A DNA stretch of 64,000 nt from Desulfovibrionaceae bacterium (GTDB lineage: Bacteria > Desulfobacterota > Desulfovibrionia > Desulfovibrionales > Desulfovibrionaceae): the NCBI GenBank assembly GCA_031082225.1, contig JAVHLG010000011.1, positions 16,737 to 80,736 of the forward strand, in the 5' to 3' direction. Below the pieces are notes generated by a model, which saw nothing but the letters and a program-made list of their open reading frames with translations, ran no database searches and was not told the DNA's origin. The position numbers and the translations under genes were made by a program. The first letter of the stretch is position 1. The number at the start of each line of letters is the position of its first letter. Shown here piece by piece: positions 1 through 64,000 of this stretch.

Positions 1-309
1 GAATTGTTCGATCTTATACAAAAACACCTCGGGGTGGCCTTTCTGGACGGCGACCCGCCGGACCAGGCAGGGGCCGCCGGGCCGTCGGACGAACCGGAGC
101 TTGCCCCCGGCCACCTGTCCCGGCTTCCGGCCGAATGCCTCGCCGCCCTGCGCGACGCCGCCTTGAGCCTGGATGTCGAAAGCCTGCGGGAACATATCGC
201 AGGCCTTGGCCCGGAACACGCGGCGGCGGCCAAGGGGCTCCTCACGCTGGTGGAGCAGTACCGTTTCGAAAAGTTGCAGGAACTGTTGCAGGAGGGAAAC
301 CCCTCGTGA
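1..309 (+). CDS. Hybrid sensor histidine kinase, C-terminal end (partial)
   Basis: The reading frame is open at the left edge and gives about 102 residues before the stop. The sequence resembles the tail that follows the last receiver domain in large hybrid histidine kinases: a short hydrophobic segment near residue 5 (LIQKHLGVAF), a Pro/Ala/Gly-rich linker, then a helical block (LPAECLAALRDAALSL to EQYRFEKLQELLQ). The catalytic domains lie outside the window, so the kinase call rests on tail similarity and on context. Its stop overlaps the GTG start of the next gene by four bases, and that gene overlaps the one after it in the same way, so the three form one tightly coupled signalling operon. 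An Hpt-like or linker role for the tail cannot be excluded. Confidence 0.6.
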   Translation, partial: ELFDLIQKHLGVAFLDGDPPDQAGAAGPSDEPELAPGHLSRLPAECLAALRDAALSLDVESLREHIAGLGPEHAAAAKGLLTLVEQYRFEKLQELLQEGNPS

Positions 310-1571
310 GCATCGACATGCCGCTGTCCATTCTCATCGTGGACGACGTTCCGGCCAACCTCCAGTTGCTCTCCGGGATGCTCACCGAGCGCGGCTACAA
401 GGTCCGCCCGGCCCCAAGCGGCCCCCTGGCCCTGGAGGCGGCCAGACGGAACCCGCCGGAACTGATCCTGTTGGACATCAACATGCCGCAGATGGACGGT
501 TTCGAGGTCTGCCGCAGGCTCAAGGCCGACCCGAACCTGGCGGATATTCCGGTGCTGTTCATCAGCGCCCTCGGGGACGCCGCAGACAAGGTCCGGGCCT
601 TTGCCGAAGGCGGCCAGGACTACATCACCAAGCCTTTCCATGTGGAGGAGGTGCTGGCCCGGGTCATGACCCATCTGGCCCTGCGGCGGGCGCAACGCGA
701 GGTGAAAGAGCAAAACAGGGTCTTGCTCGAAACCCTCGACCAGTTGAAAAAGGCCCAGAACCGCCTTGTGATCTCCGAAAAAATGGCGGCCCTGGGCGTT
801 TTGGCGGCAGGCGTGGCCCATGAGATCAACAACCCCCTCAATTTCGTGAAAACCAGTTGCCACGGCCTGGAAAAAGACCTCCGCGACCTGACGGCCCTGG
901 TCTCCTTTTGCCGTGATGCCATGCCTGACGGGCAGCGGGAGGCCCTGGCCGCCTTCGAACGGCAGGTGGACTATGCGACCCTTACGCAGGAAATTCCCGA
1001 ACTTCTGGCGCATGTTTTCGAAGGCCTGGCCCGGGCCGGGGACATCGTCAGCTCCCTGCAGGTCTTCTCGCGCACGGACGATGCCGTGTGCCAGGATGTC
1101 GACATAAACGACGTGGTGGAATCCGTCCTGGTGGTCCTGCGCAACCGCTACAAGAACGTCACGGAAATGACCACGACGCTCTCGCCCACGCCACGGATTT
1201 GCGGCAATCCGGGCAAGCTGGGGCAGGTGGTCATGAACCTGATCACCAACGCCATCGACGCCGTGGAGTCCGTCGACGACCCGGCCCTGCGGCGCATCAC
1301 CCTGGCCACCGAAACCTGCTCCCGAAACGGCGCGCCATACGTGGCCCTGCACGTCACGGATTCCGGCCCCGGCATCCCTCCCGACATCCAATGCCGCATC
1401 TTCGATCCCTTTTTCACCACCAAGCCCGTGGGAAGGGGGACGGGGCTTGGACTTTTCATCAGCAACAATCTGATACAAGAGCACCGTGGAGCCCTGGAGC
1501 TTGCCAGCGTCCCCGGACGCGAAACCACCTTCTCCATGTATCTGCCCGCACCGCAGGAGGACGCCGCATGA
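306..1571 (+). CDS. Response-regulator receiver / sensor histidine kinase fusion
   Basis: A 421-residue cytoplasmic signalling protein with no membrane segment. An N-terminal receiver domain (about residues 8-125) has the acidic pair in ILIVDDVP, the phospho-acceptor Asp57 in [12 protein letters not shown] and the lysine in YITKPF. A coiled linker leads to a HisKA-type dimerisation region with His172 in [12 protein letters not shown], then an HATPase domain with the G boxes DSGPGIP and GRGTGLGLF. This order suggests a kinase whose activity is set by phosphorylation of its own receiver by the upstream hybrid kinase. The GTG start overlaps the preceding stop (GTGA) and has GGAGGG nine bases upstream; an in-frame ATG at 318 is the alternative. 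The downstream gene starts inside this gene's stop (ATGA). The input signal is unknown. Confidence 0.9.
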
Positions 1572-3541
1572 ACCAGACACCCAGCCGGGACAAGCCGGTC
1601 ATTTTGTATGTGGACGACGAACCGGAGAACCTAAGCAGCTTCAAGGCCCTGTTCCGGCGCGACTACGACATCCGCCTGGCGGATTCCGCCCCTCGGGCTC
1701 TCGACATCCTGCGTGGCGAGGAAATCCATGTGCTGATCACGGACCAGCGCATGCCGGTGATGTCCGGAGCGGCCCTCCTGGAACAGGTGGCCACGGAGTT
1801 TCCAGACGTTCTGCGTTACATGCTGACGGGATACAGCGATTACGACCCCCTGGTGGATGCCATCAACAAGGGCCGGGTCCACGGCTATTTCCCCAAGCCG
1901 CTGAACCCCCGGGAATTTTCCGAACGCGTGGGAAAGGGGCTGGAGAATTGCCTCCTGCGCAAACGCAACGAACTGCTTTTAGTCGAACTGCAAAAAAGCC
2001 AGGCGCTCCTCAAGCAGGCCCACGCCCTGGCCCGTATCGGCATCTGGAGTTGGAACAGGGACAAGGACCAGGTCGCATGGTCCGAGGAATTATGGCAAAT
2101 CGCCGACCGCACCCCGCCGCCCGACCCGCTCACCCTCGCCCAAGTCTCCGATTTCTTCACCCAGGAGAGCCGGGAACGCATGAGACGGTGCATAGACGCG
2201 GCCCTTGAAAGCGGGGAGCCGTATCAACTGGAACTGCAGATGATCCGCCAGGACAGCCAGGTCTGCTGGCTGAACGCCTTTGGCGGGCCGACCCGGGACC
2301 AGCAGGGAAGGATCATAGGATTGCACGGAACGGTCCAGGACATCACGCAACGAAAGCGGTATGAAATCGCCTTGCGCGAGGCCATGGAGGCGGCCGAGGT
2401 CGCCAATCGCGCCAAATCCACCTTCCTGGCCAACATGAGCCATGAAATCCGGACGCCGCTCAACGGCATCCTGGGCATGTTGCAATTGCTGCGGCTGTCC
2501 TCCCTGAGCAGGGAAAACACCGACTATGTGGATGTCGCGATCCACTCCTGCAACCGTCTGACCAACCTGCTCTCGGACATTCTCGACCTGTCGCGGATTG
2601 AGGTTGGAAAACTGGACATTCAGCACAAGCCCGTGGATGTGCATCATGTGCTGCTGCAATTGCATGAGATGTTTCTCCCCACCGCCAAGAAGTCCGGCAT
2701 CGCATTGGTCTGTGAAGCCGACCCAGGCATCCCGGGCGGCCTCATGGGGGATGCGCTCCGCCTGCAACAGGTGCTCACCAATCTGGTCGGCAATGCGCTC
2801 AAATTCACCGCGTCAGGGACCGTCACCGTGGGGGCGTCTCCCCTTCCCCAACAGCAACCGGGACGCTACCGTGTTTTGTTTTCCGTAACCGACAGCGGCA
2901 TCGGCATCCCCGACGAGAAACTGCCCCTTCTGTTCAAACCATTCACCCAGGTCAGCGAGGGCTATCAGCGCCAGTTTCAGGGGGCGGGGCTCGGGCTGGC
3001 CATCTGCAAACGCCTTGTCGAGCTTATGGGTGGAAACATGACGATTGAAAGTAAGGAAGGCGTCGGCACCACCGTCCACTTCTCCGTGAGTCTGGGCATC
3101 GGACAACAGATGTCGGCCGAGCCGACCCCGTCGATCTGTCGCAGGGAAGACGAGCTGCCTGCCTTGCGGGTGCTTCTGGCCGAAGACGATCAGGCCAATG
3201 CGCTCACGGCGCAACGGCTCCTGGAAAAAAAGGGATGCCTCGTAAGAAAAGCCGAAAAAGGAGAGCAGGTCATCGACCTGTTGCGCCAGGAACCCTTTGA
3301 CGTGGTGCTCATGGATGTGCAGATGCCGGGCATGGACGGCGTCGCGGCGACGAAGGCGATCCGTTCCGGCCTGGCCGGGGAGGACAGACGGCGCATCCCC
3401 ATCATCGCCATGACGGCCTACGCCATGTCCGGCGACAAGGAGATCTTCCTGGCGGCCGGAATGAACGGGTACATCGCCAAACCCGTCAATATGGACGACC
3501 TTCTGCAGATGATCGTTGATGTCTTGGCGAGGCGGGGATGA
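1568..3541 (+). CDS. Hybrid sensor histidine kinase (REC-PAS-HisKA-HATPase-REC)
   Basis: A 657-residue soluble hybrid kinase. An N-terminal receiver ([11 protein letters not shown], Asp59 in [12 protein letters not shown], Lys in GYFPKP) is followed by a short coil, a PAS domain (about 155-265, starting ARIGIWSW and ending in the PAC-like GTVQDIT), HisKA with His292 in [12 protein letters not shown], an HATPase domain ([29 protein letters not shown]) and a C-terminal receiver with Asp583 in [12 protein letters not shown]. It is the third member of the overlapping operon and probably acts with the two preceding proteins in one relay. The ATG overlaps the previous stop. No output regulator with a DNA-binding domain is encoded here, so the endpoint lies elsewhere. 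The gene ends two bases before a displaced copy of argC sequence, so its 3' end sits at a rearrangement junction. Confidence 0.92.
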
Positions 3542-3543
3542 CG

Positions 3544-3587
3544 TTGTCGATGGCCGTGACCACGATGCGGCGACCCGTTCGGCCGTC
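3544..3587. repeat. Displaced 44-bp copy of an internal argC segment
   Basis: This 44-bp stretch matches 4201-4244, inside the 3' part of argC, at 42 of 44 positions; the mismatches are at the 25th and 36th base. In argC it encodes roughly DGRTGRLIVVTAIDN. The displaced copy carries no reading frame and lies two bases after the hybrid kinase stop. The two copies are in the same orientation and bracket the zeta-toxin remnant and its partner. It is either a recombination scar or the remnant of a displaced argC 3' end. Confidence 0.85.
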
Positions 3588-3590
3588 GGG

Positions 3591-3788
3591 TTATTGCGGG
3601 GGCTGGCCGGGCCGCATGGGCATGGAGGAATCAATGGCAGGCCACACCTCGACGACACGGCCGTCCTGCCACAGGACCAGGGGCGTACCCGTCTCCCGGG
3701 CCAGTTTTTCAGCGTTTGCCGCCGCGCGGCGCAGGGCCTGCTCGATGTCGCGAAGGGAATGATCGGCGTCAGTGACGTCACGAGGCAT
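3591..3788 (-). CDS. Small protein accompanying the zeta-toxin remnant
   Basis: A 65-residue soluble protein with a predicted amphipathic helix ([20 protein letters not shown]), then a short strand-like block [16 protein letters not shown]. Proteins with this helix followed by 'TGTPLVV..DGR.V' are commonly encoded beside single-domain zeta-type kinases, possibly as the cognate small partner; this is recalled family knowledge and was not checked. The chosen ATG lies inside the last codons of the zeta remnant, giving an 11-base overlap typical of coupled modules; a further ATG at 3806 is possible. Its stop falls three bases from the displaced argC copy. With its toxin broken, the gene may be a leftover or may act in trans. 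Confidence 0.6.
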
Positions 3789-4017
3789 GCGTCCCTCCGA
3801 CGGCAAGCAGCTTCGGCGGTTGTACGGAATTGTCGTACAGCGACATGAATCTCCCGGCCCGAACCGCCGCCAGTGACGGGGAAAACGGCGACAGCCCCGC
3901 AGCGATCAGGTCGGCATTCACGAACAGAAGGCACCCCGCCTCATGCGGAAGATACTCCCGGGCAAACGTGGTTTTTCCTGCCCCGTTGGGGCCTGCGATG
4001 ACGAGTATGCCCGGCAT
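3778..4017 (-). pseudogene. Zeta-toxin family kinase, internally deleted remnant
   Basis: The first about 58 residues match the start of zeta-type toxins, which phosphorylate UDP-N-acetylglucosamine: a P-loop [16 protein letters not shown], then [14 protein letters not shown] and VRAGRFM. The frame then passes directly into [16 protein letters not shown], which looks like the extreme C-terminus of the same family. Intact members are about 195-200 residues, this one is 79, so roughly 115-120 residues of the middle, including most of the substrate site, are missing without frame loss. The ATG at 4017 is preferred over a GTG at 4026. It is probably inactive. It overlaps the small partner gene by 11 bases and lies between two copies of an argC segment. 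Confidence 0.75.
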
Positions 4018-4100
4018 GATGACCACCGATGTTTCCCCTCAATCTGGAGGGTAAAACGAAGCACGAGCAAACCACCCGGCACAAAGGATGAAATATCTCC

Positions 4101-5153
4101 CTACGGCACAAGCGGGGCCAGATTGAGCCCGGCCTCGACGGGCAGGCCAAGCATCAGGTTGGCGCAGGCCAGGGCCTGGCCCGACGCGCCCCGGCACAGG
4201 TTGTCGATGGCCGTGACCACGATGAGGCGACCCGTGCGGCCGTCCAGCACAAGGCCGATGTCGCAGAACATGGTCCCGCGCACGAACCGCGTCTCGGGCA
4301 GCTTTCCCTTGGGCAGAACCCGCACCCAGGGCGTCTGGGCGTAGTGGGTGGTGTAGACGTTGTGCACGTCGTCCAGGGTCACGGGTCGTTGCGGCTTGGT
4401 ATAGATGGTGGACAAAATGCCCCGGTCCACGGGCAGAAGGTGCGGATTAAACGACACCATCATGTCCGCGCCCGCGATCTTGGACAGCTCCTGCTCGATC
4501 TCCGGGGTATGGCGGTGCTTGCCCAGGTTGTAGGCCCGGAACGTGTCGTGCACCTCGCAAAAAAGCATCCCCACCTGGGACTTGCGACCGGCCCCGCTGG
4601 CCCCGGACTTGCTGTCGGCCACGATGCCGTCGGTCTCGATCAGGCCCTTGGCCAGGGCCGGGGCCAACCCGAGAATGACCGAGGTGGGATAGCAGCCCGG
4701 GTTGGCCACCAGGGTGGCCGTCTTGATGGCCTCGCCATACCGCTCGGGCAGCCCGTAGACGGCCTGCTCCAAAAGCTCGGGGTGGCGGTGCTCCACGGCG
4801 TACCAGGACTCATACACCCCGGGGTCGTTGAGGCGGAAATCGGCGCTTAGATCCACGACCTTGAGCCCCGCCCCCAGAAGCTCGGCGGCATAGCCCATGG
4901 CCGCCCCGTGGGGCACGGCCAGAAACACCAGACGGCAGGCGCCGGACAGGGAGGCCGCATCGGGCTCGGTGACGGACAGTTCGCCGATGCCCAGGCCCTG
5001 CAGGTGCGGATACAGCTCCACCAGGGTCTTTCCGGCCTCGGCCCGGGACGTGGCCCGCACCAGCTCCAGGGCCGGATGCCGGGCCAGAAGCCGCACCAGC
5101 TCCATCCCGGTATACCCGGTGACGCCCACCAACCCGACGGGAATCTTGCTCAT
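4101..5153 (-). CDS. argC: N-acetyl-gamma-glutamyl-phosphate reductase
   Basis: Cytoplasmic arginine-biosynthesis enzyme that reduces N-acetylglutamyl phosphate to the semialdehyde with NADPH. The 350 residues match the usual length. Visible signatures are the nucleotide-binding start VGLVGVTGYTGMELVRLL, the catalytic cysteine in ANPGCYPTS, the His-containing HRHTPEIEQEL, and NPHLLPVDRGI. The C-terminal NLCRGASGQALACANLML is normal, so the gene is intact despite the partial copy of its 3' part at 3544-3587. It follows the DUF1844 gene by 15 bases in the same direction and is probably co-transcribed with it. Confidence 0.97.
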   Translation of the reverse strand: MSKIPVGLVGVTGYTGMELVRLLARHPALELVRATSRAEAGKTLVELYPHLQGLGIGELSVTEPDAASLSGACRLVFLAVPHGAAMGYAAELLGAGLKVVDLSADFRLNDPGVYESWYAVEHRHPELLEQAVYGLPERYGEAIKTATLVANPGCYPTSVILGLAPALAKGLIETDGIVADSKSGASGAGRKSQVGMLFCEVHDTFRAYNLGKHRHTPEIEQELSKIAGADMMVSFNPHLLPVDRGILSTIYTKPQRPVTLDDVHNVYTTHYAQTPWVRVLPKGKLPETRFVRGTMFCDIGLVLDGRTGRLIVVTAIDNLCRGASGQALACANLMLGLPVEAGLNLAPLVP

Positions 5154-5168
5154 GTCATGGCCTCCGGT

Positions 5169-5531
5169 TCAGCCGGTTTTTTTGACGTAGGACAGCCTGA
5201 GCTGGCACAACAAATCGGCCAGGAGCTTGGCCTCCTCGTCCGTGGCGTTCGCCCGGGTCTTGCACTGCAGCATGGCCAGGATGTCGATGGTGTGCTTGGC
5301 CAGGGGCAGATTCTGCATATAGCTCCCGGTCTCGGGCTCCGGGGATTCGCCGAGCTGGACCATGGCCGAGGCCGCCAGGGACAATAGAAACGTGGAAAAG
5401 GCCACGGGCGGATAGCAGGGCTCGTCCTTGCCAAGCGGCTTCCCCTGCCCTTCCCGGCAGGTTCCGGCCATGTCGGCATCCCGGGCGTTTGCGCGGCTGT
5501 CGGTCACCTTGAACTCCTGGTTCTCGCTCAT
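5169..5531 (-). CDS. DUF1844 domain protein
   Basis: A 120-residue cytoplasmic protein of unknown function. The C-terminal two thirds fit DUF1844: VAFSTFLLSLAASAMVQLGE, then a helical block around AKHTIDILAMLQCKT and ATDEEAKLLADLLCQLRL. The charged N-terminus (MSENQEFKVTDSRA) is poorly conserved. The ATG has GGAG about eight bases upstream. It is the first gene of a two-gene unit with argC, whose start is 15 bases downstream. DUF1844 proteins are widespread in deltaproteobacteria and often sit beside housekeeping genes; no activity is assigned. Confidence 0.88.
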   Translation of the reverse strand: MSENQEFKVTDSRANARDADMAGTCREGQGKPLGKDEPCYPPVAFSTFLLSLAASAMVQLGESPEPETGSYMQNLPLAKHTIDILAMLQCKTRANATDEEAKLLADLLCQLRLSYVKKTG

Positions 5532-5588
5532 GGATCGGCTCCTTTGCGCCAGACGGCCGCCGGGGGGGGTTGTCCCCCGCCGCGTCTG

Positions 5589-5645
5589 GCCGTATGACGA
5601 CAATACGGCGTCACCATACGGCAACGCTTGCCTGGTATGCATACC
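5589..5645. promoter_or_regulatory. Two inverted repeats between DUF1844-argC and pyk
   Basis: In the 212-base divergent region, GCCGTATG at 5589-5596 pairs with CATACGGC at 5615-5622 (18-base spacer). A perfect 12-base palindrome, GGTATGCATACC, lies at 5634-5645. Either could be an operator shared by the two divergent units. No regulator is identified and neither resembles an ArgR box. Confidence 0.35.
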
Positions 5646-5743
5646 CGAATCGGGGTCGGGTTGCATCCGGTTTTTTCCCGCCGCGACCGCCGCGACCGGC
5701 GCGACCGGGACGAATTGGGCCTACCCCCACAGGGAGCGACTGC

Positions 5744-7165
5744 ATGCAGACCAAAATCGTAGCCACGCTTGGCCCCGCGTCCATGCATCCGGAGACCATG
5801 CGCCAGATGGTCGCGGCCGGGGTGCGCATCTTCCGCCTGAATTTTTCCCATTCCGACGCGGCCTATTTCATCCCGGCCATCACGACCATCCGGGAGATCG
5901 AATCCGAACTGGGCATCCCGCTCACGGCCCTTGGCGACCTGTGCGGCCCCAAAATCCGCATCGGCGAGGTGGAGGGCTCCCCCAAACAGGTGAACAAGGG
6001 CGAATACCTGCATCTGGGCCTGCCCGACGAGCGCCCGGCGGACGGCGAACTGTCCTACGTGAGCCTGGACATCCCGGAGCTTCTGGCCGGGCTCGACGTG
6101 GGCATGCCGGTCAATCTGAGCGACGGGATGTTGCAGTTCAAGGTGGCCAAGGTGGTCAAGGCCGACCGGCTTTTCGAACTCGAGGCCCAGAACGCCGGAT
6201 TTTTGTCCTCCCACAAGGGCATCGCCTTCCCCGGCAAGCACCACCCCATGCCCGCCCTGACCCAGAAGGACATCAAAGACCTGCACGAGGGCATCGACGT
6301 GGGCATCGACGCCGTGGCCCTGTCGTTCGTGCAAAGCGCTAAGGACGTGGCCGACGTCAAGGGGCACATCAAGGACCATGGCGCCTGGATCCCGGTGGTG
6401 GCCAAGCTGGAGCGGCAAAACGCCGTGGAAAACCTGGAGGAAATCCTCAAAATCACCGACGTGGTCATGGTGGCCCGGGGCGACCTGGGCCTGGAATGCC
6501 CCATCCCGGAGCTGCCCATCATCCAGAAAAAGATCATCCGGGCCTGCCGCCACGCCCAAAAGCCGGTCATCGTGGCCACCCAGATGCTTCTGTCCATGGT
6601 CCACAACCCCATCCCCACCCGGGCCGAGAGCACGGACGTAGCCAACGCCATCCTGGACGGGGCTGACTGCGTCATGCTCTCCGAGGAGACGGCCATCGGC
6701 GACTATCCGGTGGAGACGGTCAAGGTCATGCGCCAGATTTCCGACCAGGCCGTGGGCTACTACCTGGAGCGCATCGAGGGGCCGTTCGCGCCCAAAAAGG
6801 AGCGCAACCCGGCCAAGTACCTGGCCTATGCGGCGAGCTTACTCGCCAACAACGTGGACGCCCCGGCGCTGATCAGCCACACGGTCAGCGGCGACACGGC
6901 CAGGCTTCTGTCCTCGCGGCGTCCTGCCCAGCCCATCTACGCCCTGACCCCGGACACCAGGGTGCTTAGGGCCTTAAACTTCGCCTGGGGGGTCAAGCCC
7001 CGGCTGATCACCGGCGACGACCGGCGGCACATGGACCGGGTGGAGGAATATGTGGAGGCCAATCCGGATTTTACGGCCGGCAAGCCGGTGGTGATCACCG
7101 CCGGCCGGCCCACCCCGGGCAATCCCAGCCCCGGCACCAACGAGATCAAGATTTATTACAAATAA
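5744..7165 (+). CDS. pyk: Pyruvate kinase
   Basis: Catalyses phosphoenolpyruvate plus ADP to pyruvate plus ATP, the last step of glycolysis. The 473 residues match bacterial pyruvate kinases. Seen in order: TKIVATLGPAS at the start, FRLNFSHSD, DLCGPKIRIGE, the small B domain (about 70-170), the catalytic-site stretch VVAKLERQNAVENLEEIL, the signature VMVARGDLGLECP, then KPVIVATQMLLSM and the C-terminal regulatory domain with NPSPGTNEI. The ATG at 5744 has AGGGAG upstream; longer in-frame readings extend into non-conserved sequence. It is divergent from the argC unit and appears to be a single-gene transcript. Confidence 0.97.
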   Translation: MQTKIVATLGPASMHPETMRQMVAAGVRIFRLNFSHSDAAYFIPAITTIREIESELGIPLTALGDLCGPKIRIGEVEGSPKQVNKGEYLHLGLPDERPADGELSYVSLDIPELLAGLDVGMPVNLSDGMLQFKVAKVVKADRLFELEAQNAGFLSSHKGIAFPGKHHPMPALTQKDIKDLHEGIDVGIDAVALSFVQSAKDVADVKGHIKDHGAWIPVVAKLERQNAVENLEEILKITDVVMVARGDLGLECPIPELPIIQKKIIRACRHAQKPVIVATQMLLSMVHNPIPTRAESTDVANAILDGADCVMLSEETAIGDYPVETVKVMRQISDQAVGYYLERIEGPFAPKKERNPAKYLAYAASLLANNVDAPALISHTVSGDTARLLSSRRPAQPIYALTPDTRVLRALNFAWGVKPRLITGDDRRHMDRVEEYVEANPDFTAGKPVVITAGRPTPGNPSPGTNEIKIYYK

Positions 7166-7181
7166 CGCGAAGGGAAGGACT

Positions 7182-7207
7182 GGGGCGCGGACCAGGGTTC
7201 GCGCCCC
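7182..7207 (+). terminator. Probable terminator after pyk
   Basis: GGGGCGCG pairs perfectly with CGCGCCCC across a 10-base loop, starting 17 bases after the pyk stop. There is no T-run after it, so it is either a weak intrinsic terminator or an mRNA-stabilising hairpin. Confidence 0.45.
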
Positions 7208-7325
7208 CGCCTGGGCCGGGTCTCCGTGCGGACACCACCCACCCCCTCCAGGTTGCTGAAACCAGCTCTTGGCGGAGGATTGCGGGCAAGCAGGAAACAC
7301 ATTTACGGAAAGGAATGCATGCACT

Positions 7326-7913
7326 ATGCCCGCTCATTTTTATACAAAGGATGTCTTACGCAGCCATCCGAATTATAGCAATTTCCGGATTGGCGATTAT
7401 ACCTATGGAACCCCAAGCGTGAAATGGTGGGGTGAAAAAGCGACACTCTCTATTGGAAAATTTTGTTCGATCGCGCCGGGATGCGACATCTTCCTGGGAG
7501 GAAACCACAGAACCGGATGGGTGACGACGTATCCGTTCTCAGGACTTCCTGACATTTTCCCCTTTGCCAAGGGTCTCCAGGCTGGATCAACGACAAACGG
7601 CGACGTTGTCATTGGAAATGACGTATGGATTGGACATCGCGTCACAATAATGTCCGGCGTCACCATCCATGATGGTGCGGTTATAGGCGCGAATGCGACA
7701 GTCACCAAAGATGTCCCACCGTACCATGTTGCAGCAGGAGTCCCGGCAAAAGTCATAAAAAAAAGATTCAAGGACGAACACATCCAAAAACTTTTGGCTA
7801 TAAAGTGGTGGGATTGGGACATCGACACGATAAGCAAGGTCATCACGCATATGCTTTCTGATGACATAGATACGTTTATTCGTGTTGCATCAACAATTGC
7901 TGCACAACGGTAG
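7326..7913 (+). CDS. CatB-like hexapeptide-repeat acetyltransferase
   Basis: A 195-residue acyltransferase of the left-handed beta-helix xenobiotic-acetyltransferase type (CatB/Vat relatives), which transfer acetyl from acetyl-CoA to a hydroxyl. Seen: the N-terminal YGTPSVKWWGEKATLSIGKF, the catalytic-His region LGGNHRTGWVTTYPFS, hexapeptide repeats (VIGNDVWIGHRVTIMSGV, AVIGANATVTKDVPPYHV) and the end motif AAGVPAKVIKKRF followed by WWDWD. Base composition is clearly AT-richer than neighbours, with frequent A/T third positions, suggesting acquisition from another genome. In such surroundings these proteins often modify surface sugars rather than drugs, so the substrate is open. The ATG at 7326 is chosen because upstream ATGs are out of frame. 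It stands alone. Confidence 0.88.
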   Translation: MPAHFYTKDVLRSHPNYSNFRIGDYTYGTPSVKWWGEKATLSIGKFCSIAPGCDIFLGGNHRTGWVTTYPFSGLPDIFPFAKGLQAGSTTNGDVVIGNDVWIGHRVTIMSGVTIHDGAVIGANATVTKDVPPYHVAAGVPAKVIKKRFKDEHIQKLLAIKWWDWDIDTISKVITHMLSDDIDTFIRVASTIAAQR

Positions 7914-8262
7914 CCTGTACCGTGCCAACAGAGACCGCCTTCACCTGACACCGCCGTCTTCAGCCAGGCAGCGGCGATGCTGCCTCCGCAACCCCATCCA
8001 CGCCGGATTCCGTGGCCTCGCGCCCCACGCCGTCGGGACTGCCGGTCAGGCCCAGGGAGGCGCGGACGGCGCCGCCCGTGGGCGGATATCGGCCGTGACC
8101 CATGGGCCTTCGGGCTGCCATCCTCTCCGTCTCCGGCGGGAAGGCCGCCGCTTCCGCCCCGATCACCGCCATTTCCCGCCGCCCTTGTCGGCAGCCTTCA
8201 TTTCGTATAGTGTTCCCGGGTAATTCCCCAGCCCTTTTCCCCAACGGCAACCCGGAGCGTCT
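7914..8262 (+). other. Intergenic region without a recognisable gene
   Basis: These 349 bases are GC-rich. Short frames are present on both strands but none has conserved-looking protein sequence or a ribosome site. The last 20 bases hold GGAGCG before the NfeD start. No terminator with a T-run was found. Confidence 0.5.
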
Positions 8263-8709
8263 ATGCCATCCGCCTCCCTGACCTGGTTTCTCATCGGCGT
8301 GGTGTTTCTCTTCGCCGAACTGGCCATGCCCGGGCTGATCCTCATCTTTTTCTGCTTCGGGAGCTGGATCGTCACCCTGATGCTGCTTTTTTCCGAGGTC
8401 TCGGTGCAGGTGCAGCTCGTGGTTTTTCTGGTGGCCTCGCTGGTGCTGCTTTTCACCCTGCGCAAGCTGTTCATGCGCACCTTCGGGGGACGCCTCAAGG
8501 ACGGCGCGGACAAGGAGCTGGCCGACCGGGCCGTGGGCCGTCAGGCCCTGGTGACCACGGCCATCCGCCCGGCCGCGCCCGGGGAGATCAAGTTTCGCGG
8601 CAGTTTCTGGCGGGCCGCCGCCGACGTGGACATCCCCGAAGGGGCCACGGTGGTCATCGAGGGTCCGGGCTCGGACGACGGCCTGACCTTTCGGGTGCGG
8701 CCCCTGTAG
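8263..8709 (+). CDS. NfeD family membrane protein
   Basis: A 148-residue short-form NfeD protein. Three hydrophobic segments occupy residues 6-75 (WFLIGVVFLFAELAMPGLIL, FCFGSWIVTLMLLF, LVVFLVASLVLLFTL), followed by a cytosolic OB-fold (about 90-148: VGRQALVTTAIRP, KFRGSFWRAAADVDIPEGA, VVIEG). Short NfeD proteins are paired with slipin/QmcA-type SPFH proteins in membrane microdomain assemblies, and such a gene follows 156 bases downstream. The protease domain of long NfeD proteins is absent. Confidence 0.92.
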   Translation: MPSASLTWFLIGVVFLFAELAMPGLILIFFCFGSWIVTLMLLFSEVSVQVQLVVFLVASLVLLFTLRKLFMRTFGGRLKDGADKELADRAVGRQALVTTAIRPAAPGEIKFRGSFWRAAADVDIPEGATVVIEGPGSDDGLTFRVRPL

Positions 8710-8865
8710 CAGCCTGCCTCCGGGATTCCGGTTTTTCTCGATTGCCGCGCGGCGTCATGTGAACGCCTTCTTTCTTGTGGAAAAAATGTTAACGTCCATC
8801 CAAAGAGATGCAACGCGCCCCGACCCGCATACCGCGCCGGGACGCGCCGCACAAAGGAGCCTGCC

Positions 8866-9801
8866 ATGTTCAACGACTCCGTCATCATGCTGGTCGTCCT
8901 GGCCGTCGTGGTCATCATCCTGTTCGTCAAAACCGCCGTGGTGGTGCCCCAGCGCTCGGAATACGTGGTGGAGCGCCTGGGCAAATACCACAACACCATG
9001 GGGGCCGGGTTCCACATCCTGATCCCCTTCCTGGACAAGATCACCTACCGCCGGTCGCTGAAGGAGGAGGTCATGGACATCCCCTCCCAGACCTGCATCA
9101 CCAAGGACAACGTGGCCGTGTCCATCGACGGGGTGCTCTACCTCCAGGTCATCGACTCCAAGCTGTCGGCCTACGGCATCGAAAACTACTACGTGGCCGC
9201 CTCGCAACTGGCCCAGACCTCCCTGCGCTCGGCCATCGGCAAGATCGACCTGGACAAGACCTTCGAGGAACGCGAGACCATCAACCGCCAGGTCATCGAG
9301 GCCGTGGACGAGGCGGCCCAGAACTGGGGCATCAAGGTCCTGCGCTACGAGATCAAGGACATCGCGCCCCCGGCCTCGGTCATGGAGGCCATGGAGCGCC
9401 AGATGAAGGCCGAACGCGAGAAGCGGGCCGAGATCGCCACCTCCGAGGGCGACCGCCAAGCGCGCATCAACCGGGCCGAGGGCATGCGCCAGGAGGCCAT
9501 TTCCGTGTCCGAGGGCGAAAAGCAAAAGCGCATCAACGAGGCCGAAGGCCGCTCCCTGGAGATCGAACTCCTGGCCAAGGCCACGGCCCAGGGCATCCAG
9601 GCCGTGGCGGCGGCGTTGGCGTCCGACGGCGGGGTGACGGCGGCCAACCTGCGGGTGGCGGAGAAATATCTGTCCGAATTCGGCAACCTGGCCAAGACCG
9701 GAAACACCCTGATCCTCCCCGCCAACCTGGCGGACATCGCCGGGATCGTGGGCACGGCCATGACGGTCATGCAGGACGTGGGCGTCAAAAAGGCCGGATG
9801 A
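8866..9801 (+). CDS. SPFH/Band 7 membrane protein (slipin, QmcA-like)
   Basis: A 311-residue integral membrane scaffold protein. One N-terminal transmembrane segment (IMLVVLAVVVIILFV) precedes the Band 7 domain (about 28-190: VVPQRSEYVVERLGKYH, DIPSQTCITKDNVAVSIDGV, LRSAIGKIDLDKTFEERETI). A charged coiled coil follows (about 185-245: KAEREKRAEIATSEGDRQ, SEGEKQKRINEAEG) and a C-terminal oligomerisation region. The match is strongest to the QmcA/HflK-like paraslipins found next to short NfeD proteins, as here. These form ring or raft assemblies in the inner membrane with roles in membrane quality control. AAAGGAG lies upstream of the ATG. Confidence 0.94.
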   Translation: MFNDSVIMLVVLAVVVIILFVKTAVVVPQRSEYVVERLGKYHNTMGAGFHILIPFLDKITYRRSLKEEVMDIPSQTCITKDNVAVSIDGVLYLQVIDSKLSAYGIENYYVAASQLAQTSLRSAIGKIDLDKTFEERETINRQVIEAVDEAAQNWGIKVLRYEIKDIAPPASVMEAMERQMKAEREKRAEIATSEGDRQARINRAEGMRQEAISVSEGEKQKRINEAEGRSLEIELLAKATAQGIQAVAAALASDGGVTAANLRVAEKYLSEFGNLAKTGNTLILPANLADIAGIVGTAMTVMQDVGVKKAG

Positions 9802-9870
9802 CGGCTAAAGCCCCCTGGTCGGCCGCACCGCGCCAGTATTTTGGGGCCTGACGAACCCGCCAATGGGCAA

Positions 9871-9898
9871 AGGCCCTTGCCTTGCGCGGCAAGGGCCT
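9871..9898 (+). terminator. Strong hairpin downstream of the slipin gene
   Basis: An 11-base perfect stem (AGGCCCTTGCC with GGCAAGGGCCT) closes a six-base loop about 70 bases after the stop. The tail is not T-rich, so termination efficiency is uncertain. Confidence 0.55.
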
Positions 9899-10110
9899 CT
9901 ATCCTGACGTCATAAAAGCACAAGACCGCTCTCCGCGCGCCGCCCATTCGGCCTGCGCCCGACGGGCGAGTCCCCGGAAACGCCCATGCCCACACGAAAC
10001 GCCCGACCGGACCATCCGCCCGCCGAAGACCCCGCCGTACCCGGCCCGGCCGCCGTTTCGCGCCGTGACGCCGCATGCACCGCCCCCCGGGCGTCCCTGG
10101 GAGGTCCGGC

Positions 10111-12804
10111 ATGAGCATAAGCAACCTCGATTCCCTGTTCAAACCCAATTCCGTGGCGGTCATCGGGGCCACGGGCGAGCCCGGACACGTGGGCTCGGTG
10201 ATCATGAAAAACCTTCTGGCCGGGAAATTCCTGGGCCCGGTCATGCCCGTCAACCCCGCCATGGACGCCGTGGCCGGGGTACTGGCCTACAAGTCCGTGG
10301 ACACCATGCCGCTCACCCCGGACCTGGGGGTCATCTGCACCCCGCCGGACACCGCCCCGGAGGCCATCAAGGATCTGGGCAAACGCGGCACCCGGGCCGC
10401 CGTGGTGCTCTCCCCGGGCTACAGCAAGCTGTCGCGGCCGGACAAGAAGACCCTGCAGCAACGCATGGTGGAGGCCGCCGCGCCCTACGGGGTGCGCATC
10501 CTGGGCCCCAGCGGCCTGGGGCTCATCATCCCCGGCATCGGGCTCAACTGCTCCCTGTCCCCCACCGACGCCAAACCAGGCCGCATCGCGTTTATTTCCC
10601 AGTCCGCGTCGCTTTTTACCGCCGTCCTGGACTGGGCCGGGACCAAGGGCATCGGCTTTTCCTACCTCGTCTCCCTGGGCGACCGGGCCGACCTCAAATA
10701 CGGCGACATCATCGACTACCTAAGCTCCGACCCCAACACCCGCTCCATCCTGCTCTATGTGGAGTCCGTGACCGACGCCCGGTCGTTTATGAGCGCCTCC
10801 CGGGCGGCGGCCCGCAACAAGCCCGTGTTGGTCATCAAGCCCGGCCGAAAACTCTGGACGGTGCATCCTCCCGGACCGGAGGAAGGCCTGGACGAGGTCT
10901 ACGACGAGGCCTTCCGCCGGGCGGGCATGCTGCGGGTGTTCGAGATCGACGCCCTGTTCGACGCGGCCCAGACCCTGGCCCGTTCACGGCCGCTTCGCGG
11001 CGACAGGCTGGCCATTTTGACCAACGGCGGCAGCGTGGGCATGATGGCCGCCGACACGCTGTTGGCCGGGGGCGGCAAGCTGGCGGAATTTTCCGACGAG
11101 ACCCGGACCGCCCTGGACGGGGTGCTCGGCCCCAACTGGCTGCGCGACAGCATCATCGACATGGGCTTCGACGCCGAGGCCGGGCGCTATGAAAAGGCCC
11201 TGCGCATCCTGTTGAAGGAGCCGGGCGTCAACGCCATCCTGATCATCCACGTGCCCTTCGCCACGGTGCCCGGGGTGGAGGCGGCCAAGGCCGCGGCCAC
11301 GGTCCTGGGGAAATCCAGCCGCACGGTCCTGGCCTGCTTCATGGGCTTCGACCAGTCCGGCGAGGAGGTGCGCCTGCTGACGGCGGCCGGCATCCCCACC
11401 TACGAGACCCCGGACAAGGCCGTGGGGGCCTTTGTGCATCTGGTGCGGCACCGCCGCAACCAGGAACTGCTCATGGAGATGCCCGCCTCCCTGCCCACGG
11501 AGTTCTACCCCGACCCGGACGCGGCCAAGGCCGTGGTCGCGGCGGCCCTGGCCGCAGGCCGCGAGGACTTGAGCGAACCCGAGGCCAAGGCCGTGCTGGC
11601 CGCCTACGGGGTTCCGGCCATCGCCTCCCGGATGGCCGCCGACGCCGCCGATGCCGTGACCCAGGCCGGTCTGCTGGGCTATCCCGTGGCCATCAAGATT
11701 ACCTCGCCGGACATCCCCCAGCCCTTTGACGTGGGCGGCATCGCCCTGGACCTGGAGACCCCCCAGGCCGTGCGGGAATCCGCCGAGGCCATGCTGGCAA
11801 GGGTGGCCCGGATCAGGCCCCAGGCCCAGGTGACGGGCTTTATCGTGCAGGAGATGGGACGGCGGGTGGGGGCCAGGGAGCTTTTCATCAAGGCCCGGGT
11901 GGACCCGGTGTTCGGGCCCTACGTGGTCTTCGGCCAGGGGGGCCTGGCCGGGCGGGCCACCCAGGACGCGGCCGTGGCCCTGCCGCCCTTAAACATGTCC
12001 CTGGCACGGGATCTCATCTTCCGCACCCGGGTGGCCGCCGCCCTGGCGGGCACCGAGGCCGATGCCGGGGCGGACCTGGACGCCATCTGCCTGACCCTGG
12101 TCCAGGTGGCCCAGATCATCACCGACGTGGACCGCATCAGCGCCATCGACGTCAATCCGCTTTTGGCCGACGAAAAGGGCGTCCTGGTCCTGGGGGCCCG
12201 GATTCTGGCCGACGCCTCGCGCGAGCCCGACCCCCACCGGCTGGCCATCCGGCCCTATCCGAGGGAACTGGAGGAATGCACGGTCTTAAAGACCGGACGC
12301 AAGGTGCTGCTCCGCCCCATCCGGCCCGAGGACGAACCGGCCCATTTCGAATTCTTCAAGCGGCTGTCGCCCGAGGATCTGCGTTTTCGCTTTTTCGGCG
12401 TGGTGCGGGAGCTGTCGCACATGGAGATGGCCCGGCTCACCCAGATCGACTACGAGCGGGAGATGGCCTTTATCGCCACGGCCGAGGACGAATCCGGCAA
12501 GCCCGAAACCCTGGGCGTGGTGCGGGCCTCCACCCAGCCCGACAATTCCTCGGCCGAATTCGCCATCATCGTGCGTTCGGACCAAAAGGGCGCGGGTCTG
12601 GGCCGCATGCTCATGGAAAAAATGATCCGCTACTGCCGCGAACGCGGCACGAAGGTGCTGTGCGGCCAGGCCCTTCTGGAAAACGGCGGCATGCAGGGTC
12701 TGGCCCACAAGCTGGGGTTCGACGTGTCCAAAAACTTCGACGAGGAAGTGGCCGAGATGCGCCTGGACCTTCAGGCCCCCACGCCAAGCTTGCCCAAGAC
12801 CTGA
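10111..12804 (+). CDS. NDP-forming acyl-CoA synthetase fused to GNAT acetyltransferase (Pat-like)
   Basis: An 897-residue fusion. The CoA-binding domain is at about 10-130 (SVAVIGATGEPGHVGSVI), the succinyl-CoA-ligase-like part at about 150-460 (AFISQSASLFTAVLDWA, ILTNGGSVGMMAAD), an ATP-grasp domain at about 475-710 (PVAIKITSPDIPQPFDVGG, DVNPL) and a GNAT domain at about 730-885 (VLLRPIRPEDEPAHFEFF, KGAGLGRMLMEKMI). The same architecture is found in PatZ/Pat lysine acetyltransferases that inactivate acetyl-CoA synthetase. In ADP-forming acetyl-CoA synthetases a histidine near residue 257 carries the phosphate; PatZ lost it. Here His252 (TVHPPG) lies at that place, so ligase activity cannot be ruled out. 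GGAGG precedes the ATG. Its 3' end overlaps the convergent receiver gene by 34 bases. Confidence 0.9.
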   Translation: MSISNLDSLFKPNSVAVIGATGEPGHVGSVIMKNLLAGKFLGPVMPVNPAMDAVAGVLAYKSVDTMPLTPDLGVICTPPDTAPEAIKDLGKRGTRAAVVLSPGYSKLSRPDKKTLQQRMVEAAAPYGVRILGPSGLGLIIPGIGLNCSLSPTDAKPGRIAFISQSASLFTAVLDWAGTKGIGFSYLVSLGDRADLKYGDIIDYLSSDPNTRSILLYVESVTDARSFMSASRAAARNKPVLVIKPGRKLWTVHPPGPEEGLDEVYDEAFRRAGMLRVFEIDALFDAAQTLARSRPLRGDRLAILTNGGSVGMMAADTLLAGGGKLAEFSDETRTALDGVLGPNWLRDSIIDMGFDAEAGRYEKALRILLKEPGVNAILIIHVPFATVPGVEAAKAAATVLGKSSRTVLACFMGFDQSGEEVRLLTAAGIPTYETPDKAVGAFVHLVRHRRNQELLMEMPASLPTEFYPDPDAAKAVVAAALAAGREDLSEPEAKAVLAAYGVPAIASRMAADAADAVTQAGLLGYPVAIKITSPDIPQPFDVGGIALDLETPQAVRESAEAMLARVARIRPQAQVTGFIVQEMGRRVGARELFIKARVDPVFGPYVVFGQGGLAGRATQDAAVALPPLNMSLARDLIFRTRVAAALAGTEADAGADLDAICLTLVQVAQIITDVDRISAIDVNPLLADEKGVLVLGARILADASREPDPHRLAIRPYPRELEECTVLKTGRKVLLRPIRPEDEPAHFEFFKRLSPEDLRFRFFGVVRELSHMEMARLTQIDYEREMAFIATAEDESGKPETLGVVRASTQPDNSSAEFAIIVRSDQKGAGLGRMLMEKMIRYCRERGTKVLCGQALLENGGMQGLAHKLGFDVSKNFDEEVAEMRLDLQAPTPSLPKT

Positions 12805-13169
12805 AACAGGTGGTCGCGGTCAATGGGCTTGGGCACGTAGGCCGTGGCCCCGCCGCGATAAAACGCCTCCACCACGTTTTTGGGGTCGGACAGGGCGGTG
12901 ATCATCACCACCTTGGTCTCCCCGCCCTGGCCCGCTTCTGCGGAGGATTCCAGCCGCCGTATCCGGCGCAGCACCTCCTGCCCGTCCATGCGCGGCAAAA
13001 GGATGTCCAGGCAGACCAGATCGTAGGGTTCCTTCCGGGAAAAGGCCTGTTCGAAAACCGCAAGCCCCTCCTCGCCGTCGGCGGCCAGGTCGCACTGTCC
13101 GAATTCGGACAGGATGGCATGTAAAACGCCCCGGCTGGTCGCATCGTCTTCCACCACCAAAATCTTCAT
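12771..13169 (-). CDS. Single-domain response regulator (CheY-like)
   Basis: A 132-residue receiver with no output domain: the acidic pair in ILVVEDDAT, the phospho-acceptor Asp in LVCLDILLPRMDG, the Thr/Ser position in VVMITALSD and the lysine in YVPKPI. It is the last gene of the minus-strand chemosensory operon, 43 bases after cheA, so CheA is its likely phosphodonor. The ATG has GGAG upstream. It may act as CheY on flagellar motors or as a phosphate sink. Its stop lies inside the 3' end of the convergent acyl-CoA synthetase gene. Confidence 0.92.
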   Translation of the reverse strand: MKILVVEDDATSRGVLHAILSEFGQCDLAADGEEGLAVFEQAFSRKEPYDLVCLDILLPRMDGQEVLRRIRRLESSAEAGQGGETKVVMITALSDPKNVVEAFYRGGATAYVPKPIDRDHLFQVLGKLGVGA

Positions 13170-13212
13170 GCACCACTCCTGCCCGTGCAGCCACTGCGTG
13201 GCCAACACAAAT

Positions 13213-15279
13213 TCACCCCGCCGTCGCGGCGTGGGTCGCCGCAAAATCGACCAGACGCGGCACATCCAGGATGAGCGAGATGCTTCCGTCGCCGTTGATG
13301 GTCGTACCGGTAACAAAATTGACGTTTTTATACATTTCGTCAAGGCTCTTTATCACGGCCTGCTGCCTCCCGACAACCCGGTCCACGGCCAATCCGACCT
13401 CCACGCCGTCCACCTCGGCCACCACCACCCGCTCGAAGTCGGGCCGCTTTTCGCAAATGCCGAACAGCGACCGCAGGCTCACGCACGGCATCATTTTGCC
13501 CATTCGCTCGATGATGTCCACGGTTTTCCGGTTCTCTCCGGGAACCCGCTCCTGGAAGCCGCGCAGGGCCGTGAGCGGCACGATGTAGGAGCCCTGGCCG
13601 ATGACCACGCAGAAGCCGTCGATGATGGCCAGGGTCAGGGGCAGGCGGATGGTCAGGGAGGTTCCCTTGCCCGGCTCGCTGTCGATGTCCACGGACCCGC
13701 GCAGGGCCTCCAGGGCCCGCTTGACCACGTCCATGCCCACGCCCCGTCCCGAGAGGTCGGAGACGGCCTCGGCCGTGGAAAACCCCGGCTCGAAGATGAG
13801 GTTGAAAATCTCCCTCCGGTCGGGATCGGCGTCCGGGGCCAAAAGGCCCTTGGCCTGGGCGCTGCGTTTGATTTTTTCCGGGTCCAGGCCCCGGCCGTCG
13901 TCGCAGACCCGCAGCACCACCTCGCCGCCCACGTGTCCGGCCCACAGGCGCACCGCGCCCCGCCGGGGCTTGCCCGCCCGCTCCCGGTCCTCCCCGGATT
14001 CGATGCCATGGTCCAGGCTGTTGCGCAGGATATGCACCAGGGGATCCTTGAGGCGGTCGATGACCGTCTTGTCCATCTCCGTGTCCCCGCCCTCGGCCAC
14101 GAAGTCCACGTCCTTGCCGAGCGAGACGCTCACGTCGTGCACCAGGCGGCGCAGGTTGCCGTACACCGTGCCGATGGGCAACATGCGCAGGCCCAGGGCG
14201 TTGTCGCGCATCTCGTCCGTGAGGCGCTCCAGATCCTCGGCGATCTGGGCCAGGCTGGAGCGGTCCAGGGCCTGGTTCACGGCCTGGGACAGGCGGGACT
14301 GGATGATGACCATCTCCCCCACCATGGTCACCAGCCGGTCCAGACGTCCCGAGTCCACCCGGATGCTGGAGGTTCCCGGGGTGTGGGACACGGCCTCCCT
14401 CGGCTTGCCCGCCCCGCGCATGGCCAGCTTGTCCAATAAGAAACCGCGCAACAGCCCGGGCAGGGCGATCACGTCGTGGGCCGGATCCCGGGCGATCCCG
14501 GCCAGATGCTCCAGGTCGCCGCCCCGGGGGCGGCCCTCGCCGATCCTCTCCAGACGGAGGGCATCCCCGTCGTCCACAAAGAGAAACACCGCCCGGATGG
14601 CCTCCTCCCCCTGATCCGTGACCAGGATCACGTCAAAAAAGCCGTGAGGCGTTTCCGGGTCGTAGTCCTCCAGGGGCTCGTCCGTGCCCTGGTGGTAGAC
14701 CACGGCGTGCTCCCCCAGGCCCGTCAGTTCCTCCACCAGACTCAACGGGTCGCACCCGGTGGTGAAGCTGTCGGCGGCCGGACGGTAGCGGACCCAATAG
14801 GTGGCGACCGGCCCCCCCTCCTGCCCCTCCCGTTCTTTGCCCGCCGCCCCGGCCCTGGCCCTGGCCCTGGCCGGAAGGTCCGGGGCAGGCTGGCCGGGCA
14901 TGCCGGGCGCCCCGGCCAGCCTGGCCAGGATGGCGTCCGAGGCCGGGACCAGGCCGCCTCCGTCGGGACTGACGTCCAGCAGGGCCTCAATGTGGTCCTT
15001 GGCCGCAAGCCCCAGGCGCAAAAGCTCCGGGGAAAGCGGCAGTTCACCGCTGCGGGCCTTGTCGAAGGCGGTCTCCAGGTCGTGGGTGAAGCGGGCGATC
15101 TCCGTGAACCCGAACATGGCCCCGGAGCCCTTTATGGTGTGCAGGTTGCGGAACACCCGGGCCACGCTCGGGGCATGGCCCGGATCGGATTCGAGTTCGA
15201 GCAGGGCCTCTTCCAGCTTGGCCAACAGTTCCCGGGCCTCTTCCAGAAAGGTCTGGGCCGGATCGTTTTCCAGCATCAT
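13213..15279 (-). CDS. cheA: Chemotaxis histidine kinase CheA
   Basis: A 688-residue CheA. The N-terminal Hpt domain carries the phosphorylated His47 in NLHTIKGSGAMFGF. A long linker (about 130-340) contains low-complexity Ala/Arg/Gly and a separate folded block around residues 160-250 that is not a standard P1 or P2 domain. It is followed by the dimerisation domain (RLDRLVTMVGEMVIIQSRL), the ATPase domain (HILRNSLDHGIES, CDDGRGLD, GRGVGMDVVK) and the CheW-like P5 domain. No receiver is attached. Two tandem ATGs at 15279 and 15276 overlap the STAS stop; either could start translation. It couples the adjacent receptor and CheW to the downstream receiver. No cheR or cheB is present in the operon. 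Confidence 0.95.
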   Translation of the reverse strand: MMLENDPAQTFLEEARELLAKLEEALLELESDPGHAPSVARVFRNLHTIKGSGAMFGFTEIARFTHDLETAFDKARSGELPLSPELLRLGLAAKDHIEALLDVSPDGGGLVPASDAILARLAGAPGMPGQPAPDLPARARARAGAAGKEREGQEGGPVATYWVRYRPAADSFTTGCDPLSLVEELTGLGEHAVVYHQGTDEPLEDYDPETPHGFFDVILVTDQGEEAIRAVFLFVDDGDALRLERIGEGRPRGGDLEHLAGIARDPAHDVIALPGLLRGFLLDKLAMRGAGKPREAVSHTPGTSSIRVDSGRLDRLVTMVGEMVIIQSRLSQAVNQALDRSSLAQIAEDLERLTDEMRDNALGLRMLPIGTVYGNLRRLVHDVSVSLGKDVDFVAEGGDTEMDKTVIDRLKDPLVHILRNSLDHGIESGEDRERAGKPRRGAVRLWAGHVGGEVVLRVCDDGRGLDPEKIKRSAQAKGLLAPDADPDRREIFNLIFEPGFSTAEAVSDLSGRGVGMDVVKRALEALRGSVDIDSEPGKGTSLTIRLPLTLAIIDGFCVVIGQGSYIVPLTALRGFQERVPGENRKTVDIIERMGKMMPCVSLRSLFGICEKRPDFERVVVAEVDGVEVGLAVDRVVGRQQAVIKSLDEMYKNVNFVTGTTINGDGSISLILDVPRLVDFAATHAATAG

Positions 15280-15584
15280 GACGCGTCCTTGGCGTTTCCT
15301 AAGGTCTGGCCCCGCCCCCCGGCGGGGCGCGATGCGGAAATCCCCGTCCATTCGGCCGCCGGGGCCAGATGCCCGGGGATGTCGGACAAAATGACCAGTT
15401 CCACGCCCCGGTTCAGAAATCCCTGGCGTGCGGCCCGCAGCAGTTCGAAAAGGGACAGGTCGGCCCTGGTGACCCCTGAAAGGCTCACCTGGGTGCGCTC
15501 CCCCTGGTCCAGGGCGTTTTGCAACAGGTCTTTGATGGCCCGGGCCGCAGCCACGGTGCAGTCGCCGTCGAGATCAATGCGCAT
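15276..15584 (-). CDS. STAS-domain protein (anti-sigma antagonist type)
   Basis: A 102-residue single STAS domain: MRIDLDGDCTVAAARAIKDL, then the region around VSLSGVTRADLSLFELLRAA where phosphorylatable STAS proteins carry Ser/Thr, and GVELVILSDIPGHL. It sits between cheW and cheA with translational overlap into cheA (ATGA). STAS proteins occur in some deltaproteobacterial chemosensory operons, where they may modulate the array or a linked phosphatase/kinase pair. The ATG has a GGGGGG site about 10 bases upstream; a longer reading would use a low-complexity Pro/Arg sequence with no conservation. Confidence 0.82.
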   Translation of the reverse strand: MRIDLDGDCTVAAARAIKDLLQNALDQGERTQVSLSGVTRADLSLFELLRAARQGFLNRGVELVILSDIPGHLAPAAEWTGISASRPAGGRGQTLGNAKDAS

Positions 15585-15719
15585 AAAACGTCCCCCCGTA
15601 AGCGGCCGCCGCGCGGCCGGGGGACTCGGGACGCGCCCCGGGCAGGGGCGACGTCCGGGGAGCCCCCCGGGCCTTTTCACGCTGCACGGCCGGTTCCCGT
15701 CTCCCGGGTTTTTCAGGCC

Positions 15720-16262
15720 TTACGCCGTAGGGGCGGCGTCAAAGGGGCCGCCCGCGTCGCCCAAACCCTCGCCGCCCCGGACGTCCAGGCCCTCCAGGGC
15801 CAGAACCTCGTCCGTGGTGAAGACCTTTTCCGCGTCGAGGATGAGCAAAAACCGCTCGCCGTGGCGGGCGATGCCCCGGATGAAATCGGCCTTGACGCCC
15901 GTGCCCATGCGCGGCGGCGGGTCGATCCTGTCGGTCTCGATCTCCAGCACCTCCTTGACGGCGTCGGCGATGGCCCCGATGGCCGCGCTGCCGTCGCCCC
16001 GGGCGATCTCCAGGATCACGATGCGGGTGTTTAACGTCCGCTGCCCGGCGGGCATGCCGAATTTCAGGCGCAGATCCACCACGGGCACGGCGCTGCCGCG
16101 CACGTTGACCACCCCGCGCATGTATTCCGGGGTCTGGGGGATGCGCGTGATCTCGGTCATGTCCAGAATCTCGCGCACGGAATAGATGTCCAGGGCAAAG
16201 TGCTCTTTATCCAGATTCAGCGTCAGGAACCGCTGGGTTCCGCCGCGTTGTTCGTCAGTCAT
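15720..16262 (-). CDS. cheW: Chemotaxis coupling protein CheW
   Basis: A 180-residue CheW adaptor linking receptors to CheA. Seen: FLTLNLDKEHFALDIYSVRE, the family signature region ITRIPQTPEYMRGVVNVRG, AVPVVDLRLKFGMP and DFIRGIARHGERFLLILD. It is somewhat longer than the usual 150-165 residues because of a C-terminal Gly/Ala tail after DEVLALEGLDV. It lies between the receptor gene and the STAS/cheA pair on the same strand, as expected for one chemosensory transcript. Confidence 0.96.
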   Translation of the reverse strand: MTDEQRGGTQRFLTLNLDKEHFALDIYSVREILDMTEITRIPQTPEYMRGVVNVRGSAVPVVDLRLKFGMPAGQRTLNTRIVILEIARGDGSAAIGAIADAVKEVLEIETDRIDPPPRMGTGVKADFIRGIARHGERFLLILDAEKVFTTDEVLALEGLDVRGGEGLGDAGGPFDAAPTA

Positions 16263-16389
16263 GGCCTGCCTCCGGTTTCAGGATGCGATGATCAACCCTG
16301 TGCCAGGGTTTTTCGCCGGCCACAGGGCGTCCGGCGCTGCGCCGACGGTCCGGGGCGGACGCTCATGTGCTCCGTCCAGCCCGGCGTCC

Positions 16390-18183
16390 CTAATACCGGT
16401 CGAAGGCCTGATCGTCGTCATCCCCCTCGGCCGACTCCAGGCGCAGCTTGACCGAAGACCGTCCTGCCGCCGCAGAACGCGTGGGCTGGGCCTGGGCCTT
16501 CCCCCGCCCCCGGGCGGGCGGCGTGTGCGGGATGGCCTTCATGGTCCGGGCGGCATAGGTGTTGTCCGTGGTGAAAAAGGCGATGGAGGCCTGGAGCTGT
16601 TCGGCCTGGGCCGAGAGTTCCTCGGAGGTGGAGGCCAGTTCCTCGGAGGCGGCGGCATTTTGCTGGATGACCTGATCGAGCTGCTGCAGGGCCTTGTTGA
16701 CCTGGGTCGCCCCGGAACTCTGTTCCTGGCTGGCGGCGGCGATCTCCTGCACCAGGTCGGCGGTCTTCTGGATGTCCGGCACCAGCTTTTGCAGAAGCGT
16801 CCCGGCCCGCTCGGCCACGGAGGTGGAGTCGGCCGAAAGCTTGTTGATCTCGGCAGCCGCGCCCTGACTGCGCTCGGCCAGCTTGCGGACCTCGGAGGCC
16901 ACCACGGCGAAGCCCTTGCCGTGCTCCCCGGCCCGGGCGGCCTCAACTGCCGCGTTCAAGGCTAAAAGATCGGTCTGGCGGGCGATTTCCTCAATGATCG
17001 AGATCTTCCCGGCAATGTCCTTCATGGCCGCCACAGTCCTGGTCACGGCCTCGCCGGACTCCTTGGCGTCGCCTGCGGCCTTGGCGGCGATGGACTCGGT
17101 CTGGCGGGCGTTGTCGGCGTTCTGGTTGATGGAGGAGGACATCTGCTCCATGGACGAGGAACACTCCTCCACGGCGGCGGCCTGCTCGGACGCCCCCTGG
17201 GACAGGGTCTCGGAACTGGCGCTCATCTCCTCGCTGCCCGAGGCCACGTTCTCGGCCCCGGCCTGGACCTCGCCCACGATGGCCGTGAGCTTTTGGATCA
17301 TCTCGGCGATGGCCCGCATGAGCGTATCCTTCTCCGAGCGCTCGGCGACCTTGATGCGCAGGTCGCCGTCGGCCAGAAGGCCGAACTTCTGGGCCACGTC
17401 GCCCTCGGCCGCGGCCACGGCGCGCATGGCGTCGGCCAAAACGCCCACCTCGTCCTTCTGGTCGATGGTCAGGGAGGTGCTCAGGTCGCCCTTGGACAGG
17501 GCCATGCCGAAGTCGGCGCACTGTTTGATGCCCTTGGAGATCATGCGCGAGAGCATGAGGCCGATGACGATGCCCAAAAACGCGGCGCAGCCGATGATGG
17601 CGTACATAAAATTTCGCGACTGGCGGTAGACCGCATCGCTCTCTTCGGCTGACTTTTTGGCCATGTCCCTGTTGATCTGGGCCAGTTCGCCCAACAGTTC
17701 GTCCGGAGCGGCCCCGAGCTTGGCCGCCGTACCAAGCATATGGTCAATGGCCCCGTCCTTGTCCCCGGCCAGGGCCAGTTCCGGAATCTTTTTGGCCGAG
17801 GTCCGGTAGGCCTCGAAGGCCTTGTGGAACTTGGCCAGAACCTCCTTCTCCTTTTCCGTCAGGCTTCCCGCGGCGTAATCGTCGAGGGATTTTTTGAGTT
17901 GTACGACGTTCTCCTCAATGCGCTTATTGTAGGCCTCCATCTCGTCCCGGTCCCGGGAGATGACCAGCCGGTAATGGTTTCGGGCGAACTTGATCATCTC
18001 GATGTTGGCCTCGTCGATCTGCAAAATGGGAACGAGGTTGTCGTTGTACAGATCATCGAGCATGCCGTTGATCATGCCCATGTTGGTCACGCCCAGATAT
18101 CCCACTCCGCCCATGAGCAGAAGCAGCAGGATGTAGCTGGATAGAAGCTTCGTGCCGATCTTGAGATTTTTGATCCACTGCAT
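16390..18183 (-). CDS. Methyl-accepting chemotaxis protein
   Basis: A 597-residue transmembrane chemoreceptor. TM1 is at about 13-32 ([20 protein letters not shown]), the periplasmic four-helix-bundle sensor (4HB_MCP type) at about 35-185, TM2 at about 190-212 ([20 protein letters not shown]), then HAMP and a long cytoplasmic signalling domain with the hairpin tip [20 protein letters not shown] and [16 protein letters not shown]. The C-terminus is Arg/Ala-rich and ends QAFDRY with no CheR-binding pentapeptide. ATG 18183 is chosen because AGGAGGG lies eight bases upstream; the alternative two codons earlier is TTG. It is the first gene of the chemosensory operon. Confidence 0.95.
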
Positions 18184-18373
18184 GAACAAACCCTCCTGAC
18201 GTCCTGTGAGCCGCCGACCATGCGGACGGATCTTCCGTTAGGTAGTACATGTACAATCCACACCTCGCCTCGCTGCACACGTCATGGACATCCCTTCATC
18301 TTCGAACATCATCTGCTTTCGTACGGGCGCTTCCTGGCAGGAACATACTCACAACACCGCCGCATTCCTCCTT

Positions 18374-18955
18374 TCACTCCACGGACAACGTCTCAAATGA
18401 CCTTGCAATCCATGATTTCTGCAACATGTTTGTAACCGTTTTGCAATATTTCCTCCCATAAACGTGATAAATTTCACATACAATTTTACTCAACCAGTGT
18501 TTCGCAACGTCGAAGAATAACACAACTCCATGCTCGTATCTGTCAAACCTGGAATTCACCAGCGCCATAACGATGCATAAACACAATTCTATCGTGGAAT
18601 AGTATGCATTAATCCAAATACTGCAAAATCTTATGAAGTTGTCAGAGCATCTATCAAACTGCAACTTCCGTCGAAATCATGCCTTGCTTGTTTTATCACC
18701 AAGACTCGATATCCGACATGTGCCGATTCCGCACGAAATGACCCTCGCAACTTCGAAACTTTTCCACTCACATTTGACATTCTCGGGATGTACATCATCC
18801 GCTTCGTCCTGTTTTAATTCTATGTCATGTTTTTTGTAAATAAAATTCTCATATACCAGCCTCAAATTATTTCCCCGATAAACAAACGCCTGGACATCTA
18901 TTCCTGATACTTTTAATGTTTCACGGTTTTGTAAATTTTCCCGGTGTGTCTTTGG
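18374..18955 (-). pseudogene. Decayed gene in AT-rich DNA, possibly a PilZ-type protein
   Basis: On the minus strand one frame stays open for 194 codons apart from a single TGA at 18677-18679. In DNA this AT-rich chance stops should appear about every 15-20 codons, so this looks like a former gene. There is no ATG or GTG before the first conserved-looking part; only TTG at 18865. Faint similarity to PilZ domains is suggested by VARVISCGIGTCRIS in the first half and ALVNSRFDRYEHGVVLFFD in the second, but key residues are not convincing. Reading the TGA as selenocysteine is possible in this group of organisms but unsupported. The location between a chemoreceptor and a MarR gene would suit a motility-related PilZ protein. 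Confidence 0.35.
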
Positions 18956-18961
18956 TCAACG

Positions 18962-18984
18962 AACTTGCTGCACTATAACAAGTT
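18962..18984. promoter_or_regulatory. Inverted repeat just upstream of the marR gene
   Basis: AACTTG at 18962-18967 and CAAGTT at 18979-18984 form six-base arms spaced by 11 bases, about one helical turn, ending 12 bases before the first ATG of the MarR gene. The size and position suit an autoregulatory MarR operator. Confidence 0.45.
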
Positions 18985-18996
18985 GCACATACAACA

Positions 18997-19503
18997 ATGC
19001 CTATGAAACAAAATGACTACAACCCCAATGGAACGCTGCTGTGTCTTACCGCCTGGGCCTCCAGGGCCATGATCGCCGACCTCAACCGGCGCTTCCACGA
19101 AGCGGGTCTGCGCGTGACCATGGAACAGTGGCGGGTTCTGTCCCACCTTTGCGACCGGGAGGGCCTGACCCAGAACGAGCTGGCCGGGCTTCTGCTGCAG
19201 GAAAAGACCAGCGTCAGCCGCCTTCTGTCCGGCATGCAGCGGCGCGGCTACATCGCCCGGAAAAACCATGACCGGGACGGGCGCTGCAACTGCCTGTTCG
19301 CCACGGACACAGGCCGCGAGGTCTACCGTCTGGGAGGCGTCCTGGCCGGACTGACCACGGACGCAGCCGAGGAAGGCATGTCTCCGGACGACCTGATGAC
19401 CTGCCGCCGGGTGTTGCAACAAATCATCCGCAGTCTGCGCGGGCACCCCCAGGCCACGCCGCCCACGGCGCACCAGGACGGCCACGCGCATTTCCTGGCC
19501 TGA
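18997..19503 (+). CDS. MarR family transcriptional regulator
   Basis: A 168-residue winged-helix repressor. Helix 1 and dimer region LLCLTAWASRAMIADLNRRF, then MEQWRVLSHLCDREGLTQNE, recognition helix LLLQEKTSVSRLLSGMQRRG, and wing YIARKNHDRDGRCNCLFATD. The C-terminal dimerisation helices include RRVLQQIIRSLRG, and a His/Ala-rich tail ends HQDGHAHFLA. No clear ribosome site precedes either ATG (18997 or 19003), so the mRNA may be leaderless or weakly translated. No effector gene follows; the 3' end runs straight into a tandem repeat. The ligand and targets are unknown, though an inverted repeat at the start suggests autoregulation. Confidence 0.9.
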   Translation: MPMKQNDYNPNGTLLCLTAWASRAMIADLNRRFHEAGLRVTMEQWRVLSHLCDREGLTQNELAGLLLQEKTSVSRLLSGMQRRGYIARKNHDRDGRCNCLFATDTGREVYRLGGVLAGLTTDAAEEGMSPDDLMTCRRVLQQIIRSLRGHPQATPPTAHQDGHAHFLA

Positions 19504-19676
19504 GGAACCGTCGGCCCCGCCCGGACGCCGGGATGGCCAGGGACTGGCGTCCCCTGGTCTGAAAAACCGTCGGCCAACCCGGACCCCGGAATGGCCAGGG
19601 ACTGGCGTCCCCTGGTCTGAGGAACCGTCGGCCTACCCGGACCCCGGGATGGCCAGGGACTGGCGTCCCCTGGTCT
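19502..19676. repeat. Three tandem 58-59 bp direct repeats
   Basis: Units at 19502-19560, 19561-19618 and 19619-19676 are nearly identical; the second and third differ from the first mainly in the GGCC..CCCGGAC region and by one base in length. Each unit contains CCAGGGAC, a short loop and GTCCCCTGG, able to form a hairpin with one bulged base. The first unit begins inside the marR stop codon. There are no unique spacers, so it is not a CRISPR array. Confidence 0.9.
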
Positions 19677-19744
19677 GGGGGCGCGCCGCGTCGTGCGGCT
19701 GGACGCCGCGCGTCGGCGCCTGTTCGCCCCACCCCATGCCCCGA

Positions 19745-19783
19745 AAAAAAACGCCCCCGCCGGACCACTCTCCGGCAGGGGCG
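19745..19783 (-). terminator. Intrinsic terminator, minus strand
   Basis: On the minus strand a 12-base stem (CCGGCAGGGGCG with CGCCCCCGCCGG, one mismatched position) closes an eight-base loop and is followed by seven T. It lies about 155 bases beyond the stop of the EF-G paralogue and probably ends that transcript. Confidence 0.75.
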
Positions 19784-19903
19784 ATTGTCATCCCCGGTCG
19801 GGCGCGTCGAAAAAGCGCCCGTCCGCGTCCCGCTCGTATTACGTTCGGGAATTCCCGTTATGGTTTAACACGCTGCTCCACCTTGAATGTACGACATGCA
19901 TTC

Positions 19904-19938
19904 GCAAAAAACATGTATGTTTTTTTGCAAACGCCACG
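19904..19938 (-). repeat. A/T-rich hairpin directly after the EF-G paralogue stop
   Basis: GCAAAAAACAT and ATGTTTTTTTGC form a near-perfect stem with a two-base loop. Between it and the stop codon lies AACGCCACG. A similar arrangement, AACGCCACA next to an A/T hairpin, occurs after the iron-sulfur gene at 57987-58022, so this may be a recurrent 3'-end element. Confidence 0.5.
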
Positions 19939-22008
19939 CTAGTCTTCCTTTTTCCTGTGCTCGGCGATGACCTTCTCGGCAATGGGCGGCGGGCACTCCT
20001 CGTAGTGGGCAAAGGTCATGGTGAAGGCCCCCTGGCCGCCGGTCATGGAGCTTAAGGCCTTGCCGTATTCCTGCATCTCGGCCATGGGCACGTGGGCCTG
20101 GACCTCGGTGATGCCGCCCGTGGAGTCGCTGCCCAGCACCTTGCCCCGACGGCTGGAAAGGTCGCCGATGATGTCGCCCATGTTTTCGTCCGGGCAGCTC
20201 ACCGTAACCGTGACGATGGGCTCCAGAAGCGACATTTTGAGCTTCTCGCAGGCCGCCTTGAAGGCCAGCGATCCCGCGATCTTAAACGCCATTTCCGAGG
20301 AGTCCACGGTGTGGAACGACCCGTCGAAGACCGTGGCCCGGAAATCCACCAGGGGGAACCCGGCCAGATAGCCCCGGGCCGCCGATTCCTGGATGCCCTT
20401 GTCCACGGCCGGGATGTACTGTCTGGGGATGGATCCGCCCACGATGGCGTCCACGTATTCGTAGCCCTCGCCCCGGTTTCGGTGCTCGAAGCGCACGAAG
20501 CAGTCCCCGAACTGGCCCCGGCCGCCGGTCTGCTTCTTGTGGCGGCCCTGCACCTCCACCTTGCCCCTGAAGGTCTCCCGGTAGGGGATCTTGGGGGCCT
20601 TGAGCACCGGCTCCACCTTGAAGCGGCGTCTGGCCTTCTCCACCGCCGTCTCCAGGTGGGACTGGCCCATGCCCGAGATCAGGATGTCGCCGGTCTCCTC
20701 GTCGCGCGACAGCGTCAGCGTCACGTCCTCGCTTAAAAGCTTGCCCATGGCCGAGAACACCTTGTCCTCGTCGCCCTTTTCCGCCGGGGCCAGGGCATAG
20801 GAGCTCATGGGCGCGGGCAGGGCGGGCTTGGCCAGCACGAAGGGCTTTTTCTCATCGGAAAGGGTGTCGCCGGTGGCCGTGTCCTTGAGCTTGGCCAGGG
20901 CCACCACGGCCCCGGGGCCCATGGGCTCCTTGGAGATGGCGGTCTCCTTGCCAAGGGGCAGAAGGATCTGTCCGGCCCGCTCCCGTACGTCCTTGGCCAC
21001 GTTTTGCAGGGCGGCGTCCGGGGTCAGGGTGCCCGTGAGCACCCGGATCATGGACAACTGTCCGGCAAAGGGATCGTAGAGGGTCTTAAACACGAAGGCC
21101 GCCACGGGCTCGTCCGGGCCGACCTTGCGTTCGGTCCCGTCCTCGCCGGTTATGGTCTTTTCACCGACGCAGCAGTCCAGGGGGCCGGGGAAGTAGTTCT
21201 CCACCGCCGCCAGAAGCCGGGTTCCGCCCATGCCTTTGAGCGCCGCCCCGGCGCATACGGGATAGAGCTGGCCGCAGATGACCGCCTGACGCACGGCCGT
21301 GTGCATCTCCTCCATGGACAGCTCGCCGCCCTCCAGGTAGCGCTCCATGAGCTCATCGTCACACACGGCGATCTCCTCCACCGTGGTGTCGCGCAGGTGG
21401 GCCACCTCGTCTTGCATCTCGGCCGGGACCGGCCCCTCGCTCAGGCCGCCCTTGTCGTCGAAGAAATAGGCCTTGTTTTCGAGGATGTTCACCACGCCCT
21501 TGAAATTTTCCTTCTCGCCGATGGGAATGTTTTGCAGATAGGGCTTGACCCCGAGCTTCTCCCGGATGCCGGACAGGGCCATGTTGAAGTCGGCCCGGTC
21601 GCGGTCCATTTTATTGATGAAAAAGATGGTGGGCAGGCCAAGCTTGGCCACCTCGCCCCACAGCTTCCTGGTCAGGGGCTTGACCCCGTCCACGGCATCC
21701 ACCACGAAGATCACCGCGTCCACGGCCTTGAGCAGATAGGGCAGGTCGCCATTGAAGTTGCCGTCGCCCGGGGTGTCGATGAGGAAGTGGCGGTTCTTGC
21801 TAAAGGAGAAGGCCGCGATGCCGGGCTGGGTGCTGCCCCGGCGCTTGATCTCCTCGGGCTCGTAGTCGAGCGCCGTGGTCCCTTCCTCGATCTTCCCCAG
21901 GCGGCTTACAGCCCCGGCGTTGAAGAGCAGCATCTCGGCCACGGACGTCTTGCCGCATCCGCCGTGACCGACCAGCGCATAAGTCCTTTGCTTGCTTAGG
22001 TCCGACAT
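19939..22008 (-). CDS. Elongation factor G paralogue (EF-G-like translational GTPase)
   Basis: A 689-residue translational GTPase with the full EF-G domain set. The P-loop is GHGGCGKTS (residues 14-22) rather than the GHIDAGKTT type of canonical EF-G, the G3 box is IDTPGDGNF and the G4 box is INKMDRDRADF. Domains II-V follow, including GMGQSHLETAVEKARRRF, GRGQFGDCFVRFEHR and the C-terminal QGAFTMTFAHYEECPP. The altered P-loop places it in the group of extra EF-G-like proteins, some of which act in ribosome recycling or have no proven translocase role. The ATG at 22008 has AAAGGGAG six bases upstream; an in-frame ATG two codons earlier is less well placed. It has its own promoter and terminator. 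Confidence 0.93.
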   Translation of the reverse strand: MSDLSKQRTYALVGHGGCGKTSVAEMLLFNAGAVSRLGKIEEGTTALDYEPEEIKRRGSTQPGIAAFSFSKNRHFLIDTPGDGNFNGDLPYLLKAVDAVIFVVDAVDGVKPLTRKLWGEVAKLGLPTIFFINKMDRDRADFNMALSGIREKLGVKPYLQNIPIGEKENFKGVVNILENKAYFFDDKGGLSEGPVPAEMQDEVAHLRDTTVEEIAVCDDELMERYLEGGELSMEEMHTAVRQAVICGQLYPVCAGAALKGMGGTRLLAAVENYFPGPLDCCVGEKTITGEDGTERKVGPDEPVAAFVFKTLYDPFAGQLSMIRVLTGTLTPDAALQNVAKDVRERAGQILLPLGKETAISKEPMGPGAVVALAKLKDTATGDTLSDEKKPFVLAKPALPAPMSSYALAPAEKGDEDKVFSAMGKLLSEDVTLTLSRDEETGDILISGMGQSHLETAVEKARRRFKVEPVLKAPKIPYRETFRGKVEVQGRHKKQTGGRGQFGDCFVRFEHRNRGEGYEYVDAIVGGSIPRQYIPAVDKGIQESAARGYLAGFPLVDFRATVFDGSFHTVDSSEMAFKIAGSLAFKAACEKLKMSLLEPIVTVTVSCPDENMGDIIGDLSSRRGKVLGSDSTGGITEVQAHVPMAEMQEYGKALSSMTGGQGAFTMTFAHYEECPPPIAEKVIAEHRKKED

Positions 22009-22350
22009 TCCCATCTCCCTTTGCTGCGTTAGGGGTTGAGGGGCCGTGGGAAGCGGTGATGACGCCGCCGTCCGCCCCACGGTTTCCGCAGTGACTGCCG
22101 ACGCACGAGGTCGCGGTCGCGTCGGCCCAAAACCCGCCTTCAACGGGATTTTCCGCATGCCGCCCCGCCGGGGCCGCCGACAACATCGGCGGACTCTCGA
22201 AAATCACGCACAGGCTGCGGCCAAGCTCGCGCCGTAAGCGATTGATTTTCATGCTTTTCCGAAAAGCGGCGGATGCCGCCGCCCCTGGCGCAAAGCCCCG
22301 GCCGGAACTTTGCCATCAATCCGTGAATCTTGGTTTTCCACGAATTCCGG

Positions 22351-22380
22351 GGTATACGAACAGGCGTCATCCAATGTCAA
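22351..22380 (-). promoter_or_regulatory. Sigma-70 type promoter for the EF-G paralogue
   Basis: On the minus strand TTGACA (22380-22375) and TATACC (22356-22351) are separated by 18 bases. It would give a leader of about 335 bases before the EF-G-like start. The rest of the 420-base divergent region 22009-22428 shows no gene. Confidence 0.55.
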
Positions 22381-22428
22381 GATCGTGACAATTGAGAATC
22401 CCCGCGCTCTCCAAAGGACAAAAACATC

Positions 22429-23445
22429 GTGCAGCACCTCGCCATCCACCCCCGGGACGCGGACGTCTCGGGCGACAGCCTTTTTTGGGATAGCCCGCCA
22501 GACGACGCCCTTGCCCGCTCCCTCACGGAGATGGGCCAGATGGTCCCGGCCCTGGCCGAAATCGTGGACGACCGGCCACGCATCCTGGCCGGGCGGGCCC
22601 GGGTTTTGGCCCTGCGCCGCCTCCCCGGACGCACCCTGGACGCCCGGATCATCGCCTGGCCCGGCCCCGGGTGCGGCGCAAGCCCCGAGGTCTGGCGCGG
22701 CCTGGTCTACCTAGCCTCCAACATGGGACACGCCGTGGACGAGGCCATGCTGGTCAAGGCCGGGCGCTACTTTGCCGCCCACATCCCCGTCCCGGAGTTT
22801 TTGCGGCTGGCCGGGCCGTACCTGGGACCGGCCCTTCGCGCCGGGTCGCGCCGCCTGACGGACTGGCTGTCCCTTCCCCCTGCCGCCGACGAGCTGCTTT
22901 TCTCCGGGGCCGTGCCCCTGGCCGGGGCCCAGGCCCTGGCCGGAATGGACGGCGACGACCTGGCAGCCCTGCGGCCGTGGCTCACCGCCGCCCGCTGGTC
23001 GGCCAACACCCTGGCCCGTTTCGTGACCCCGCTTCGCGAGGCGGCCCGGGCCTCGGGCCGGACCCTCGGCGAAACGGCCGGGGAGGCCCTGGCCGGGGTG
23101 GGCACGGACCAGGGCCTGTCCCCCAACGACCTCATCGCCCGGCTGGCCGCTGCGGCCAAACGCGCCCGCTACCCCGTGCTCACGGGGCTTGAGGAGCGGT
23201 TTGCCGCCCTGGCCCGGGGTGTGAGCCGGGGCACGGGGTTCACCCTTTCCCCCTCGCGGGGTTTCGAGTCCGACGCCGTGACCCTGGAACTGCGGGCGGC
23301 GGACGCCGCGACCCTCCACACGGCCGCCGCCGATCTGGCCCGCATGGCCACGCATCCGGACTGGCAGGCCCTGTGGTCCCTGGCCCGGGGCCACGACCCG
23401 GACGGGGCCGCGCCCTGCGGCCACGGGGGCGGCCATGAGGCCTGA
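22429..23445 (+). CDS. ParB-like domain protein in an SPL operon
   Basis: A 338-residue protein starting with GTG (AAAGGA 11 bases upstream). Residues 1-75 resemble the ParB/Srx N-terminal nucleotide-binding domain: an HPRDADVS start, LARSLTEMGQMVPALAEIVD, and RPRILAGRARVLALRRLPGR in place of the 'L.dG.rR..A' region. The rest is helical and Ala/Leu-rich, as in the HTH part of ParB proteins, but no clear HTH was recognised. It overlaps the SPL-like radical SAM gene by 11 bases, so the two are translationally coupled. No parA is nearby, so a partition role is unlikely; it might bring the radical SAM enzyme to DNA. The GTG start and the operon are firm, the function is inference. Confidence 0.65.
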   Translation: MQHLAIHPRDADVSGDSLFWDSPPDDALARSLTEMGQMVPALAEIVDDRPRILAGRARVLALRRLPGRTLDARIIAWPGPGCGASPEVWRGLVYLASNMGHAVDEAMLVKAGRYFAAHIPVPEFLRLAGPYLGPALRAGSRRLTDWLSLPPAADELLFSGAVPLAGAQALAGMDGDDLAALRPWLTAARWSANTLARFVTPLREAARASGRTLGETAGEALAGVGTDQGLSPNDLIARLAAAAKRARYPVLTGLEERFAALARGVSRGTGFTLSPSRGFESDAVTLELRAADAATLHTAAADLARMATHPDWQALWSLARGHDPDGAAPCGHGGGHEA

Positions 23446-24619
23446 CCGCCCGCCCGCTCCGGTCGCCGCCTGGGACATCCGGGCCGTGGTGGCGGACGCG
23501 GCCGTGGCCGACTCGGCCATGGCCCGGCGGGTGCGGGAGCGTCTGCCCACTGTGCCCTTCTCCGTGGCCGATCCGCCGGGCGACTCCGCGTCCGGCCGCA
23601 GGCCGCCGACAGGCGTCGCAGACCCGGCGGACCTGACGGAACCGGCGGGTTCGGCTGCCGGGACGGACCCGGGCCCGGGCCGGGTGCTGCGGCTCACGGC
23701 CCACCGGGGGCGGTTTCTTCGGCCCTGCCCCGGGGCCAAAAGCTACCGCTGCTGCGGCTACCGCATCGTGCACATCGGCGAGGGCTGCCCCATGGACTGC
23801 ACCTACTGCATCTTAAAGGCCTACCTGCGCACGGACGACCTGCGGGTGTTCGCCAACACCGGGGCCATGTTCTCTGAACTGGGCGAGGTCTTTGGCCGCG
23901 ATCGGACGCGGCGGTTCCGGGTGGGCACCGGGGAGTTCGCCGATTCCCTGGCCCTGGAATCCATCACCGGCCACACCCTGGAAATCCTGGATTTCCTGCG
24001 CGGATTCGACAACGTGGTCCTGGAACTCAAGACCAAGACCGCCGACACGTCCTGGATGGCCGCCGAGCCCAGGCCGGACCGGGTGCTGGCGGCCTTTTCG
24101 GTGAACGCCCCGGCCATCGTGGCCGCCCAGGAGCGGGGCGCGCCGCCGCTTTCGGCCAGGCTGGCCGCCGCCCGGGAGGCCGCCCGGGCCGGATTCGGGG
24201 TATGCCTGCACTTCGACCCCATCGTGCCCCACCCCGGCTGGGAGGCGGGCTACGCCGCCACCGTGGACATGATCGCCTCGTTTCTGCGGCCGCAGGACAT
24301 CGTCTATATCAGCCTGGGCTCCCTGCGCTTTCTGCCCGATCTACCTGCGGGCCTGACCGCGAAAGGCGTCCTCCCGGACTACTACCTGGGCGAATTCGTC
24401 ACGGATCTCGACGGCAAGAGGCGGCTGGTGCGGCCCGAACGGGTGCGCCAGCTTGGCCATGTGGCCGGGCTTTTGCAAAAATGCGGGCTTGCGGGAAAAC
24501 TCTATTTGTGTATGGAATCCGACGAGGTGTGGAAAGCGGTGTTCGGCACGACGCCGGGAAGCTTCGGCGGACTGGCGCGACGGCTTCTGGAACAGGCCTT
24601 CGCCAAAAGGCGCGACTGA
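23435..24619 (+). CDS. Spore photoproduct lyase-like radical SAM protein
   Basis: A 394-residue radical SAM protein. The cluster-binding motif is CPMDCTYC (Cys118, 122, 125), spaced C-x3-C-x2-C as in spore photoproduct lyase. It is preceded by CPGAKSYRCCGYRIVHIGEG and followed by ILKAYL, TGEFADSLALESITGHT and LELKTKT, all of which fit the SPL family. The first about 85 residues are a low-complexity Pro/Ala/Asp extension. SPL repairs thymine spore photoproduct in Firmicutes spores; this organism does not appear to sporulate, so the real lesion or substrate is unknown. It overlaps the ParB-like gene and is followed two bases later by an unknown gene, making a three-gene unit. Confidence 0.85.
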   Translation: MRPDRPPAPVAAWDIRAVVADAAVADSAMARRVRERLPTVPFSVADPPGDSASGRRPPTGVADPADLTEPAGSAAGTDPGPGRVLRLTAHRGRFLRPCPGAKSYRCCGYRIVHIGEGCPMDCTYCILKAYLRTDDLRVFANTGAMFSELGEVFGRDRTRRFRVGTGEFADSLALESITGHTLEILDFLRGFDNVVLELKTKTADTSWMAAEPRPDRVLAAFSVNAPAIVAAQERGAPPLSARLAAAREAARAGFGVCLHFDPIVPHPGWEAGYAATVDMIASFLRPQDIVYISLGSLRFLPDLPAGLTAKGVLPDYYLGEFVTDLDGKRRLVRPERVRQLGHVAGLLQKCGLAGKLYLCMESDEVWKAVFGTTPGSFGGLARRLLEQAFAKRRD

Positions 24620-24621
24620 CC

Positions 24622-25098
24622 ATGATCGACTACGGCGAGGTTCTCCCCCGGCTGGAAAAGGCCCTGGGGCTGCGCTACCGGGACAACCCCGACATCATAA
24701 ACGTCCCGGGGACGTCCGTGGCCTGCAAGGTGGATCCCTTCGCCTACGTGGCCCCGCGCCCGGCCTTTGTGGCCTTTCTGGCCAAGTGGGCCGGAACCCC
24801 CCTGGCGGTGACGGAGGAAACCCTGGTGCGCACGGGCAATCTTCTGGTGGACGCCTCCCACGCCCGCCTGGATGGTCCCGTGGCCATCCTTGTCGACGGT
24901 TCGCCCAGGGTCATGCGCATGCCCCTCGACTTCATCCCGGCCTCCTTCATCGACCGGGCCCTGGTTCTTTACGGCGGCGAACACGGCCCGCTCCCGGTCT
25001 CCAGGCTGCGCCTGCTCAGCTCTGAAAAAGCCAGGATCGACGCCTTTTTCTCCGGAAAGCCACCGCTTCTGGACGTGGCCTATGCCTCGCCCGGATGA
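24622..25098 (+). CDS. Conserved-looking protein of unknown function in the SPL operon
   Basis: A 158-residue soluble protein without a recognised domain. Sequence blocks that look structured include MIDYGEVLPRLEKALGLRYR, VPGTSVACKVDPFAYVAPRP, TEETLVRTGNLLVDASHARL and VMRMPLDFIPASFIDRALVL. There is no signal peptide, membrane segment or cysteine cluster. The ATG lies two bases after the SPL-like stop, with AAAAGGCG upstream, so it is probably translated from the same mRNA. Its job is likely tied to the ParB-like and radical SAM proteins. Confidence 0.75.
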   Translation: MIDYGEVLPRLEKALGLRYRDNPDIINVPGTSVACKVDPFAYVAPRPAFVAFLAKWAGTPLAVTEETLVRTGNLLVDASHARLDGPVAILVDGSPRVMRMPLDFIPASFIDRALVLYGGEHGPLPVSRLRLLSSEKARIDAFFSGKPPLLDVAYASPG

Positions 25099-25186
25099 TC
25101 CCCAGGCCGCGCCGCCGCACCTTGACAGACGTCCGACATTTCGTTTGACTCCCATGATTCCCTGCCGACTCCAAGGAGGTTTCTCC

Positions 25187-25648
25187 GTGAAACGCATAGT
25201 GCCCGTGCTTTTGATCCTGACCCTGCTTCTGGCTTCCTGCTCCGGCTTCAGCCTGTTCGGCTTCGGCGATGAGCCCCCGCCCCCGCCCAATTCCATCGAG
25301 ATCGTGGATTTCGGCATCTATGACGGCAACACCCTGACCCTGCAGACGGAGTCCGTACCCAAAAAACTCGGCACCACCTTCGGGTTCCACTTCCAGGTCA
25401 CAAAACCCGAGGGCGGCCAGGCCAACATCCGCATCATCACCACCTCCCCGGGCATGATCAATCCGGCCAAGAAAGAGGTGGAATTCAAGACCGAAACCAC
25501 CGACACCGTGCAGGTGGGCGTCCAGTACAACTGCCTCTTCACCTTCGAGCAGGAATGGGAAATGGTCAGCGGGGACTGGACCCTGGAGGTCGTGGCCGAG
25601 GACGGCTCTTCGGCCAAAAAGACCTTCCAGGTCTACAATCCGCAATAA
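25187..25648 (+). CDS. DUF3859 lipoprotein
   Basis: A 153-residue exported protein. The signal sequence VPVLLILTLLLASCSG ends in a lipobox LASC with the lipidated Cys at residue 18. The mature part starts with a Pro-rich spacer (DEPPPPPNS) and fits DUF3859: EIVDFGIYDG, KKLGTTFGFHFQV, the central strand region and FEQEWEMVSGDWTLEVV followed by FQVY. The function of DUF3859 is unknown; the fold looks like an all-beta sandwich. GTG is the start, with AAGGAGG eight bases upstream. Confidence 0.85.
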   Translation: MKRIVPVLLILTLLLASCSGFSLFGFGDEPPPPPNSIEIVDFGIYDGNTLTLQTESVPKKLGTTFGFHFQVTKPEGGQANIRIITTSPGMINPAKKEVEFKTETTDTVQVGVQYNCLFTFEQEWEMVSGDWTLEVVAEDGSSAKKTFQVYNPQ

Positions 25649-25697
25649 GCCCCGCCTCCCGGACGCCTTCGCGAAACGCACCCCCGGCGGGAGGGGC

Positions 25698-25791
25698 CGG
25701 TTTGCGGATGCGTCCGGACCGCCCCGACGTTCCCGTCTCTTAAGTTCTTTGACGTGTTCACGGGTCGGTTTGCGGATGCGTCCGGGCCGCC
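25698..25791. repeat. 26-bp direct repeat in the gap before sxtJ
   Basis: Copies at 25698-25723 and 25766-25791 begin CGGTTTGCGGATGCG and differ at one base. They lie in the 307-base region 25649-25955, which otherwise holds no recognisable gene. Confidence 0.8.
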
Positions 25792-25955
25792 ATCCCCCCG
25801 GGAAGCCCGCATCCACGGGCGAGCAAGGAACAGCTTGACGCCCGCGCCCGCCGAAAGGTAGGAATGCGCGGCCTTACGGCGCATGAACCGGCCTGGACGA
25901 AGGCCCGGGCATTTCCTTTTTTTCCTAACCCTCCCGGCACGGACGACATACCGCC

Positions 25956-26369
25956 ATGGACACGATGAAAAAGTCCCCCAAGGGCTCGTTTTGGATAAAG
26001 GCCACCACGGCCCAGGCCCGGGATACGGGCATGGCCATGGTGCTCATCTGCCTTTTGTTCGCCTGGATCGGCGGCTACAAGGCCATGCTGCCTGCGGCCA
26101 TCCTGGTCCTTCTGGTGAACATGATCTGCCCCGGGGTGTACAAGCCCCTGGCCCGGGTCTGGTTCGGCCTGTCCCACGTGCTGGGCACGGTCATGTCCAA
26201 GGTCATCCTCTCCCTGGCCTTTTTCCTGGTGCTCACGCCCATGGGGCTTTTACGCAAGGCCCTGGGCAAGGACAGCCTGCATGTGGCCTGCTGGAAAAAG
26301 GGCACGGATTCGGTGTTCCGGAACCGGGACCACACGTTTACGGCCGCAGACATCGAGCAGCCCTTTTGA
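25956..26369 (+). CDS. SxtJ family membrane protein
   Basis: A 137-residue protein with a cytoplasmic N-terminus (MKKSPKGSFWIKATTAQARD), two adjacent hydrophobic segments (MAMVLICLLFAWIGGYKAML, AAILVLLVNMICPGVYKPLA) and a third (ILSLAFFLVLTPMGLLRKAL). It ends DSVFRNRDHTFTAADIEQPF. This matches the SxtJ family, named from the saxitoxin cluster, where sxtI (carbamoyltransferase), sxtJ and sxtK occur together. The same triad follows here. The family role is unproven; an assembly or membrane-docking partner for the carbamoyltransferase is a reasonable inference. Confidence 0.85.
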   Translation: MDTMKKSPKGSFWIKATTAQARDTGMAMVLICLLFAWIGGYKAMLPAAILVLLVNMICPGVYKPLARVWFGLSHVLGTVMSKVILSLAFFLVLTPMGLLRKALGKDSLHVACWKKGTDSVFRNRDHTFTAADIEQPF

Positions 26370-26525
26370 CGGCCCGGCCGCGCGCCGTTTGGGCCAAAGG
26401 CCCGCCGCCCCAACCGGACGCCTGGGCCGACTGTTTGTATTGCTGGTCAGCCCGTTTTTTTATCACTTGACGACAATCCCGCACCGCCTTTGACGTAAAG
26501 CGCCGCGCGGGCATTCGGAGGCCAT

Positions 26526-26675
26526 ATGGAATTTTTACGCGAACTGTGGGGCTTTTTGCGGGTCAGGAAAAAATTCTGGCTTTTGCCCATCATCCTGACC
26601 CTGTTGCTGTTCGGCGCGCTGGTGGTCCTGACCAGCGGCTCGGCCGTGGCCCCCTTCATCTACACCTTGTTCTAA
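26526..26675 (+). CDS. DUF5989 (SxtK-like) small membrane protein
   Basis: A 49-residue single-pass membrane protein: a basic N-terminus MEFLRELWGFLRVRKKFWLL, a transmembrane segment PIILTLLLFGALVVLT and the conserved end GSAVAPFIYTLF. The sequence is typical of DUF5989/SxtK proteins, which accompany SxtJ and a NodU-type carbamoyltransferase. The ATG is preceded by CGGAGG. It lies 12 bases before the carbamoyltransferase start and 156 bases after sxtJ. Confidence 0.88.
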   Translation: MEFLRELWGFLRVRKKFWLLPIILTLLLFGALVVLTSGSAVAPFIYTLF

Positions 26676-26687
26676 TCCGGACATCCC

Positions 26688-28553
26688 ATGCCTGAATACA
26701 TCCTGGGGATCTCCGCCTACTACCACGACAGCGCCGCCGCACTTTTACGCAACGGCCAGATCGTGGCCGCGGCCCATGAAGAGCGGTTCACCCGCAAAAA
26801 GCACGACCCGGCCTTCCCGGCCAAGGCCGGGGCCTATGTCCTGGCCGAGGCCGGCATCAGCCTGCCCGAGGTGGCGGCCGTGGTCTTCTACGACAAGCCC
26901 TACCTCAAGTTCGAGCGCCTGCTTGAGACCTACCACGGGTTCGCCCCTGCGGGCCTGCCGAGCTTTCTGTCGGCCATCCCGGTGTGGATCAAGGAAAAGC
27001 TCTTCATGCGCAAGATGCTGCGCGAGGAACTGGCCAAGCTTGGGCCCGGCAGGCCGCGCATCCTTTTTCCCGAACACCACCTCTCCCATGCCGCCAGCGC
27101 CTTCTACCCCTCGCCCTTTGACGAGGCCGCCATCCTCACCGTGGATGGCGTGGGCGAGTGGGCCACCACGGCCATCGCCCACGGCAAGGGCAAAGACATC
27201 ACGTTTTTGCGCGAGCTGGACTTCCCCCACTCCCTGGGGCTTTTGTATTCCGCCTTCACCTATTATTGCGGCTTCAAGGTCAATTCCGGGGAATACAAGC
27301 TCATGGGCCTGGCCCCCTACGGCATCGAGGGCGGCGCCCGGGTGGAGGGCTACAAGAAGGCCATCCTGGACGAGATCGTGGACCTGCGGGGCGACGGGTC
27401 CATGCTGCTCAACATGGACTATTTCAACTACGCCACGGGCCTGACCATGACCCGCGACGCCAAATGGGAGGCGACCTTCTCCCTGCCGCGCCGGGAACCC
27501 GAGACCGACCTGGCCCAGGAGCACATGGACCTGGCCCTGGCCATCCAGCAGGTCACGGAAGAGGCGGTCCTGCGCCTGGCCAAGACCGCCCGCGACCTGA
27601 CCGGCTGCCGCCACCTGACCATGGCCGGGGGCGTGGCCTTAAACTGCGTGGCCAACGGCAAGCTTTTGCGCTCGGGCCTTTTCGACGACATCTGGATCCA
27701 GCCCGCCGCAGGCGACGCAGGCGGGGCCGTGGGCGCGGCCATGGCCGCCTGGCACATTTGGATGGGCAAGGACCGCACCCCCCTGCCCAAAGGGGCCCTG
27801 GACCGCATGCGCGGCTCCTACCTTGGGCCCAAATTCACCACGGCCGACGTCAAACGCCTGGCCAAACGCCGCCAGGCCCCCTTCACCCGTTTCGAGGACT
27901 TCGACGCCCTGTGCGACACGGTCTGCGCCCATCTGGCCGCCGGACACGCCGTGGGCTGGTTCCAGGGGCGCATGGAATACGGCCCCCGGGCCCTGGGCGG
28001 CCGCAGCATCCTGGGCGATCCGCGCCATCCCGAGATGCAGAAAAAGCTGAACCTGAAGATCAAATACCGCGAGGGGTTCCGGCCGTTCGCGCCGTCTGTC
28101 CTGGCCGAGAAGGTCTCGGAGTGCTTCGAGTTGGACCGGCCCTCGCCCTACATGCTCCTGGTGGCCCCGGTGGCCGAGGCCCTGCGCAAGCCCCTGCCCG
28201 AGGGCTATTCCCAAAAGCCCATGTTCGAGAGGCTGTATGTGGAGCGGTCCGCCCTTCCGGCCATCACCCACGTGGACTTCTCGGCCCGGGTGCAGACCGT
28301 GCACCGCCAGACCAACGAACGCTACTGGCGGCTCATCTCCCGCTTCAACGAGCGCGAGAGCTGCCCCGTGGTGGTCAACACCAGCTTCAACGTGCGCGGC
28401 GAACCCATCGTATGCACCCCCGAGGACGCCTACCGCTGCTTCATGCGCACGGAGATGGACCATCTGGTCATCGGCGACTGCCTGTTTTCCAAGGCCGACC
28501 AGCCCGCCTGGACCGAGACCGAAGACTGGCGCGACGAATACGAGCTGGATTGA
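26688..28553 (+). CDS. NodU/TobZ-type O-carbamoyltransferase
   Basis: A 621-residue carbamoyltransferase that uses carbamoyl phosphate and ATP to make carbamoyl-adenylate and transfer it to a hydroxyl. The Kae1-like N-terminal domain shows ILGISAYYHDSAAALL, HEERFTRKKHD, HHLSHAASAFYPSPFDEAAI and VDGVGEW; the metal/nucleotide site includes GGVALNCVANGKL; the C-terminal YrdC-like domain has EYGPRALGGRSILGDPR, RPFAPSV and VVNTSFNVRGEPIV. Together with SxtJ and DUF5989 it forms a conserved triad. The acceptor is unknown; in this setting a surface polysaccharide or secondary metabolite is possible. The next two genes are in the same direction. Confidence 0.95.
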   Translation: MPEYILGISAYYHDSAAALLRNGQIVAAAHEERFTRKKHDPAFPAKAGAYVLAEAGISLPEVAAVVFYDKPYLKFERLLETYHGFAPAGLPSFLSAIPVWIKEKLFMRKMLREELAKLGPGRPRILFPEHHLSHAASAFYPSPFDEAAILTVDGVGEWATTAIAHGKGKDITFLRELDFPHSLGLLYSAFTYYCGFKVNSGEYKLMGLAPYGIEGGARVEGYKKAILDEIVDLRGDGSMLLNMDYFNYATGLTMTRDAKWEATFSLPRREPETDLAQEHMDLALAIQQVTEEAVLRLAKTARDLTGCRHLTMAGGVALNCVANGKLLRSGLFDDIWIQPAAGDAGGAVGAAMAAWHIWMGKDRTPLPKGALDRMRGSYLGPKFTTADVKRLAKRRQAPFTRFEDFDALCDTVCAHLAAGHAVGWFQGRMEYGPRALGGRSILGDPRHPEMQKKLNLKIKYREGFRPFAPSVLAEKVSECFELDRPSPYMLLVAPVAEALRKPLPEGYSQKPMFERLYVERSALPAITHVDFSARVQTVHRQTNERYWRLISRFNERESCPVVVNTSFNVRGEPIVCTPEDAYRCFMRTEMDHLVIGDCLFSKADQPAWTETEDWRDEYELD

Positions 28554-28581
28554 GGTCCGCGCCGCTACGCACGGAGGTCGC

Positions 28582-29031
28582 ATGTCCCGCCCCCTTTCCC
28601 GGCCCCTGTCACGGCTCCTGTCCCGGTTCCTGTCACAAGTGACGCGTGCCGCCCTGCTCCTGGCCGTCGTGCTGACGGGCCTTGCCGCCATGCCGGGCCT
28701 GCCCTCCCCGGCGGCGGCCTTCGACGAACAGGCGGTGATGGAGTGCGCCTTCCTCCGGGCCCTGTCCATGGCCACCTGCAAGCCGCCCGAGGAGTTCCAG
28801 TTCATGGGCGTGCGCGACGGCATCTACGTCTACAACGTGCACTTCGGCTCGAGATTCACCGAATTCTACATCCAGGTGACCGACAACCTGGCCATCATCA
28901 GCAGCAAGGTCTGGCACGGCCGCATGGCCTCGGCCGAGATCATCCGCGACTTCACCAACGGCTGCATCGACCTGGACATGAAACCGGCCCCCTGCTCGCC
29001 GCTCAAAAACGCCCGCTGCTGCGGCAAATAG
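28582..29031 (+). CDS. Small secreted Cys-rich protein of unknown function
   Basis: A 149-residue exported protein. The N-terminus is a low-complexity Ser-Arg-Pro-Leu repeat, then a hydrophobic core AALLLAVVLTGLAAM and a probable cleavage after SPAAA. The mature part of about 100 residues contains YVYNVHFGSRFTEFYIQV and VWHGRMASAEIIRDF, and six cysteines including the C-terminal NARCCGK. GGAGG lies upstream of the ATG at 28582. It sits 28 bases after the carbamoyltransferase and 97 bases before the SidJ-related gene. No family is recognised. Confidence 0.75.
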   Translation: MSRPLSRPLSRLLSRFLSQVTRAALLLAVVLTGLAAMPGLPSPAAAFDEQAVMECAFLRALSMATCKPPEEFQFMGVRDGIYVYNVHFGSRFTEFYIQVTDNLAIISSKVWHGRMASAEIIRDFTNGCIDLDMKPAPCSPLKNARCCGK

Positions 29032-29127
29032 CCGTCCCCGCCGCCCCATGACCACGACCTGCCCAAAGGCCCCTTCCCGGGTGTTTCCCCCCCGGCCCGT
29101 CGGACCACAGGCCCCGTCCACAGCGCC

Positions 29128-30768
29128 ATGACCCAGCACCAGGGCCTGGCCGGAACCGATTTCCAGGCCGCCTATCTGGCCGTGGGGCGTCTGGCGCAGA
29201 TCGCCCGGCAGCGCCCGGCCGAGGTCACGCCGGATGCCGTGGCCGCCCTGGCCGACCTGTTGGCCCAGGCCCCCCACGCCGCCCAGACCCAGGCCCGGTT
29301 TCTGTACCGCGATGCGGCGGCCGTCCTTTTGGATCTGTGCCGCAACGCCCCGGACAGGGAACTGGCGGCCCGGGCCTTTGCAGGCGTGGAGACGGCCCTG
29401 GCCCGTCCCGGCAAGCCGCGCATGGCCGCGGCAGACGCCGTGGGGGCGTTGCCCCTGTCCGTTTCCGGCCCGCAGGTGGCCGTGTGCGGGGGGGACTGTC
29501 CCGCGCCGGAGGCATCCTGGGGGCATGACATCGCCTGGACGGCGCTTCTTCGCCTGGCCGCCGCCCACCGGGGAAACGACCCAGGCGATGACGCGGCATC
29601 CAGGGCCAACGCCCCTCCCGTCCGGGCCGGACGGACCCTGATCGTCCCCCTTTGCGGGACGGGGCGGGTCGTGGCCGTAAAATTTTTGCGCCAGGGGGAG
29701 TCTGTCTCCGGGCTGGCCCTGGAGGCGGCCTGGATGGAGCATCTGGCCGCCGAGGCCCGGGACATGCCCGCGCCCTTCCACGTGCCCCGGCCCGTCCGGG
29801 TGGCCGGGCAGGCGGTCTTCCGGATCGCGGACGCCCCCCTGGCGTCCACGGGCCTTTCCCCCGCCACCCTGGCCGGGGGGCTGGCCATGGCCTACGTGGC
29901 CCGGGCCGACTATTTCCGCTATCCCAACGAGCATGGGCCGGATGGCGGGCTGGACGGCCGGGAGCTTTTGGCCGTGCTTGGGCAAAACGCCCTGCTGTTC
30001 GGACGCCTGAGCGCCCGGGGCATCGTGCATACCGCCCCCATCCCGCTTTTCCACAACCGGGTGCAGCGTGAGCGGCGTTCCGATGACGGCCTCTACGACT
30101 GGCGGCGCATGGGCCGCCTGGACCAATGGCTGGCCTCCACCCGGTTCCCCAACTTCGGCCCAAGCGGCCTGCGCGACTTCGAGCACTTCGTGTCCCATGC
30201 CGGGCCCACCGGGCCGCTTTACAAGTCCATGGGGGACCATCTGCTGGGGCTTTTGCTGGTGACCGGGAGCTATTTCCGGTTCAAGGAGCCAGCGCGGGTG
30301 GGCCTGTCCCGCGACGGCCAGCCGGTGGACGCCCGGGAGTTGTTCGATGCGGCGCTTCTGACCGAGGCCCTGACCACGATCTACGACGCCTATTACGAGG
30401 GATTTACCGGCCGTGCCCCGGCCGGGGCCCTGCCGTTTGACCGCGAGGGGCTGGCGGCGCGGCTCATCGAGGAGATGGGCGTGGACCGGCACATGGTGGA
30501 GATGCTGCGGGTGGCAGATCAGGAAAATATGAGCGACGCGGCGTTCGTGGAGTTTCTGACCCGGCGCGGGATGCCGCTCCAGGAGGCCCTGGGGCTGCGC
30601 CGGGGCGCGGCGGATGTGGCCATTCCCACCGGGCCGCACCTGGGGGAGTTCAACGGCCGCATCTCGGCCCCGGAGCTGATCGAATTCACGGCCTGCGCGG
30701 CGGCGGCCTGCGTGGCCGGACGGTATTTTGCCGAGGCGTCCCGACGCCCCGCCTCAATCATTCCATGA
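29128..30768 (+). CDS. SidJ-related pseudokinase with altered C-terminus
   Basis: A 546-residue soluble protein that I match to the SidJ-related pseudokinases, named after the Legionella effector that polyglutamylates ubiquitin ligases. The kinase-like core shows a beta-3 lysine (Lys185 in VVAVKFLRQGES), a possible alpha-C glutamate in LEAAWMEHLAAE, FRIADAPLASTG, and a degenerate catalytic loop GIVHTAPIPLFHNRVQRE. The substrate is unknown. The last eight residues (RRPASIIP) come from inserted DNA: a perfect 136-bp copy of the 3' coding region reappears at 31157, followed by a different end. The original protein probably ended ...GKTPS at 31356. Activity may be unaffected because only the extreme tail differs. 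Confidence 0.7.
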   Translation: MTQHQGLAGTDFQAAYLAVGRLAQIARQRPAEVTPDAVAALADLLAQAPHAAQTQARFLYRDAAAVLLDLCRNAPDRELAARAFAGVETALARPGKPRMAAADAVGALPLSVSGPQVAVCGGDCPAPEASWGHDIAWTALLRLAAAHRGNDPGDDAASRANAPPVRAGRTLIVPLCGTGRVVAVKFLRQGESVSGLALEAAWMEHLAAEARDMPAPFHVPRPVRVAGQAVFRIADAPLASTGLSPATLAGGLAMAYVARADYFRYPNEHGPDGGLDGRELLAVLGQNALLFGRLSARGIVHTAPIPLFHNRVQRERRSDDGLYDWRRMGRLDQWLASTRFPNFGPSGLRDFEHFVSHAGPTGPLYKSMGDHLLGLLLVTGSYFRFKEPARVGLSRDGQPVDARELFDAALLTEALTTIYDAYYEGFTGRAPAGALPFDREGLAARLIEEMGVDRHMVEMLRVADQENMSDAAFVEFLTRRGMPLQEALGLRRGAADVAIPTGPHLGEFNGRISAPELIEFTACAAAACVAGRYFAEASRRPASIIP

Positions 30769-31292
30769 TGGAAAAAAACGTCATGACCGACAACTCGGAA
30801 GTCTTCTACGGAAGCGGCAACGTGTTTGCCGACATGGGGCATCCCGATGCAGAAGTGAAACTGCAAAAGTCGCGGCTCATCTCCGCCGTGAACCAACTCA
30901 TCAAGGATCGCGGGTTGACCCAGAAGCAGGCGGCGGAAATCTTCGGCGAAGACCAGTCGAATCTGTCGAAGATTCTGCGCGGCCATCTCCGCCTCGTCAC
31001 CTCCGACCGCCTCATGCATTGGATCAACCGGCTCGGGGAGAATGTCACCATTTCGATCACCCCGTGCCCGAAGGAGCAACAGCCAGGGGTTTTCGTGGAA
31101 ATCTGCGCCGGTCTGTAAAAAAGGAGAATGGACCGCACGGCGGGATCAACGACACAGGGGCGCGGCGGATGTGGCCATTCCCACCGGGCCGCACCTGGGG
31201 GAGTTCAACGGCCGCATCTCGGCCCCGGAGCTGATCGAATTCACGGCCTGCGCGGCGGCGGCCTGCGTGGCCGGACGGTATTTTGCCGAGGC
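30602..31292 (+). repeat. Perfect 136-bp direct repeat flanking an antitoxin gene
   Basis: Copies at 30602-30737 and 31157-31292 are identical over 136 bases, with a period of 555. The first encodes the C-terminal part of the SidJ-related protein (GAADVAIPTGPHLGEFNG to AGRYFAEA). The DNA between them holds one HTH gene. Identity at every base, synonymous sites included, suggests a recent event. Confidence 0.97.
30783..31118 (+). CDS. Orphan HTH antitoxin (XRE, HigA-like)
   Basis: A 111-residue XRE-type DNA-binding protein: SEVFYGSGNVFADMGHPDAE at the N-terminus, then the HTH at about 45-68 (LTQKQAAEIFGEDQSNLSKI, LRGHLRLVTSDRLMHWINRL). This form is typical of antitoxins paired with phage-Gp49-like RelE toxins. 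No toxin gene is present upstream or downstream, so it is an orphan. The ATG at 30783 has GGAAAA eight bases upstream; in-frame ATGs at 30765 and 30768 exist. A 13-base near-palindrome TTCCAT-G-ATGGAA at 30761-30773 could be its operator. It is carried between two copies of the SidJ-like gene's 3' end. Composition is lower in GC than the flanking repeats. Confidence 0.85.
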   Translation: MTDNSEVFYGSGNVFADMGHPDAEVKLQKSRLISAVNQLIKDRGLTQKQAAEIFGEDQSNLSKILRGHLRLVTSDRLMHWINRLGENVTISITPCPKEQQPGVFVEICAGL

Positions 31293-31356
31293 CTCCGGGC
31301 CGGTCACGCCCTTAACGCCCGTCACATTGGACGTGACAGGCAAAACGCCTTCCTGA
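31157..31356 (+). pseudogene. Displaced original 3' end of the SidJ-related gene
   Basis: This fragment begins with the second 136-bp copy and continues in frame into SGPVTPLTPVTLDVTGKTPS and a TGA stop. It has no start codon of its own. A GGCCGC / GCGGCC hairpin at 31357-31379 follows the stop directly, as expected for the original end of the gene. It is best read as the displaced native C-terminus. Confidence 0.75.
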
Positions 31357-31391
31357 GGCCGCCCCCCTGCGACGCGGCCGGGCAGCAAACA

Positions 31392-33692
31392 TCACTCCCG
31401 CAGCAGCCTCTCCATGGTGTAGGCGATGAATCGCGCCTTGTGCAAATCCGACGTCATGTAGTGCACATCGTTGTCATCGCGAAGATGCTCATGCACAAGG
31501 TTCGTCTCCTTGTCCATGGCAAGAGGCGTCTGGTCTATGAATTTGATGTTTCTGGCCTTACATCCCAATTCAAGCTTTTTGTTGAATTCCATGGACATCT
31601 TCGTTCGCTGCACGACCGACGGCTGCAAGGCGCATAACTTGTAATAATTGACAGTATCATTTTGTCCTTCGCCAAATAATATGACATCCTGCGTTCTCTT
31701 GGCGAAACTCTCCCTGGAAAAAACGGTCGGCATGTTGATGCCGCAGATCGCCAGGGTGGTTCTTTTCCGCAAACTATCCACTGCGTCAAGGTATCCATCA
31801 ATCAACGCTTCGCTGAACTGCGCAAAGTCCAGCCTGGCTTTTCCCTTGACGTACTTTCTATGATAATATCCATATTCGACATCAACCTGTCCGAACTTCA
31901 AGAGCAGGTAGTCAGGCTCGTATTTCAGGAGGCACTTTTCAATCTTCGGTATCAGGTCCAATGTGGAATGGCGCCTGCCAAGTCCCGCGATGCTGGCCCC
32001 TGGAATCGCGAAAAGCCAGGCCTTGACCCCCTGGGCCGCGAACTGCTGCAAATTTTGAAACGTTACTGCCACATGCGAATCCCCAAAGACAAGCAGGGAT
32101 CTTCGACCGTCGCGCATCCGCCCACTCCCGGCATTGCCGGGCTGGCTGGACACCGCCCGCGCAAGGTGCCGGATGTGGACCAATCGGGACTGCCAGTGCT
32201 TGCGCGTATCATGGCATATCTCCGAAGTTCCGTCGCGCTTGTGGCGCACGAAGGCGGCAATGATCAGATCGGTTATTTCCGGCTTGTGGATGTGCACATT
32301 GGTGATCAGGCCTTCCATGAAAACTCCGATGACGCGTTTCAAAAATGACGAACTGAAGCGACATGTTGTCATTGCCCGCAACAACATGCCATGGACTTCG
32401 TCGAACATTCTTCTTCTGATCAGGACACGCATGAGACCAAGGTATCCTGCCGTAGCTCGTGGATACATATCCATAGCCTCATACCTGGAATGCGCCTCAT
32501 CATACCTTACGCGACGGAAAGAGACCAAGGCGTGCATTTCCCTGAGGACAAGGTTCTGCTGGAATCTCTGGAGACAACATGCGATGTGCGATTCCGCCTC
32601 ACGAAGTTTGTTCAAATGAATCAGGAGATTCGCCTTTCCAATGTATCCTGCGGCATTGTCCGGATGCAGGCGGACAAGCTCCTCAAATCGCGACATGGCC
32701 TCGTCAAAATCACATCTTTGCATGGCCGCCAGGCCATATCGCTGGCGCAACAAGGGATGTTCCGGGAACCGGGTGATGCCCTCCGCCAGCACCTCCTCGG
32801 CCTCATCAACGAGCCGTTGTTTGAGCAGGACATCCCCTTGGCCGAGATATCCATGCGGCGCGTCCGGATGCGCCTTCCACAGCGCCGTGTACCGGGCGTA
32901 CGCCTCGTCGTAATCCAGTTTCAGGAGCGCGATCTGGGCGTATCGATCCATGATCGCGGGGTTTACCGGAAAGCGTTCCATGCCCCGCCGGAAGTGTTCC
33001 CCGGCCTCGTCATGGAGGTGCAGGGCGAGCAGGACGTTCCCCAGGCCGAGGCATCCCAACGGGCTCCCGGGATGCTCCTGTTCGAGTCGCGCATACCGGA
33101 CATACGCCGTATCGAGGTCCAATCCGCGCAGCGCCGTCAGGGCGTATTTTTCCTTCGGAACAGGATGGTCCGGAAACCGTTCCACGGCGTTTGCGAACAC
33201 TTCCTCGGCCTCGTCGAACAGTTCCAGGTCGAGCAGGACGTCTCCCAACCCGATAAACCCGGCCGGATTGTCCGGATGGACACGCCGCAAGGCCGCGTAC
33301 CGCACAGAGGCGGCGTCAAGATCCCCATTCAGGCGCGCGATGTGCCCCAGCCGCTCCATGATCGGCGCATTGTCCGGAAACAGGTCGGCGCACCGCCTGA
33401 AATGCTCCCGGGCCTCGTCGGTCAGGCCAAGACGCAACAGGACGTTTCCCTGCCCGACGTATCCGGCGGGGTGGTTCGGATGCGATGTCGCAAGCGATGC
33501 ATACCGCAGGTACGCCGCGTCAAAGTCCGACCTCCGATCCGCGACATGGGCCAAACGCTCTTTCGGTACGGGATGACCTGGATGCCGGGCCATGCACTCC
33601 CTGAACAACGCCTCGGCTTCCTCAAGGAGGTTCTGCCTGAGCAAGGCGTTTCCTTGCTGGATGATCGTCGTCAGACTGTTCTGCAGTACCAT
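31392..33692 (-). CDS. TPR-repeat protein with C-terminal SGNH-hydrolase-like domain
   Basis: A 766-residue protein in two halves. Residues about 5-450 are tandem TPR-type units, many sharing the phrase HP.[ND]..G..G.GN[VL]LL and then EAE..F. Residues about 515-766 form an SGNH/GDSL-like domain: block I LLVFGDSHVAV, block III-like LLLKFGQVDVEYGYYHRK and block V SDLHKARFIAYTMERLL. SGNH domains with a GDSH motif are often found in surface-polysaccharide or lipid modification. No signal peptide or membrane segment is seen. The ATG at 33692 has no good ribosome site; a GTG at 33782 is possible. The C-terminal half is AT-richer than the TPR half, hinting at a composite origin. Confidence 0.75.
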   Translation of the reverse strand: MVLQNSLTTIIQQGNALLRQNLLEEAEALFRECMARHPGHPVPKERLAHVADRRSDFDAAYLRYASLATSHPNHPAGYVGQGNVLLRLGLTDEAREHFRRCADLFPDNAPIMERLGHIARLNGDLDAASVRYAALRRVHPDNPAGFIGLGDVLLDLELFDEAEEVFANAVERFPDHPVPKEKYALTALRGLDLDTAYVRYARLEQEHPGSPLGCLGLGNVLLALHLHDEAGEHFRRGMERFPVNPAIMDRYAQIALLKLDYDEAYARYTALWKAHPDAPHGYLGQGDVLLKQRLVDEAEEVLAEGITRFPEHPLLRQRYGLAAMQRCDFDEAMSRFEELVRLHPDNAAGYIGKANLLIHLNKLREAESHIACCLQRFQQNLVLREMHALVSFRRVRYDEAHSRYEAMDMYPRATAGYLGLMRVLIRRRMFDEVHGMLLRAMTTCRFSSSFLKRVIGVFMEGLITNVHIHKPEITDLIIAAFVRHKRDGTSEICHDTRKHWQSRLVHIRHLARAVSSQPGNAGSGRMRDGRRSLLVFGDSHVAVTFQNLQQFAAQGVKAWLFAIPGASIAGLGRRHSTLDLIPKIEKCLLKYEPDYLLLKFGQVDVEYGYYHRKYVKGKARLDFAQFSEALIDGYLDAVDSLRKRTTLAICGINMPTVFSRESFAKRTQDVILFGEGQNDTVNYYKLCALQPSVVQRTKMSMEFNKKLELGCKARNIKFIDQTPLAMDKETNLVHEHLRDDNDVHYMTSDLHKARFIAYTMERLLRE

Positions 33693-33898
33693 GTGACCAT
33701 CGAATTCGCGCTGACGCGCGACGTATTGAACCCCGTTGACTGGAAAAAATGCACCTCTGCAGGCGCCTGAGATACAGACCACAACATGGAATGACCGGCG
33801 GCGCGCCCCTGAAATTCGCGTGCCCGAATTTCAGGGGAGAACACGTCCGTCCCCTCGCTTTTCTTGGAAATACTGGCAGATGTGGCAACAGGCCACCT

Positions 33899-34621
33899 TT
33901 AGAACAGCCAGATATGCTCCAGTTCATCCCCGCTTCTGCCGCCGGTGCGCCGCTCCCGGATGACCTTGGCCGGGATGCCCGCCGCCACCATGTTCGGCGG
34001 CACGTCGTGGGTCACCACCGCCCCCGAGGCCACGATGGCCTGCTCCCCCACCGTCACCCCGGGCATGAGCGTGGCCCCGGCGTAGATCTTGGCATAGGCC
34101 CCGATGCGCACCGGCGCATAGGACCGGGTCATGTGCGAGGCCTCGTCGTGGCCGTGCGTGAAGATCCGCACGTCCTCGGCCAGGGCCGCCGAATCCCCGA
34201 TCTCGACGCCGCCCTTGGTGTCCAAAAACACGCCCCGGTTGAAAAACACGTTGTCCCCGACGCGCAAAAACTGCCCGAAATTGAAGCGCACGTTCTCCTC
34301 GCACACAAACGCCCGGCCGCAGGCCCCGAACAGCCGTTCGGCCAGAATCCTGCGGAAGGGGATGGAAAACGGAACGATCAGGCACAGGGGCAGCTTGTCA
34401 AAGGCGTCCCATAAAAAATGCATATACCGCTCGGTGGGCGTGAAGGGCCGTTCCTCGGCCTTGGGCAGGGTCTCGCTGTAGAGCCGGGCATTCTCCAGAA
34501 TGCCCTCGGAGACGTAGGGGGCCTCCAATATCTCCAGCACCCGCATGGTGGCGTCGGCATCAATCCCGGCGTCGATGATTTTGCGGATGCGTGCGAGCAT
34601 CTGGTCGAAAACGTCGGCCAT
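33899..34621 (-). CDS. Hexapeptide-repeat acyltransferase (maltose O-acetyltransferase-like)
   Basis: A 240-residue acyltransferase with a left-handed beta-helix C-terminus. The helical N-terminal 80 residues (FDQMLARIRKIIDAGIDADA, LWDAFDKLPLCLIVPF) are followed by hexapeptide turns: FVCEENVRFNFGQFLRVGDN, GVEIGDSAALAEDVRIFTHG with the catalytic His, GAYAKIYAGATLMPGVTV, and GIPAKVIRERR. It may O-acetylate a surface sugar. GGGGGG precedes the ATG at 34621. The frame stays open upstream but without conserved sequence. It lies 140 bases after the BMP-type protein on the same strand; the short spacer contains three GGATGCC-type tandem units. Confidence 0.88.
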   Translation of the reverse strand: MADVFDQMLARIRKIIDAGIDADATMRVLEILEAPYVSEGILENARLYSETLPKAEERPFTPTERYMHFLWDAFDKLPLCLIVPFSIPFRRILAERLFGACGRAFVCEENVRFNFGQFLRVGDNVFFNRGVFLDTKGGVEIGDSAALAEDVRIFTHGHDEASHMTRSYAPVRIGAYAKIYAGATLMPGVTVGEQAIVASGAVVTHDVPPNMVAAGIPAKVIRERRTGGRSGDELEHIWLF

Positions 34622-34761
34622 ATCCCCCCCTTGTGCCTGATGGCGGATTCCCCGCGCAATTATGGGATGCCGGGGATGCCCGGGGATGCCCGGAGGAGTC
34701 AGGGGACACCATGGGAGGCAACCCTCCCGGGGTTCACGGACTCCCCCACCCCTGGCGGGCC

Positions 34762-35940
34762 CTACTTGGCGGCGCTTTGGCCCTGCATGCCGCGCAAAAG
34801 CTGGGGGCAGCGCCACAATTCCTGTTCCGTGGCCGTGCGTCCGGCCGGGACGAACACCGTGCCGTCCTGATAGTCCAGGGGCCCGGCGTACAGGTCCACG
34901 ATCCCGGCCCCGAGACCGGCCGCGAAGATGTCCACGGCCTTTTTGGCGGCCTCGGACAGCCCCGGACCGGGCAGAAAGCCCACCGGACTCGTGTCCGGAT
35001 TGTTCATGTCCGCGAAATCCGGGGACAGCCAGGCAAAGGCCGGTTTGTAGGTTCCGGCGGCCACCTCCCGGGCGATGATCAGAAACGGCGGGCCCCAGTT
35101 GAAATAGGGCACGCCCAGGCAGGCCTCGGGGGCCAGCTCGCAGGCCGGTTTGTAGACATAGGGCAGGGCATGCATGTCGGCCCCGGCCTTGCGCCGGGCC
35201 TCGGCCACGACCAGGGCCTCGGGGGCGTCCAGGCCGGAGATGACCACATCGAATCCCTGGTCGAAAAACGCCCCGGCCACCTGGTTGGGGTCGGCGGTCA
35301 CCCCGGGGATGTTGAACCAAAAGCCGATCCAGTTCACCTTGAAGACCAGATCCTCTGGCCTCTGGCCGCGCACGGCCGTCCAGGCGTAGCGCGCCCCGAG
35401 ATAGGCCGCGTTGGCCACGCGCCGCGTCTCGTCATTGACCAGCGGCCCCAGATAGCCGATTTTTCCCGTTTTCGTGGTCATGGCTGCGGCGAACCCGGCC
35501 ATCATCTTGCCGTATTCGATCTTTGCGAACAGGTTGCCCAGGTTTTTCGGGGCCTTGCCCGTGAGCACGTCGTCGCCGGAGACATGGATGAAGGTCATCT
35601 CCGGATGCCGCGCAGCGGCCTCCAGGATGCCGTCCCGCATGTCGTCGGAACCGGCGATGACCAGTCGCGCGCCCTTGGCCGCCATGTCGTCCACCGCCTG
35701 CGGGATGGTCAGACCGGGGCGGTCCGTGGGGTTGACGCTGTCCAGGTAGATCATCCTGGCCCCGGGCAATTTGGCCTCGACATACCGGCCGCCCTCGTAC
35801 TGGGCCTGGCTGTAGCCCTTGTCGTTGGCAGGCCCCACGAGGAGCAGGCCGAAAACCAGGGGCGTCTGCCCGGCGAACGTCGCGCAGGGAAAGGCGAGGC
35901 ACACGGCGAGAACCGACAGGAGCATACGTCTGTGCAGCAT
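34762..35940 (-). CDS. BMP/PnrA-type ABC transporter substrate-binding protein
   Basis: A 392-residue exported binding protein. The signal peptide is LLSVLAVCLAFPCATFA. The mature protein fits the BMP (basic membrane lipoprotein/PnrA) family of purine-nucleoside binding proteins: VFGLLLVGPANDKGYSQAQY, DDMAAKGARLVIAGSDDMRD, IHVSGDDVLTGKAPKNLGNL, GYLGPLVNDETRRVANAAYL. There is no lipobox, so it may be freely periplasmic. No permease or ATPase gene is nearby. The ligand is unknown; nucleosides are typical for the family. Confidence 0.9.
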   Translation of the reverse strand: MLHRRMLLSVLAVCLAFPCATFAGQTPLVFGLLLVGPANDKGYSQAQYEGGRYVEAKLPGARMIYLDSVNPTDRPGLTIPQAVDDMAAKGARLVIAGSDDMRDGILEAAARHPEMTFIHVSGDDVLTGKAPKNLGNLFAKIEYGKMMAGFAAAMTTKTGKIGYLGPLVNDETRRVANAAYLGARYAWTAVRGQRPEDLVFKVNWIGFWFNIPGVTADPNQVAGAFFDQGFDVVISGLDAPEALVVAEARRKAGADMHALPYVYKPACELAPEACLGVPYFNWGPPFLIIAREVAAGTYKPAFAWLSPDFADMNNPDTSPVGFLPGPGLSEAAKKAVDIFAAGLGAGIVDLYAGPLDYQDGTVFVPAGRTATEQELWRCPQLLRGMQGQSAAK

Positions 35941-36155
35941 GGAGCGTCCCCTTGCCTGGGCGATCCGTCTTTTTCGCCCCAGGCCTGTCATCGCATGTGG
36001 ATTGCGGCCAAAGGCCCGTGGCCACGGCGGGCGCGCCCGGCGGCTGCGCCATGCCCCCCGTGAGACTGGTCCCGCACAAGACGGGGCACGACGAAAAACG
36101 GACAGCCGCCGCCCCCTGCGGCGAAAGGAACGGCCATGCCGCCTCGCGGCCCAGG

Positions 36156-36614
36156 CTAGGCCATGGACGGATCAGCCTTGCGGCAATCGGGACACACGCC
36201 GTACAGATAGAGCTTGTGCCCGGTGAGCACGAACCCGTGACGCGCGGCCACCTCCTCCTGGAGCTTCTCGATGTCCGCGTCCACCACCTCCACGTTGCGT
36301 CCGCACCGCTCGCAAATCAGGTGGTCATGGTGGGTCTGCCCGTATTTGACCTCGTAGCGGACCACGCCGTCCCCGAACTCCACGCCCTTGGCCAGCCCTG
36401 AATCGGCCAAAAGCTTCACCGTCCGGTACACCGTGGCCTGCCCGATAAAAGGATTGGCCTCCTTCACCTTGCGGTAGAGCTCCTCAGCCGTCAGATGCCC
36501 CTCGGAGGCCAGGAACACATCAAGGATGTGCCGCCGCTGGGGGGTCATCTTGAGCCGTTTTTTGGCGACAAAGTCCGAAAAAACGGCAAGGGGGTCTTTG
36601 TTGTCTGCGATCAT
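36156..36614 (-). CDS. Fur family transcriptional regulator
   Basis: A 152-residue metal-responsive repressor. Winged helix: MTPQRRHILDVFLASEGHLT, AEELYRKVKEANPFIGQATV and YRTVKLLADSGLAKG. The metal-binding region is HHDHLICERCGRNVEV, with a second CxxC in CPDC near the end (structural zinc). It could be Fur, PerR or Zur; the sequence alone does not decide. ATG 36614 has GGGAG upstream. In the region upstream of the gene AAAAATAC and GTATTTTT (36684-36703) form a hairpin or operator-like palindrome. Confidence 0.92.
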   Translation of the reverse strand: MIADNKDPLAVFSDFVAKKRLKMTPQRRHILDVFLASEGHLTAEELYRKVKEANPFIGQATVYRTVKLLADSGLAKGVEFGDGVVRYEVKYGQTHHDHLICERCGRNVEVVDADIEKLQEEVAARHGFVLTGHKLYLYGVCPDCRKADPSMA

Positions 36615-36772
36615 GGACTCCCACCATGCAGAGGTTTCCCGTCCCGAACCGGAGCGGCCCATGCGTCCCCGTGTCGCTTCCCAAAAAATACGCCGGTATT
36701 TTTCAAGAAAAAAACAACTCTTTCAAAGTGTTCTCGTATACATTCGCATCTTCGGGTTTTCAGAACACGACA

Positions 36773-37306
36773 CTAGAACAGGGTCAGGCCGTGCACATCT
36801 TCCGGCGTGGCCGCATTGCGCTCAAGGGAAGACAGCACCTTGGCCTCCCACGTAAACATGTGCTCGACGACGACATGCAAAACCCTCGGCAACATCTGGG
36901 GAAACCGCTCGGCCGCCTTTTGGAATTTCTCCCTGGAAAGCACCAGGCACTCCACATCGCCCTTGGCCCGGATGGTATACAGGGATTTGACGTGGGTCAA
37001 AAGCGCCAGCCCTCCGAAGGCCCAGCCGCCGCCCGCCGTGCCCACCACCGCCGCCTGGCCGTGCTCCGGGGCGCGCAGGATCTCCACCCGGCCCATGGTG
37101 AGAAAGCGGCAGCAGTCGAACATCTCCCCCTGGACGCACAGCCGGTCCCCGTCGCGATAGGTCTCGCTGCCGCTCAGGTAGGCCAGCACCTTGAGCACAT
37201 CCAGGGACTGGCCGGTAAAAATCGGCATCTCCCGCAGGATATCCAGATGGGTGGTGAATCCGCAGGCTCCCTCACTTGCGTCCTGACGATCCGTGGACGA
37301 GTTCAT
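36773..37306 (-). CDS. Cyclic-nucleotide-binding domain protein beside an ABC exporter
   Basis: A 177-residue protein with one Crp-type cyclic-nucleotide-binding domain: LDILREMPIFTGQSLDVLKV, SGSETYRDGDRLCVQGEMFD, FLTMGRVEILR, GWAFGGLALL. There is no HTH, so it is not a Crp transcription factor. The phosphate-binding cassette is degenerate (canonical 'GE.A....R' is not clear), so nucleotide binding is doubtful. Its start overlaps the 3' end of the ABC exporter gene by 35 bases, so the two are coupled and it probably modulates the transporter. This pairing is an inference from gene order. Confidence 0.8.
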   Translation of the reverse strand: MNSSTDRQDASEGACGFTTHLDILREMPIFTGQSLDVLKVLAYLSGSETYRDGDRLCVQGEMFDCCRFLTMGRVEILRAPEHGQAAVVGTAGGGWAFGGLALLTHVKSLYTIRAKGDVECLVLSREKFQKAAERFPQMLPRVLHVVVEHMFTWEAKVLSSLERNAATPEDVHGLTLF

Positions 37307-39812
37307 AGAGCATCCCCTTTTTGTCCATGAGTTCGTTGTAGGAGGCGCATTCCACAATGCGGCCGGCCTTCATCACCGCCACCTTGTCGAAGCCCTTGAT
37401 GGTGTCCAGGCGATGCACCACGGAGATGACCGTGCTTTTGCCCTTCCACTTGGATTCCAGAAGGTTCTGGATGCGGGTCTGGGAGGCGTTGTCCAGGGCC
37501 GCCGTGGCCTCGTCCAGGATGAGGATGGGCGGCTCCTTGAGAAAGGCCCGGGACAGGGCCACTTTCGAGCGCTGGCCCCCGGAGAGGCGGTCGCCCGAGG
37601 AGCCCACGTGGAAATCCAGGCCCAGTTCCACGATGCGCTCCAGCATGTCCTCCTGGATGAGCAGACTGATGATGGACTTGTTGATCTGGTCCAGGGCCTT
37701 GGGGCTGTCGGTGCGGATGCGGCCGAAGAGGATGTTGTCCATGATGGTCTGGGAATGGATGTAGTCCTCGCGGCGGTAAAACGTCACGGCCTCGGGATCG
37801 TTTTTCCCGGTCCTCTCCATGAACAGCGCCCGGCCCTGGAGTAAAAGCTCCTCGGAAAGCCTGGACAGGCCCACGATCTTGTGGCGTCCCGGGGTGAAGC
37901 GCAGGGCCAGGGTCAAAAGCAGGCGCTCCTCGTCGGCGCTGATCTCATGGATCTTGACCCGCTGCAGGTGGGTCGTCAGATCGGAATAGGCCGCGAATTC
38001 GTCGGCGCTGACCGGGGACTGCTCGAAGAAACTGGCGTCCGGGGAGGGCACGTTTTTCAAGATGTCCACGGTCTGGGCCGCCAGTTCCCGCCCAAGCTGC
38101 ACTAAAAGCTGCCGCAGTCCGGCCTCGCGCAAAAATTCCAGGAAGGCCGGATTGCCGGCCAGGTTCTCGGGCTGGTATTCGTCGCGGTTGGGGTTGCCGA
38201 ACAGGATGTTGGCCGAAACCGGGCTGTAGTAGAGGTATTTATCGACGTCGAAGAACTCCACGATGTTCTTGAGCGTCTCCCCCTGCTCCTGGTAATAATT
38301 CTCCCGGATGTGGATGATCTTCTTGACCAGGTTCTCCTTGCGTCCCTTCTTGAAGACCGTGTTCAGGCCGAACCTGAGCACGTCCTGGAAAAGCCCCACC
38401 TGCTGGATGGCCTCGATGATGCGGTCCAGGCTCGGCAGCCCCTCCTCCCCTTCGATCCCGTGGGCCTCGCGCCGGGCGTTGATGGAATACAGCAGGTTGT
38501 CGCGGATGGTGCCCTCGAAGATGAAGGGATGCTGGGCCACCACGCCCATGTTGTCGGCGATGTCGCTTTTTGGGGTGGCGTCGACGTCGTAGCCGGACAG
38601 GATGGCCCGCCCGGAGGAATACTTGTTGATCTGACAGATGCACAGGGCCAGGGTGGATTTGCCCGAGCCGGAATACCCCACCAGGGCCACCTGCTCCCCG
38701 GGTTTAATGTCCATGGACACGCCCTTGAGCAGCTGGATGCCGCCGGGGACCTCCATGACCAGATCCTGCACGGCCACGCTGCCGTCCAGGGTCAGGGGCG
38801 GGCGCGGGGCCTCGGGCAGAAGGGGAAACTCGGCCTCGCCTTCGAAATATTCCATGATCCGGCCGTAGCTGACCGTGGCGTCCTGCCAGACCTGGTAGAA
38901 ATCCATCAACTCCTTCCAGGGGTCGTAGAGCTTTTCGTTGGCCGACAAAAAGGCCACCAGCGCGCCCAGGTCGAACCGGCCGTTGATGGCCAGGTAGCCG
39001 CCCACCAAAAAGAGCACGAAGGGCCCCAGGCTCTGGAAGAAGTTGTTGGAGACCTTGATGGCGTACTTGTACAGGTTCCACACCACCCGCACCTGGGACA
39101 GCTTGTCCACGTAGCCGGCGAAACGCCGGTTCTCCAGGTTGAAGCTGGCGTTGGAATGCACCTCGTGGATGCCCGAGATGGTCTCGCCGATCATGGTGGA
39201 CAGCTTGCGGCCCGTGTCCACCCGTTCCTTGTTGGCGGCGTTGGCCCGTTTTTGCAAAAAAGGGATGACCACGATGGCCACGGGATACAAAGCCATGCTG
39301 ATGGCGGCCATGAGCGGATTTAAATAGAACAGGTAGGTGGCGAAGGCCAGAAGCGTCAGGACGTTGGTCACCGGGACGGCCACGGCCTGCCCCACGAACT
39401 CGCCCGTGTTGGCCACCTCGGAAACCAGGGACTGGACCACCATGCCCGGCGAGGCCTTGCGGAAAAAGGGCATGGGCAGGGTCAGGATGTGGGCGTAGAG
39501 TTTTTTGCGCAGATCCGCCAGGGACTGCTGCCCGATGTAGGTCTGCAGGGTGTTGATGACCAGCTTGAGCCCCGAGGCGGTCACCACGGCGGCCAGGTAA
39601 TAGCCGCAATACATGAAAAGCAGATTGAGCTTTTGCAGGCCGATGGCCTGGTTGATGATCAGTTTCTGCATCTCCAGGGGCAGAACCCGGGCCCCGACGG
39701 TGACCACGATGACCACCAAAAGGATGCCCTGCAATTTCAAATTGCTGGTCCATACCCAGGAAAAAAGCGAACGCCGTGTGATGAGCGCAGGAATGTCCGG
39801 GGGGAATTTCAT
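37272..39812 (-). CDS. ABC exporter with expanded nucleotide-binding domain
   Basis: An 846-residue half-type ABC exporter. The transmembrane domain is at about 20-320 (LQGILLVVIVVTVGARVLPL, FATYLFYLNPLMAAISMALY). The NBD begins near 355, with Walker A GYSGSGKST near 385, Q-loop VVAQHPFIFEGTIRDNLLYS near 425, signature LSGGQRSKVALSRAF near 740, Walker B ILILDEATAALD and the H-loop VVHRLD. Exporters usually have about 90 residues between Q-loop and signature; here there are more than 300. The extra part carries two further Q-loop-like phrases, SANILFGNPNRDEY (near 530) and TIMDNILFGRIRTD (near 690), so the helical subdomain looks triplicated. The substrate is unknown. It overlaps the cyclic-nucleotide-domain gene. 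Confidence 0.9.
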   Translation of the reverse strand: MKFPPDIPALITRRSLFSWVWTSNLKLQGILLVVIVVTVGARVLPLEMQKLIINQAIGLQKLNLLFMYCGYYLAAVVTASGLKLVINTLQTYIGQQSLADLRKKLYAHILTLPMPFFRKASPGMVVQSLVSEVANTGEFVGQAVAVPVTNVLTLLAFATYLFYLNPLMAAISMALYPVAIVVIPFLQKRANAANKERVDTGRKLSTMIGETISGIHEVHSNASFNLENRRFAGYVDKLSQVRVVWNLYKYAIKVSNNFFQSLGPFVLFLVGGYLAINGRFDLGALVAFLSANEKLYDPWKELMDFYQVWQDATVSYGRIMEYFEGEAEFPLLPEAPRPPLTLDGSVAVQDLVMEVPGGIQLLKGVSMDIKPGEQVALVGYSGSGKSTLALCICQINKYSSGRAILSGYDVDATPKSDIADNMGVVAQHPFIFEGTIRDNLLYSINARREAHGIEGEEGLPSLDRIIEAIQQVGLFQDVLRFGLNTVFKKGRKENLVKKIIHIRENYYQEQGETLKNIVEFFDVDKYLYYSPVSANILFGNPNRDEYQPENLAGNPAFLEFLREAGLRQLLVQLGRELAAQTVDILKNVPSPDASFFEQSPVSADEFAAYSDLTTHLQRVKIHEISADEERLLLTLALRFTPGRHKIVGLSRLSEELLLQGRALFMERTGKNDPEAVTFYRREDYIHSQTIMDNILFGRIRTDSPKALDQINKSIISLLIQEDMLERIVELGLDFHVGSSGDRLSGGQRSKVALSRAFLKEPPILILDEATAALDNASQTRIQNLLESKWKGKSTVISVVHRLDTIKGFDKVAVMKAGRIVECASYNELMDKKGMLYELVHGSSGRK

Positions 39813-39927
39813 GATCTGGTTCCGGATACGGGGTTGACGATGTCCCCTTGTGCCTTCGTTTTGCAAGAAAAGCAACGCAACAGCGCCATTTCCCCCAAGA
39901 AACGCCCTGGCGGCGACGCCCTGCGGA

Positions 39928-40854
39928 TCAGGGCTTCCCGATCAGGGAGCGCACCACATCGGCCAGCCTGCCGAACTCCGGCTTGGAGATCTGGGCGTCG
40001 GCCCCGACGGTCCGGCCCTTGTGGCGCAAATCGTCCGTGATCAGCGACGAGAACAGGACCACCGGAAGGTGGGCGAGCCTCGGATCCTCCTTGATGCGCC
40101 GGGTGAGGGTATAGCCGTCGAGCAGGGGCATCTCAATGTCCGTGACCACCACGTCGGGAAGACCCGGCCGCCCCGCATCAGGCGCGGCCGCCTGGTCCGC
40201 CGCCAGTTCGCGCAGGACCGTCAGGGCCTCTTCGCCGTTGCCGGTCAGGACCACCCGGATGTCGGCCTCGGCCAGCCGGGCCGAGACCATCTGGCGCATG
40301 ACCGCCGAATCCTCGGCCAGAAGCACCGTGATGGTCCGCCCGGTGGGTCGTTCGCTCACGACGTCGCCGTCCGGGACCGGATCCAGGTCGAAGAGGATCC
40401 GCTCCAGATCGAGCAACTGGACGAAGCGGCCGTCAATGCAGGTCAGCCCGGTCACGCAGTCTGCGATCAGGCGGTGGGGGGTCTCCACGCTCTTCCACCC
40501 CACCCGGTGGATCTGGGTCACCCCCGAGGCCAGAAACCCCGTGGTGCGCAGGTTGAACCGGGTCACCAAAACCACCTCTCCCGGGGCGGCCGCCCGCCTG
40601 ATGCCCAGCCATGTGGCCAGATCGAGCACCGGCAGGACCATCTCCCGCAAGGGGATGGTTCCCAGAAAGCAAGGATGCGGGGCCGAAGACAAGGGAGCCA
40701 GACCTGGATTTTCGATGATTTCCAAAACCTTGGCCACATTGACCCCGAAGGCCAGCGGCCGGGTTTCCCCTTGGCCCATATCCTCCAGCACGTGAAACTC
40801 GACGATCTCCAGCTCGTTGGTGCCGGATTCCAAGAGAATGTCGGCGTGGTCCAT
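39928..40854 (-). CDS. cheV: Chemotaxis protein CheV
   Basis: A 308-residue CheW-receiver fusion. The CheW-like part (about 10-165) has ELEIVEFHVLEDMG, FGVNVAKVLEIIENPGLAPL and IPLREMVLPVLDLATWLG; the receiver (about 180-308) has TVLLAEDSAVMRQM, the phospho-acceptor Asp in VVVTDIEMPLLDG and Lys in AQISKPEF. CheV couples receptors to CheA and adapts through phosphorylation. It is distant from the cheA operon at 12771-18183 and alone. AAAGGGAT precedes the ATG. Confidence 0.95.
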   Translation of the reverse strand: MDHADILLESGTNELEIVEFHVLEDMGQGETRPLAFGVNVAKVLEIIENPGLAPLSSAPHPCFLGTIPLREMVLPVLDLATWLGIRRAAAPGEVVLVTRFNLRTTGFLASGVTQIHRVGWKSVETPHRLIADCVTGLTCIDGRFVQLLDLERILFDLDPVPDGDVVSERPTGRTITVLLAEDSAVMRQMVSARLAEADIRVVLTGNGEEALTVLRELAADQAAAPDAGRPGLPDVVVTDIEMPLLDGYTLTRRIKEDPRLAHLPVVLFSSLITDDLRHKGRTVGADAQISKPEFGRLADVVRSLIGKP

Positions 40855-41118
40855 GGATCCCTTTCCGGCTTGTCCGCAGACGACGGTCAGCGGGGGGTTG
40901 CGGGGCTTCGCACAAGACCCGGGCGCAAACCGCGCGACGACGCCCGATGGCGGCCGCCCTGTGGCTGGCGAGGGCCGATCCATGGTTTTCTATGCCAGCA
41001 CAAGGGGTTTTGTAAATCGACAGGCCGAAAGTGGAGCGGTTGCCCTTTCTTTTTTTCTTGGTTACAAGCATCATTGCATTTTCCAGCTACTGCAGACGCA
41101 TGATGTACCGGCCACGAC

Positions 41119-42024
41119 ATGCCCATATTCGGATACCAACTCTTCGTCTTTCGACGCGGCAGGGGCGCCAGACGGCTTTTCACCGTCCGGGCCTGGATGG
41201 TCGTCGCCCCCTTGGCGATCCTGGCCGTGCTGGCGGGCGTCAACGCCGTCCTGTGGCGCTATTATGCAGGATATGGGCGGCTGGAGCGCCTGTCCGGGGA
41301 GAACCTCGCCGTCCTGGCCGACCAGAAGTCCGAATCCCTGCGCCTCAAGGCGCGCCTGGAACGCGTGGAGTCCGAGGTCGCCCGCATCGCCGCCTTCAAT
41401 GAAAAACTCGGGGTCATGGTCGATTTCGATCCGGCCGGGGACGCCTCGCACCTGGGCATGGGCGCTCCGGGCCCCGAACTGACCGCGACCTCGGGGATGT
41501 ATTTCCTGCGTCAGGGGGCGTTGACGCGCAAGATGAACGAATTTCTGGATTACCTTGGCCAGGAGATCGCCCTGCAAGAGGTCTTGCAGCAGCACTTGCG
41601 CTATTCCCTGCGGGAAAAAAAGCTCGAATTCGACGCCCGACCCTCCCTGTGGCCCATGAAAGGCTACATAACCTCGGTCTTCGGCCCCAGACGCTCCCCC
41701 TTCGGCAGGCGGGCCGATTTCCACAACGGCGTGGACATCAAGGCCCCCTACGGCACGCCGGTTTATGCCCCCGGCGCGGGGCGCGTCTCGGACGTGGACT
41801 ACCAAAGCGGCTACGGACTGCGGGTGGTCATCGTACACGACTACGGCATAAGCACCCTCTACGGCCACCTCAAGTCGGCGGCGGTCTCCCCCGGCCAGGA
41901 GGTCAAACGCGGCCAGCTCATCGCCCACTCCGGCAACTCCGGGCGCACCACGGGCACCCACCTGCATTACGAGGTGCTGGTCAACGGAACCCCGGTCAAC
42001 CCCATGCGGTTCATGCTCGATTGA
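41119..42024 (+). CDS. M23 family peptidoglycan metallopeptidase
   Basis: A 301-residue inner-membrane-anchored protein: one N-terminal transmembrane segment (WMVVAPLAILAVLAGVNAVL), a periplasmic coiled coil (about 50-95), then the LytM/M23 domain at about 180-300. Zinc ligands are visible in FHNGVDIKAPYGTP and in the HLHYEVLVNG motif, with GPRRSPFGRRADFHNG preceding. Intact ligands suggest an active cell-wall endopeptidase. It is followed by a LysM lipoprotein in the same direction, consistent with cell-wall work. Confidence 0.93.
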   Translation: MPIFGYQLFVFRRGRGARRLFTVRAWMVVAPLAILAVLAGVNAVLWRYYAGYGRLERLSGENLAVLADQKSESLRLKARLERVESEVARIAAFNEKLGVMVDFDPAGDASHLGMGAPGPELTATSGMYFLRQGALTRKMNEFLDYLGQEIALQEVLQQHLRYSLREKKLEFDARPSLWPMKGYITSVFGPRRSPFGRRADFHNGVDIKAPYGTPVYAPGAGRVSDVDYQSGYGLRVVIVHDYGISTLYGHLKSAAVSPGQEVKRGQLIAHSGNSGRTTGTHLHYEVLVNGTPVNPMRFMLD

Positions 42025-42172
42025 GCCCTGTCGGCTGGCGTCCCCGGACTTTACGCCACCCGGCGCGGGGTGTTAACGCTGACAAAACGTCGCACCTGAC
42101 GCGCCGGACGCTAAAGACGCGTCACGCCGTCGCCGCACAACGACACCGCCGAACCCTACGGAAGACACCTAC

Positions 42173-42793
42173 ATGCCGAAAAACCCCGCACGTCTCCTGC
42201 TCGGCCTCCTGGCCGCCCTGGTTCTTTCCGGGACAGGATGCTCCAACTATTCCGATTACAAATCGAACATGACCTACGTCAACGCGGAGATCCTGGCCCA
42301 AGAGGAGACCCTGGCCCTGGAGCAGCTCCACACGGCCCGGGCCGACTACGAAAGGGCCCTGGCCGCCGGTTCCGCGTCCGCCGACGCCGGTGCGGAGAAA
42401 ACCTTCCTTGATGCCCGCGAGAAATACCTGGTCATCAAAAAGGAACAGGCCCTGCGCGCCGGACGCCCCCTCTCCGCCAAGGACATTGCCGACGACCCGG
42501 AACTGGCCATCCCCGGACAACCCGGCGGGGCCGCAAAAAAACCGGACGAAGCCCCTGCCGACGCGCCCACTCCCGCTACGGACGCCGATGTCGGCGCCCA
42601 GGCCCCCGGACCGGCGGGCGCCGCGCCCGCGCCGACCCAGGCCGAAACGACCTATGCCGTGCAGCCGGGGGACACCCTGGGGGCCATCGCCAAACGGCAC
42701 AACGTGGACGTGGCCGCCCTGGCCGCGCACAACGCCCTGGCCAGCCTAAACAAGATCGTCCCGGGGCAGGTTCTCAAGATTCCGCATCCGTGA
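42173..42793 (+). CDS. LysM-domain lipoprotein
   Basis: A 206-residue lipoprotein: signal sequence LLLGLLAALVLSGTGC with Cys23 as the likely lipidated residue, a helical region (ILAQEETLALEQLHTARADY), an Ala/Pro-rich linker (about 110-158) and one C-terminal LysM module (TYAVQPGDTLGAIAKRHN to GQVLKIP) that binds peptidoglycan glycan. It lies 148 bases after the M23 peptidase and probably works with it at the envelope. Confidence 0.9.
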   Translation: MPKNPARLLLGLLAALVLSGTGCSNYSDYKSNMTYVNAEILAQEETLALEQLHTARADYERALAAGSASADAGAEKTFLDAREKYLVIKKEQALRAGRPLSAKDIADDPELAIPGQPGGAAKKPDEAPADAPTPATDADVGAQAPGPAGAAPAPTQAETTYAVQPGDTLGAIAKRHNVDVAALAAHNALASLNKIVPGQVLKIPHP

Positions 42794-42964
42794 CGGCCGC
42801 CGCCTCCTTCCGACCCCGGCCGTACGGCGGACGATAGCCGCCCGCCCCCCCGGATCTCCGCCCTGTCCCGGCAGCCGCCGCCTGCCCGGGCGAACCGGCT
42901 TGCCCCCGCCCCGGCTTCGGGCTACTTTCGCCCTGTTCGTCAACCCGCAACAGGAGTCGCCCCC

Positions 42965-43576
42965 ATGAACGTGCTCGTCGTGTATTATTCCCTCTACGGA
43001 CACGTCAGCGCCCTGGCCCAGGCCGCGGCCGAAGGCGTAGCCGAGGTTCCCGGAGCCGTGGCCGCACTGCGCCGCGTACCAGAAACCCTGACCGCCGAGG
43101 TCCTCGAAAAGATGGGGGCCGCAGAGGCGCAGGAGTCGTTGCGCGTGGTGCCCGTGTGCGACATTGACGAACTCGCGACCGCCGACGCCATCCTCTTCGG
43201 CACCCCCACCCGCTTCGGCAACATGTGCGGCCAGATGCGCCAGTTCCTGGACGCCACCGGCGGCCTGTGGGCCAAAGGGGCCCTCGTGGGCAAGCCCGGC
43301 GGGGTGTTCTGCGCAACCGCCACCCAGCACGGCGGGCAGGAGACCACCCTCATCAGCTTCATCCACACCCTTCTGCACCACGGCATGGTCGTGGTCGGCC
43401 TGCCCTATTCCTTTTCCGGACAGACCCGGGTGGACGAAATCACCGGCGGCTCCCCCTACGGGGCCAGCACCATCGCCGGACCCGACGGCAGCCGCCGACC
43501 CTCGGAAAACGAATTGGCCGCCGCCCGCTTCCAGGGACGCCATCTGGCCGCCATCGCGGCCAAACTGACGGCCTAA
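42965..43576 (+). CDS. wrbA: NAD(P)H:quinone oxidoreductase, WrbA type
   Basis: A 203-residue flavodoxin-fold protein that reduces quinones by two electrons with FMN. Seen: the FMN phosphate loop [20 protein letters not shown], the ring-contact stretch [19 protein letters not shown], and [20 protein letters not shown], then [20 protein letters not shown]. Length and motifs match WrbA. It helps avoid semiquinone and superoxide formation in anaerobes meeting oxygen. GGAG precedes the ATG. Transcribed singly, 94 bases before trmFO. Confidence 0.95.
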
Positions 43577-43670
43577 CCCCCTCCGGCCGGGACGCTCCGG
43601 CATATGCGGTCCGGCCGCCGGGCCAGCACCCAAATCCCCGCCCCCTCCAGGCGGACAGGGAGGTTATTTC

Positions 43671-44987
43671 ATGCGTGTCGGAATCGTGGGCGCGGGACTC
43701 GCCGGGTGCGAATGCGCCATGGCCCTGGCCAGGGCGGACGTGGACGTGACCCTTTACGAAATGAAGCCCGCGACCTTCTCGCCAGCCCATACCTCGGAAA
43801 ATCTGGCGGAGTTGGTATGTTCCAACTCCTTTCGCTCGGACGATCCCCTGGCCGCCGTGGGCCTGCTCAAGCTCGAAATGTCCGAGGCCGGGAGCCTGGT
43901 CATGGACGCCGCCCGGCATACAGCCGTCCCGGCCGGAAAGGCCCTGGCCGTGGACCGGGAACTCTTCTCCGCCGAAATCACCGCCCGCATCACCGCCCAC
44001 CCACGCATCCAGCTTGTCCGCCAGGAGATCCGAAGCCTCGACGATCCGGCCCTGACCGGCCTCGACGCCGTGGTCCTGGCCGCCGGGCCCCTGGCCTCGG
44101 ACCCCATGGCCGCCGATCTGGCCCGTGTCGTCGGCCGCGACAGCCTGGCCTTCTACGACGCCATCGCCCCCATCGTGGACGCGGCCACCATCGACCTCAC
44201 CGTGGCCTTTTTTGCCTCGCGCTACCAGGAAGGCGAAGGCGACTACCTCAACTGCCCCATGGACGAGGCCGCCTACCGCCGCTTCGTGGCCGACCTCTTG
44301 GCCGCCGACAAGGTCAAACCCCGCGACTTCGAACACAACCTCCACTTCGAAGGCTGCCTGCCCATCGAGGTCATGGCCGAGCGCGGCGAGATGACCCTGG
44401 CCTTCGGGCCGCTCAAGCCCGTGGGCCTCACCGATCCGCGCACCGGCCGCCGCCCCTTCGCCGTCATCCAACTGCGCCCCGAAAACGCCGCCCGCACCGC
44501 CTACAACATGGTCGGCTTCCAGACCAAGCTCACCTATCCCGAACAAAAACGCGTCTTTTGCACCATCCCCGGCCTCGCTCACGCCGAATTCCTCCGCCTG
44601 GGCAGCATCCACCGCAACACCTTCGTGGACGCCCCCAAAACCCTCTCGCCATCCCTGGAACTCCTGGCCCGGCCAGGCGTCTTTTTGGCCGGACAGATCA
44701 CCGGCGTGGAAGGCTACGTGGAATCCGCCGCCTGCGGCCTGTGGCTCGGCCTTTGCCTCGCCGCCCGGCTCCACGGCCGGGAACTCCCCCCGCCTCCCCC
44801 CGAATCCGCCCTGGGCGCGCTGCTCTCGCACCTGCGCCGCGAGGCCAAGCACTTCCAACCCTCCAACGTCAACTTCGGCCTCTCTCCCGAACTGCCCGGA
44901 CGCAACAAAAAAGCCAGCCGCAAGGCCCTCTACGCCTCCCGCGCCCGCGACGCCTGGACGGCCTGGATGCGGGAACACCTGGCGTAA
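43671..44987 (+). CDS. trmFO: Folate-dependent tRNA (m5U54) methyltransferase TrmFO
   Basis: A 438-residue flavoenzyme that makes m5U54 in the tRNA T-loop with methylenetetrahydrofolate. Seen: the FAD dinucleotide loop VGIVGAGLAGCECAMALA, YEMKPATFSPAHTSENLAEL, VCSNSFRSD, the catalytic Cys229 in HFEGCLPIEVMA, MVGFQTKLTYPEQKRVF and AGQITGVEGYVESAA. It is the expected length. GGGAGG precedes the ATG. It converges with cobM, and a GC hairpin directly after its stop may end transcription. Confidence 0.96.
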   Translation: MRVGIVGAGLAGCECAMALARADVDVTLYEMKPATFSPAHTSENLAELVCSNSFRSDDPLAAVGLLKLEMSEAGSLVMDAARHTAVPAGKALAVDRELFSAEITARITAHPRIQLVRQEIRSLDDPALTGLDAVVLAAGPLASDPMAADLARVVGRDSLAFYDAIAPIVDAATIDLTVAFFASRYQEGEGDYLNCPMDEAAYRRFVADLLAADKVKPRDFEHNLHFEGCLPIEVMAERGEMTLAFGPLKPVGLTDPRTGRRPFAVIQLRPENAARTAYNMVGFQTKLTYPEQKRVFCTIPGLAHAEFLRLGSIHRNTFVDAPKTLSPSLELLARPGVFLAGQITGVEGYVESAACGLWLGLCLAARLHGRELPPPPPESALGALLSHLRREAKHFQPSNVNFGLSPELPGRNKKASRKALYASRARDAWTAWMREHLA

Positions 44988-45005
44988 CCGGGGCTGCCGC
45001 CCCGG
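44988..45005. terminator. Short GC hairpin between convergent trmFO and cobM
   Basis: CCGGGGC and GCCCCGG form a seven-base stem with a four-base loop, directly after the trmFO stop and 22 bases from the cobM stop. There is no T-run, so it may work with Rho or for both directions. Confidence 0.4.
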
Positions 45006-45026
45006 ACCCCCCGCTCTCCCCTCCGG

Positions 45027-45869
45027 TCAGGGACGAAAGCCATGCGCGAAATCGGGCGCGTAGAGGCGCGAGCGGGCCTTGGCGTCGTGGTGCGGCAGCA
45101 CCAGGAAGATGGTCTGGCGGGTGATGCCGTGGGCATGGACGTCGGCGGCAAGCGTGGCGATGGTGCTGAAAAAGGTCTGCTCGTCCGGCCAGCCCAGGCG
45201 GCAGGCCACGCCGACGGGCGTGTCCGGCGAAAGGCCGGCGGCCAGCAGTTCACGCTCCAGTCCCTCGGGATCGCCTGCCGACAGGTAGATGGCCATGGAG
45301 CTATTATGCGCCGCCAGGGCGCGCAGGCTCTCGGCCTCCAGCACCGGCGTGCGTCCGGCCAACCGGGTCAGGATGAGCGTCTGGGCGGCCTCGGGCATGG
45401 TGAACGACACCCCAAGCGCGGCGGCCGCCGCCGAGGCCGAGGTCACGCCCGGGATGATCTCGAAGGGCACGCCGTCGCGCGTCAGAAGCCGCGCCTGCTC
45501 GGCCACGGCCCCGTATAGGGCGGGATCGCCGGTATGCACCCGGGCTGCGGCCTCGCCGCCGCGCACCGCCGCAACCAGGAGCGCGTGCGTCTCCTCCAGG
45601 GTCATGCCCGAGGAATCAAGCACCCGCGCCCCGGGCCGCGCCCCGGCCACCACCTCCGGCGGCACCAGCGACCCGGCATAGAGCACCAGCCCGGCCTCGG
45701 CGATCACCTGCGCCGCCTTGAGCGTCAAAAGCCCCGGATCGCCCGGCCCCGCGCCGATGAAGAAGACCTTGGGGGAAGAGGGGAATCGGGAGGGAACCCC
45801 CTTTTGAAAAAGGGGGTTGTCTCCCGAACCCTCCCTCCCCGGAAACTTTCGACGGGTTTCTTCGGCCAT
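45027..45869 (-). CDS. cobM: Precorrin-4 C11-methyltransferase
   Basis: A 280-residue S-adenosylmethionine-dependent methylase of corrin-ring synthesis. The tetrapyrrole methylase core starts near residue 30: VFFIGAGPGDPGLLTLKAAQ, LVLYAGSLVPPEV, VHTGDPALYGAVAEQ, FEIIPGVTSASAAAAALGV, then LGWPDEQTF near the end. The first 28 residues (EETRRKFPGREGSGDNPLFQ and on) are unusual: they are encoded by a hairpin-rich repeat-like sequence that continues into the end of cobL. ATG 45869 has GGGAGTAAAGGT upstream and lies four bases after the cobL stop. A later start could give the normal length, but none was found with a ribosome site. Confidence 0.93.
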   Translation of the reverse strand: MAEETRRKFPGREGSGDNPLFQKGVPSRFPSSPKVFFIGAGPGDPGLLTLKAAQVIAEAGLVLYAGSLVPPEVVAGARPGARVLDSSGMTLEETHALLVAAVRGGEAAARVHTGDPALYGAVAEQARLLTRDGVPFEIIPGVTSASAAAAALGVSFTMPEAAQTLILTRLAGRTPVLEAESLRALAAHNSSMAIYLSAGDPEGLERELLAAGLSPDTPVGVACRLGWPDEQTFFSTIATLAADVHAHGITRQTIFLVLPHHDAKARSRLYAPDFAHGFRP

Positions 45870-45998
45870 ACCTTTACTCCCTTCCACCATCCGCATCGCC
45901 TGCGGCCTTGCCGCAGGCGATGCCGTTCGGGGGTCCAGGGGGACAGTGTCCCCCTGGTGAGGGAGGGGTGTGGGGAGGGGGCGAAGCCCTCTCCCCAC
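45795..45998. repeat. Cluster of REP-like hairpins spanning the cobL/cobM junction
   Basis: Three strong inverted repeats: AACCCCCTTTT with AAAAGGGGGTT (45795-45818), a 23-base palindrome CCAGGGGGACA-G-TGTCCCCCTGG (45935-45957), and GTGGGGAG..GGC with GCC..CTCCCCAC (45970-45998, one mismatch). They fall inside the cobM N-terminal and cobL C-terminal coding extensions. Confidence 0.85.
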
Positions 45999-47229
45999 AT
46001 TCCCGTTCCCCGGCCACGAGAAACACGGGGTTGTCGGGGGTGAGGCGGTGGTGGCGGCCCAGGGGGGTTTCGCTGGAAGCCTGGATATGGGTGGCCTGGC
46101 ATATCCAGGCGTGGTCGGCGAAAAAGGCCCGGGCGCGTTCCAGGGTGGCCAACAGCGTGGCGGCAACGACCAGTCGGCCGTCTGGTTTGAGGCGCTTGGC
46201 GGCGGCGCTCAGGATGCCCGGGTTTTGGGAGAGTCCGCCGCCGAGGAAGATACGATCCGGATCGGGCAGACTTTGGAGGGCGTCGGGCAGGGCGGCCAGG
46301 ATGGGGGTGACGGTGAGGGCCCCGGTTTTCTGGATGTTGCGACGCAGGTGTTCGAAGCGTCCGGGGTGTTTTTCCACGGCGTAGACGCTGCCGCCGGGGC
46401 ACAGCAGGGCGGCCTCCAGGGCCACGGCGCCGGTTCCCGCGCCGAGATCCCAGACCACGTCCGTGCGGCGGATGCGCAGCAGGGCCAGGGCGGCGGCCCG
46501 GGCCGGGAGCTTGGTGAACACGGTGTCGTCGCGGGACAGGGAGACATCGGCAAGGCCCAGGGTCAGGGGTGTTTCCGGGGGCCTCAGGCGTTCGAGAAAG
46601 ACCAGGTTCAGGGGCGAGAAGGCGTCGTCCGGAAGATTGGCGGCCACGGGAAGCGTCAGGGTGGTGTGGTTTTCGTCCGCCAGCCCCATGTTTTCGAAGA
46701 CGTGCAGGGCAAAGGCGTCCCCGCCCCGGTGCAGCACGGCCCGGGCCAGGGCGGGCGGGGTGTTGGCGGCGTCGGTGTAGACGGCGGCCTGTCCGGCCCG
46801 CATGAGGGCCTGAAACAGGGCGGCGTGGTCGCTGCGGCCGTGCAGGCTGACGGCCGGGATGTCCTGCCAGGGGCGCGCCAGCCGGGCGGCCATGGCGGCG
46901 ACGGCGGTCACGTTGGGGACAAAGCGCAGGGCCGACGGGCTGAAGCGGGACAGCAGGGTGCGGCCGATGCCGAAAAAAAGCGGATCGCCGTCGGCCAGGA
47001 CCATTACCCGGCCGCCTGCGGCCTGACGCCCGGCCAGGGTATCCAGGATGGGGGCCAGGGGGGCGGCAAGCGCGATTTTTTCGGCCGGATGCGCGGCAAA
47101 GGCGGCCAGGATGCGTTTCCCGGCGGCCACCACCGTGGCGTTGTCCATTGCGTCGGCAGCCTGGGGGGGGATCTTTGGCGCGCCGATGCCCACGCCGACG
47201 ACGAACAGGGGATGTGTCGTGTTGCCCAT
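45874..47229 (-). CDS. cobL: Precorrin-6Y C5,15-methyltransferase (decarboxylating)
   Basis: A 451-residue fusion of CbiE and CbiT activities, which methylate C5 and C15 and decarboxylate the acetate side chain of precorrin-6Y. The CbiE half (about 1-205) has LFVVGVGIGAP, MVLADGDPLFFGIGRTLL and ALRFVPNVTAVAAMAARLAR; the CbiT half (about 220-405) has the SAM site VVWDLGAGTGAVALEAALL and ILAALPDALQSLPDPDRIFL. The last about 40 residues (ASPPPHTPPSPGGHCPPGPP) come from repeat-like DNA and are probably not functional. ATG 47229 is preferred; a second ATG at 47244 is in frame. cobM follows after four bases. Confidence 0.93.
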   Translation of the reverse strand: MGNTTHPLFVVGVGIGAPKIPPQAADAMDNATVVAAGKRILAAFAAHPAEKIALAAPLAPILDTLAGRQAAGGRVMVLADGDPLFFGIGRTLLSRFSPSALRFVPNVTAVAAMAARLARPWQDIPAVSLHGRSDHAALFQALMRAGQAAVYTDAANTPPALARAVLHRGGDAFALHVFENMGLADENHTTLTLPVAANLPDDAFSPLNLVFLERLRPPETPLTLGLADVSLSRDDTVFTKLPARAAALALLRIRRTDVVWDLGAGTGAVALEAALLCPGGSVYAVEKHPGRFEHLRRNIQKTGALTVTPILAALPDALQSLPDPDRIFLGGGLSQNPGILSAAAKRLKPDGRLVVAATLLATLERARAFFADHAWICQATHIQASSETPLGRHHRLTPDNPVFLVAGERECGERASPPPHTPPSPGGHCPPGPPNGIACGKAAGDADGGRE

Positions 47230-47408
47230 GGCCCTGGTGTACATGCCCGGGAGGCCGGGGTCAAAAGGCCGCTTTCCGCCGCATCCCGACCGGAATGCAT
47301 CTGGGTGTTTGCGTCCCGGGGCTTCCCGGGGTATGCAGGAAGATGACGAGCGATGCGCCTGCGAGGTCCGATCCGGGACACAACCATATATCCTCAGCGG
47401 AGACCGTC

Positions 47409-47816
47409 ATGCACGACATCACCCCCACCCAGCGCCTGCACCTGTGGCTCGAATCCGGCCAGGACATGTTTTTGGGCCTGGGCCGGGTCCAGTTGCTGGA
47501 GCGCGTGGAGGAATACGGCTCCCTCAACAAGGCCGCCCAGGCCATGGGCATGTCCTACCGGGCCGCCTGGGGCAGGCTCAAACGTTCGGAGTCCGTGCTT
47601 GGCGCGGCCCTGGTGGAGAAGTCCGGTCCCAAGCAGGGATTTCGCCTGACGGAGTTGGGGCGCGACCTGGTGAGGCGTTTCCGGGGCTGGCACGCCGAGG
47701 TGGAGGCCTTCGCCCTGGACCGGGCGCGGCAGACGTTTCCCTGGCCCGTGGAGCCTTTTGACGAGCCGTGTCCGGCGGACATCCCCGGCGATCCGGAAAA
47801 AACCCGCCGCGTCTGA
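47409..47816 (+). CDS. ModE-type winged-helix regulator (N-terminal domain only)
   Basis: A 135-residue DNA-binding protein matching the HTH domain of ModE and related LysR-like regulators: LGLGRVQLLERVEEYGSLNK, AAQAMGMSYRAAWGRLKRSE and the wing KQGFRLTELGRDLVRRF. The molybdate-binding MOP domains of full ModE are absent, and the C-terminus is an acidic/Pro tail. Such short forms are common in Desulfovibrio-like genomes. Its stop overlaps the start of the permease gene (TGATG), so it may regulate that gene. A molybdate link is not shown. GCGGAGA precedes the ATG. Confidence 0.85.
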   Translation: MHDITPTQRLHLWLESGQDMFLGLGRVQLLERVEEYGSLNKAAQAMGMSYRAAWGRLKRSESVLGAALVEKSGPKQGFRLTELGRDLVRRFRGWHAEVEAFALDRARQTFPWPVEPFDEPCPADIPGDPEKTRRV

Positions 47817-49042
47817 TGCCCTTAAGCCTGCGTATCGCCCTTTCCGCGCTCTCCACGCACAAGCTGCGCACGGTCCTGGCCATGCTCGGGGTCTTTCTGG
47901 GCGCCCTGGCCCTGACCGGGGTGCGCCACGTCTCCGAGGCCATGGTGCGCAAGGCCGAGATCGAGACGGAAAAGCTCGGTCCCAACCTGCTCATGGCCAT
48001 GTCCGGCAAGCTGCGCTTTTCCCGGGGCGACTCCCGCACCCAGCCTTCGCATAAGAACTTCAAGGTGGCCGACGCCCTGGCCATCCTGCGCGGCCTGCCT
48101 GCGGCCACGCGCGGCGTGCCCTACATCTCCAAGACCGAGCACATCCGGGCCGGAAACACCCGGGTGGCCTGCCAACTGGTGGCCACATGGCCGGACTATC
48201 CCCAGGTGCGGGCCTTCGTGCCGGAGCTTGGGCGCTTCTTCACCCAGGAGGAGGAGGATTCCCGGGCCATGGTCTGCGTGCTGGGGCGCACCATCGCCAC
48301 CAGGCTTTTCGGCGACCCGGAGGCGGCCATGGGGCAGCGGGTGTTCCTCTACCGGGCGGGTCTGACGGTCATCGGGGTCATGGAGGAAAAGGGGGCGGAT
48401 CTTTCGGGATCGGACCAGGACGAGCAGGTGTTCGTGCCGCTGTCCACCCTCATGCGCCGCCTGGACAACCGCTGGCACATCACCGGGGTCTATATCCAGC
48501 TCGCCGACGGCTCGGACTTCGAGGCCGCCAAGGCCACGACCGAGGCCATCCTGCGGCGGCAGCACGGCGTGGGGCCAGACGCGCCCAAGCCCGACGACTT
48601 CACGGTGCTCACGGCCAAGGACACCATGCGCCTCAAGCAGCAGGCCCTGGATCTGGTGCAGACCCTGGGCATCATCAGCTCCAGCCTGTCGTTCGCCGTG
48701 GGGGGCCTGGGCATCCTGTCCATCATGGTCCTTTTGGTGCGCTCGCGGCGCATGGAGATCGGCATCCGGCGGGCCGTGGGCGCGCGCCGGACGGACATCG
48801 TGCGCCAGTTTCTTTTCGAATCCGGGGCCATGTCCTGCGTCGGCGGCGCGGGCGGCGTCCTGGCCGCCCTGGCCCTGCTGCTGGTGGTCTACCGCTTCGG
48901 GGACTTTCCCTATGTCTTCGATCCCTGGCTCATCCTCCAGGCCCTGGCCGGATCGGCCGTCCTGGGGCTGGCCGCCGGGGCCTACCCGGCCTGGCAGGCC
49001 GGTTCCGTGCAGATCCTCGACGTGTTGCGCAACAAGGAATAG
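47816..49042 (+). CDS. MacB/FtsX-type ABC transporter permease
   Basis: A 408-residue permease of the type VII (MacB) class. One N-terminal transmembrane segment (TVLAMLGVFLGALALTGVRH), a periplasmic core domain (about 50-270, MacB_PCD type), then the FtsX domain with three further segments: SSSLSFAVGGLGILSIMVLL followed by RRMEIGIRRAVGARRTDIVR, AGGVLAALALLLVVYRF and ALAGSAVLGLAAGAYPAWQA. It ends SVQILDVLRNKE. No ATPase or membrane-fusion partner is adjacent, so they must be elsewhere. The start overlaps the ModE-like stop. Confidence 0.92.
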   Translation: MPLSLRIALSALSTHKLRTVLAMLGVFLGALALTGVRHVSEAMVRKAEIETEKLGPNLLMAMSGKLRFSRGDSRTQPSHKNFKVADALAILRGLPAATRGVPYISKTEHIRAGNTRVACQLVATWPDYPQVRAFVPELGRFFTQEEEDSRAMVCVLGRTIATRLFGDPEAAMGQRVFLYRAGLTVIGVMEEKGADLSGSDQDEQVFVPLSTLMRRLDNRWHITGVYIQLADGSDFEAAKATTEAILRRQHGVGPDAPKPDDFTVLTAKDTMRLKQQALDLVQTLGIISSSLSFAVGGLGILSIMVLLVRSRRMEIGIRRAVGARRTDIVRQFLFESGAMSCVGGAGGVLAALALLLVVYRFGDFPYVFDPWLILQALAGSAVLGLAAGAYPAWQAGSVQILDVLRNKE

Positions 49043-49130
49043 GCGCGGCCCGCCCCGGGAAGGCCTTCTCCAACAATTTCATCCTGGCGCATGAAAAATG
49101 TCCTGGCATGAAACGCCTGAAAATTCCAAT

Positions 49131-49162
49131 TGTTACAAATATGTCTCGAAACATTTGTAACA
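49131..49162. promoter_or_regulatory. Long inverted repeat upstream of glnA
   Basis: TGTTACAAAT at 49131-49140 and ATTTGTAACA at 49153-49162 form 10-base perfect arms spaced by 12 bases, in the AT-rich 244-base region ahead of glnA. The 22-base spacing places both half-sites on one DNA face, as for a dimeric regulator. The protein is unknown; it does not look like an NtrC site. Confidence 0.55.
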
Positions 49163-49286
49163 TTTTTGTCAAATCTTGACATTTTATTCCCTTGCCTCGC
49201 CCATAAAATCCCTTTAACAACGCCCTCGCGCACATTGGCCGGTTCAGATTCCGGACCAAAACACACAGCGACGGAGGAACACACAT

Positions 49287-50624
49287 ATGGCGGTTTTCAA
49301 TTGCAAAAACGCTGACGACGTGCTCAAGGCGGTCAAGGATTACAATGTTTCGTTCGTGCAGTTCTGGTTCATCGACATCCTGGGCGTGCTCAAAAGCTTC
49401 CAGGTGACCCCGCGCGAGCTGGAGACCGCCTTCGAGGAAGGCATGGGCTTCGACGGTTCGTCCATCACCGGGTTCACCAAGATCCAGGAAAGCGACATGG
49501 TCGCCTTCCCTGACCCCACCACCTTCCAGTTGGTGGCCTGGCGTCCGTCCGACCGTCCCGTCGCCCGCCTGTTCTGCGACATCAGGCTGCCCGACGGCAC
49601 CCCGTTCTCCGCCGACTCCCGCTACATCCTGAAGAAGATGGCCAAGAAGGCCGCCGACCTGGGCTACACCTACTACGTGGGCCCCGAACTGGAGTTTTTC
49701 CTGTTCGCCAACGCCAACGAGCCCAAAATTCTCGACCTGGGCGGCTATTTCGACGCCCCGCCCCGCGATCTGGCCAACGACGTCCGCCGCGACATCATCT
49801 TCGCCCTGGAGAGCATGGGCATCGCCGTGGAATACAGCCACCACGAGGTGGCCCCCAGCCAGCACGAGATCGACCTGCGCTACAACGAGGCCGTGTGCAT
49901 GGCTGACATGGCCATCACCTACCGCGTGGTGTGCAAGGAAATCGCCCGCAAGCACGGCTGTTACGCCTCGTTCATGCCCAAGCCCCTTTTTGGCGAAAAC
50001 GGTTCGGGCATGCACGTGCACCAGTCCCTGTTCAAGGGCTCGAAAAACGCTTTTTTCGACGGCGCCGACCAGTACCACCTGAGCAAGGAGGCCAAGAGCT
50101 ACATCGCGGGCCTGCTCAAGCACGCCCCCGAGTTCGGCCTGGTCAACAACCAGTGGGTCAACTCCTACAAGCGCCTGGTGCCCGGTTACGAAGCCCCGGT
50201 GTACATCGCCTGGGCCCGCCGCAACCGTTCGGCCCTGATCCGGGTGCCCATGTACAAGCCCGGCAAGGAAGCCGCCACCCGCATCGAACTGCGCAGCCCC
50301 GACCCTGCCTGCAACCTGTACCTGTGCTTCGCGGCCATGCTCGGCGCGGGACTCAAGGGCATCGAGGCGAGCTACGAGCTGGCCGCTCCCATTGAGGAGA
50401 ACATCTTCAAGATGACCGACTCCGAGATGGCCGCCAAGGGCATTTCCTCCCTGCCCGGCAGCCTGGCCGAGGCCATCGGCAACTTCGAGAACAGCGCGCT
50501 GATGCGCGAAGTCATGGGCGACCACCTCTTCAACGCCCTGGTGGACAACAAGAAGTCCGAGTGGGACGCCTACCGCATGCAGATCACCGAATGGGAAATC
50601 GAGCGCTACCTGCCCATCCTGTAG
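49287..50624 (+). CDS. glnA: Glutamine synthetase type I (GSI-alpha)
   Basis: A 445-residue glutamine synthetase that assimilates ammonium with glutamate and ATP. Visible: GMGFDGSSITGFTKIQESDM, VGPELEFFLF, EVAPSQHEIDLRYNEAV, FGENGSGMHVHQSLFKG and RNRSALIRVPMY. The length and the absence of the 'NLYDLP' type adenylylation loop place it in the GSI-alpha class, which is regulated by feedback or protein interaction rather than by adenylylation. It lies 505 bases before amtB-PII in the same direction, ended by its own terminator. An inverted repeat in its leader may control it. Confidence 0.96.
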   Translation: MAVFNCKNADDVLKAVKDYNVSFVQFWFIDILGVLKSFQVTPRELETAFEEGMGFDGSSITGFTKIQESDMVAFPDPTTFQLVAWRPSDRPVARLFCDIRLPDGTPFSADSRYILKKMAKKAADLGYTYYVGPELEFFLFANANEPKILDLGGYFDAPPRDLANDVRRDIIFALESMGIAVEYSHHEVAPSQHEIDLRYNEAVCMADMAITYRVVCKEIARKHGCYASFMPKPLFGENGSGMHVHQSLFKGSKNAFFDGADQYHLSKEAKSYIAGLLKHAPEFGLVNNQWVNSYKRLVPGYEAPVYIAWARRNRSALIRVPMYKPGKEAATRIELRSPDPACNLYLCFAAMLGAGLKGIEASYELAAPIEENIFKMTDSEMAAKGISSLPGSLAEAIGNFENSALMREVMGDHLFNALVDNKKSEWDAYRMQITEWEIERYLPIL

Positions 50625-50651
50625 TTTGCCTGGACATGATCCGACGTTGTC

Positions 50652-50681
50652 AGGCCGCCTCCTTTGGGGGGCGGCCTTTTC
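50652..50681 (+). terminator. Intrinsic terminator after glnA
   Basis: AGGCCGCC and GGCGGCCT form an eight-base stem across a 10-base loop and are followed by TTTTCT. It starts 28 bases after the glnA stop. Confidence 0.85.
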
Positions 50682-51005
50682 TGTGCTGCGCCGCCAGCCT
50701 GACCGCGGCACGGACGCGGTTCCCGCCCCGGACGGGGTCGCCCCTTTTCCCGACATGACGAAGGTGGTGTCGCCTCTTGCGGCCGGGCGGCAGTGCGCCC
50801 CGGGGCTCGTACGGCACTGGACATCCCCCCGGCGCATGCCTTTAACGCCCCGGGAGCGCAGCATTTCCCCTGGCTCCCGGCGCGGTTGTCCGGCAAAAAA
50901 ACAACTTCAGACAAAAATGTAGGACGGAAAGCCACGATGGCTACGTTATTGTAGGAAACACCGCCATGCAAAAGAATTCTCTCATTATTTTAAATTGTTA
51001 CGAAT

Positions 51006-51021
51006 TGGCTTCATTCTTGCT
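51006..51021 (+). promoter_or_regulatory. Sigma-54 promoter for amtB-PII
   Basis: TGGCTT, five bases, then TTGCT, with GG and GC exactly 12 bases apart, fits the -24/-12 consensus (TGGCAC-N5-TTGCW). It lies 109 bases before the amtB ATG. The 505-base region 50625-51129 holds this, the glnA terminator and no gene. An NtrC-type activator would be needed; no site was identified with confidence. Confidence 0.7.
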
Positions 51022-51129
51022 TTTGATGTGTTGTTCGATTGCCCGCGCGTATGCGGCGCGCGCCCTTCGGGGAGCGGCGTGTGGTGGCCCGGTGGAGCGG
51101 GAAAACAACTTTTCGAGGAGGTAGGGTTT

Positions 51130-52494
51130 ATGAAACGGAGATGGACACTCTCCACAAAGGCGCTGACGGTCGTGGGTCTGGCGGCGCTGGTCGCGCTGGT
51201 TCTCCCCAGCGCTGGTTTCGCCCAGGATGAGGCGCCGGAATTTTTGTCCCAGCAAAACGGCAACGTCATGTGGACGCTGATCGCCGCCATCCTGGTCATG
51301 TTCATGCAGGCCGGATTCGCCATGGTCGAGACGGGGCTGACCCGGGCCAAAAACGCCGGCAATATCCTGATGAAGAACATGTTCGACTTCTCGGCCGGAA
51401 GCGTGGCCTTTTTCCTGGTCGGCTTCGCCCTGATGTTCGGCGACGACATCGGCGGGTTCGTCGGTTTTTCCAACTTCGGCCTGTCCGAGGCCAATACGGC
51501 CGACGCCGACGGCCTGTGGGGCTACACCTTCTGGTTTTTCCAGTGCGTGTTCGCGGCCACGGCCGTGACCATCGTGTCCGGGGCCATCGCCGAGCGCACC
51601 AAGTTCGTGTCCTATCTGTTCTTAAGCTTCCTGGTCACCGCCGTGGTCTATCCCATCTCCGGCCACTGGATATGGGGCGGCGGCTGGCTGTCCCAGCTTG
51701 AAACGCCCATGATCGACTTCGCCGGGTCCACCGTGGTCCACTCCGTGGGCGGCTGGATCGCCATGGCCGGGGCCCTGGTTCTTGGGCCGCGCATCGGCAA
51801 GTACACCAAGGACGGCGTGGCCCGGGCCATTCCCGGCCACAACCTGCCCCTGGTGGCCCTGGGCGTGTTCATCCTGTGGTTCGGCTGGTTCGGGTTCAAC
51901 CCCGGCTCCACCACCGCCGCCAACGGCAACATCGGCCTTATCGCCGTGACCACCAACCTGGCCGCCGCCATGGCCGCCCTGGCCGCCATGTGCACGGCCT
52001 GGCTGCGCTACGGCAAGCCCGACGTGTCCATGAGCCTAAACGGCGTCCTGGCGGGCCTTGTGGCCATCACCGCCGGTTGCGCCAACGTCTCCCCCATGGG
52101 CGCGCTGATCATCGGTTTCGGGGCCGGCATCCTGGTGGTCCTGTCCATCGAATTCCTGGACAAGGTGCTCAAAATCGACGATCCCGTGGGCGCCATCTCG
52201 GTCCACGGCGTGTGCGGCGCGTTCGGCACCCTGTGCGTGGGCCTGTTCGCCAGCCCGGACTTCGGCGGCACGGCGGGGCTCTTCTACGGCGGCGGATTAA
52301 GCCAGCTCATCACCCAGATCATCGGCGTGGGCGCGGTTTTCGTGTGGTCCTTCGGCGCGGGACTGGTTCTCTTCGCCCTGCTGAAAATCACCGTGGGCAT
52401 CCGCGTGACGGCCGAGGAAGAACTCAAGGGTCTGGATCTGACCGAGCACGGCAGCGAAGCCTACAGCGGCTTCCAGATCTTTATCACCGAATAA
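51130..52494 (+). CDS. amtB: Ammonium transporter Amt
   Basis: A 454-residue inner-membrane ammonium channel with a cleavable-looking N-terminal signal (VVGLAALVALVLPSAGFA) and 11 transmembrane helices. Signatures: MFMQAGFAMVETGLTRAKNA, DFAGSTVVHSVGGWIAMAGA, LGVFILWFGWFGFNPGSTTA and ISVHGVCGAFGTLCVGLF, with the pore His pair in VVHSVGG and VHGVCG. GGAGG precedes the ATG. It is followed 10 bases later by the PII gene, the classic amtB-glnK pair in which PII blocks the channel when nitrogen is plentiful. A sigma-54 promoter lies upstream. Confidence 0.97.
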   Translation: MKRRWTLSTKALTVVGLAALVALVLPSAGFAQDEAPEFLSQQNGNVMWTLIAAILVMFMQAGFAMVETGLTRAKNAGNILMKNMFDFSAGSVAFFLVGFALMFGDDIGGFVGFSNFGLSEANTADADGLWGYTFWFFQCVFAATAVTIVSGAIAERTKFVSYLFLSFLVTAVVYPISGHWIWGGGWLSQLETPMIDFAGSTVVHSVGGWIAMAGALVLGPRIGKYTKDGVARAIPGHNLPLVALGVFILWFGWFGFNPGSTTAANGNIGLIAVTTNLAAAMAALAAMCTAWLRYGKPDVSMSLNGVLAGLVAITAGCANVSPMGALIIGFGAGILVVLSIEFLDKVLKIDDPVGAISVHGVCGAFGTLCVGLFASPDFGGTAGLFYGGGLSQLITQIIGVGAVFVWSFGAGLVLFALLKITVGIRVTAEEELKGLDLTEHGSEAYSGFQIFITE

Positions 52495-52504
52495 GGGGGC
52501 TACC

Positions 52505-52846
52505 ATGAAACTGATAATCGCCTACTTCAGGCCTGAACAGCTCAATGCCGTCAAGCAGGCCCTCTATGCCAAAGGTGTCCACAGCATGTCCGCCACCAAC
52601 ATCGCCGGGTCCGGACGCCAGAAGGGCTACACCGAAACGTACCGCGGGGTCATGATCGAGGTGAACCTGCTCAAAAAGGTGCGCCTGGAAGTCGCGGTCA
52701 AGGACGAGAAGGTCACCGAAACCATGGACGCCATCAGCGCCGGGGCCCAGACGGGCAAAGAAGGCGACGGCATGATCTTCGTCCTGGACATCGCCGACGC
52801 CCGCCGCATCCGCACCGGAGAGACCGGGGAAATGGTCTTCGGATAA
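52505..52846 (+). CDS. glnK: PII nitrogen regulatory protein without the uridylylation tyrosine
   Basis: A 113-residue PII protein: KLIIAYFRPEQLNAVKQALY, the T-loop GSGRQKGYTETYRGVMIEVN and the C-terminal GEGDGMIF-type site seen as GKEGDGMIFVLDIADARRIR. Numbering matches E. coli GlnB exactly through the T-loop, and residue 51 is Ile where GlnB has the uridylylated Tyr51; Tyr46 is kept. It therefore probably works only by binding ATP/ADP and 2-oxoglutarate. It is co-transcribed with amtB, whose channel it should gate. A strong terminator follows. Confidence 0.95.
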   Translation: MKLIIAYFRPEQLNAVKQALYAKGVHSMSATNIAGSGRQKGYTETYRGVMIEVNLLKKVRLEVAVKDEKVTETMDAISAGAQTGKEGDGMIFVLDIADARRIRTGETGEMVFG

Positions 52847-52867
52847 CGACAACATCCCGCCAGCATG

Positions 52868-52905
52868 AAAACCCGGGGTGGACGCCAGTCCCCCCGGGTT
52901 TTTCG
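52868..52905 (+). terminator. Intrinsic terminator of the amtB-PII operon
   Basis: AAACCCGGGG and CCCCGGGTTT form a perfect stem of at least nine pairs, followed by a T-run. It starts 22 bases after the PII stop. Confidence 0.88.
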
Positions 52906-53088
52906 GTTGGCGCGGCAGCGACGATCGCGAAAACCGCAAGCAGGAAGCGGCCCTGCCGCGCTGGAAGCGAGCGGTTTTCGTGCCTCTCTGCCCGGCGGCG
53001 ACGCCGCCGCTGGCGGCGCAAGGCTCGGGTTTTGAAAAAAGCAGGGCCTTGTCGTTCGTTTGCAACGACGCCAGTCCCCCCGGGTTTT
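52881..53088 (+). repeat. 22-bp exact repeat of the terminator's 3' half
   Basis: GACGCCAGTCCCCCC plus the following GGGTTTT occurs at 52881-52902 and again, unchanged, at 53067-53088. The second copy lacks the left arm, so it does not form the same hairpin. The 345-base region between the PII gene and the next gene holds no other recognisable feature. Confidence 0.85.
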
Positions 53089-53191
53089 CCATTTTTTCGA
53101 CCGGAAAACGTTTTACGCCTGCCCCGGCCCGATGCTAAAAGATCCAGACCGCCATCCGCGACAGACCTGCCCCTGCAGCAAGGAGCGCCCC

Positions 53192-53452
53192 GTGAGCGTC
53201 GAATGGGAAAAGCACGACGACACCACCTACTTCGTCAATCTGGCCAAGGCCCTTTTGGTGGCTGTGGTCTATGACCGCATGGGCACGCCGGGCTGGAAGG
53301 TCCAGGTGGGCAAGCGGTCCCTCAAAGACAAGTTCGCCACGGCCGAAGACGCCAAGAAGGTGGCCGTGGCCTATGCCGAACGCGTCCTGAACCAGTGCCG
53401 GGAGGAACTCGAAACCCTGAAGGCCGCCGAGCCCCCTCCCAAAAAGGCCTGA
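53192..53452 (+). CDS. Small protein of unknown function
   Basis: An 86-residue soluble protein starting with GTG, AAGGAG six bases upstream. The sequence is VSVEWEKHDDTTYFVNLAKA, VVYDRMGTPGWKVQVGKRSL and a helix AEDAKKVAVAYAERVLNQCR, ending in a Pro/Lys tail. It looks like a small alpha/beta domain (a strand pair and one helix). No family is recognised. It stands between amtB-PII and the CPA2 antiporter, in the same direction. Confidence 0.75.
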   Translation: MSVEWEKHDDTTYFVNLAKALLVAVVYDRMGTPGWKVQVGKRSLKDKFATAEDAKKVAVAYAERVLNQCREELETLKAAEPPPKKA

Positions 53453-53624
53453 CCAGGGGCCGGGCGGGGGGCGGCAACCGCCCCGGACCGCGGCCGAAAC
53501 AAAAAAAGCCTTCCCCCGCGCCCTGCCGCGCCCTGTCACGCACTGAAGAATGAATGTGCGCCCGCATGGCGGCGCATGGCATGCGGGCTTGGACAACCCT
53601 TTTTCAGGATGCCATCATCTTCCC

Positions 53625-55637
53625 ATGGAATTCGCACTGCTCAAAGAAATCGTCGTCATCTTCTGCCTGTCCATCGGGGTCATTTTCCTGTGCCACAAGA
53701 TCCGGATACCGGCCATCGTCGGGTTTCTGCTCACCGGCGTGCTGGCGGGCCCGCATGGACTGGGGCTTGTGGCCTCGGTACACGAGGTCGAGACCGTGGC
53801 CGAGATCGGCGTCATCCTGCTGCTGTTCACCATCGGCCTGGAGCTGTCCATCTCGGAACTGGTCAAGCTCAGAAAGCCGGTCTTTTTGGGCGGCGCGGCC
53901 CAGGTGCTCCTGACCATCCTGGTCTTCGACGGCGCGGCCTCGCTTCTGGGCTTCACCCCCGGCCAGGCCGCCTTTGCGGGTTTTTTGGTGGCGCTTTCGA
54001 GCACGGCCATCGTGCTCAAGCTTTTGCAGGAGCGGGCCGAAACCAACACCCCCCACGGCCGCATCATCCTGGCCATCCTCATCTTCCAGGACTTGATCAT
54101 CGTGCCCATGATGCTCATGGTCCCCTTCCTCTCCGGCCAGAGCGCGGCCTTGAGCTCCTCGCTTCTGCTCATGACCGCCAAGGGCATCGGCGTCGTGGTC
54201 CTGGTCTTTTTCCTGGCCAGGAAAATCGTGCCCTGGGTGCTGGGGGCGGTCATGCGCACCCGCAGCAAGGAACTGTTTCTTTTGACCACGCTTGGCATCT
54301 GCATGTCCGTGGCCTTTTTGACCTCGAGCCTGGGCCTGTCGCTCTCTCTTGGGGCCTTCCTGGCCGGACTCATCATGTCCGAATCGGAATATTCCTTAAG
54401 CGCCCTGGAGGGCATCCTGCCCTTCCGCGACGTATTCACCAGCCTTTTTTTCGTCTCCGTGGGCATGTTGCTCAACATGTCCTATTTCATCGAGCATGTG
54501 GACACGGTGCTCCTGGCCACTGCGGCGGTCATCGTGGGCAAGACCTTGCTTGCGGCCACGGCGGCGCGCATCCTGGGCTATCCCCTGCGCCCGGCCGTGC
54601 TGGTGGGACTCGCTCTCTGCCAGGTGGGCGAATTTTCTTTCGTCCTGGCCAAGAGCGGGCTGTCCCAGGGGCTTATCGGCCCGGACCACTACCAGCTTTT
54701 CCTGTCGGCCAGCATCCTGACCATGCTTTTGACGCCCTTTTGCATCATGTTCGCCCCGGCCCTGGCCGACCGCATCGGTCGGCTGCCGCTTTTGTCCGCC
54801 GCCGCCGCGCCCTACCGGGGGCCGGACTTGGACGGCGGCCAGCACCGCGACCTCACCGACCACCTCATCATCTGCGGCTTCGGCATCGGCGGCAAACACC
54901 TGGCCCGGGCCGCCAAGGCCGCAGGCGTGGACTACACCATCCTGGAGATGAACCCGGACACGGTGCGCTCCCAGGCCGCCAAGGGCGAACCCATCGCCTA
55001 CGGCGACGCCACCCAGCCGGCCGTGCTCGAGCACGCCGGAATCCACACCGCCCGGGTGCTGGCCATCGTGGTCTCGGACCCGGTGGCCATCCGGCGCATC
55101 ACGGACACGGCCCGCAAGACCAATCCGGCCGTGCACATCGTGGCCCGCACCCGGTTTTTGAACGAGCTCGGCCCACTCAAGGAGCTTGGGGCCAACGACG
55201 TCATTCCCGAGGAGTTCGAGACCTCCATCGAAATATTTACCCGGGTCATGACCAAGTACATGGTGCCACGCATGGACATTGAGCGGTTCGTTTCGGAGGT
55301 GCGCTCCGAGAGCTACGAGATGCTGCGCAACCTGGACATCCAGGGCCAGCCCATGGACGCCCTGAAAAAAGGCTTCACGGGCCTGGACGTCAGCGCCATG
55401 ACCGTGGAGGAAGGCTCCATGCTTGACGGCAAGACCCTGGAGGAATCCGAACTGCGCCGCACCCACGGCCTGACCGTGGTGGCCGTGGGCCGGGGTGGAC
55501 AGGTCTTTGCCAACCCCGACGGCACCCTGCGCTTTACGGCCGGGGATGTGGCCTACGTGTTCGGCCCGCATGGCGACATCACGGCCAAGGCCGGACTCTT
55601 CGCGGCCAGGCGGCGCTCCTGGGAGGAGAATGCATGA
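53625..55637 (+). CDS. CPA2 cation:proton antiporter with RCK domains (KefB-like)
   Basis: A 670-residue protein: about 12 transmembrane helices at 1-385 (VVIFCLSIGVIFLCHKIRIP, VVASVHEVETVAEIGVILLL-like block, ALSSTAIVLKLLQER), an RCK/TrkA-N domain at about 412-530 (LIICGFGIGGKHLARAAKAA, DATQPAVLEHAGI) and a TrkA-C domain at about 580-660. The family exchanges K+ or Na+ for protons, gated by nucleotides on RCK. Start ATG 53625 begins directly with the first helix; no strong ribosome site is seen. The zinc-ribbon gene begins inside its stop (ATGA). Confidence 0.94.
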   Translation: MEFALLKEIVVIFCLSIGVIFLCHKIRIPAIVGFLLTGVLAGPHGLGLVASVHEVETVAEIGVILLLFTIGLELSISELVKLRKPVFLGGAAQVLLTILVFDGAASLLGFTPGQAAFAGFLVALSSTAIVLKLLQERAETNTPHGRIILAILIFQDLIIVPMMLMVPFLSGQSAALSSSLLLMTAKGIGVVVLVFFLARKIVPWVLGAVMRTRSKELFLLTTLGICMSVAFLTSSLGLSLSLGAFLAGLIMSESEYSLSALEGILPFRDVFTSLFFVSVGMLLNMSYFIEHVDTVLLATAAVIVGKTLLAATAARILGYPLRPAVLVGLALCQVGEFSFVLAKSGLSQGLIGPDHYQLFLSASILTMLLTPFCIMFAPALADRIGRLPLLSAAAAPYRGPDLDGGQHRDLTDHLIICGFGIGGKHLARAAKAAGVDYTILEMNPDTVRSQAAKGEPIAYGDATQPAVLEHAGIHTARVLAIVVSDPVAIRRITDTARKTNPAVHIVARTRFLNELGPLKELGANDVIPEEFETSIEIFTRVMTKYMVPRMDIERFVSEVRSESYEMLRNLDIQGQPMDALKKGFTGLDVSAMTVEEGSMLDGKTLEESELRRTHGLTVVAVGRGGQVFANPDGTLRFTAGDVAYVFGPHGDITAKAGLFAARRRSWEENA

Positions 55638-55843
55638 ACGCCATCTTCCAGGTGATCCACAACATCCTGCGCCGCAAGGGGCAACAGGCCCGCTGTCCGC
55701 ATTGCGGAAAACCCCTGTCGCAGCGCGACGCTCCATACAACACGGGCAACATGGGCAACACGGACGACACGGACGCCCAAAACTCCGGCGCGCCCCGCTG
55801 TCCGTCCTGCGGCCGCCCCCTGTCCGGCGACGACACGCCCTGA
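55634..55843 (+). CDS. Small double zinc-ribbon protein
   Basis: A 69-residue protein with two CxxC pairs, CPHCGKPL near residue 21 and CPSCGRPLSG near residue 56, the sort of knuckles that bind zinc. An N-terminal amphipathic helix (AIFQVIHNILRRKGQQ) and a polar spacer (YNTGNMGNTDDTDAQ) separate them. It overlaps the antiporter stop by four bases, so it is translated from the same mRNA. Its function is unknown; it may be an accessory protein of the antiporter. Confidence 0.8.
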   Translation: MNAIFQVIHNILRRKGQQARCPHCGKPLSQRDAPYNTGNMGNTDDTDAQNSGAPRCPSCGRPLSGDDTP

Positions 55844-55899
55844 ACCCCATCGCCCCGGCATAGACGCAACCACGACCACCCGCCCCACAGGAGTCCGCC

Positions 55900-56454
55900 A
55901 TGATCGACCGCGCATCCGCCCTGACGCTTCTTGCCTCCCGCAATCCGGAACGCCATCTGGTGTGCCACGCCCTGGAGACCGAGGCCATCATGGCCGCCAT
56001 GGCCAGGGAACTCGGCGAGGACGCCGAGCTGTGGGGCCTGACCGGGCTTTTGCACGACCTGGACTACCCGGACACCAAGGACGATCCGGCCCGGCACGGC
56101 CTTTCGTGCGCCGCGCTTCTGGACGGCAGGCTGCCGCCCGAGGCCCTGGCCGCCATCGCCGCTCACAACAGCGAGCACACCGGGGTCATGCCCGCCGCCC
56201 GCCTGGACTATGCGCTGCGCTGCGCCGAGTCCGTGACCGGGATGATCTCTGCGGCGGCGCTGATCCGGCCCACCAAGATGGAGGGGCTGGCCCCCAAGAG
56301 CATCAAAAAGAAGATGAAGGACAAGGCCTTTGCCGCGGCGGTGAGAAGGGAGAATATTTTGGAGTGCGACAAGGCGGGCATGGAGCTGGATGCGTTTCTG
56401 GCTACGGCCATTGCGGCCATGGCGGTCATCGCGCCCGAGGTGGGGCTGGCGTAA
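55900..56454 (+). CDS. HD-domain phosphohydrolase-like protein
   Basis: A 184-residue protein with the HD motif set: HLVCHALETEAIMAAMAREL, GLTGLLHDLDYPDT (HD pair), then AHNSEHTGVMPAARLDYALR and AESVTGMISAAALIRPTKME. HD proteins hydrolyse phosphate or phosphodiester bonds with metal ions; the substrate here is unknown. GGAG precedes the ATG. It is 57 bases after the zinc-ribbon gene on the same strand and ends 14 bases from a convergent antitoxin-like gene. Confidence 0.9.
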   Translation: MIDRASALTLLASRNPERHLVCHALETEAIMAAMARELGEDAELWGLTGLLHDLDYPDTKDDPARHGLSCAALLDGRLPPEALAAIAAHNSEHTGVMPAARLDYALRCAESVTGMISAAALIRPTKMEGLAPKSIKKKMKDKAFAAAVRRENILECDKAGMELDAFLATAIAAMAVIAPEVGLA

Positions 56455-56467
56455 ACCAAAAATTACG

Positions 56468-56686
56468 TCAGAATTTATTGTCGTAGCCGTCCATCTCCGG
56501 CGCATCCCAATCCGGGGCGAAGGCCTCAAGCCGTGCCCGAGTCTGCCGCGCCTCTTCCGGCGTCAGTCCAAAGGCCGCAACCGGCCTCTCCCCGGCCAGC
56601 CGCTCCCGGATGGCCTCCCATTCGGCCAGCGGGATGACCACCGCCACCCGGTTGCCCTGTTCGTCGGTCTGGTATTGAATGCTCAT
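56468..56686 (-). CDS. Antitoxin-like small protein without a toxin partner
   Basis: A 72-residue protein whose N-terminus MSIQYQTDEQGNRVAVVIPL, then AEWEAIRERLAGE, resembles antitoxins of the RelB/Phd type, which open with 'Y....G...AVVIPL.EW..I'. The C-terminal half is acidic and Arg-rich (LTPEEARQTRARLEAFAPDW), as in toxin-wrapping tails. GGGAGG precedes the ATG. No toxin gene is found on either side: the downstream neighbour is a convergent HD gene. It may be an orphan or a regulator. Confidence 0.7.
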   Translation of the reverse strand: MSIQYQTDEQGNRVAVVIPLAEWEAIRERLAGERPVAAFGLTPEEARQTRARLEAFAPDWDAPEMDGYDNKF

Positions 56687-56873
56687 GGCGGAAACCTCCC
56701 TGCCCGGCCGCATGGCGGCCGAGTCAAGCGCGTCGCGTTCCCCTGTCTAGCATGGCGTCTGCGAAATTGGTATGCCCGAATCCGGCATGCAACAGTTTGA
56801 GATACTTATTTTTTCATAAATAATACTGGCGTATTGTTACGCGACGCAACACGAGCGCCGGTCATCCCGCATG

Positions 56874-56900
56874 AAAAAAGCCCCCTCACCCGGAAGGGGC
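56874..56900 (-). terminator. Intrinsic terminator after the HPP-family gene
   Basis: On the minus strand GCCCC pairs with GGGGC across a loop that can extend the stem, and is followed by six T. It starts just beyond the HPP stop. Confidence 0.7.
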
Positions 56901-56901
56901 A

Positions 56902-57717
56902 TCATCCCGCTTTCCCCCGGACGATGGGGGCAGGGGGAACGGGCGACTGGTCCGGAGGACATTTTTTCGCCTCGCCGCCCACCACCACCCCGGACACGAA
57001 GGGCTGGGCCAGAAGCGCCACCACCCCGGCCAGCATCACCCACATCCCGGCCATGTAGACCGCCTCGGAAACCGGCCGCAGGGCCATGAGCGCAAACGCC
57101 GCCGCACACAGGCCAAGGCCGACCAGTTCCATCCGCTCCAGGCCAAAGCGCCGGGTCCGGCCAGTCCCGTCCTCCGGGGCCGGAAACTCGAACCACACCC
57201 GGTTCCAGGCCAGGGAAAACCCCACCACCAGGACCGCCCCCCAGGCCATATGCACCGGCAAAACCAGCGTGTCGGCAGGCAGCGGCAAAATGGCCGGGAT
57301 GACCGCCGTGGCCGCCGCCGGGGGATGGTCGGCGTCAAACACCTGCATGAACACCGCCGCCAGGGCCACGGCCAGCCCGAGCGTCAGCGGCAGGGCCAGG
57401 GCCGGGTCGGACACCGCCCAATTCACCGCATAGACGGCGGCAAGCCCGCCCACAGTGGATACGAAATGCCCGGCGATGACCTGCCGGGGCCGGGCCACAC
57501 GCAGATAGGCGCAGGCCGCGCTGATGAAACAGGTGGCCGCCAGGGGCGGATAGAGCACCCCCACCCCGCAGGCCTCGGAGATGGCCGCGACCAGCAGCAA
57601 AAAAAGCCCGGCCCCGGCCGATCCCCAGATCAGCCGCGACAGGGAGATGACCCCGGGCCCGTAGACATCCTTGCGGAACTCCCGACGGCACGGCGGCTTG
57701 AGGCGTATCTGGATCAT
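56902..57717 (-). CDS. HPP family integral membrane protein
   Basis: A 271-residue protein with about five transmembrane segments after a basic N-terminus (MIQIRLKPPCRREFRKD): SRLIWGSAGAGLFLLLVAAI, YPPLAATCFISAACAY, a helix at VSTVGGLAAVYAVNWAV, LPLTLGLAVALAAVFMQVF and others. The family motif HPPAAATAVIP (Ala/Pro-rich after HPP) is present as DADHPPAAATA. Plant and cyanobacterial HPP proteins transport nitrite; bacterial roles are mostly unknown. It follows, in the same direction, the FeS and molybdopterin genes, separated by 305 bases. A T-run terminator follows it. Confidence 0.88.
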   Translation of the reverse strand: MIQIRLKPPCRREFRKDVYGPGVISLSRLIWGSAGAGLFLLLVAAISEACGVGVLYPPLAATCFISAACAYLRVARPRQVIAGHFVSTVGGLAAVYAVNWAVSDPALALPLTLGLAVALAAVFMQVFDADHPPAAATAVIPAILPLPADTLVLPVHMAWGAVLVVGFSLAWNRVWFEFPAPEDGTGRTRRFGLERMELVGLGLCAAAFALMALRPVSEAVYMAGMWVMLAGVVALLAQPFVSGVVVGGEAKKCPPDQSPVPPAPIVRGKAG

Positions 57718-57986
57718 GGGCCCTCCCCTGTGCCGGTTTCCGCCAAAGGCAGGCGCTTCGTCTCGCGTCCCGTCCCCAACACGCCGATGCGGCTTCAGGA
57801 ACAACCCGCTCGGGCGCGAGGTTCCGCCTGGCCTCCGGCCTCGCCCCGTTCGCCAAGACGCCGCCGTGGCCGCGCGGCCGGACGGACCTGTCATGATCCG
57901 CCCGGCCGCCGCCGGTTCCCTCATGTTGCGTTCGCCACTTCCGGCTATGGCCTGATACGCAGCAACACCTTGAAGTTATGATTTTT

Positions 57987-58022
57987 GTTCACAAAACACG
58001 TCTGTTTTTTGTGAACGCCACA
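57987..58022 (-). repeat. A/T-rich hairpin directly after the FeS gene stop
   Basis: GTTCACAAAACA and TGTTTTTTGTGAAC form a stem with a four-base loop and two bulged T. AACGCCACA separates it from the stop. The element resembles the one at 19904-19938. The 305-base stretch 57718-58022 holds no other recognisable feature. Confidence 0.5.
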
Positions 58023-58583
58023 CTACCCCTTGGGACTTTTCACATACAGGATCGACTGGGTGCTGCGCTTTTTGATCAGCGCCTTGCCCTCGGCCTCGGC
58101 GTGCATGAGCAGGATTTCCTTCTCGCCGAAACGCAATGCGTCGGCCAGACAGACCTCCACGCACACCGGTTCCAGGCCGTGGATCACCCGGTCGTAGCAC
58201 AGGTCGCACTTGTGGGCGAAGTTGCCTGCGGCGTCGAACTGGATCACGTCGTAGGGACACTTGGCCAGACACTTCTTGGCGCCGGTGCAGGCCGCCTTGT
58301 CGATACGCACGATGCCGGTCTGGACGTCCTTGGCGATGGCCCCGGACGGACAGGCCTTGATGCACGGCGGCTTCTTGCAGTGCTGGCACATGACCACCCA
58401 GAAGTCCTCGGCCAGATCGGGATAGGTTCCCGTGAGCTCGTTTTCCACCCGGATATAGTGGCTCATCTCGCCGGGCATGGCGTTTTCGTGGTCCACCAGG
58501 CCGTGATGGTTGCGGCAGGCGACGATGCAGGTCTTGCAGCCGATGCAGCGGTCGAGATCGACCATGATGCTGAGCTGTTTCAT
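58023..58583 (-). CDS. Four-cluster ferredoxin-like electron-transfer subunit
   Basis: A 186-residue iron-sulfur protein of the NrfC/DmsB type with four 4Fe-4S motifs: CIGCKTCIVAC (Cys13-), CQHCKKPPCIKACP (Cys66-), CTGAKKCLAKCP (Cys99-) and CDLCYDRVIHGLEPVCVEVC. In the third motif the second cysteine is Ala102, so that cluster may be 3Fe-4S or missing. There is no Tat signal and no membrane anchor. It is the partner of the molybdopterin enzyme, 13 bases downstream of it, and passes electrons to or from a cytoplasmic acceptor. Confidence 0.92.
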   Translation of the reverse strand: MKQLSIMVDLDRCIGCKTCIVACRNHHGLVDHENAMPGEMSHYIRVENELTGTYPDLAEDFWVVMCQHCKKPPCIKACPSGAIAKDVQTGIVRIDKAACTGAKKCLAKCPYDVIQFDAAGNFAHKCDLCYDRVIHGLEPVCVEVCLADALRFGEKEILLMHAEAEGKALIKKRSTQSILYVKSPKG

Positions 58584-58596
58584 GGCGTGTTTCCCC

Positions 58597-60732
58597 CTAC
58601 TTGTGGATGTTCACGCGGGTGGCCACGTGGGCTTCGCCGCCGCGCAGGTCCTGCTCGTCCAGGTGCGATCCGGCGTCGGCGATCAGTTCGTTGTCCCCGG
58701 CCCAGTTCCCCCGCGCCGCCACCTTGCCCATGGTCTGCCCGAAGCCGTGGATCAGCCCGGCGCAGCCCGGCTTTATACGCTCGGACAGGGCCACGGGCAG
58801 CCGGACCTGGCCGGTTGACGAGGCCACGGTGACCATGTCGCCCTCGGCGATGCCCAGCCGCACGGCGTCGATGGGGTTTATGACCACGGGATTGGCGTCC
58901 AGGCCCGAGACCGGGTCGCGCAATTGGGCGTTGTTCTGGGACCAGGCCCCGGTGTTGTTCAAGAAGATGGTGCGGAAGTTCACCAGGATGAAGGGGAACT
59001 CCTTCTCGCCCCGGCGAAACTCCAGGGGCAGTTCGGGACTCGGCCACTGCTGCCCGATATCCGCGTACATCCGCCATTCCAGCTCGATCTTGCCGCTTGC
59101 GGTGTTGAACTTCCCGGCGTCCTCATACTTGCGAAAGCCCGCCGTGCCCGGGGACCACAGCCCGCCATTGTCCAGAAGCTTCTGCATGGACATGCCCACG
59201 CCCGACAACTCGATGTCGTAGTATTCCACATCGTCCTTGAAGGCGAAGTATTCCGGAAACATGCGCTTGCCGAGTTCGATCATCACCCGGTTGGCGTGGC
59301 GCGTCTCGTGCAGTGGATCGATGACCGGGCGGCACAGGGCCGCCGTGTGCCCGTAGTTGTACCACCAGGGCATGTACAGCAGCTCCCAGCGTTCGAAGTT
59401 GGTCTGATCCGGCAGGACCAGATCCGCCCACTTCATGGTCTCCGAGGGCATGATCTCCGTGACCACGAACAGCTCCAGCTTGTAGTCGCCCTTTTCGTCG
59501 CGCATGGTCATGGCCTTGCGCCACTCCCCGGAGCCCATCTCCGACAGGGCCGGGTTGCACTCCGAGGCGAAAAAGACCTTGAGGGTTCCTTCCTTCACGG
59601 CCTGGGCCGCGTACCAGGTGGGTTCCAGGATGAAATTGTAGTGGTCGAACCTGTCCTTGTTGGGACCGGTGCGGTGATAGCCCAGTTCCTTGAGGTTGGG
59701 GGCCGTGGGCACGGGCGTGACCGGGGCCATGGGCGCGATCTCGGGCAGGGGCTGGCCGCCGGGGTTGTCCAGGTTGCCGGTGATGACCAAAAGGATGCTC
59801 CAGACATGCCCCCAGTCCATGGCGTTGCCGTACATGATGGACTTAAACGCGTCGATGCACACGCTTTTGGCCTCGGCGCACATCTTCGCCAGCCTGACGA
59901 TGTCCGCAGCCGGAACATCGCAGATGCGGCTCATGTTCTCCGGGGTCTTGTCCGCGATAAATGCCATGAGATTGTCCATGTCCCCGGGCCGCACCCATTT
60001 GTCGCAAAAGGCCTTGTCGTACAGGTCGTTCGTCAGCAGATAGTGGCACACGCCCAGAAACAGGGCTGCGTCGCCGCCGGGCTTGATGGGGATCCACCAG
60101 TCGGCCTTGGCGGCCTCGGAGCGGAAGATGGGGTCGATGACCACAAGCTTCGCCCCGCGCGCCTTGGCGTTCAGGATGTCCCGGGGCACGCAGGCGTCGT
60201 CCAGGCAGCCGAAGGGATGCCTGCCGGAGAGGATCATGAGCCCGCCCTTGGGCACGGTGTAGTACATGGGCGCGATGTGGTGGTTGGGGAAGCAGCCGAA
60301 GGTGTGCAGATGGGCCATGATCTTGGCCGAGTCGCAGTGCGGCAGCCCCGTGGAGATGAACCCGCCCGCAGCGTTGACGAAGCGCCACTTGGGGTCGGTG
60401 GTGGAGTGGGGAAACATGGAATAGGTGAAGGTGTGGGCCTCGCCGCGCTCCCGCAGTTCGCGCAGCTTTTTTTCCATGATATCCAGGGCCTCGTCCCAGG
60501 TGATGCGCTCGAATCTGCCCTCGCCGCGCTCGCCCACCCGCTTGAGCGGATATTTGAGGCGTTCTGCGGAATACAGGGTGGTGATGCCGGCCATGCCCTT
60601 GACGCACATCTTGCCCCTGGCCAGGGGGTTGCCCTTGACCTCCTTGACCACGCCGTCCTCGACGCGGGCTAAAATGGCGCACTCCGCCTTGCACTGGTAA
60701 CAGACGGTGGGAATCCATTCGTTTCGGTGCAT
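58597..60732 (-). CDS. Molybdopterin-dependent oxidoreductase, cytoplasmic
   Basis: A 711-residue catalytic subunit of the bis-MGD enzyme family. The N-terminal 4Fe-4S motif CYQCKAEC...GKMCVKG is followed by the molybdenum-binding domains, with a likely metal-ligand Cys in GLPHCDSAKIMAHL and the cofactor motifs ASECNPALSEMGSGEW, LDNPGGQPLPE and the C-terminal VINPIDAVRLGIAEGDMVTV. No Tat signal peptide is present, so it acts in the cytoplasm, unlike nitrate or polysulfide reductases of the periplasm. The substrate is unknown; relatives include acetylene hydratase, thiosulfate- and arsenate-type enzymes. It is followed by its FeS subunit and preceded by the sigma/binding-protein fusion. Confidence 0.93.
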   Translation of the reverse strand: MHRNEWIPTVCYQCKAECAILARVEDGVVKEVKGNPLARGKMCVKGMAGITTLYSAERLKYPLKRVGERGEGRFERITWDEALDIMEKKLRELRERGEAHTFTYSMFPHSTTDPKWRFVNAAGGFISTGLPHCDSAKIMAHLHTFGCFPNHHIAPMYYTVPKGGLMILSGRHPFGCLDDACVPRDILNAKARGAKLVVIDPIFRSEAAKADWWIPIKPGGDAALFLGVCHYLLTNDLYDKAFCDKWVRPGDMDNLMAFIADKTPENMSRICDVPAADIVRLAKMCAEAKSVCIDAFKSIMYGNAMDWGHVWSILLVITGNLDNPGGQPLPEIAPMAPVTPVPTAPNLKELGYHRTGPNKDRFDHYNFILEPTWYAAQAVKEGTLKVFFASECNPALSEMGSGEWRKAMTMRDEKGDYKLELFVVTEIMPSETMKWADLVLPDQTNFERWELLYMPWWYNYGHTAALCRPVIDPLHETRHANRVMIELGKRMFPEYFAFKDDVEYYDIELSGVGMSMQKLLDNGGLWSPGTAGFRKYEDAGKFNTASGKIELEWRMYADIGQQWPSPELPLEFRRGEKEFPFILVNFRTIFLNNTGAWSQNNAQLRDPVSGLDANPVVINPIDAVRLGIAEGDMVTVASSTGQVRLPVALSERIKPGCAGLIHGFGQTMGKVAARGNWAGDNELIADAGSHLDEQDLRGGEAHVATRVNIHK

Positions 60733-60949
60733 ATTGCGTGTCCTCCGTTAAGAATGTGCTCGTCATGCGGCCCCGGACGCGAGGGAAAAGGAACCGGCGT
60801 GCCGCATGTGTGCCGCCCTTTCCAGGGAAGAGCGGTTCCCGGGGGAAAAAGTTACCGCGCACACAAAAAAACATGAAAACGCCCGCGAGACGCCCACGGG
60901 AGGGGGAGGGGCCGCTGTGGAAACGGCGGGTGCGGCGTATAAAACAGGG

Positions 60950-62335
60950 TCAGGCGTAGTCCGGACAGACGAACCGGCCCAGGTCGAAGGACGCGGCGGC
61001 GGACGGGGCGTCCCGGCCCAGCATGGGCAAAAACACCTCCATGCGCTCCGGCCGCGGCCGCAGGTCGTCGAAGGTGACCAGACGCCCGGACAGGACCGAA
61101 TGGGCCACGTCCCGGGAAACCCCGGTGCAGGCGGCCAGGATGCACGCCCCCAGGCCCGGGTCGTCACGGACCCTGTCCCTGGCGGCCAGCAGGTTGCGCA
61201 CGTACTTTCGGACCACCTCGCCGTGGCGGCTGGCGAAATCCCGGCGCACGGCCAGGATGCAGCAGGTGTGCCCGGGCAGGATGTCCTTGGAGAAAAGCAT
61301 GGTCCGGCCGAGCTTTTCCTGCACGCACTTGGCCCCCCAGGGCTCGGCGCAGAAAAAGGCGTCGATCTTTTTGGCCCGCATGGAGGAGATGGCATAGGAG
61401 GGGCTGATGACCGACAGGCTCAGGTCGGCCAGTTCGGGACGGGCGGCGGCCAGGTGGTCGAGGAGCACCTGATGGGTGCTGTAGGGCGCGGGCAGCCCCA
61501 GGCGGCGCATCCGGCCCTCGGAGGCCACGGACAGGGAACTGCCGTCATGGTGGGCGTCCATGACATGCAGCAGGTCGGCGCCCATGGCGGCCAGGCGCAT
61601 GGCCAGGGGGGCCATGATGAAGGCCGCGTCCACCCGCCCCTGACGCAGATCGGCCGTGAGCGCCTGCCAGGAAAGATAGCGGCGCGGGGCCACGGGCAGG
61701 GGGCGGTCCCGGAAAAGCTCCTGGACGGCCATGGGCAGCAGATGGTCGGTGATGGGCATGTAGCCCACGCGCAAAATGCCCGCCCCGCCGTAGGGCAGCA
61801 TCTTCTCCCGCAAAATCTCCCGGGCGGCGTGCAGCCGCTTTTTCACCGTGCCCTCGCCAAGCCCCAGGGCCAAGGCGATGTCCCCGCTGGTCCGGCCCTG
61901 GCCGTAATGTCCCCGGGCAACCTCCCGCAGATGCCCGGGCAGGGCCTTAAGGGCCGCGTCAAAGGCGGCCCGGAGCCGGGCCGCATGGAGACCTTCGGCG
62001 GGATCGCCGGTTTCGGCCAGGGGCAAGGCCTCGTCCTGGCTGACGTCGTCGAGGGATTGGGCGGCATGCTGGCCAAGCGCCAGCCGCGTACACTGGTTGC
62101 GCACGATGGCCGCCATCCAGGCCGGGAAGGATTCGGGCTCGCGCAGTGAGCCAAGGCTGCAAAACGCGGCCAGAAAGGCCTCCTGCACGGCGTCCTCGGC
62201 CAGGGAACTCCCGGAGAGCCTGCGCCGGGCGATGCACAGGACGGACGGATAGAACCGCCCGGCCAGGGTCCGCCAGGCGCGCGCGTCGCCAGCCCGGGCC
62301 AGACGCACCAGATCGCCGAGGGGGGTCGTGTCCAT
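60950..62335 (-). CDS. ECF sigma factor fused to a NrtA/SsuA-like solute-binding domain
   Basis: A 461-residue fusion. Residues 27-90 carry sigma region 2 (FYPSVLCIARRRLSGSSLAE, DAVQEAFLAAFCSLGSLREP) and 123-178 sigma region 4 (LPGHLREVARGHYGQGRTSG, IALALGLGEGTVKKRLHAAR). From about 187 a type-II periplasmic-binding-like domain follows: ILRVGYMPITDHLLPMAVQE, RQGRVDAAFIMAPLAMRLAA, DAFFCAEPWGAKCVQEKLG, FASRHGEVVRKYVRNLLAAR. It resembles nitrate/bicarbonate/sulfonate binding proteins (NrtA, CmpA, SsuA) but has no signal peptide, so it would sense its ligand in the cytoplasm. ATG 62335 has CAGGGA upstream. It lies 217 bases before the molybdopterin gene on the same strand and may be its regulator. 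Confidence 0.9.
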   Translation of the reverse strand: MDTTPLGDLVRLARAGDARAWRTLAGRFYPSVLCIARRRLSGSSLAEDAVQEAFLAAFCSLGSLREPESFPAWMAAIVRNQCTRLALGQHAAQSLDDVSQDEALPLAETGDPAEGLHAARLRAAFDAALKALPGHLREVARGHYGQGRTSGDIALALGLGEGTVKKRLHAAREILREKMLPYGGAGILRVGYMPITDHLLPMAVQELFRDRPLPVAPRRYLSWQALTADLRQGRVDAAFIMAPLAMRLAAMGADLLHVMDAHHDGSSLSVASEGRMRRLGLPAPYSTHQVLLDHLAAARPELADLSLSVISPSYAISSMRAKKIDAFFCAEPWGAKCVQEKLGRTMLFSKDILPGHTCCILAVRRDFASRHGEVVRKYVRNLLAARDRVRDDPGLGACILAACTGVSRDVAHSVLSGRLVTFDDLRPRPERMEVFLPMLGRDAPSAAASFDLGRFVCPDYA

Positions 62336-62552
62336 GTCCCTGCCGCCTTGTGCCGCACCCCTCCGCCGCACGGAGAGGGTCACGATTTGCAAAATTACCA
62401 GGACAGCGGCCGCAAAGGCAAGAGGCGTCGCCAGGGGCGCGGCCGACCGGTTGCCCTTCCGCCCGTTTCCCGGTAGGCCTGCCCTCGCGGCGCGCGGCGT
62501 CCCCCGCGCCGTTTTCCCTGCGCCGTTTTCACGCCACGCCAAGGAGACCCTC

Positions 62553-63608
62553 ATGGCCAAAATCCTCTACGGGGTGCACGGCTCCCAGCACGGCCACGCC
62601 ATCCGGGCCACGGTCATCGCCCGGCATCTGCCGCACCACGAATTCCTGTTCGTCTCCAGCGAGGAAGGGGCCGGGCTGCTCTCCCGGGAATGGCGCGTGG
62701 AGCATTTCGCCAACCCCGGTACCCGCTACAGGAACTACAAGGTGGACACCCTGGCCACCCTGGGGCTGGCCGCGCGCACCTTCGCCCGGCGCGGCCGGGA
62801 ACTGGACCGCCTGGCGCGGCTTATCGACGAGTTTAGGCCCGACGCGGCCATCTCCGATTACGAATACTTCGTGCCCATCGCGGCCAAACGGGCGAACATT
62901 CCCTGCCTGTCGCTGGACCACCAGCACGTCATCTCCTCCTGCGTCCACGACATCCCGGCCAGCATGCGCTTTGACTATTACGGCATCCTGGCCTCCATCC
63001 GCCTGCTTTTCAGCAACTGCACGGACTACCTTTCCATCTCCTTCTACCAGCCGCAGGTCAAATCCGGCCTTCGCGCCCGCATCGCGCCGCCGCTTCTGCG
63101 CGACAGCGTGTTTCGCCACACGCCATCGGACGGTGACCACATCCTGGTCTACCAAAGCTGCTCCATCTGCGACGCCTTCGTGCCGTTTTTAAAAACCCTG
63201 CCCCGGGAATGCCGGGTCTACGGCTACAAGGTGGACCGCGTGGACAAAAACCTGACCTTCCGGGGCTATTCCGAGGAGGGGCTTCTGGCCGACCTGTCGA
63301 GCTGCGCCTACGTCATCTGCGGCGGCAGCCACAACCTCATCTCCGAGGCCCTCTACTACGGCAAGCCCGTCATCTCCCTGCCCGTGGGCGGGGCCGTGGA
63401 ACAGCATATCAACGCCGCCTACCTGGAAAAGCTCGGCTACGGCCGCCACCTGGACATGATGCGCCTGGATGCCGCCATGGTCCGCGATTTCGAGGCCGGT
63501 TTGCCCGCGCGGCGCGCCGCCATCCGGGCCGCCAATTTCCGGGGCAACGAACTGGTGTTCGGTCTTGTCGAGGACTTCGTCAAAACCGGACGGCTCCCCC
63601 TGGCGTAG
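62553..63608 (+). CDS. GT28-like glycosyltransferase
   Basis: A 351-residue glycosyltransferase of the GT-B fold. N-terminus ILYGVHGSQHGHAIRATVIA and HHEFLFVSSEEGAGLL; the acceptor half is at about 70-190, and the donor half ends in GGSHNLISEALYYGKPVISL, PVGGAVEQHINAAYLEKLGY, which is the sugar-nucleotide-binding signature seen in MurG-like and UDP-glycosyltransferase-like proteins. There is no membrane segment. AAGGAG precedes the ATG at 62553. It may act in lipid or flagellar glycan synthesis; the next gene encodes flagellin. Confidence 0.88.
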   Translation: MAKILYGVHGSQHGHAIRATVIARHLPHHEFLFVSSEEGAGLLSREWRVEHFANPGTRYRNYKVDTLATLGLAARTFARRGRELDRLARLIDEFRPDAAISDYEYFVPIAAKRANIPCLSLDHQHVISSCVHDIPASMRFDYYGILASIRLLFSNCTDYLSISFYQPQVKSGLRARIAPPLLRDSVFRHTPSDGDHILVYQSCSICDAFVPFLKTLPRECRVYGYKVDRVDKNLTFRGYSEEGLLADLSSCAYVICGGSHNLISEALYYGKPVISLPVGGAVEQHINAAYLEKLGYGRHLDMMRLDAAMVRDFEAGLPARRAAIRAANFRGNELVFGLVEDFVKTGRLPLA

Positions 63609-63650
63609 GGCCGGGGGAGAAGCGGGGGGCGCCGCCCCCCGCACCCCCCG

Positions 63651-63836
63651 GCAGGGGCCTAAGGCCCCTGCACCCCGTATCGTGCGGCCCTGCGGGCGAC
63701 GCGTCGCGTCTCCCGCAGGGCCGCAAGGCTTCGGTTCCATGGGCGGGGGCCCTGGCCGGGAGGCCGTTGCCTCTCGCGAACACCCGCGTTTCCGTGGCGT
63801 TGCCGCCGACGCGAAGCGTCGAAGGCGACGCCACGG
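63651..63836. repeat. Array of nested hairpins before flagellin
   Basis: Three features in 186 bases: a 21-base palindrome GCAGGGGCCT-A-AGGCCCCTGC (63651-63671), a 13-base stem GCGGCCCTGCGGG with CCCGCAGGGCCGC (63684-63724) whose loop contains the palindrome GCGACGCGTCGC (63696-63707), and CCGTGGCGT with ACGCCACGG (63792-63836) around an inner GACGC/GCGTC stem. They lie between convergent genes. They could be bidirectional terminators or REP-type elements. Confidence 0.8.
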
Positions 63837-63866
63837 TGACGGGGGGTCCGGGGCGGCAGCCCCTGT

Positions 63867-64000
63867 TTATCCCATAAGCTGCAGGGCCATGCGCGGCAGG
63901 GAGTTGGCCTGGGAGAGCATGGCCACGGCGGCCTGGGTGAGGATCTGCTGGCGCACGAACTCGGTCATCTCCGTGGCCACGTCCACGTCTGAGATTTGAG
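63867..64000 (-). CDS. Flagellin, C-terminal end (partial)
   Basis: The minus strand reads QISDVDVATEMTEFVRQQIL, then TQAAVAMLSQANSLPRMALQ and ends LMG, the conserved C-terminal D0 helix of flagellin that packs in the filament core. The rest of the gene lies beyond the right edge. The end is intact. The neighbour upstream on the plus strand is a glycosyltransferase, which might glycosylate flagellin. Confidence 0.92.
   Translation of the reverse strand, partial: QISDVDVATEMTEFVRQQILTQAAVAMLSQANSLPRMALQLMG

Follow-up and report, generated by a model that had tools for sequence, protein, structure and literature searches.

A sigma factor fused to a solute-binding domain as the probable dedicated regulator of an adjoining molybdoenzyme operon in Desulfovibrionaceae

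Introduction

Most ECF sigma factors are under the control of a separate anti-sigma protein; some are regulated by smaller fused domains. Gating by the extension has been put forward for extensions of the ECF41 type and, with the sensor acting in trans, for NasS-NasT. The consulted sections of PMC8999054 describe a SnoaL-like C-terminal extension for ECF41, a TPR extension for ECF42 and a metal-binding one for ECF238/CorE; SnoaL, TPR, Cys-rich and other domains are the extensions mentioned there and in the corresponding sections of PMC8103513. No solute-binding extension is named in these sections of the two papers, though the full ECF classification of 2021 may contain such a group without a name. 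Likewise, no fusion of a sigma factor with a solute-binding protein (SBP) is named in the titles and abstracts retrieved by a literature search, whose scope did not include the main ECF classification paper.

Relatives of the nitrate-binding protein NrtA are found in other settings. In NasS-NasT, a cytoplasmic sensor of the NrtA type controls the regulator of an assimilatory nitrate/nitrite reductase operon, as stated in the consulted part of PMC3795266. The C-terminal regulatory domain of NrtC and CmpC is fused to the ABC ATPase of a transporter and not to a transcription factor, and the Staphylococcus aureus SBP 3un6 as well as stand-alone SBPs linked to CO dehydrogenase are parts of ABC importers.

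The present locus lies in a 64,000-nucleotide stretch of a Desulfovibrionaceae genome (GCA_031082225.1), referred to here as the window. Its product resembles ECF41, ECF42 and ECF238, as these are described in the sections of PMC8999054 mentioned, in that the ECF sigma2-sigma4 core carries a C-terminal domain and is not accompanied by a linked anti-sigma factor, but the extension is a whole solute-binding domain of about 270 residues. Unlike the SBPs of ABC transporters, it has neither an export signal nor a linked permease or ATPase. While NasT is a separate RNA-binding protein, here the sensor is joined to a sigma factor, with Cys at a position that is Lys in NrtC and CmpC. By analogy, the fusion may act as a sensor-extended ECF factor, comparable to a NasS moved into cis.

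Results

Architecture of the fusion protein

The sequence-only reading had described one continuous frame encoding sigma regions 2 and 4 and an entire NrtA/SsuA-type domain without a signal peptide. Pfam searches with the 461-aa product bear this out (Table 1). PF04542, PF08281 and PF04545 all lie above their cut-offs, TIGR02937 reaches 76.3 bits (cut-off 42.9), and no region-3 family occurs among the domain matches, so that the protein has regions 2 and 4 but lacks region 3, the combination typical of ECF factors. An export leader is absent; its place is occupied by the sigma domain. The predicted structure is confident except for a short linker (residues 92-109), while the relative placement of the two halves is uncertain (pTM 0.70). 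In this model the binding half adopts an NrtA-type fold and superposes over 270-276 residues on 3un6, which ranks best, and on NrtA and the CmpC regulatory domain, which rank next.

Table 1. Positions of the fusion gene, its domains, the predicted promoter and the linked operon in the window
Feature	Position	Strand	Remarks
Fusion gene, ECF-type sigma factor plus NrtA/SsuA-like solute-binding domain, 461 aa	60950..62335	(-)	single frame
Sigma-70 region 2, residues 26-84	62084..62260	(-)	Pfam PF04542, E 8.9e-11; profile matches RpoE/SigH/SigW structures
Sigma-70 region 4, residues 123-177	61805..61969	(-)	above Pfam cut-off
Codon of residue 160, in the region 4 helix-turn-helix	61856-61858	(-)	varies in step with the -35 element
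Solute-binding domain, residues 188-461 by structure	60953..61774	(-)	Pfam PF13379 (NMT1_2), Pfam span 188-390; fold matches
Terminator-like stem-loop between fusion gene and promoter	60882..60900	(-)	consensus scan, weak
Predicted promoter for the fusion, -35 GGTAAC(TTTTT), -10 GCTCTT	60828..60856	(-)	conserved spacer motif
Molybdopterin enzyme, 711 aa, begins at first FeS motif	58597..60732	(-)	closest solved relative polysulfide/thiosulfate reductase 2vpw
Multi-[4Fe-4S] (DmsB-like) partner, 186 aa	58023..58583	(-)	
HPP-family membrane protein	56902..57924	(-)	Pfam PF04982; tblastn

Conservation and distribution

All 114 homologues among the matches listed (database proteins, E<=1e-20) combine PF13379 with one or more sigma Pfam domains and so possess both halves; within this set the fused domain is conserved through the family, as in extended ECF factors. 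The closest named homologue among the matches listed, 92% identical, belongs to Desulfolutivibrio (Desulfovibrio) sulfodismutans, and the genome of the window appears to fall into the genus of this species. An alignment of 112 fusions, with identities down to 33%, revealed 23 invariant columns, 21 of which are located at or after position 194 and thus in the binding half. Invariant residues include H198, W223, G265, S266, C329, P332, W333, H356, C358 and C359; H262 is nearly so.

The genome collection yielded 24 fusion loci (L021-L044), one locus cut by a contig end (L045) and 47 loci with a related binding domain alone (L046-L092). Within the order, the fusion was found in 32 of 348 genomes, in one of them (G461) only partially, at a contig start. 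Nine of the 395 genomes sampled across the phylum matched the query at E<=1e-30, three of the same genus over the full length and six by the binding half only. An unrooted tree, in which L075 carries a long-branch warning, separated 31 fusions from the 47 stand-alone binding proteins by one branch (SH-aLRT 99). The stand-alone, sulfur-linked relatives show only about 25-35% identity, and judged by eye 46 of the 47 stand-alone proteins possess a twin-arginine- or lipobox-like leader. A stand-alone relative in a Bacillota MAG (L089:9770-10690) has no leader recognizable by eye, keeps the HxCC motif and lacks the usual transporter and sulfur genes in its neighbourhood.

A separation of the two domains into different genes in most genomes, a possibility raised by the sequence-only reading, was not encountered: no split form was seen beside the molybdopterin operon in the genome collection. 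Two loci that appear to be one and the same contig, L045 and L176, have the binding half alone beside the operon, but as they begin at a contig edge they are truncated and not split.

The linked operon

The idea that the two-domain architecture keeps the same molybdopterin neighbour was confirmed. In 23 of the 24 fusion loci the enzyme and FeS genes follow downstream in the same orientation; the contig of the remaining one (L041) ends too early. A transporter gene of either the HPP (16 loci) or the formate/nitrite type (FNT, Form_Nir_trans; 8 loci) was detected by tblastn on the same strand in all 24. Three gene orders occur: fusion-enzyme-FeS-HPP as in the window, fusion-HPP-enzyme-FeS and fusion-FNT-enzyme-FeS. 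In the window, the real HPP start is probably near 57717, since the alignments with many homologues do not begin before about residue 62-70. A frame without family match between fusion and enzyme in L042 turned out to be a wrong-frame call overlapping the FNT gene.

Among the 348 genomes of the order, the fusion occurs in 32, the enzyme in 37 and both in 31; in the exception, G455, the contig ends inside the HPP gene. The enzyme without the fusion is present in six genomes of the order and, in the phylum sample, in G177 and G407, and tblastn detected no fusion in the flanks of these fusion-free copies within the flanking sequence covered. In L173 (G670:C1:1539900-1557000), a second enzyme operon lacking both fusion and promoter motif has an integrase (rve) gene directly upstream. 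In another genome without fusion (G452) the enzyme gene lies in two pieces on contigs C26 and C53, one with an in-frame TAA, and the operon is possibly decaying. Relatives of the enzyme with about 60% identity exist in MAGs labelled Anaerolineae and Promethearchaeota.

The best solved match of the enzyme is the polysulfide/thiosulfate reductase PsrA/PhsA (2vpw; E 5.7e-66). As in these proteins, a Cys (Cys133) occupies the aligned metal-ligand position (segment slCtapr of 2vpw). Unlike them, the enzyme starts directly at its first FeS motif, without a leader; the operon genes seen include no PsrC-like gene, and the score of the enzyme for PhsA thiosulfate reductase (NF012032) is far below the cut-off (228.9 vs 694 bits). 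The PhsA-like enzyme is probably cytoplasmic. Formate dehydrogenases have a His after the metal-ligand Cys; this assignment was rejected, since an Asp stands there and PsrA scores far higher.

Apart from the operon, no neighbour within 4 kb recurs in more than three of the 24 fusion loci. Neither a NasT (ANTAR) partner, whose place is taken by the fused sigma factor, nor an ABC permease cluster was detected in these loci, the latter being present at 34 of the 47 stand-alone relatives. The proposal that the fused domain would replace an anti-sigma factor is based on this lack of a recurrent extra neighbour, in a census made with a crude ORF caller that detected even the fusion in no more than 16 of the 24 loci. 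In L032 (15470-17128) the gene after the operon encodes an FmdE plus MoCF_biosynth protein, a possible cofactor partner of the enzyme; crude clustering places ORFs of four loci together with it.

A conserved promoter-like site between fusion and operon

A look for a shared ECF-type motif before the operon had been suggested by the sequence-only reading, and such a motif was found in the gap between the fusion stop codon and the next gene (82-529 bp). In 36 non-identical gaps from loci related by descent, the -35 element [GC][GTC]AAC[CT].. is present throughout; of the 36 regions that precede the fusion gene, 3 contain it. The string AAC-N18-CTC occurs in 28 of the 36 gaps, while other spacings from 5 to 30 gave 0-9 and the reverse strand none at N18; dinucleotide shuffling produced a mean of 1.74 and a maximum of 6 in 300 rounds. 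If 20 nt are admitted besides 18 nt, CT[CT] follows the -35 element in 35 gaps, L037 having neither. As CTCTT fits both distances, the 20-nt class is confined to seven loci without the 18-nt form, mostly those with HPP first. The resulting consensus, G[GC][GT]AAC..18..CTCTT, combines an ECF-type AAC -35 element with a fixed -10 spacing.

In the window the site (60856-60828, minus strand) reads GGTAACTTTTTCCCCCGGGAACCGCTCTT, i.e. GGTAACTTTTT-N12-GCTCTT. Its matrix score of 35.1 bits, compared to 9.1 for the next best site in the 64 kb, is partly given by construction, as the site belongs to the 25 distinct sites from which the matrix was made. A terminator scan of 60600-62700 found five candidates (shuffled mean 1.6, sd 1.6), and the stem-loop upstream of the site may separate two transcription units.

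The 4.1-Mb genome of the organism contains a single perfect match to the consensus, at the window site, and three with one mismatch, two of which are a palindromic repeat. At two mismatches 22 matches were counted vs 17 for a reversed-pattern control; weaker targets are therefore indistinguishable from noise. In the 21 of 32 fusion genomes that were scanned, the operon is preceded by a perfect match (9), a match with one mismatch (8) or a more divergent one (4), and G694 has one perfect match away from the operon. In the eight operon-bearing genomes without the fusion the consensus is missing at the operon, and no perfect match exists anywhere in them. A looser scan of eight fusion-free operon starts revealed one weak -35-like string (L174); in L169 and L173 it gave loose AAC-N20-CT matches that lack the T tract. 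A large regulon, considered as well, is unsupported by the genome-wide pattern scans, in which near-matches mostly belong to the dispersed palindromic repeat; weaker targets stay possible.

Autoregulation is usual for ECF factors. For the fusion gene it is not supported: the best matrix score upstream of the 36 fusion genes is 4.9 bits, and a loose AAC-N18-CT occurs there in only two of 36.

Residue 160 and the -35 element

The helix-turn-helix of region 4 reads the -35 element in sigma factors. The base before AAC is G in 22 and T in 14 of the 36 loci, and residue 160 is Pro in each of the 22 G-class loci and in none of the T class. Six of the 461 positions share no residue between the classes, but only at position 160 is one class invariant. 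Mutual information is slightly higher for position 235 of the binding half than for 160, and for region 4 as a unit it shows only a slight excess (0.147 vs 0.116-0.124 elsewhere). On a tree built without region 4, residue 160 and the -35 base each change twice and in step, one of the changes leading to the genus of the window. With only two events (sign test, p 0.5), the covariation cannot reach significance; it supports a protein-DNA link without proving it.

The binding pocket and the context of its relatives

The pocket pattern of the fusion, W..H..GS..EP..HxCC, is shared with exported proteins whose genes neighbour those for CO dehydrogenase and sulfur assimilation. All 47 stand-alone relatives keep W223, H262, G265, S266, S286, E331, P332, H356, C358 and C359, and 45 keep H288; they differ by Val at C329 (47/47) and mostly by Arg at H263. 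P194, D197 and H198 are kept as well, but this is a selection effect because the search pattern covered these residues, the others being unaffected. W223 aligns with a Trp of CmpC and NrtC and H288 with a His of CmpC. All 112 aligned fusions have Cys359 in the Lys column of the NrtC/CmpC sensor domains, presumably the Lys by which NrtA contacts nitrate. Nitrate, which the sequence-only reading had listed among its ligand candidates, is thereby weakened and, as a plain analogy to NrtA, was kept only as a rival, whereas sulfur compounds gained from the context of the stand-alone relatives. An NrtA-length protein in L019 was considered as a route to the nitrate ligands of NrtA and dismissed because its sequence appeared unlike NrtA.

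Within 6 kb of the 47 stand-alone genes, anaerobic CO dehydrogenase was identified in 24 cases, cysK in 8, O-acetylhomoserine sulfhydrylase in 10 and a nifS/iscS-type desulfurase in 5, at least one of the last three in 19. These families, like the ABC permease cluster counted above at the same distance, stem from crude ORF clustering with one or two representatives identified per cluster; the CO dehydrogenase representative exceeds the TIGR01702 cut-off. Sulfur genes of the cysK/metY/nifS type are absent from the 24 fusion loci. HxCC binding proteins accompanied by ABC permease and ATPase, anaerobic CO dehydrogenase and cysK/metY/nifS occur in Geobacter, Chlorobi and Bacillota (L046-L092, e.g. 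L055:7870-12454 and L070:9860-17703), and in Campylobacterota stand-alone HxCC loci include OsmC and a distantly acyl-CoA-dehydrogenase-like protein. A location of cooS beside cysteine synthase and an ABC transporter is recorded in the consulted part of PMC7306483. The stand-alone HxCC system probably acquires sulfur.

Discussion

The fusion is very probably the dedicated sigma factor of the adjoining operon, since the spacer motif is conserved, represents the sole perfect match in the genome, is missing at the fusion-free operon copies that were checked and varies in step with residue 160. Recognition of this promoter by the fusion is strongly suggested, and gating of its activity by a ligand can be assumed with moderate confidence from the architecture. 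The fusion would bind core RNA polymerase and the spacer promoter. The unliganded binding domain would hold the sigma part inactive, and closure on the ligand would free it. As the fusion apparently does not activate its own gene, the sensor would be supplied at a fixed level and would serve one main target operon. It appears likely that a one-protein sigma factor with binding domain reads a single conserved site before the operon, presumably when it is ligand-bound.

Two explanations deny the binding half this role, and both seem very improbable. It might be a passive remnant, the sigma factor being active whenever made and controlled only by its own transcription; indeed, a fusion alone is no proof of sensing. 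Yet nearly all invariant columns of this widely diverged family fall into the binding half, whose pocket is common to stand-alone, mostly exported binding proteins. It is similarly hard to believe that an ordinary ECF factor is held by an unlinked anti-sigma factor while the SBP half aids transport or the enzyme. Unlinked partners are invisible to a neighbourhood analysis, but the lack of a recurrent non-operon gene, within the limited sensitivity of the crude ORF calls, and of signal peptide and ABC permease cluster speaks against this reading.

What the domain binds is indicated more weakly. The operon's substrate or its product may serve as the ligand; the most likely candidate is a small sulfur anion resembling thiosulfate, polysulfide or thiocarbonate, which the transporter and the PhsA-like, probably cytoplasmic enzyme would both handle. 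A sulfur compound is tentatively favoured because of the sulfur and CO dehydrogenase context of the stand-alone relatives and because the enzyme is nearest to polysulfide/thiosulfate reductase. Against it count the missing sulfur genes at the fusion loci and the transporters: the FNT protein has the nitrite channel NirC as its best solved relative, and nitrite transport is reported for an HPP protein (consulted part of PMC7438415, citing Maeda 2014). The transporters also speak for the main rival, a nitrogen oxyanion, above all nitrite, or else nitrate. The sigma circuit would then be a fused counterpart of NasS-NasT guarding against or using nitrite, in line with the fold ranking of NrtA and CmpC directly after 3un6 and with NasS, a cytoplasmic NrtA relative, sensing nitrate/nitrite (PMC3795266, part consulted). 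This is rather unlikely in view of the Lys-to-Cys exchange, the gene context of the pocket relatives and the kinship of the enzyme. About equally doubtful is a response to a metal ion or the thiol/redox state through the His and vicinal Cys residues instead of a transported anion. These residues (H262, H356, C358, C359) are strictly or almost strictly conserved in fusions and stand-alone relatives alike, 3un6 has the same CC pair, albeit without H356, in an entry whose title names bound zinc, and CorE is a precedent for a metal-sensing ECF extension (PMC8999054, sections consulted); however, the same residues are found in proteins that belong mostly to ABC importers beside sulfur genes.

Returning to the sulfur anion, it is conceivable, though with somewhat less assurance than the promoter account, that the proteins form a family of one-protein, small-molecule-gated sigma factors, in which an ECF sigma factor is directly subject to the opening and closing of a Venus-flytrap domain related to those of sulfur-compound importers. 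In each genome they would serve as a private single-promoter switch for an undescribed cytoplasmic molybdenum-dependent sulfur-anion reductase and its interchangeable FNT/HPP channel. If this is true, an ECF factor equipped with a complete receptor for a nutrient would match a repressor in simplicity while working through the polymerase. Having a single conserved promoter, such a switch lends itself to direct tests and to use as a portable sensor, and the ligand, if found, may reveal the substrate of a molybdoenzyme of sulfate reducers.

Two further observations concern the surrounding genome. The dispersed palindrome, GGAAACCTTTT..AAAAGGTTTCC followed by CCC, has many copies in the same genome (G000 contigs C9, C11, C68, C97, C104, C105, C131 and C137), and similar palindromes exist in G001 and G695. 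In the window, a 69-aa ORF with two CPxCG zinc-ribbon-like motifs (55634-55843, plus strand) lies beside an HD-domain gene.
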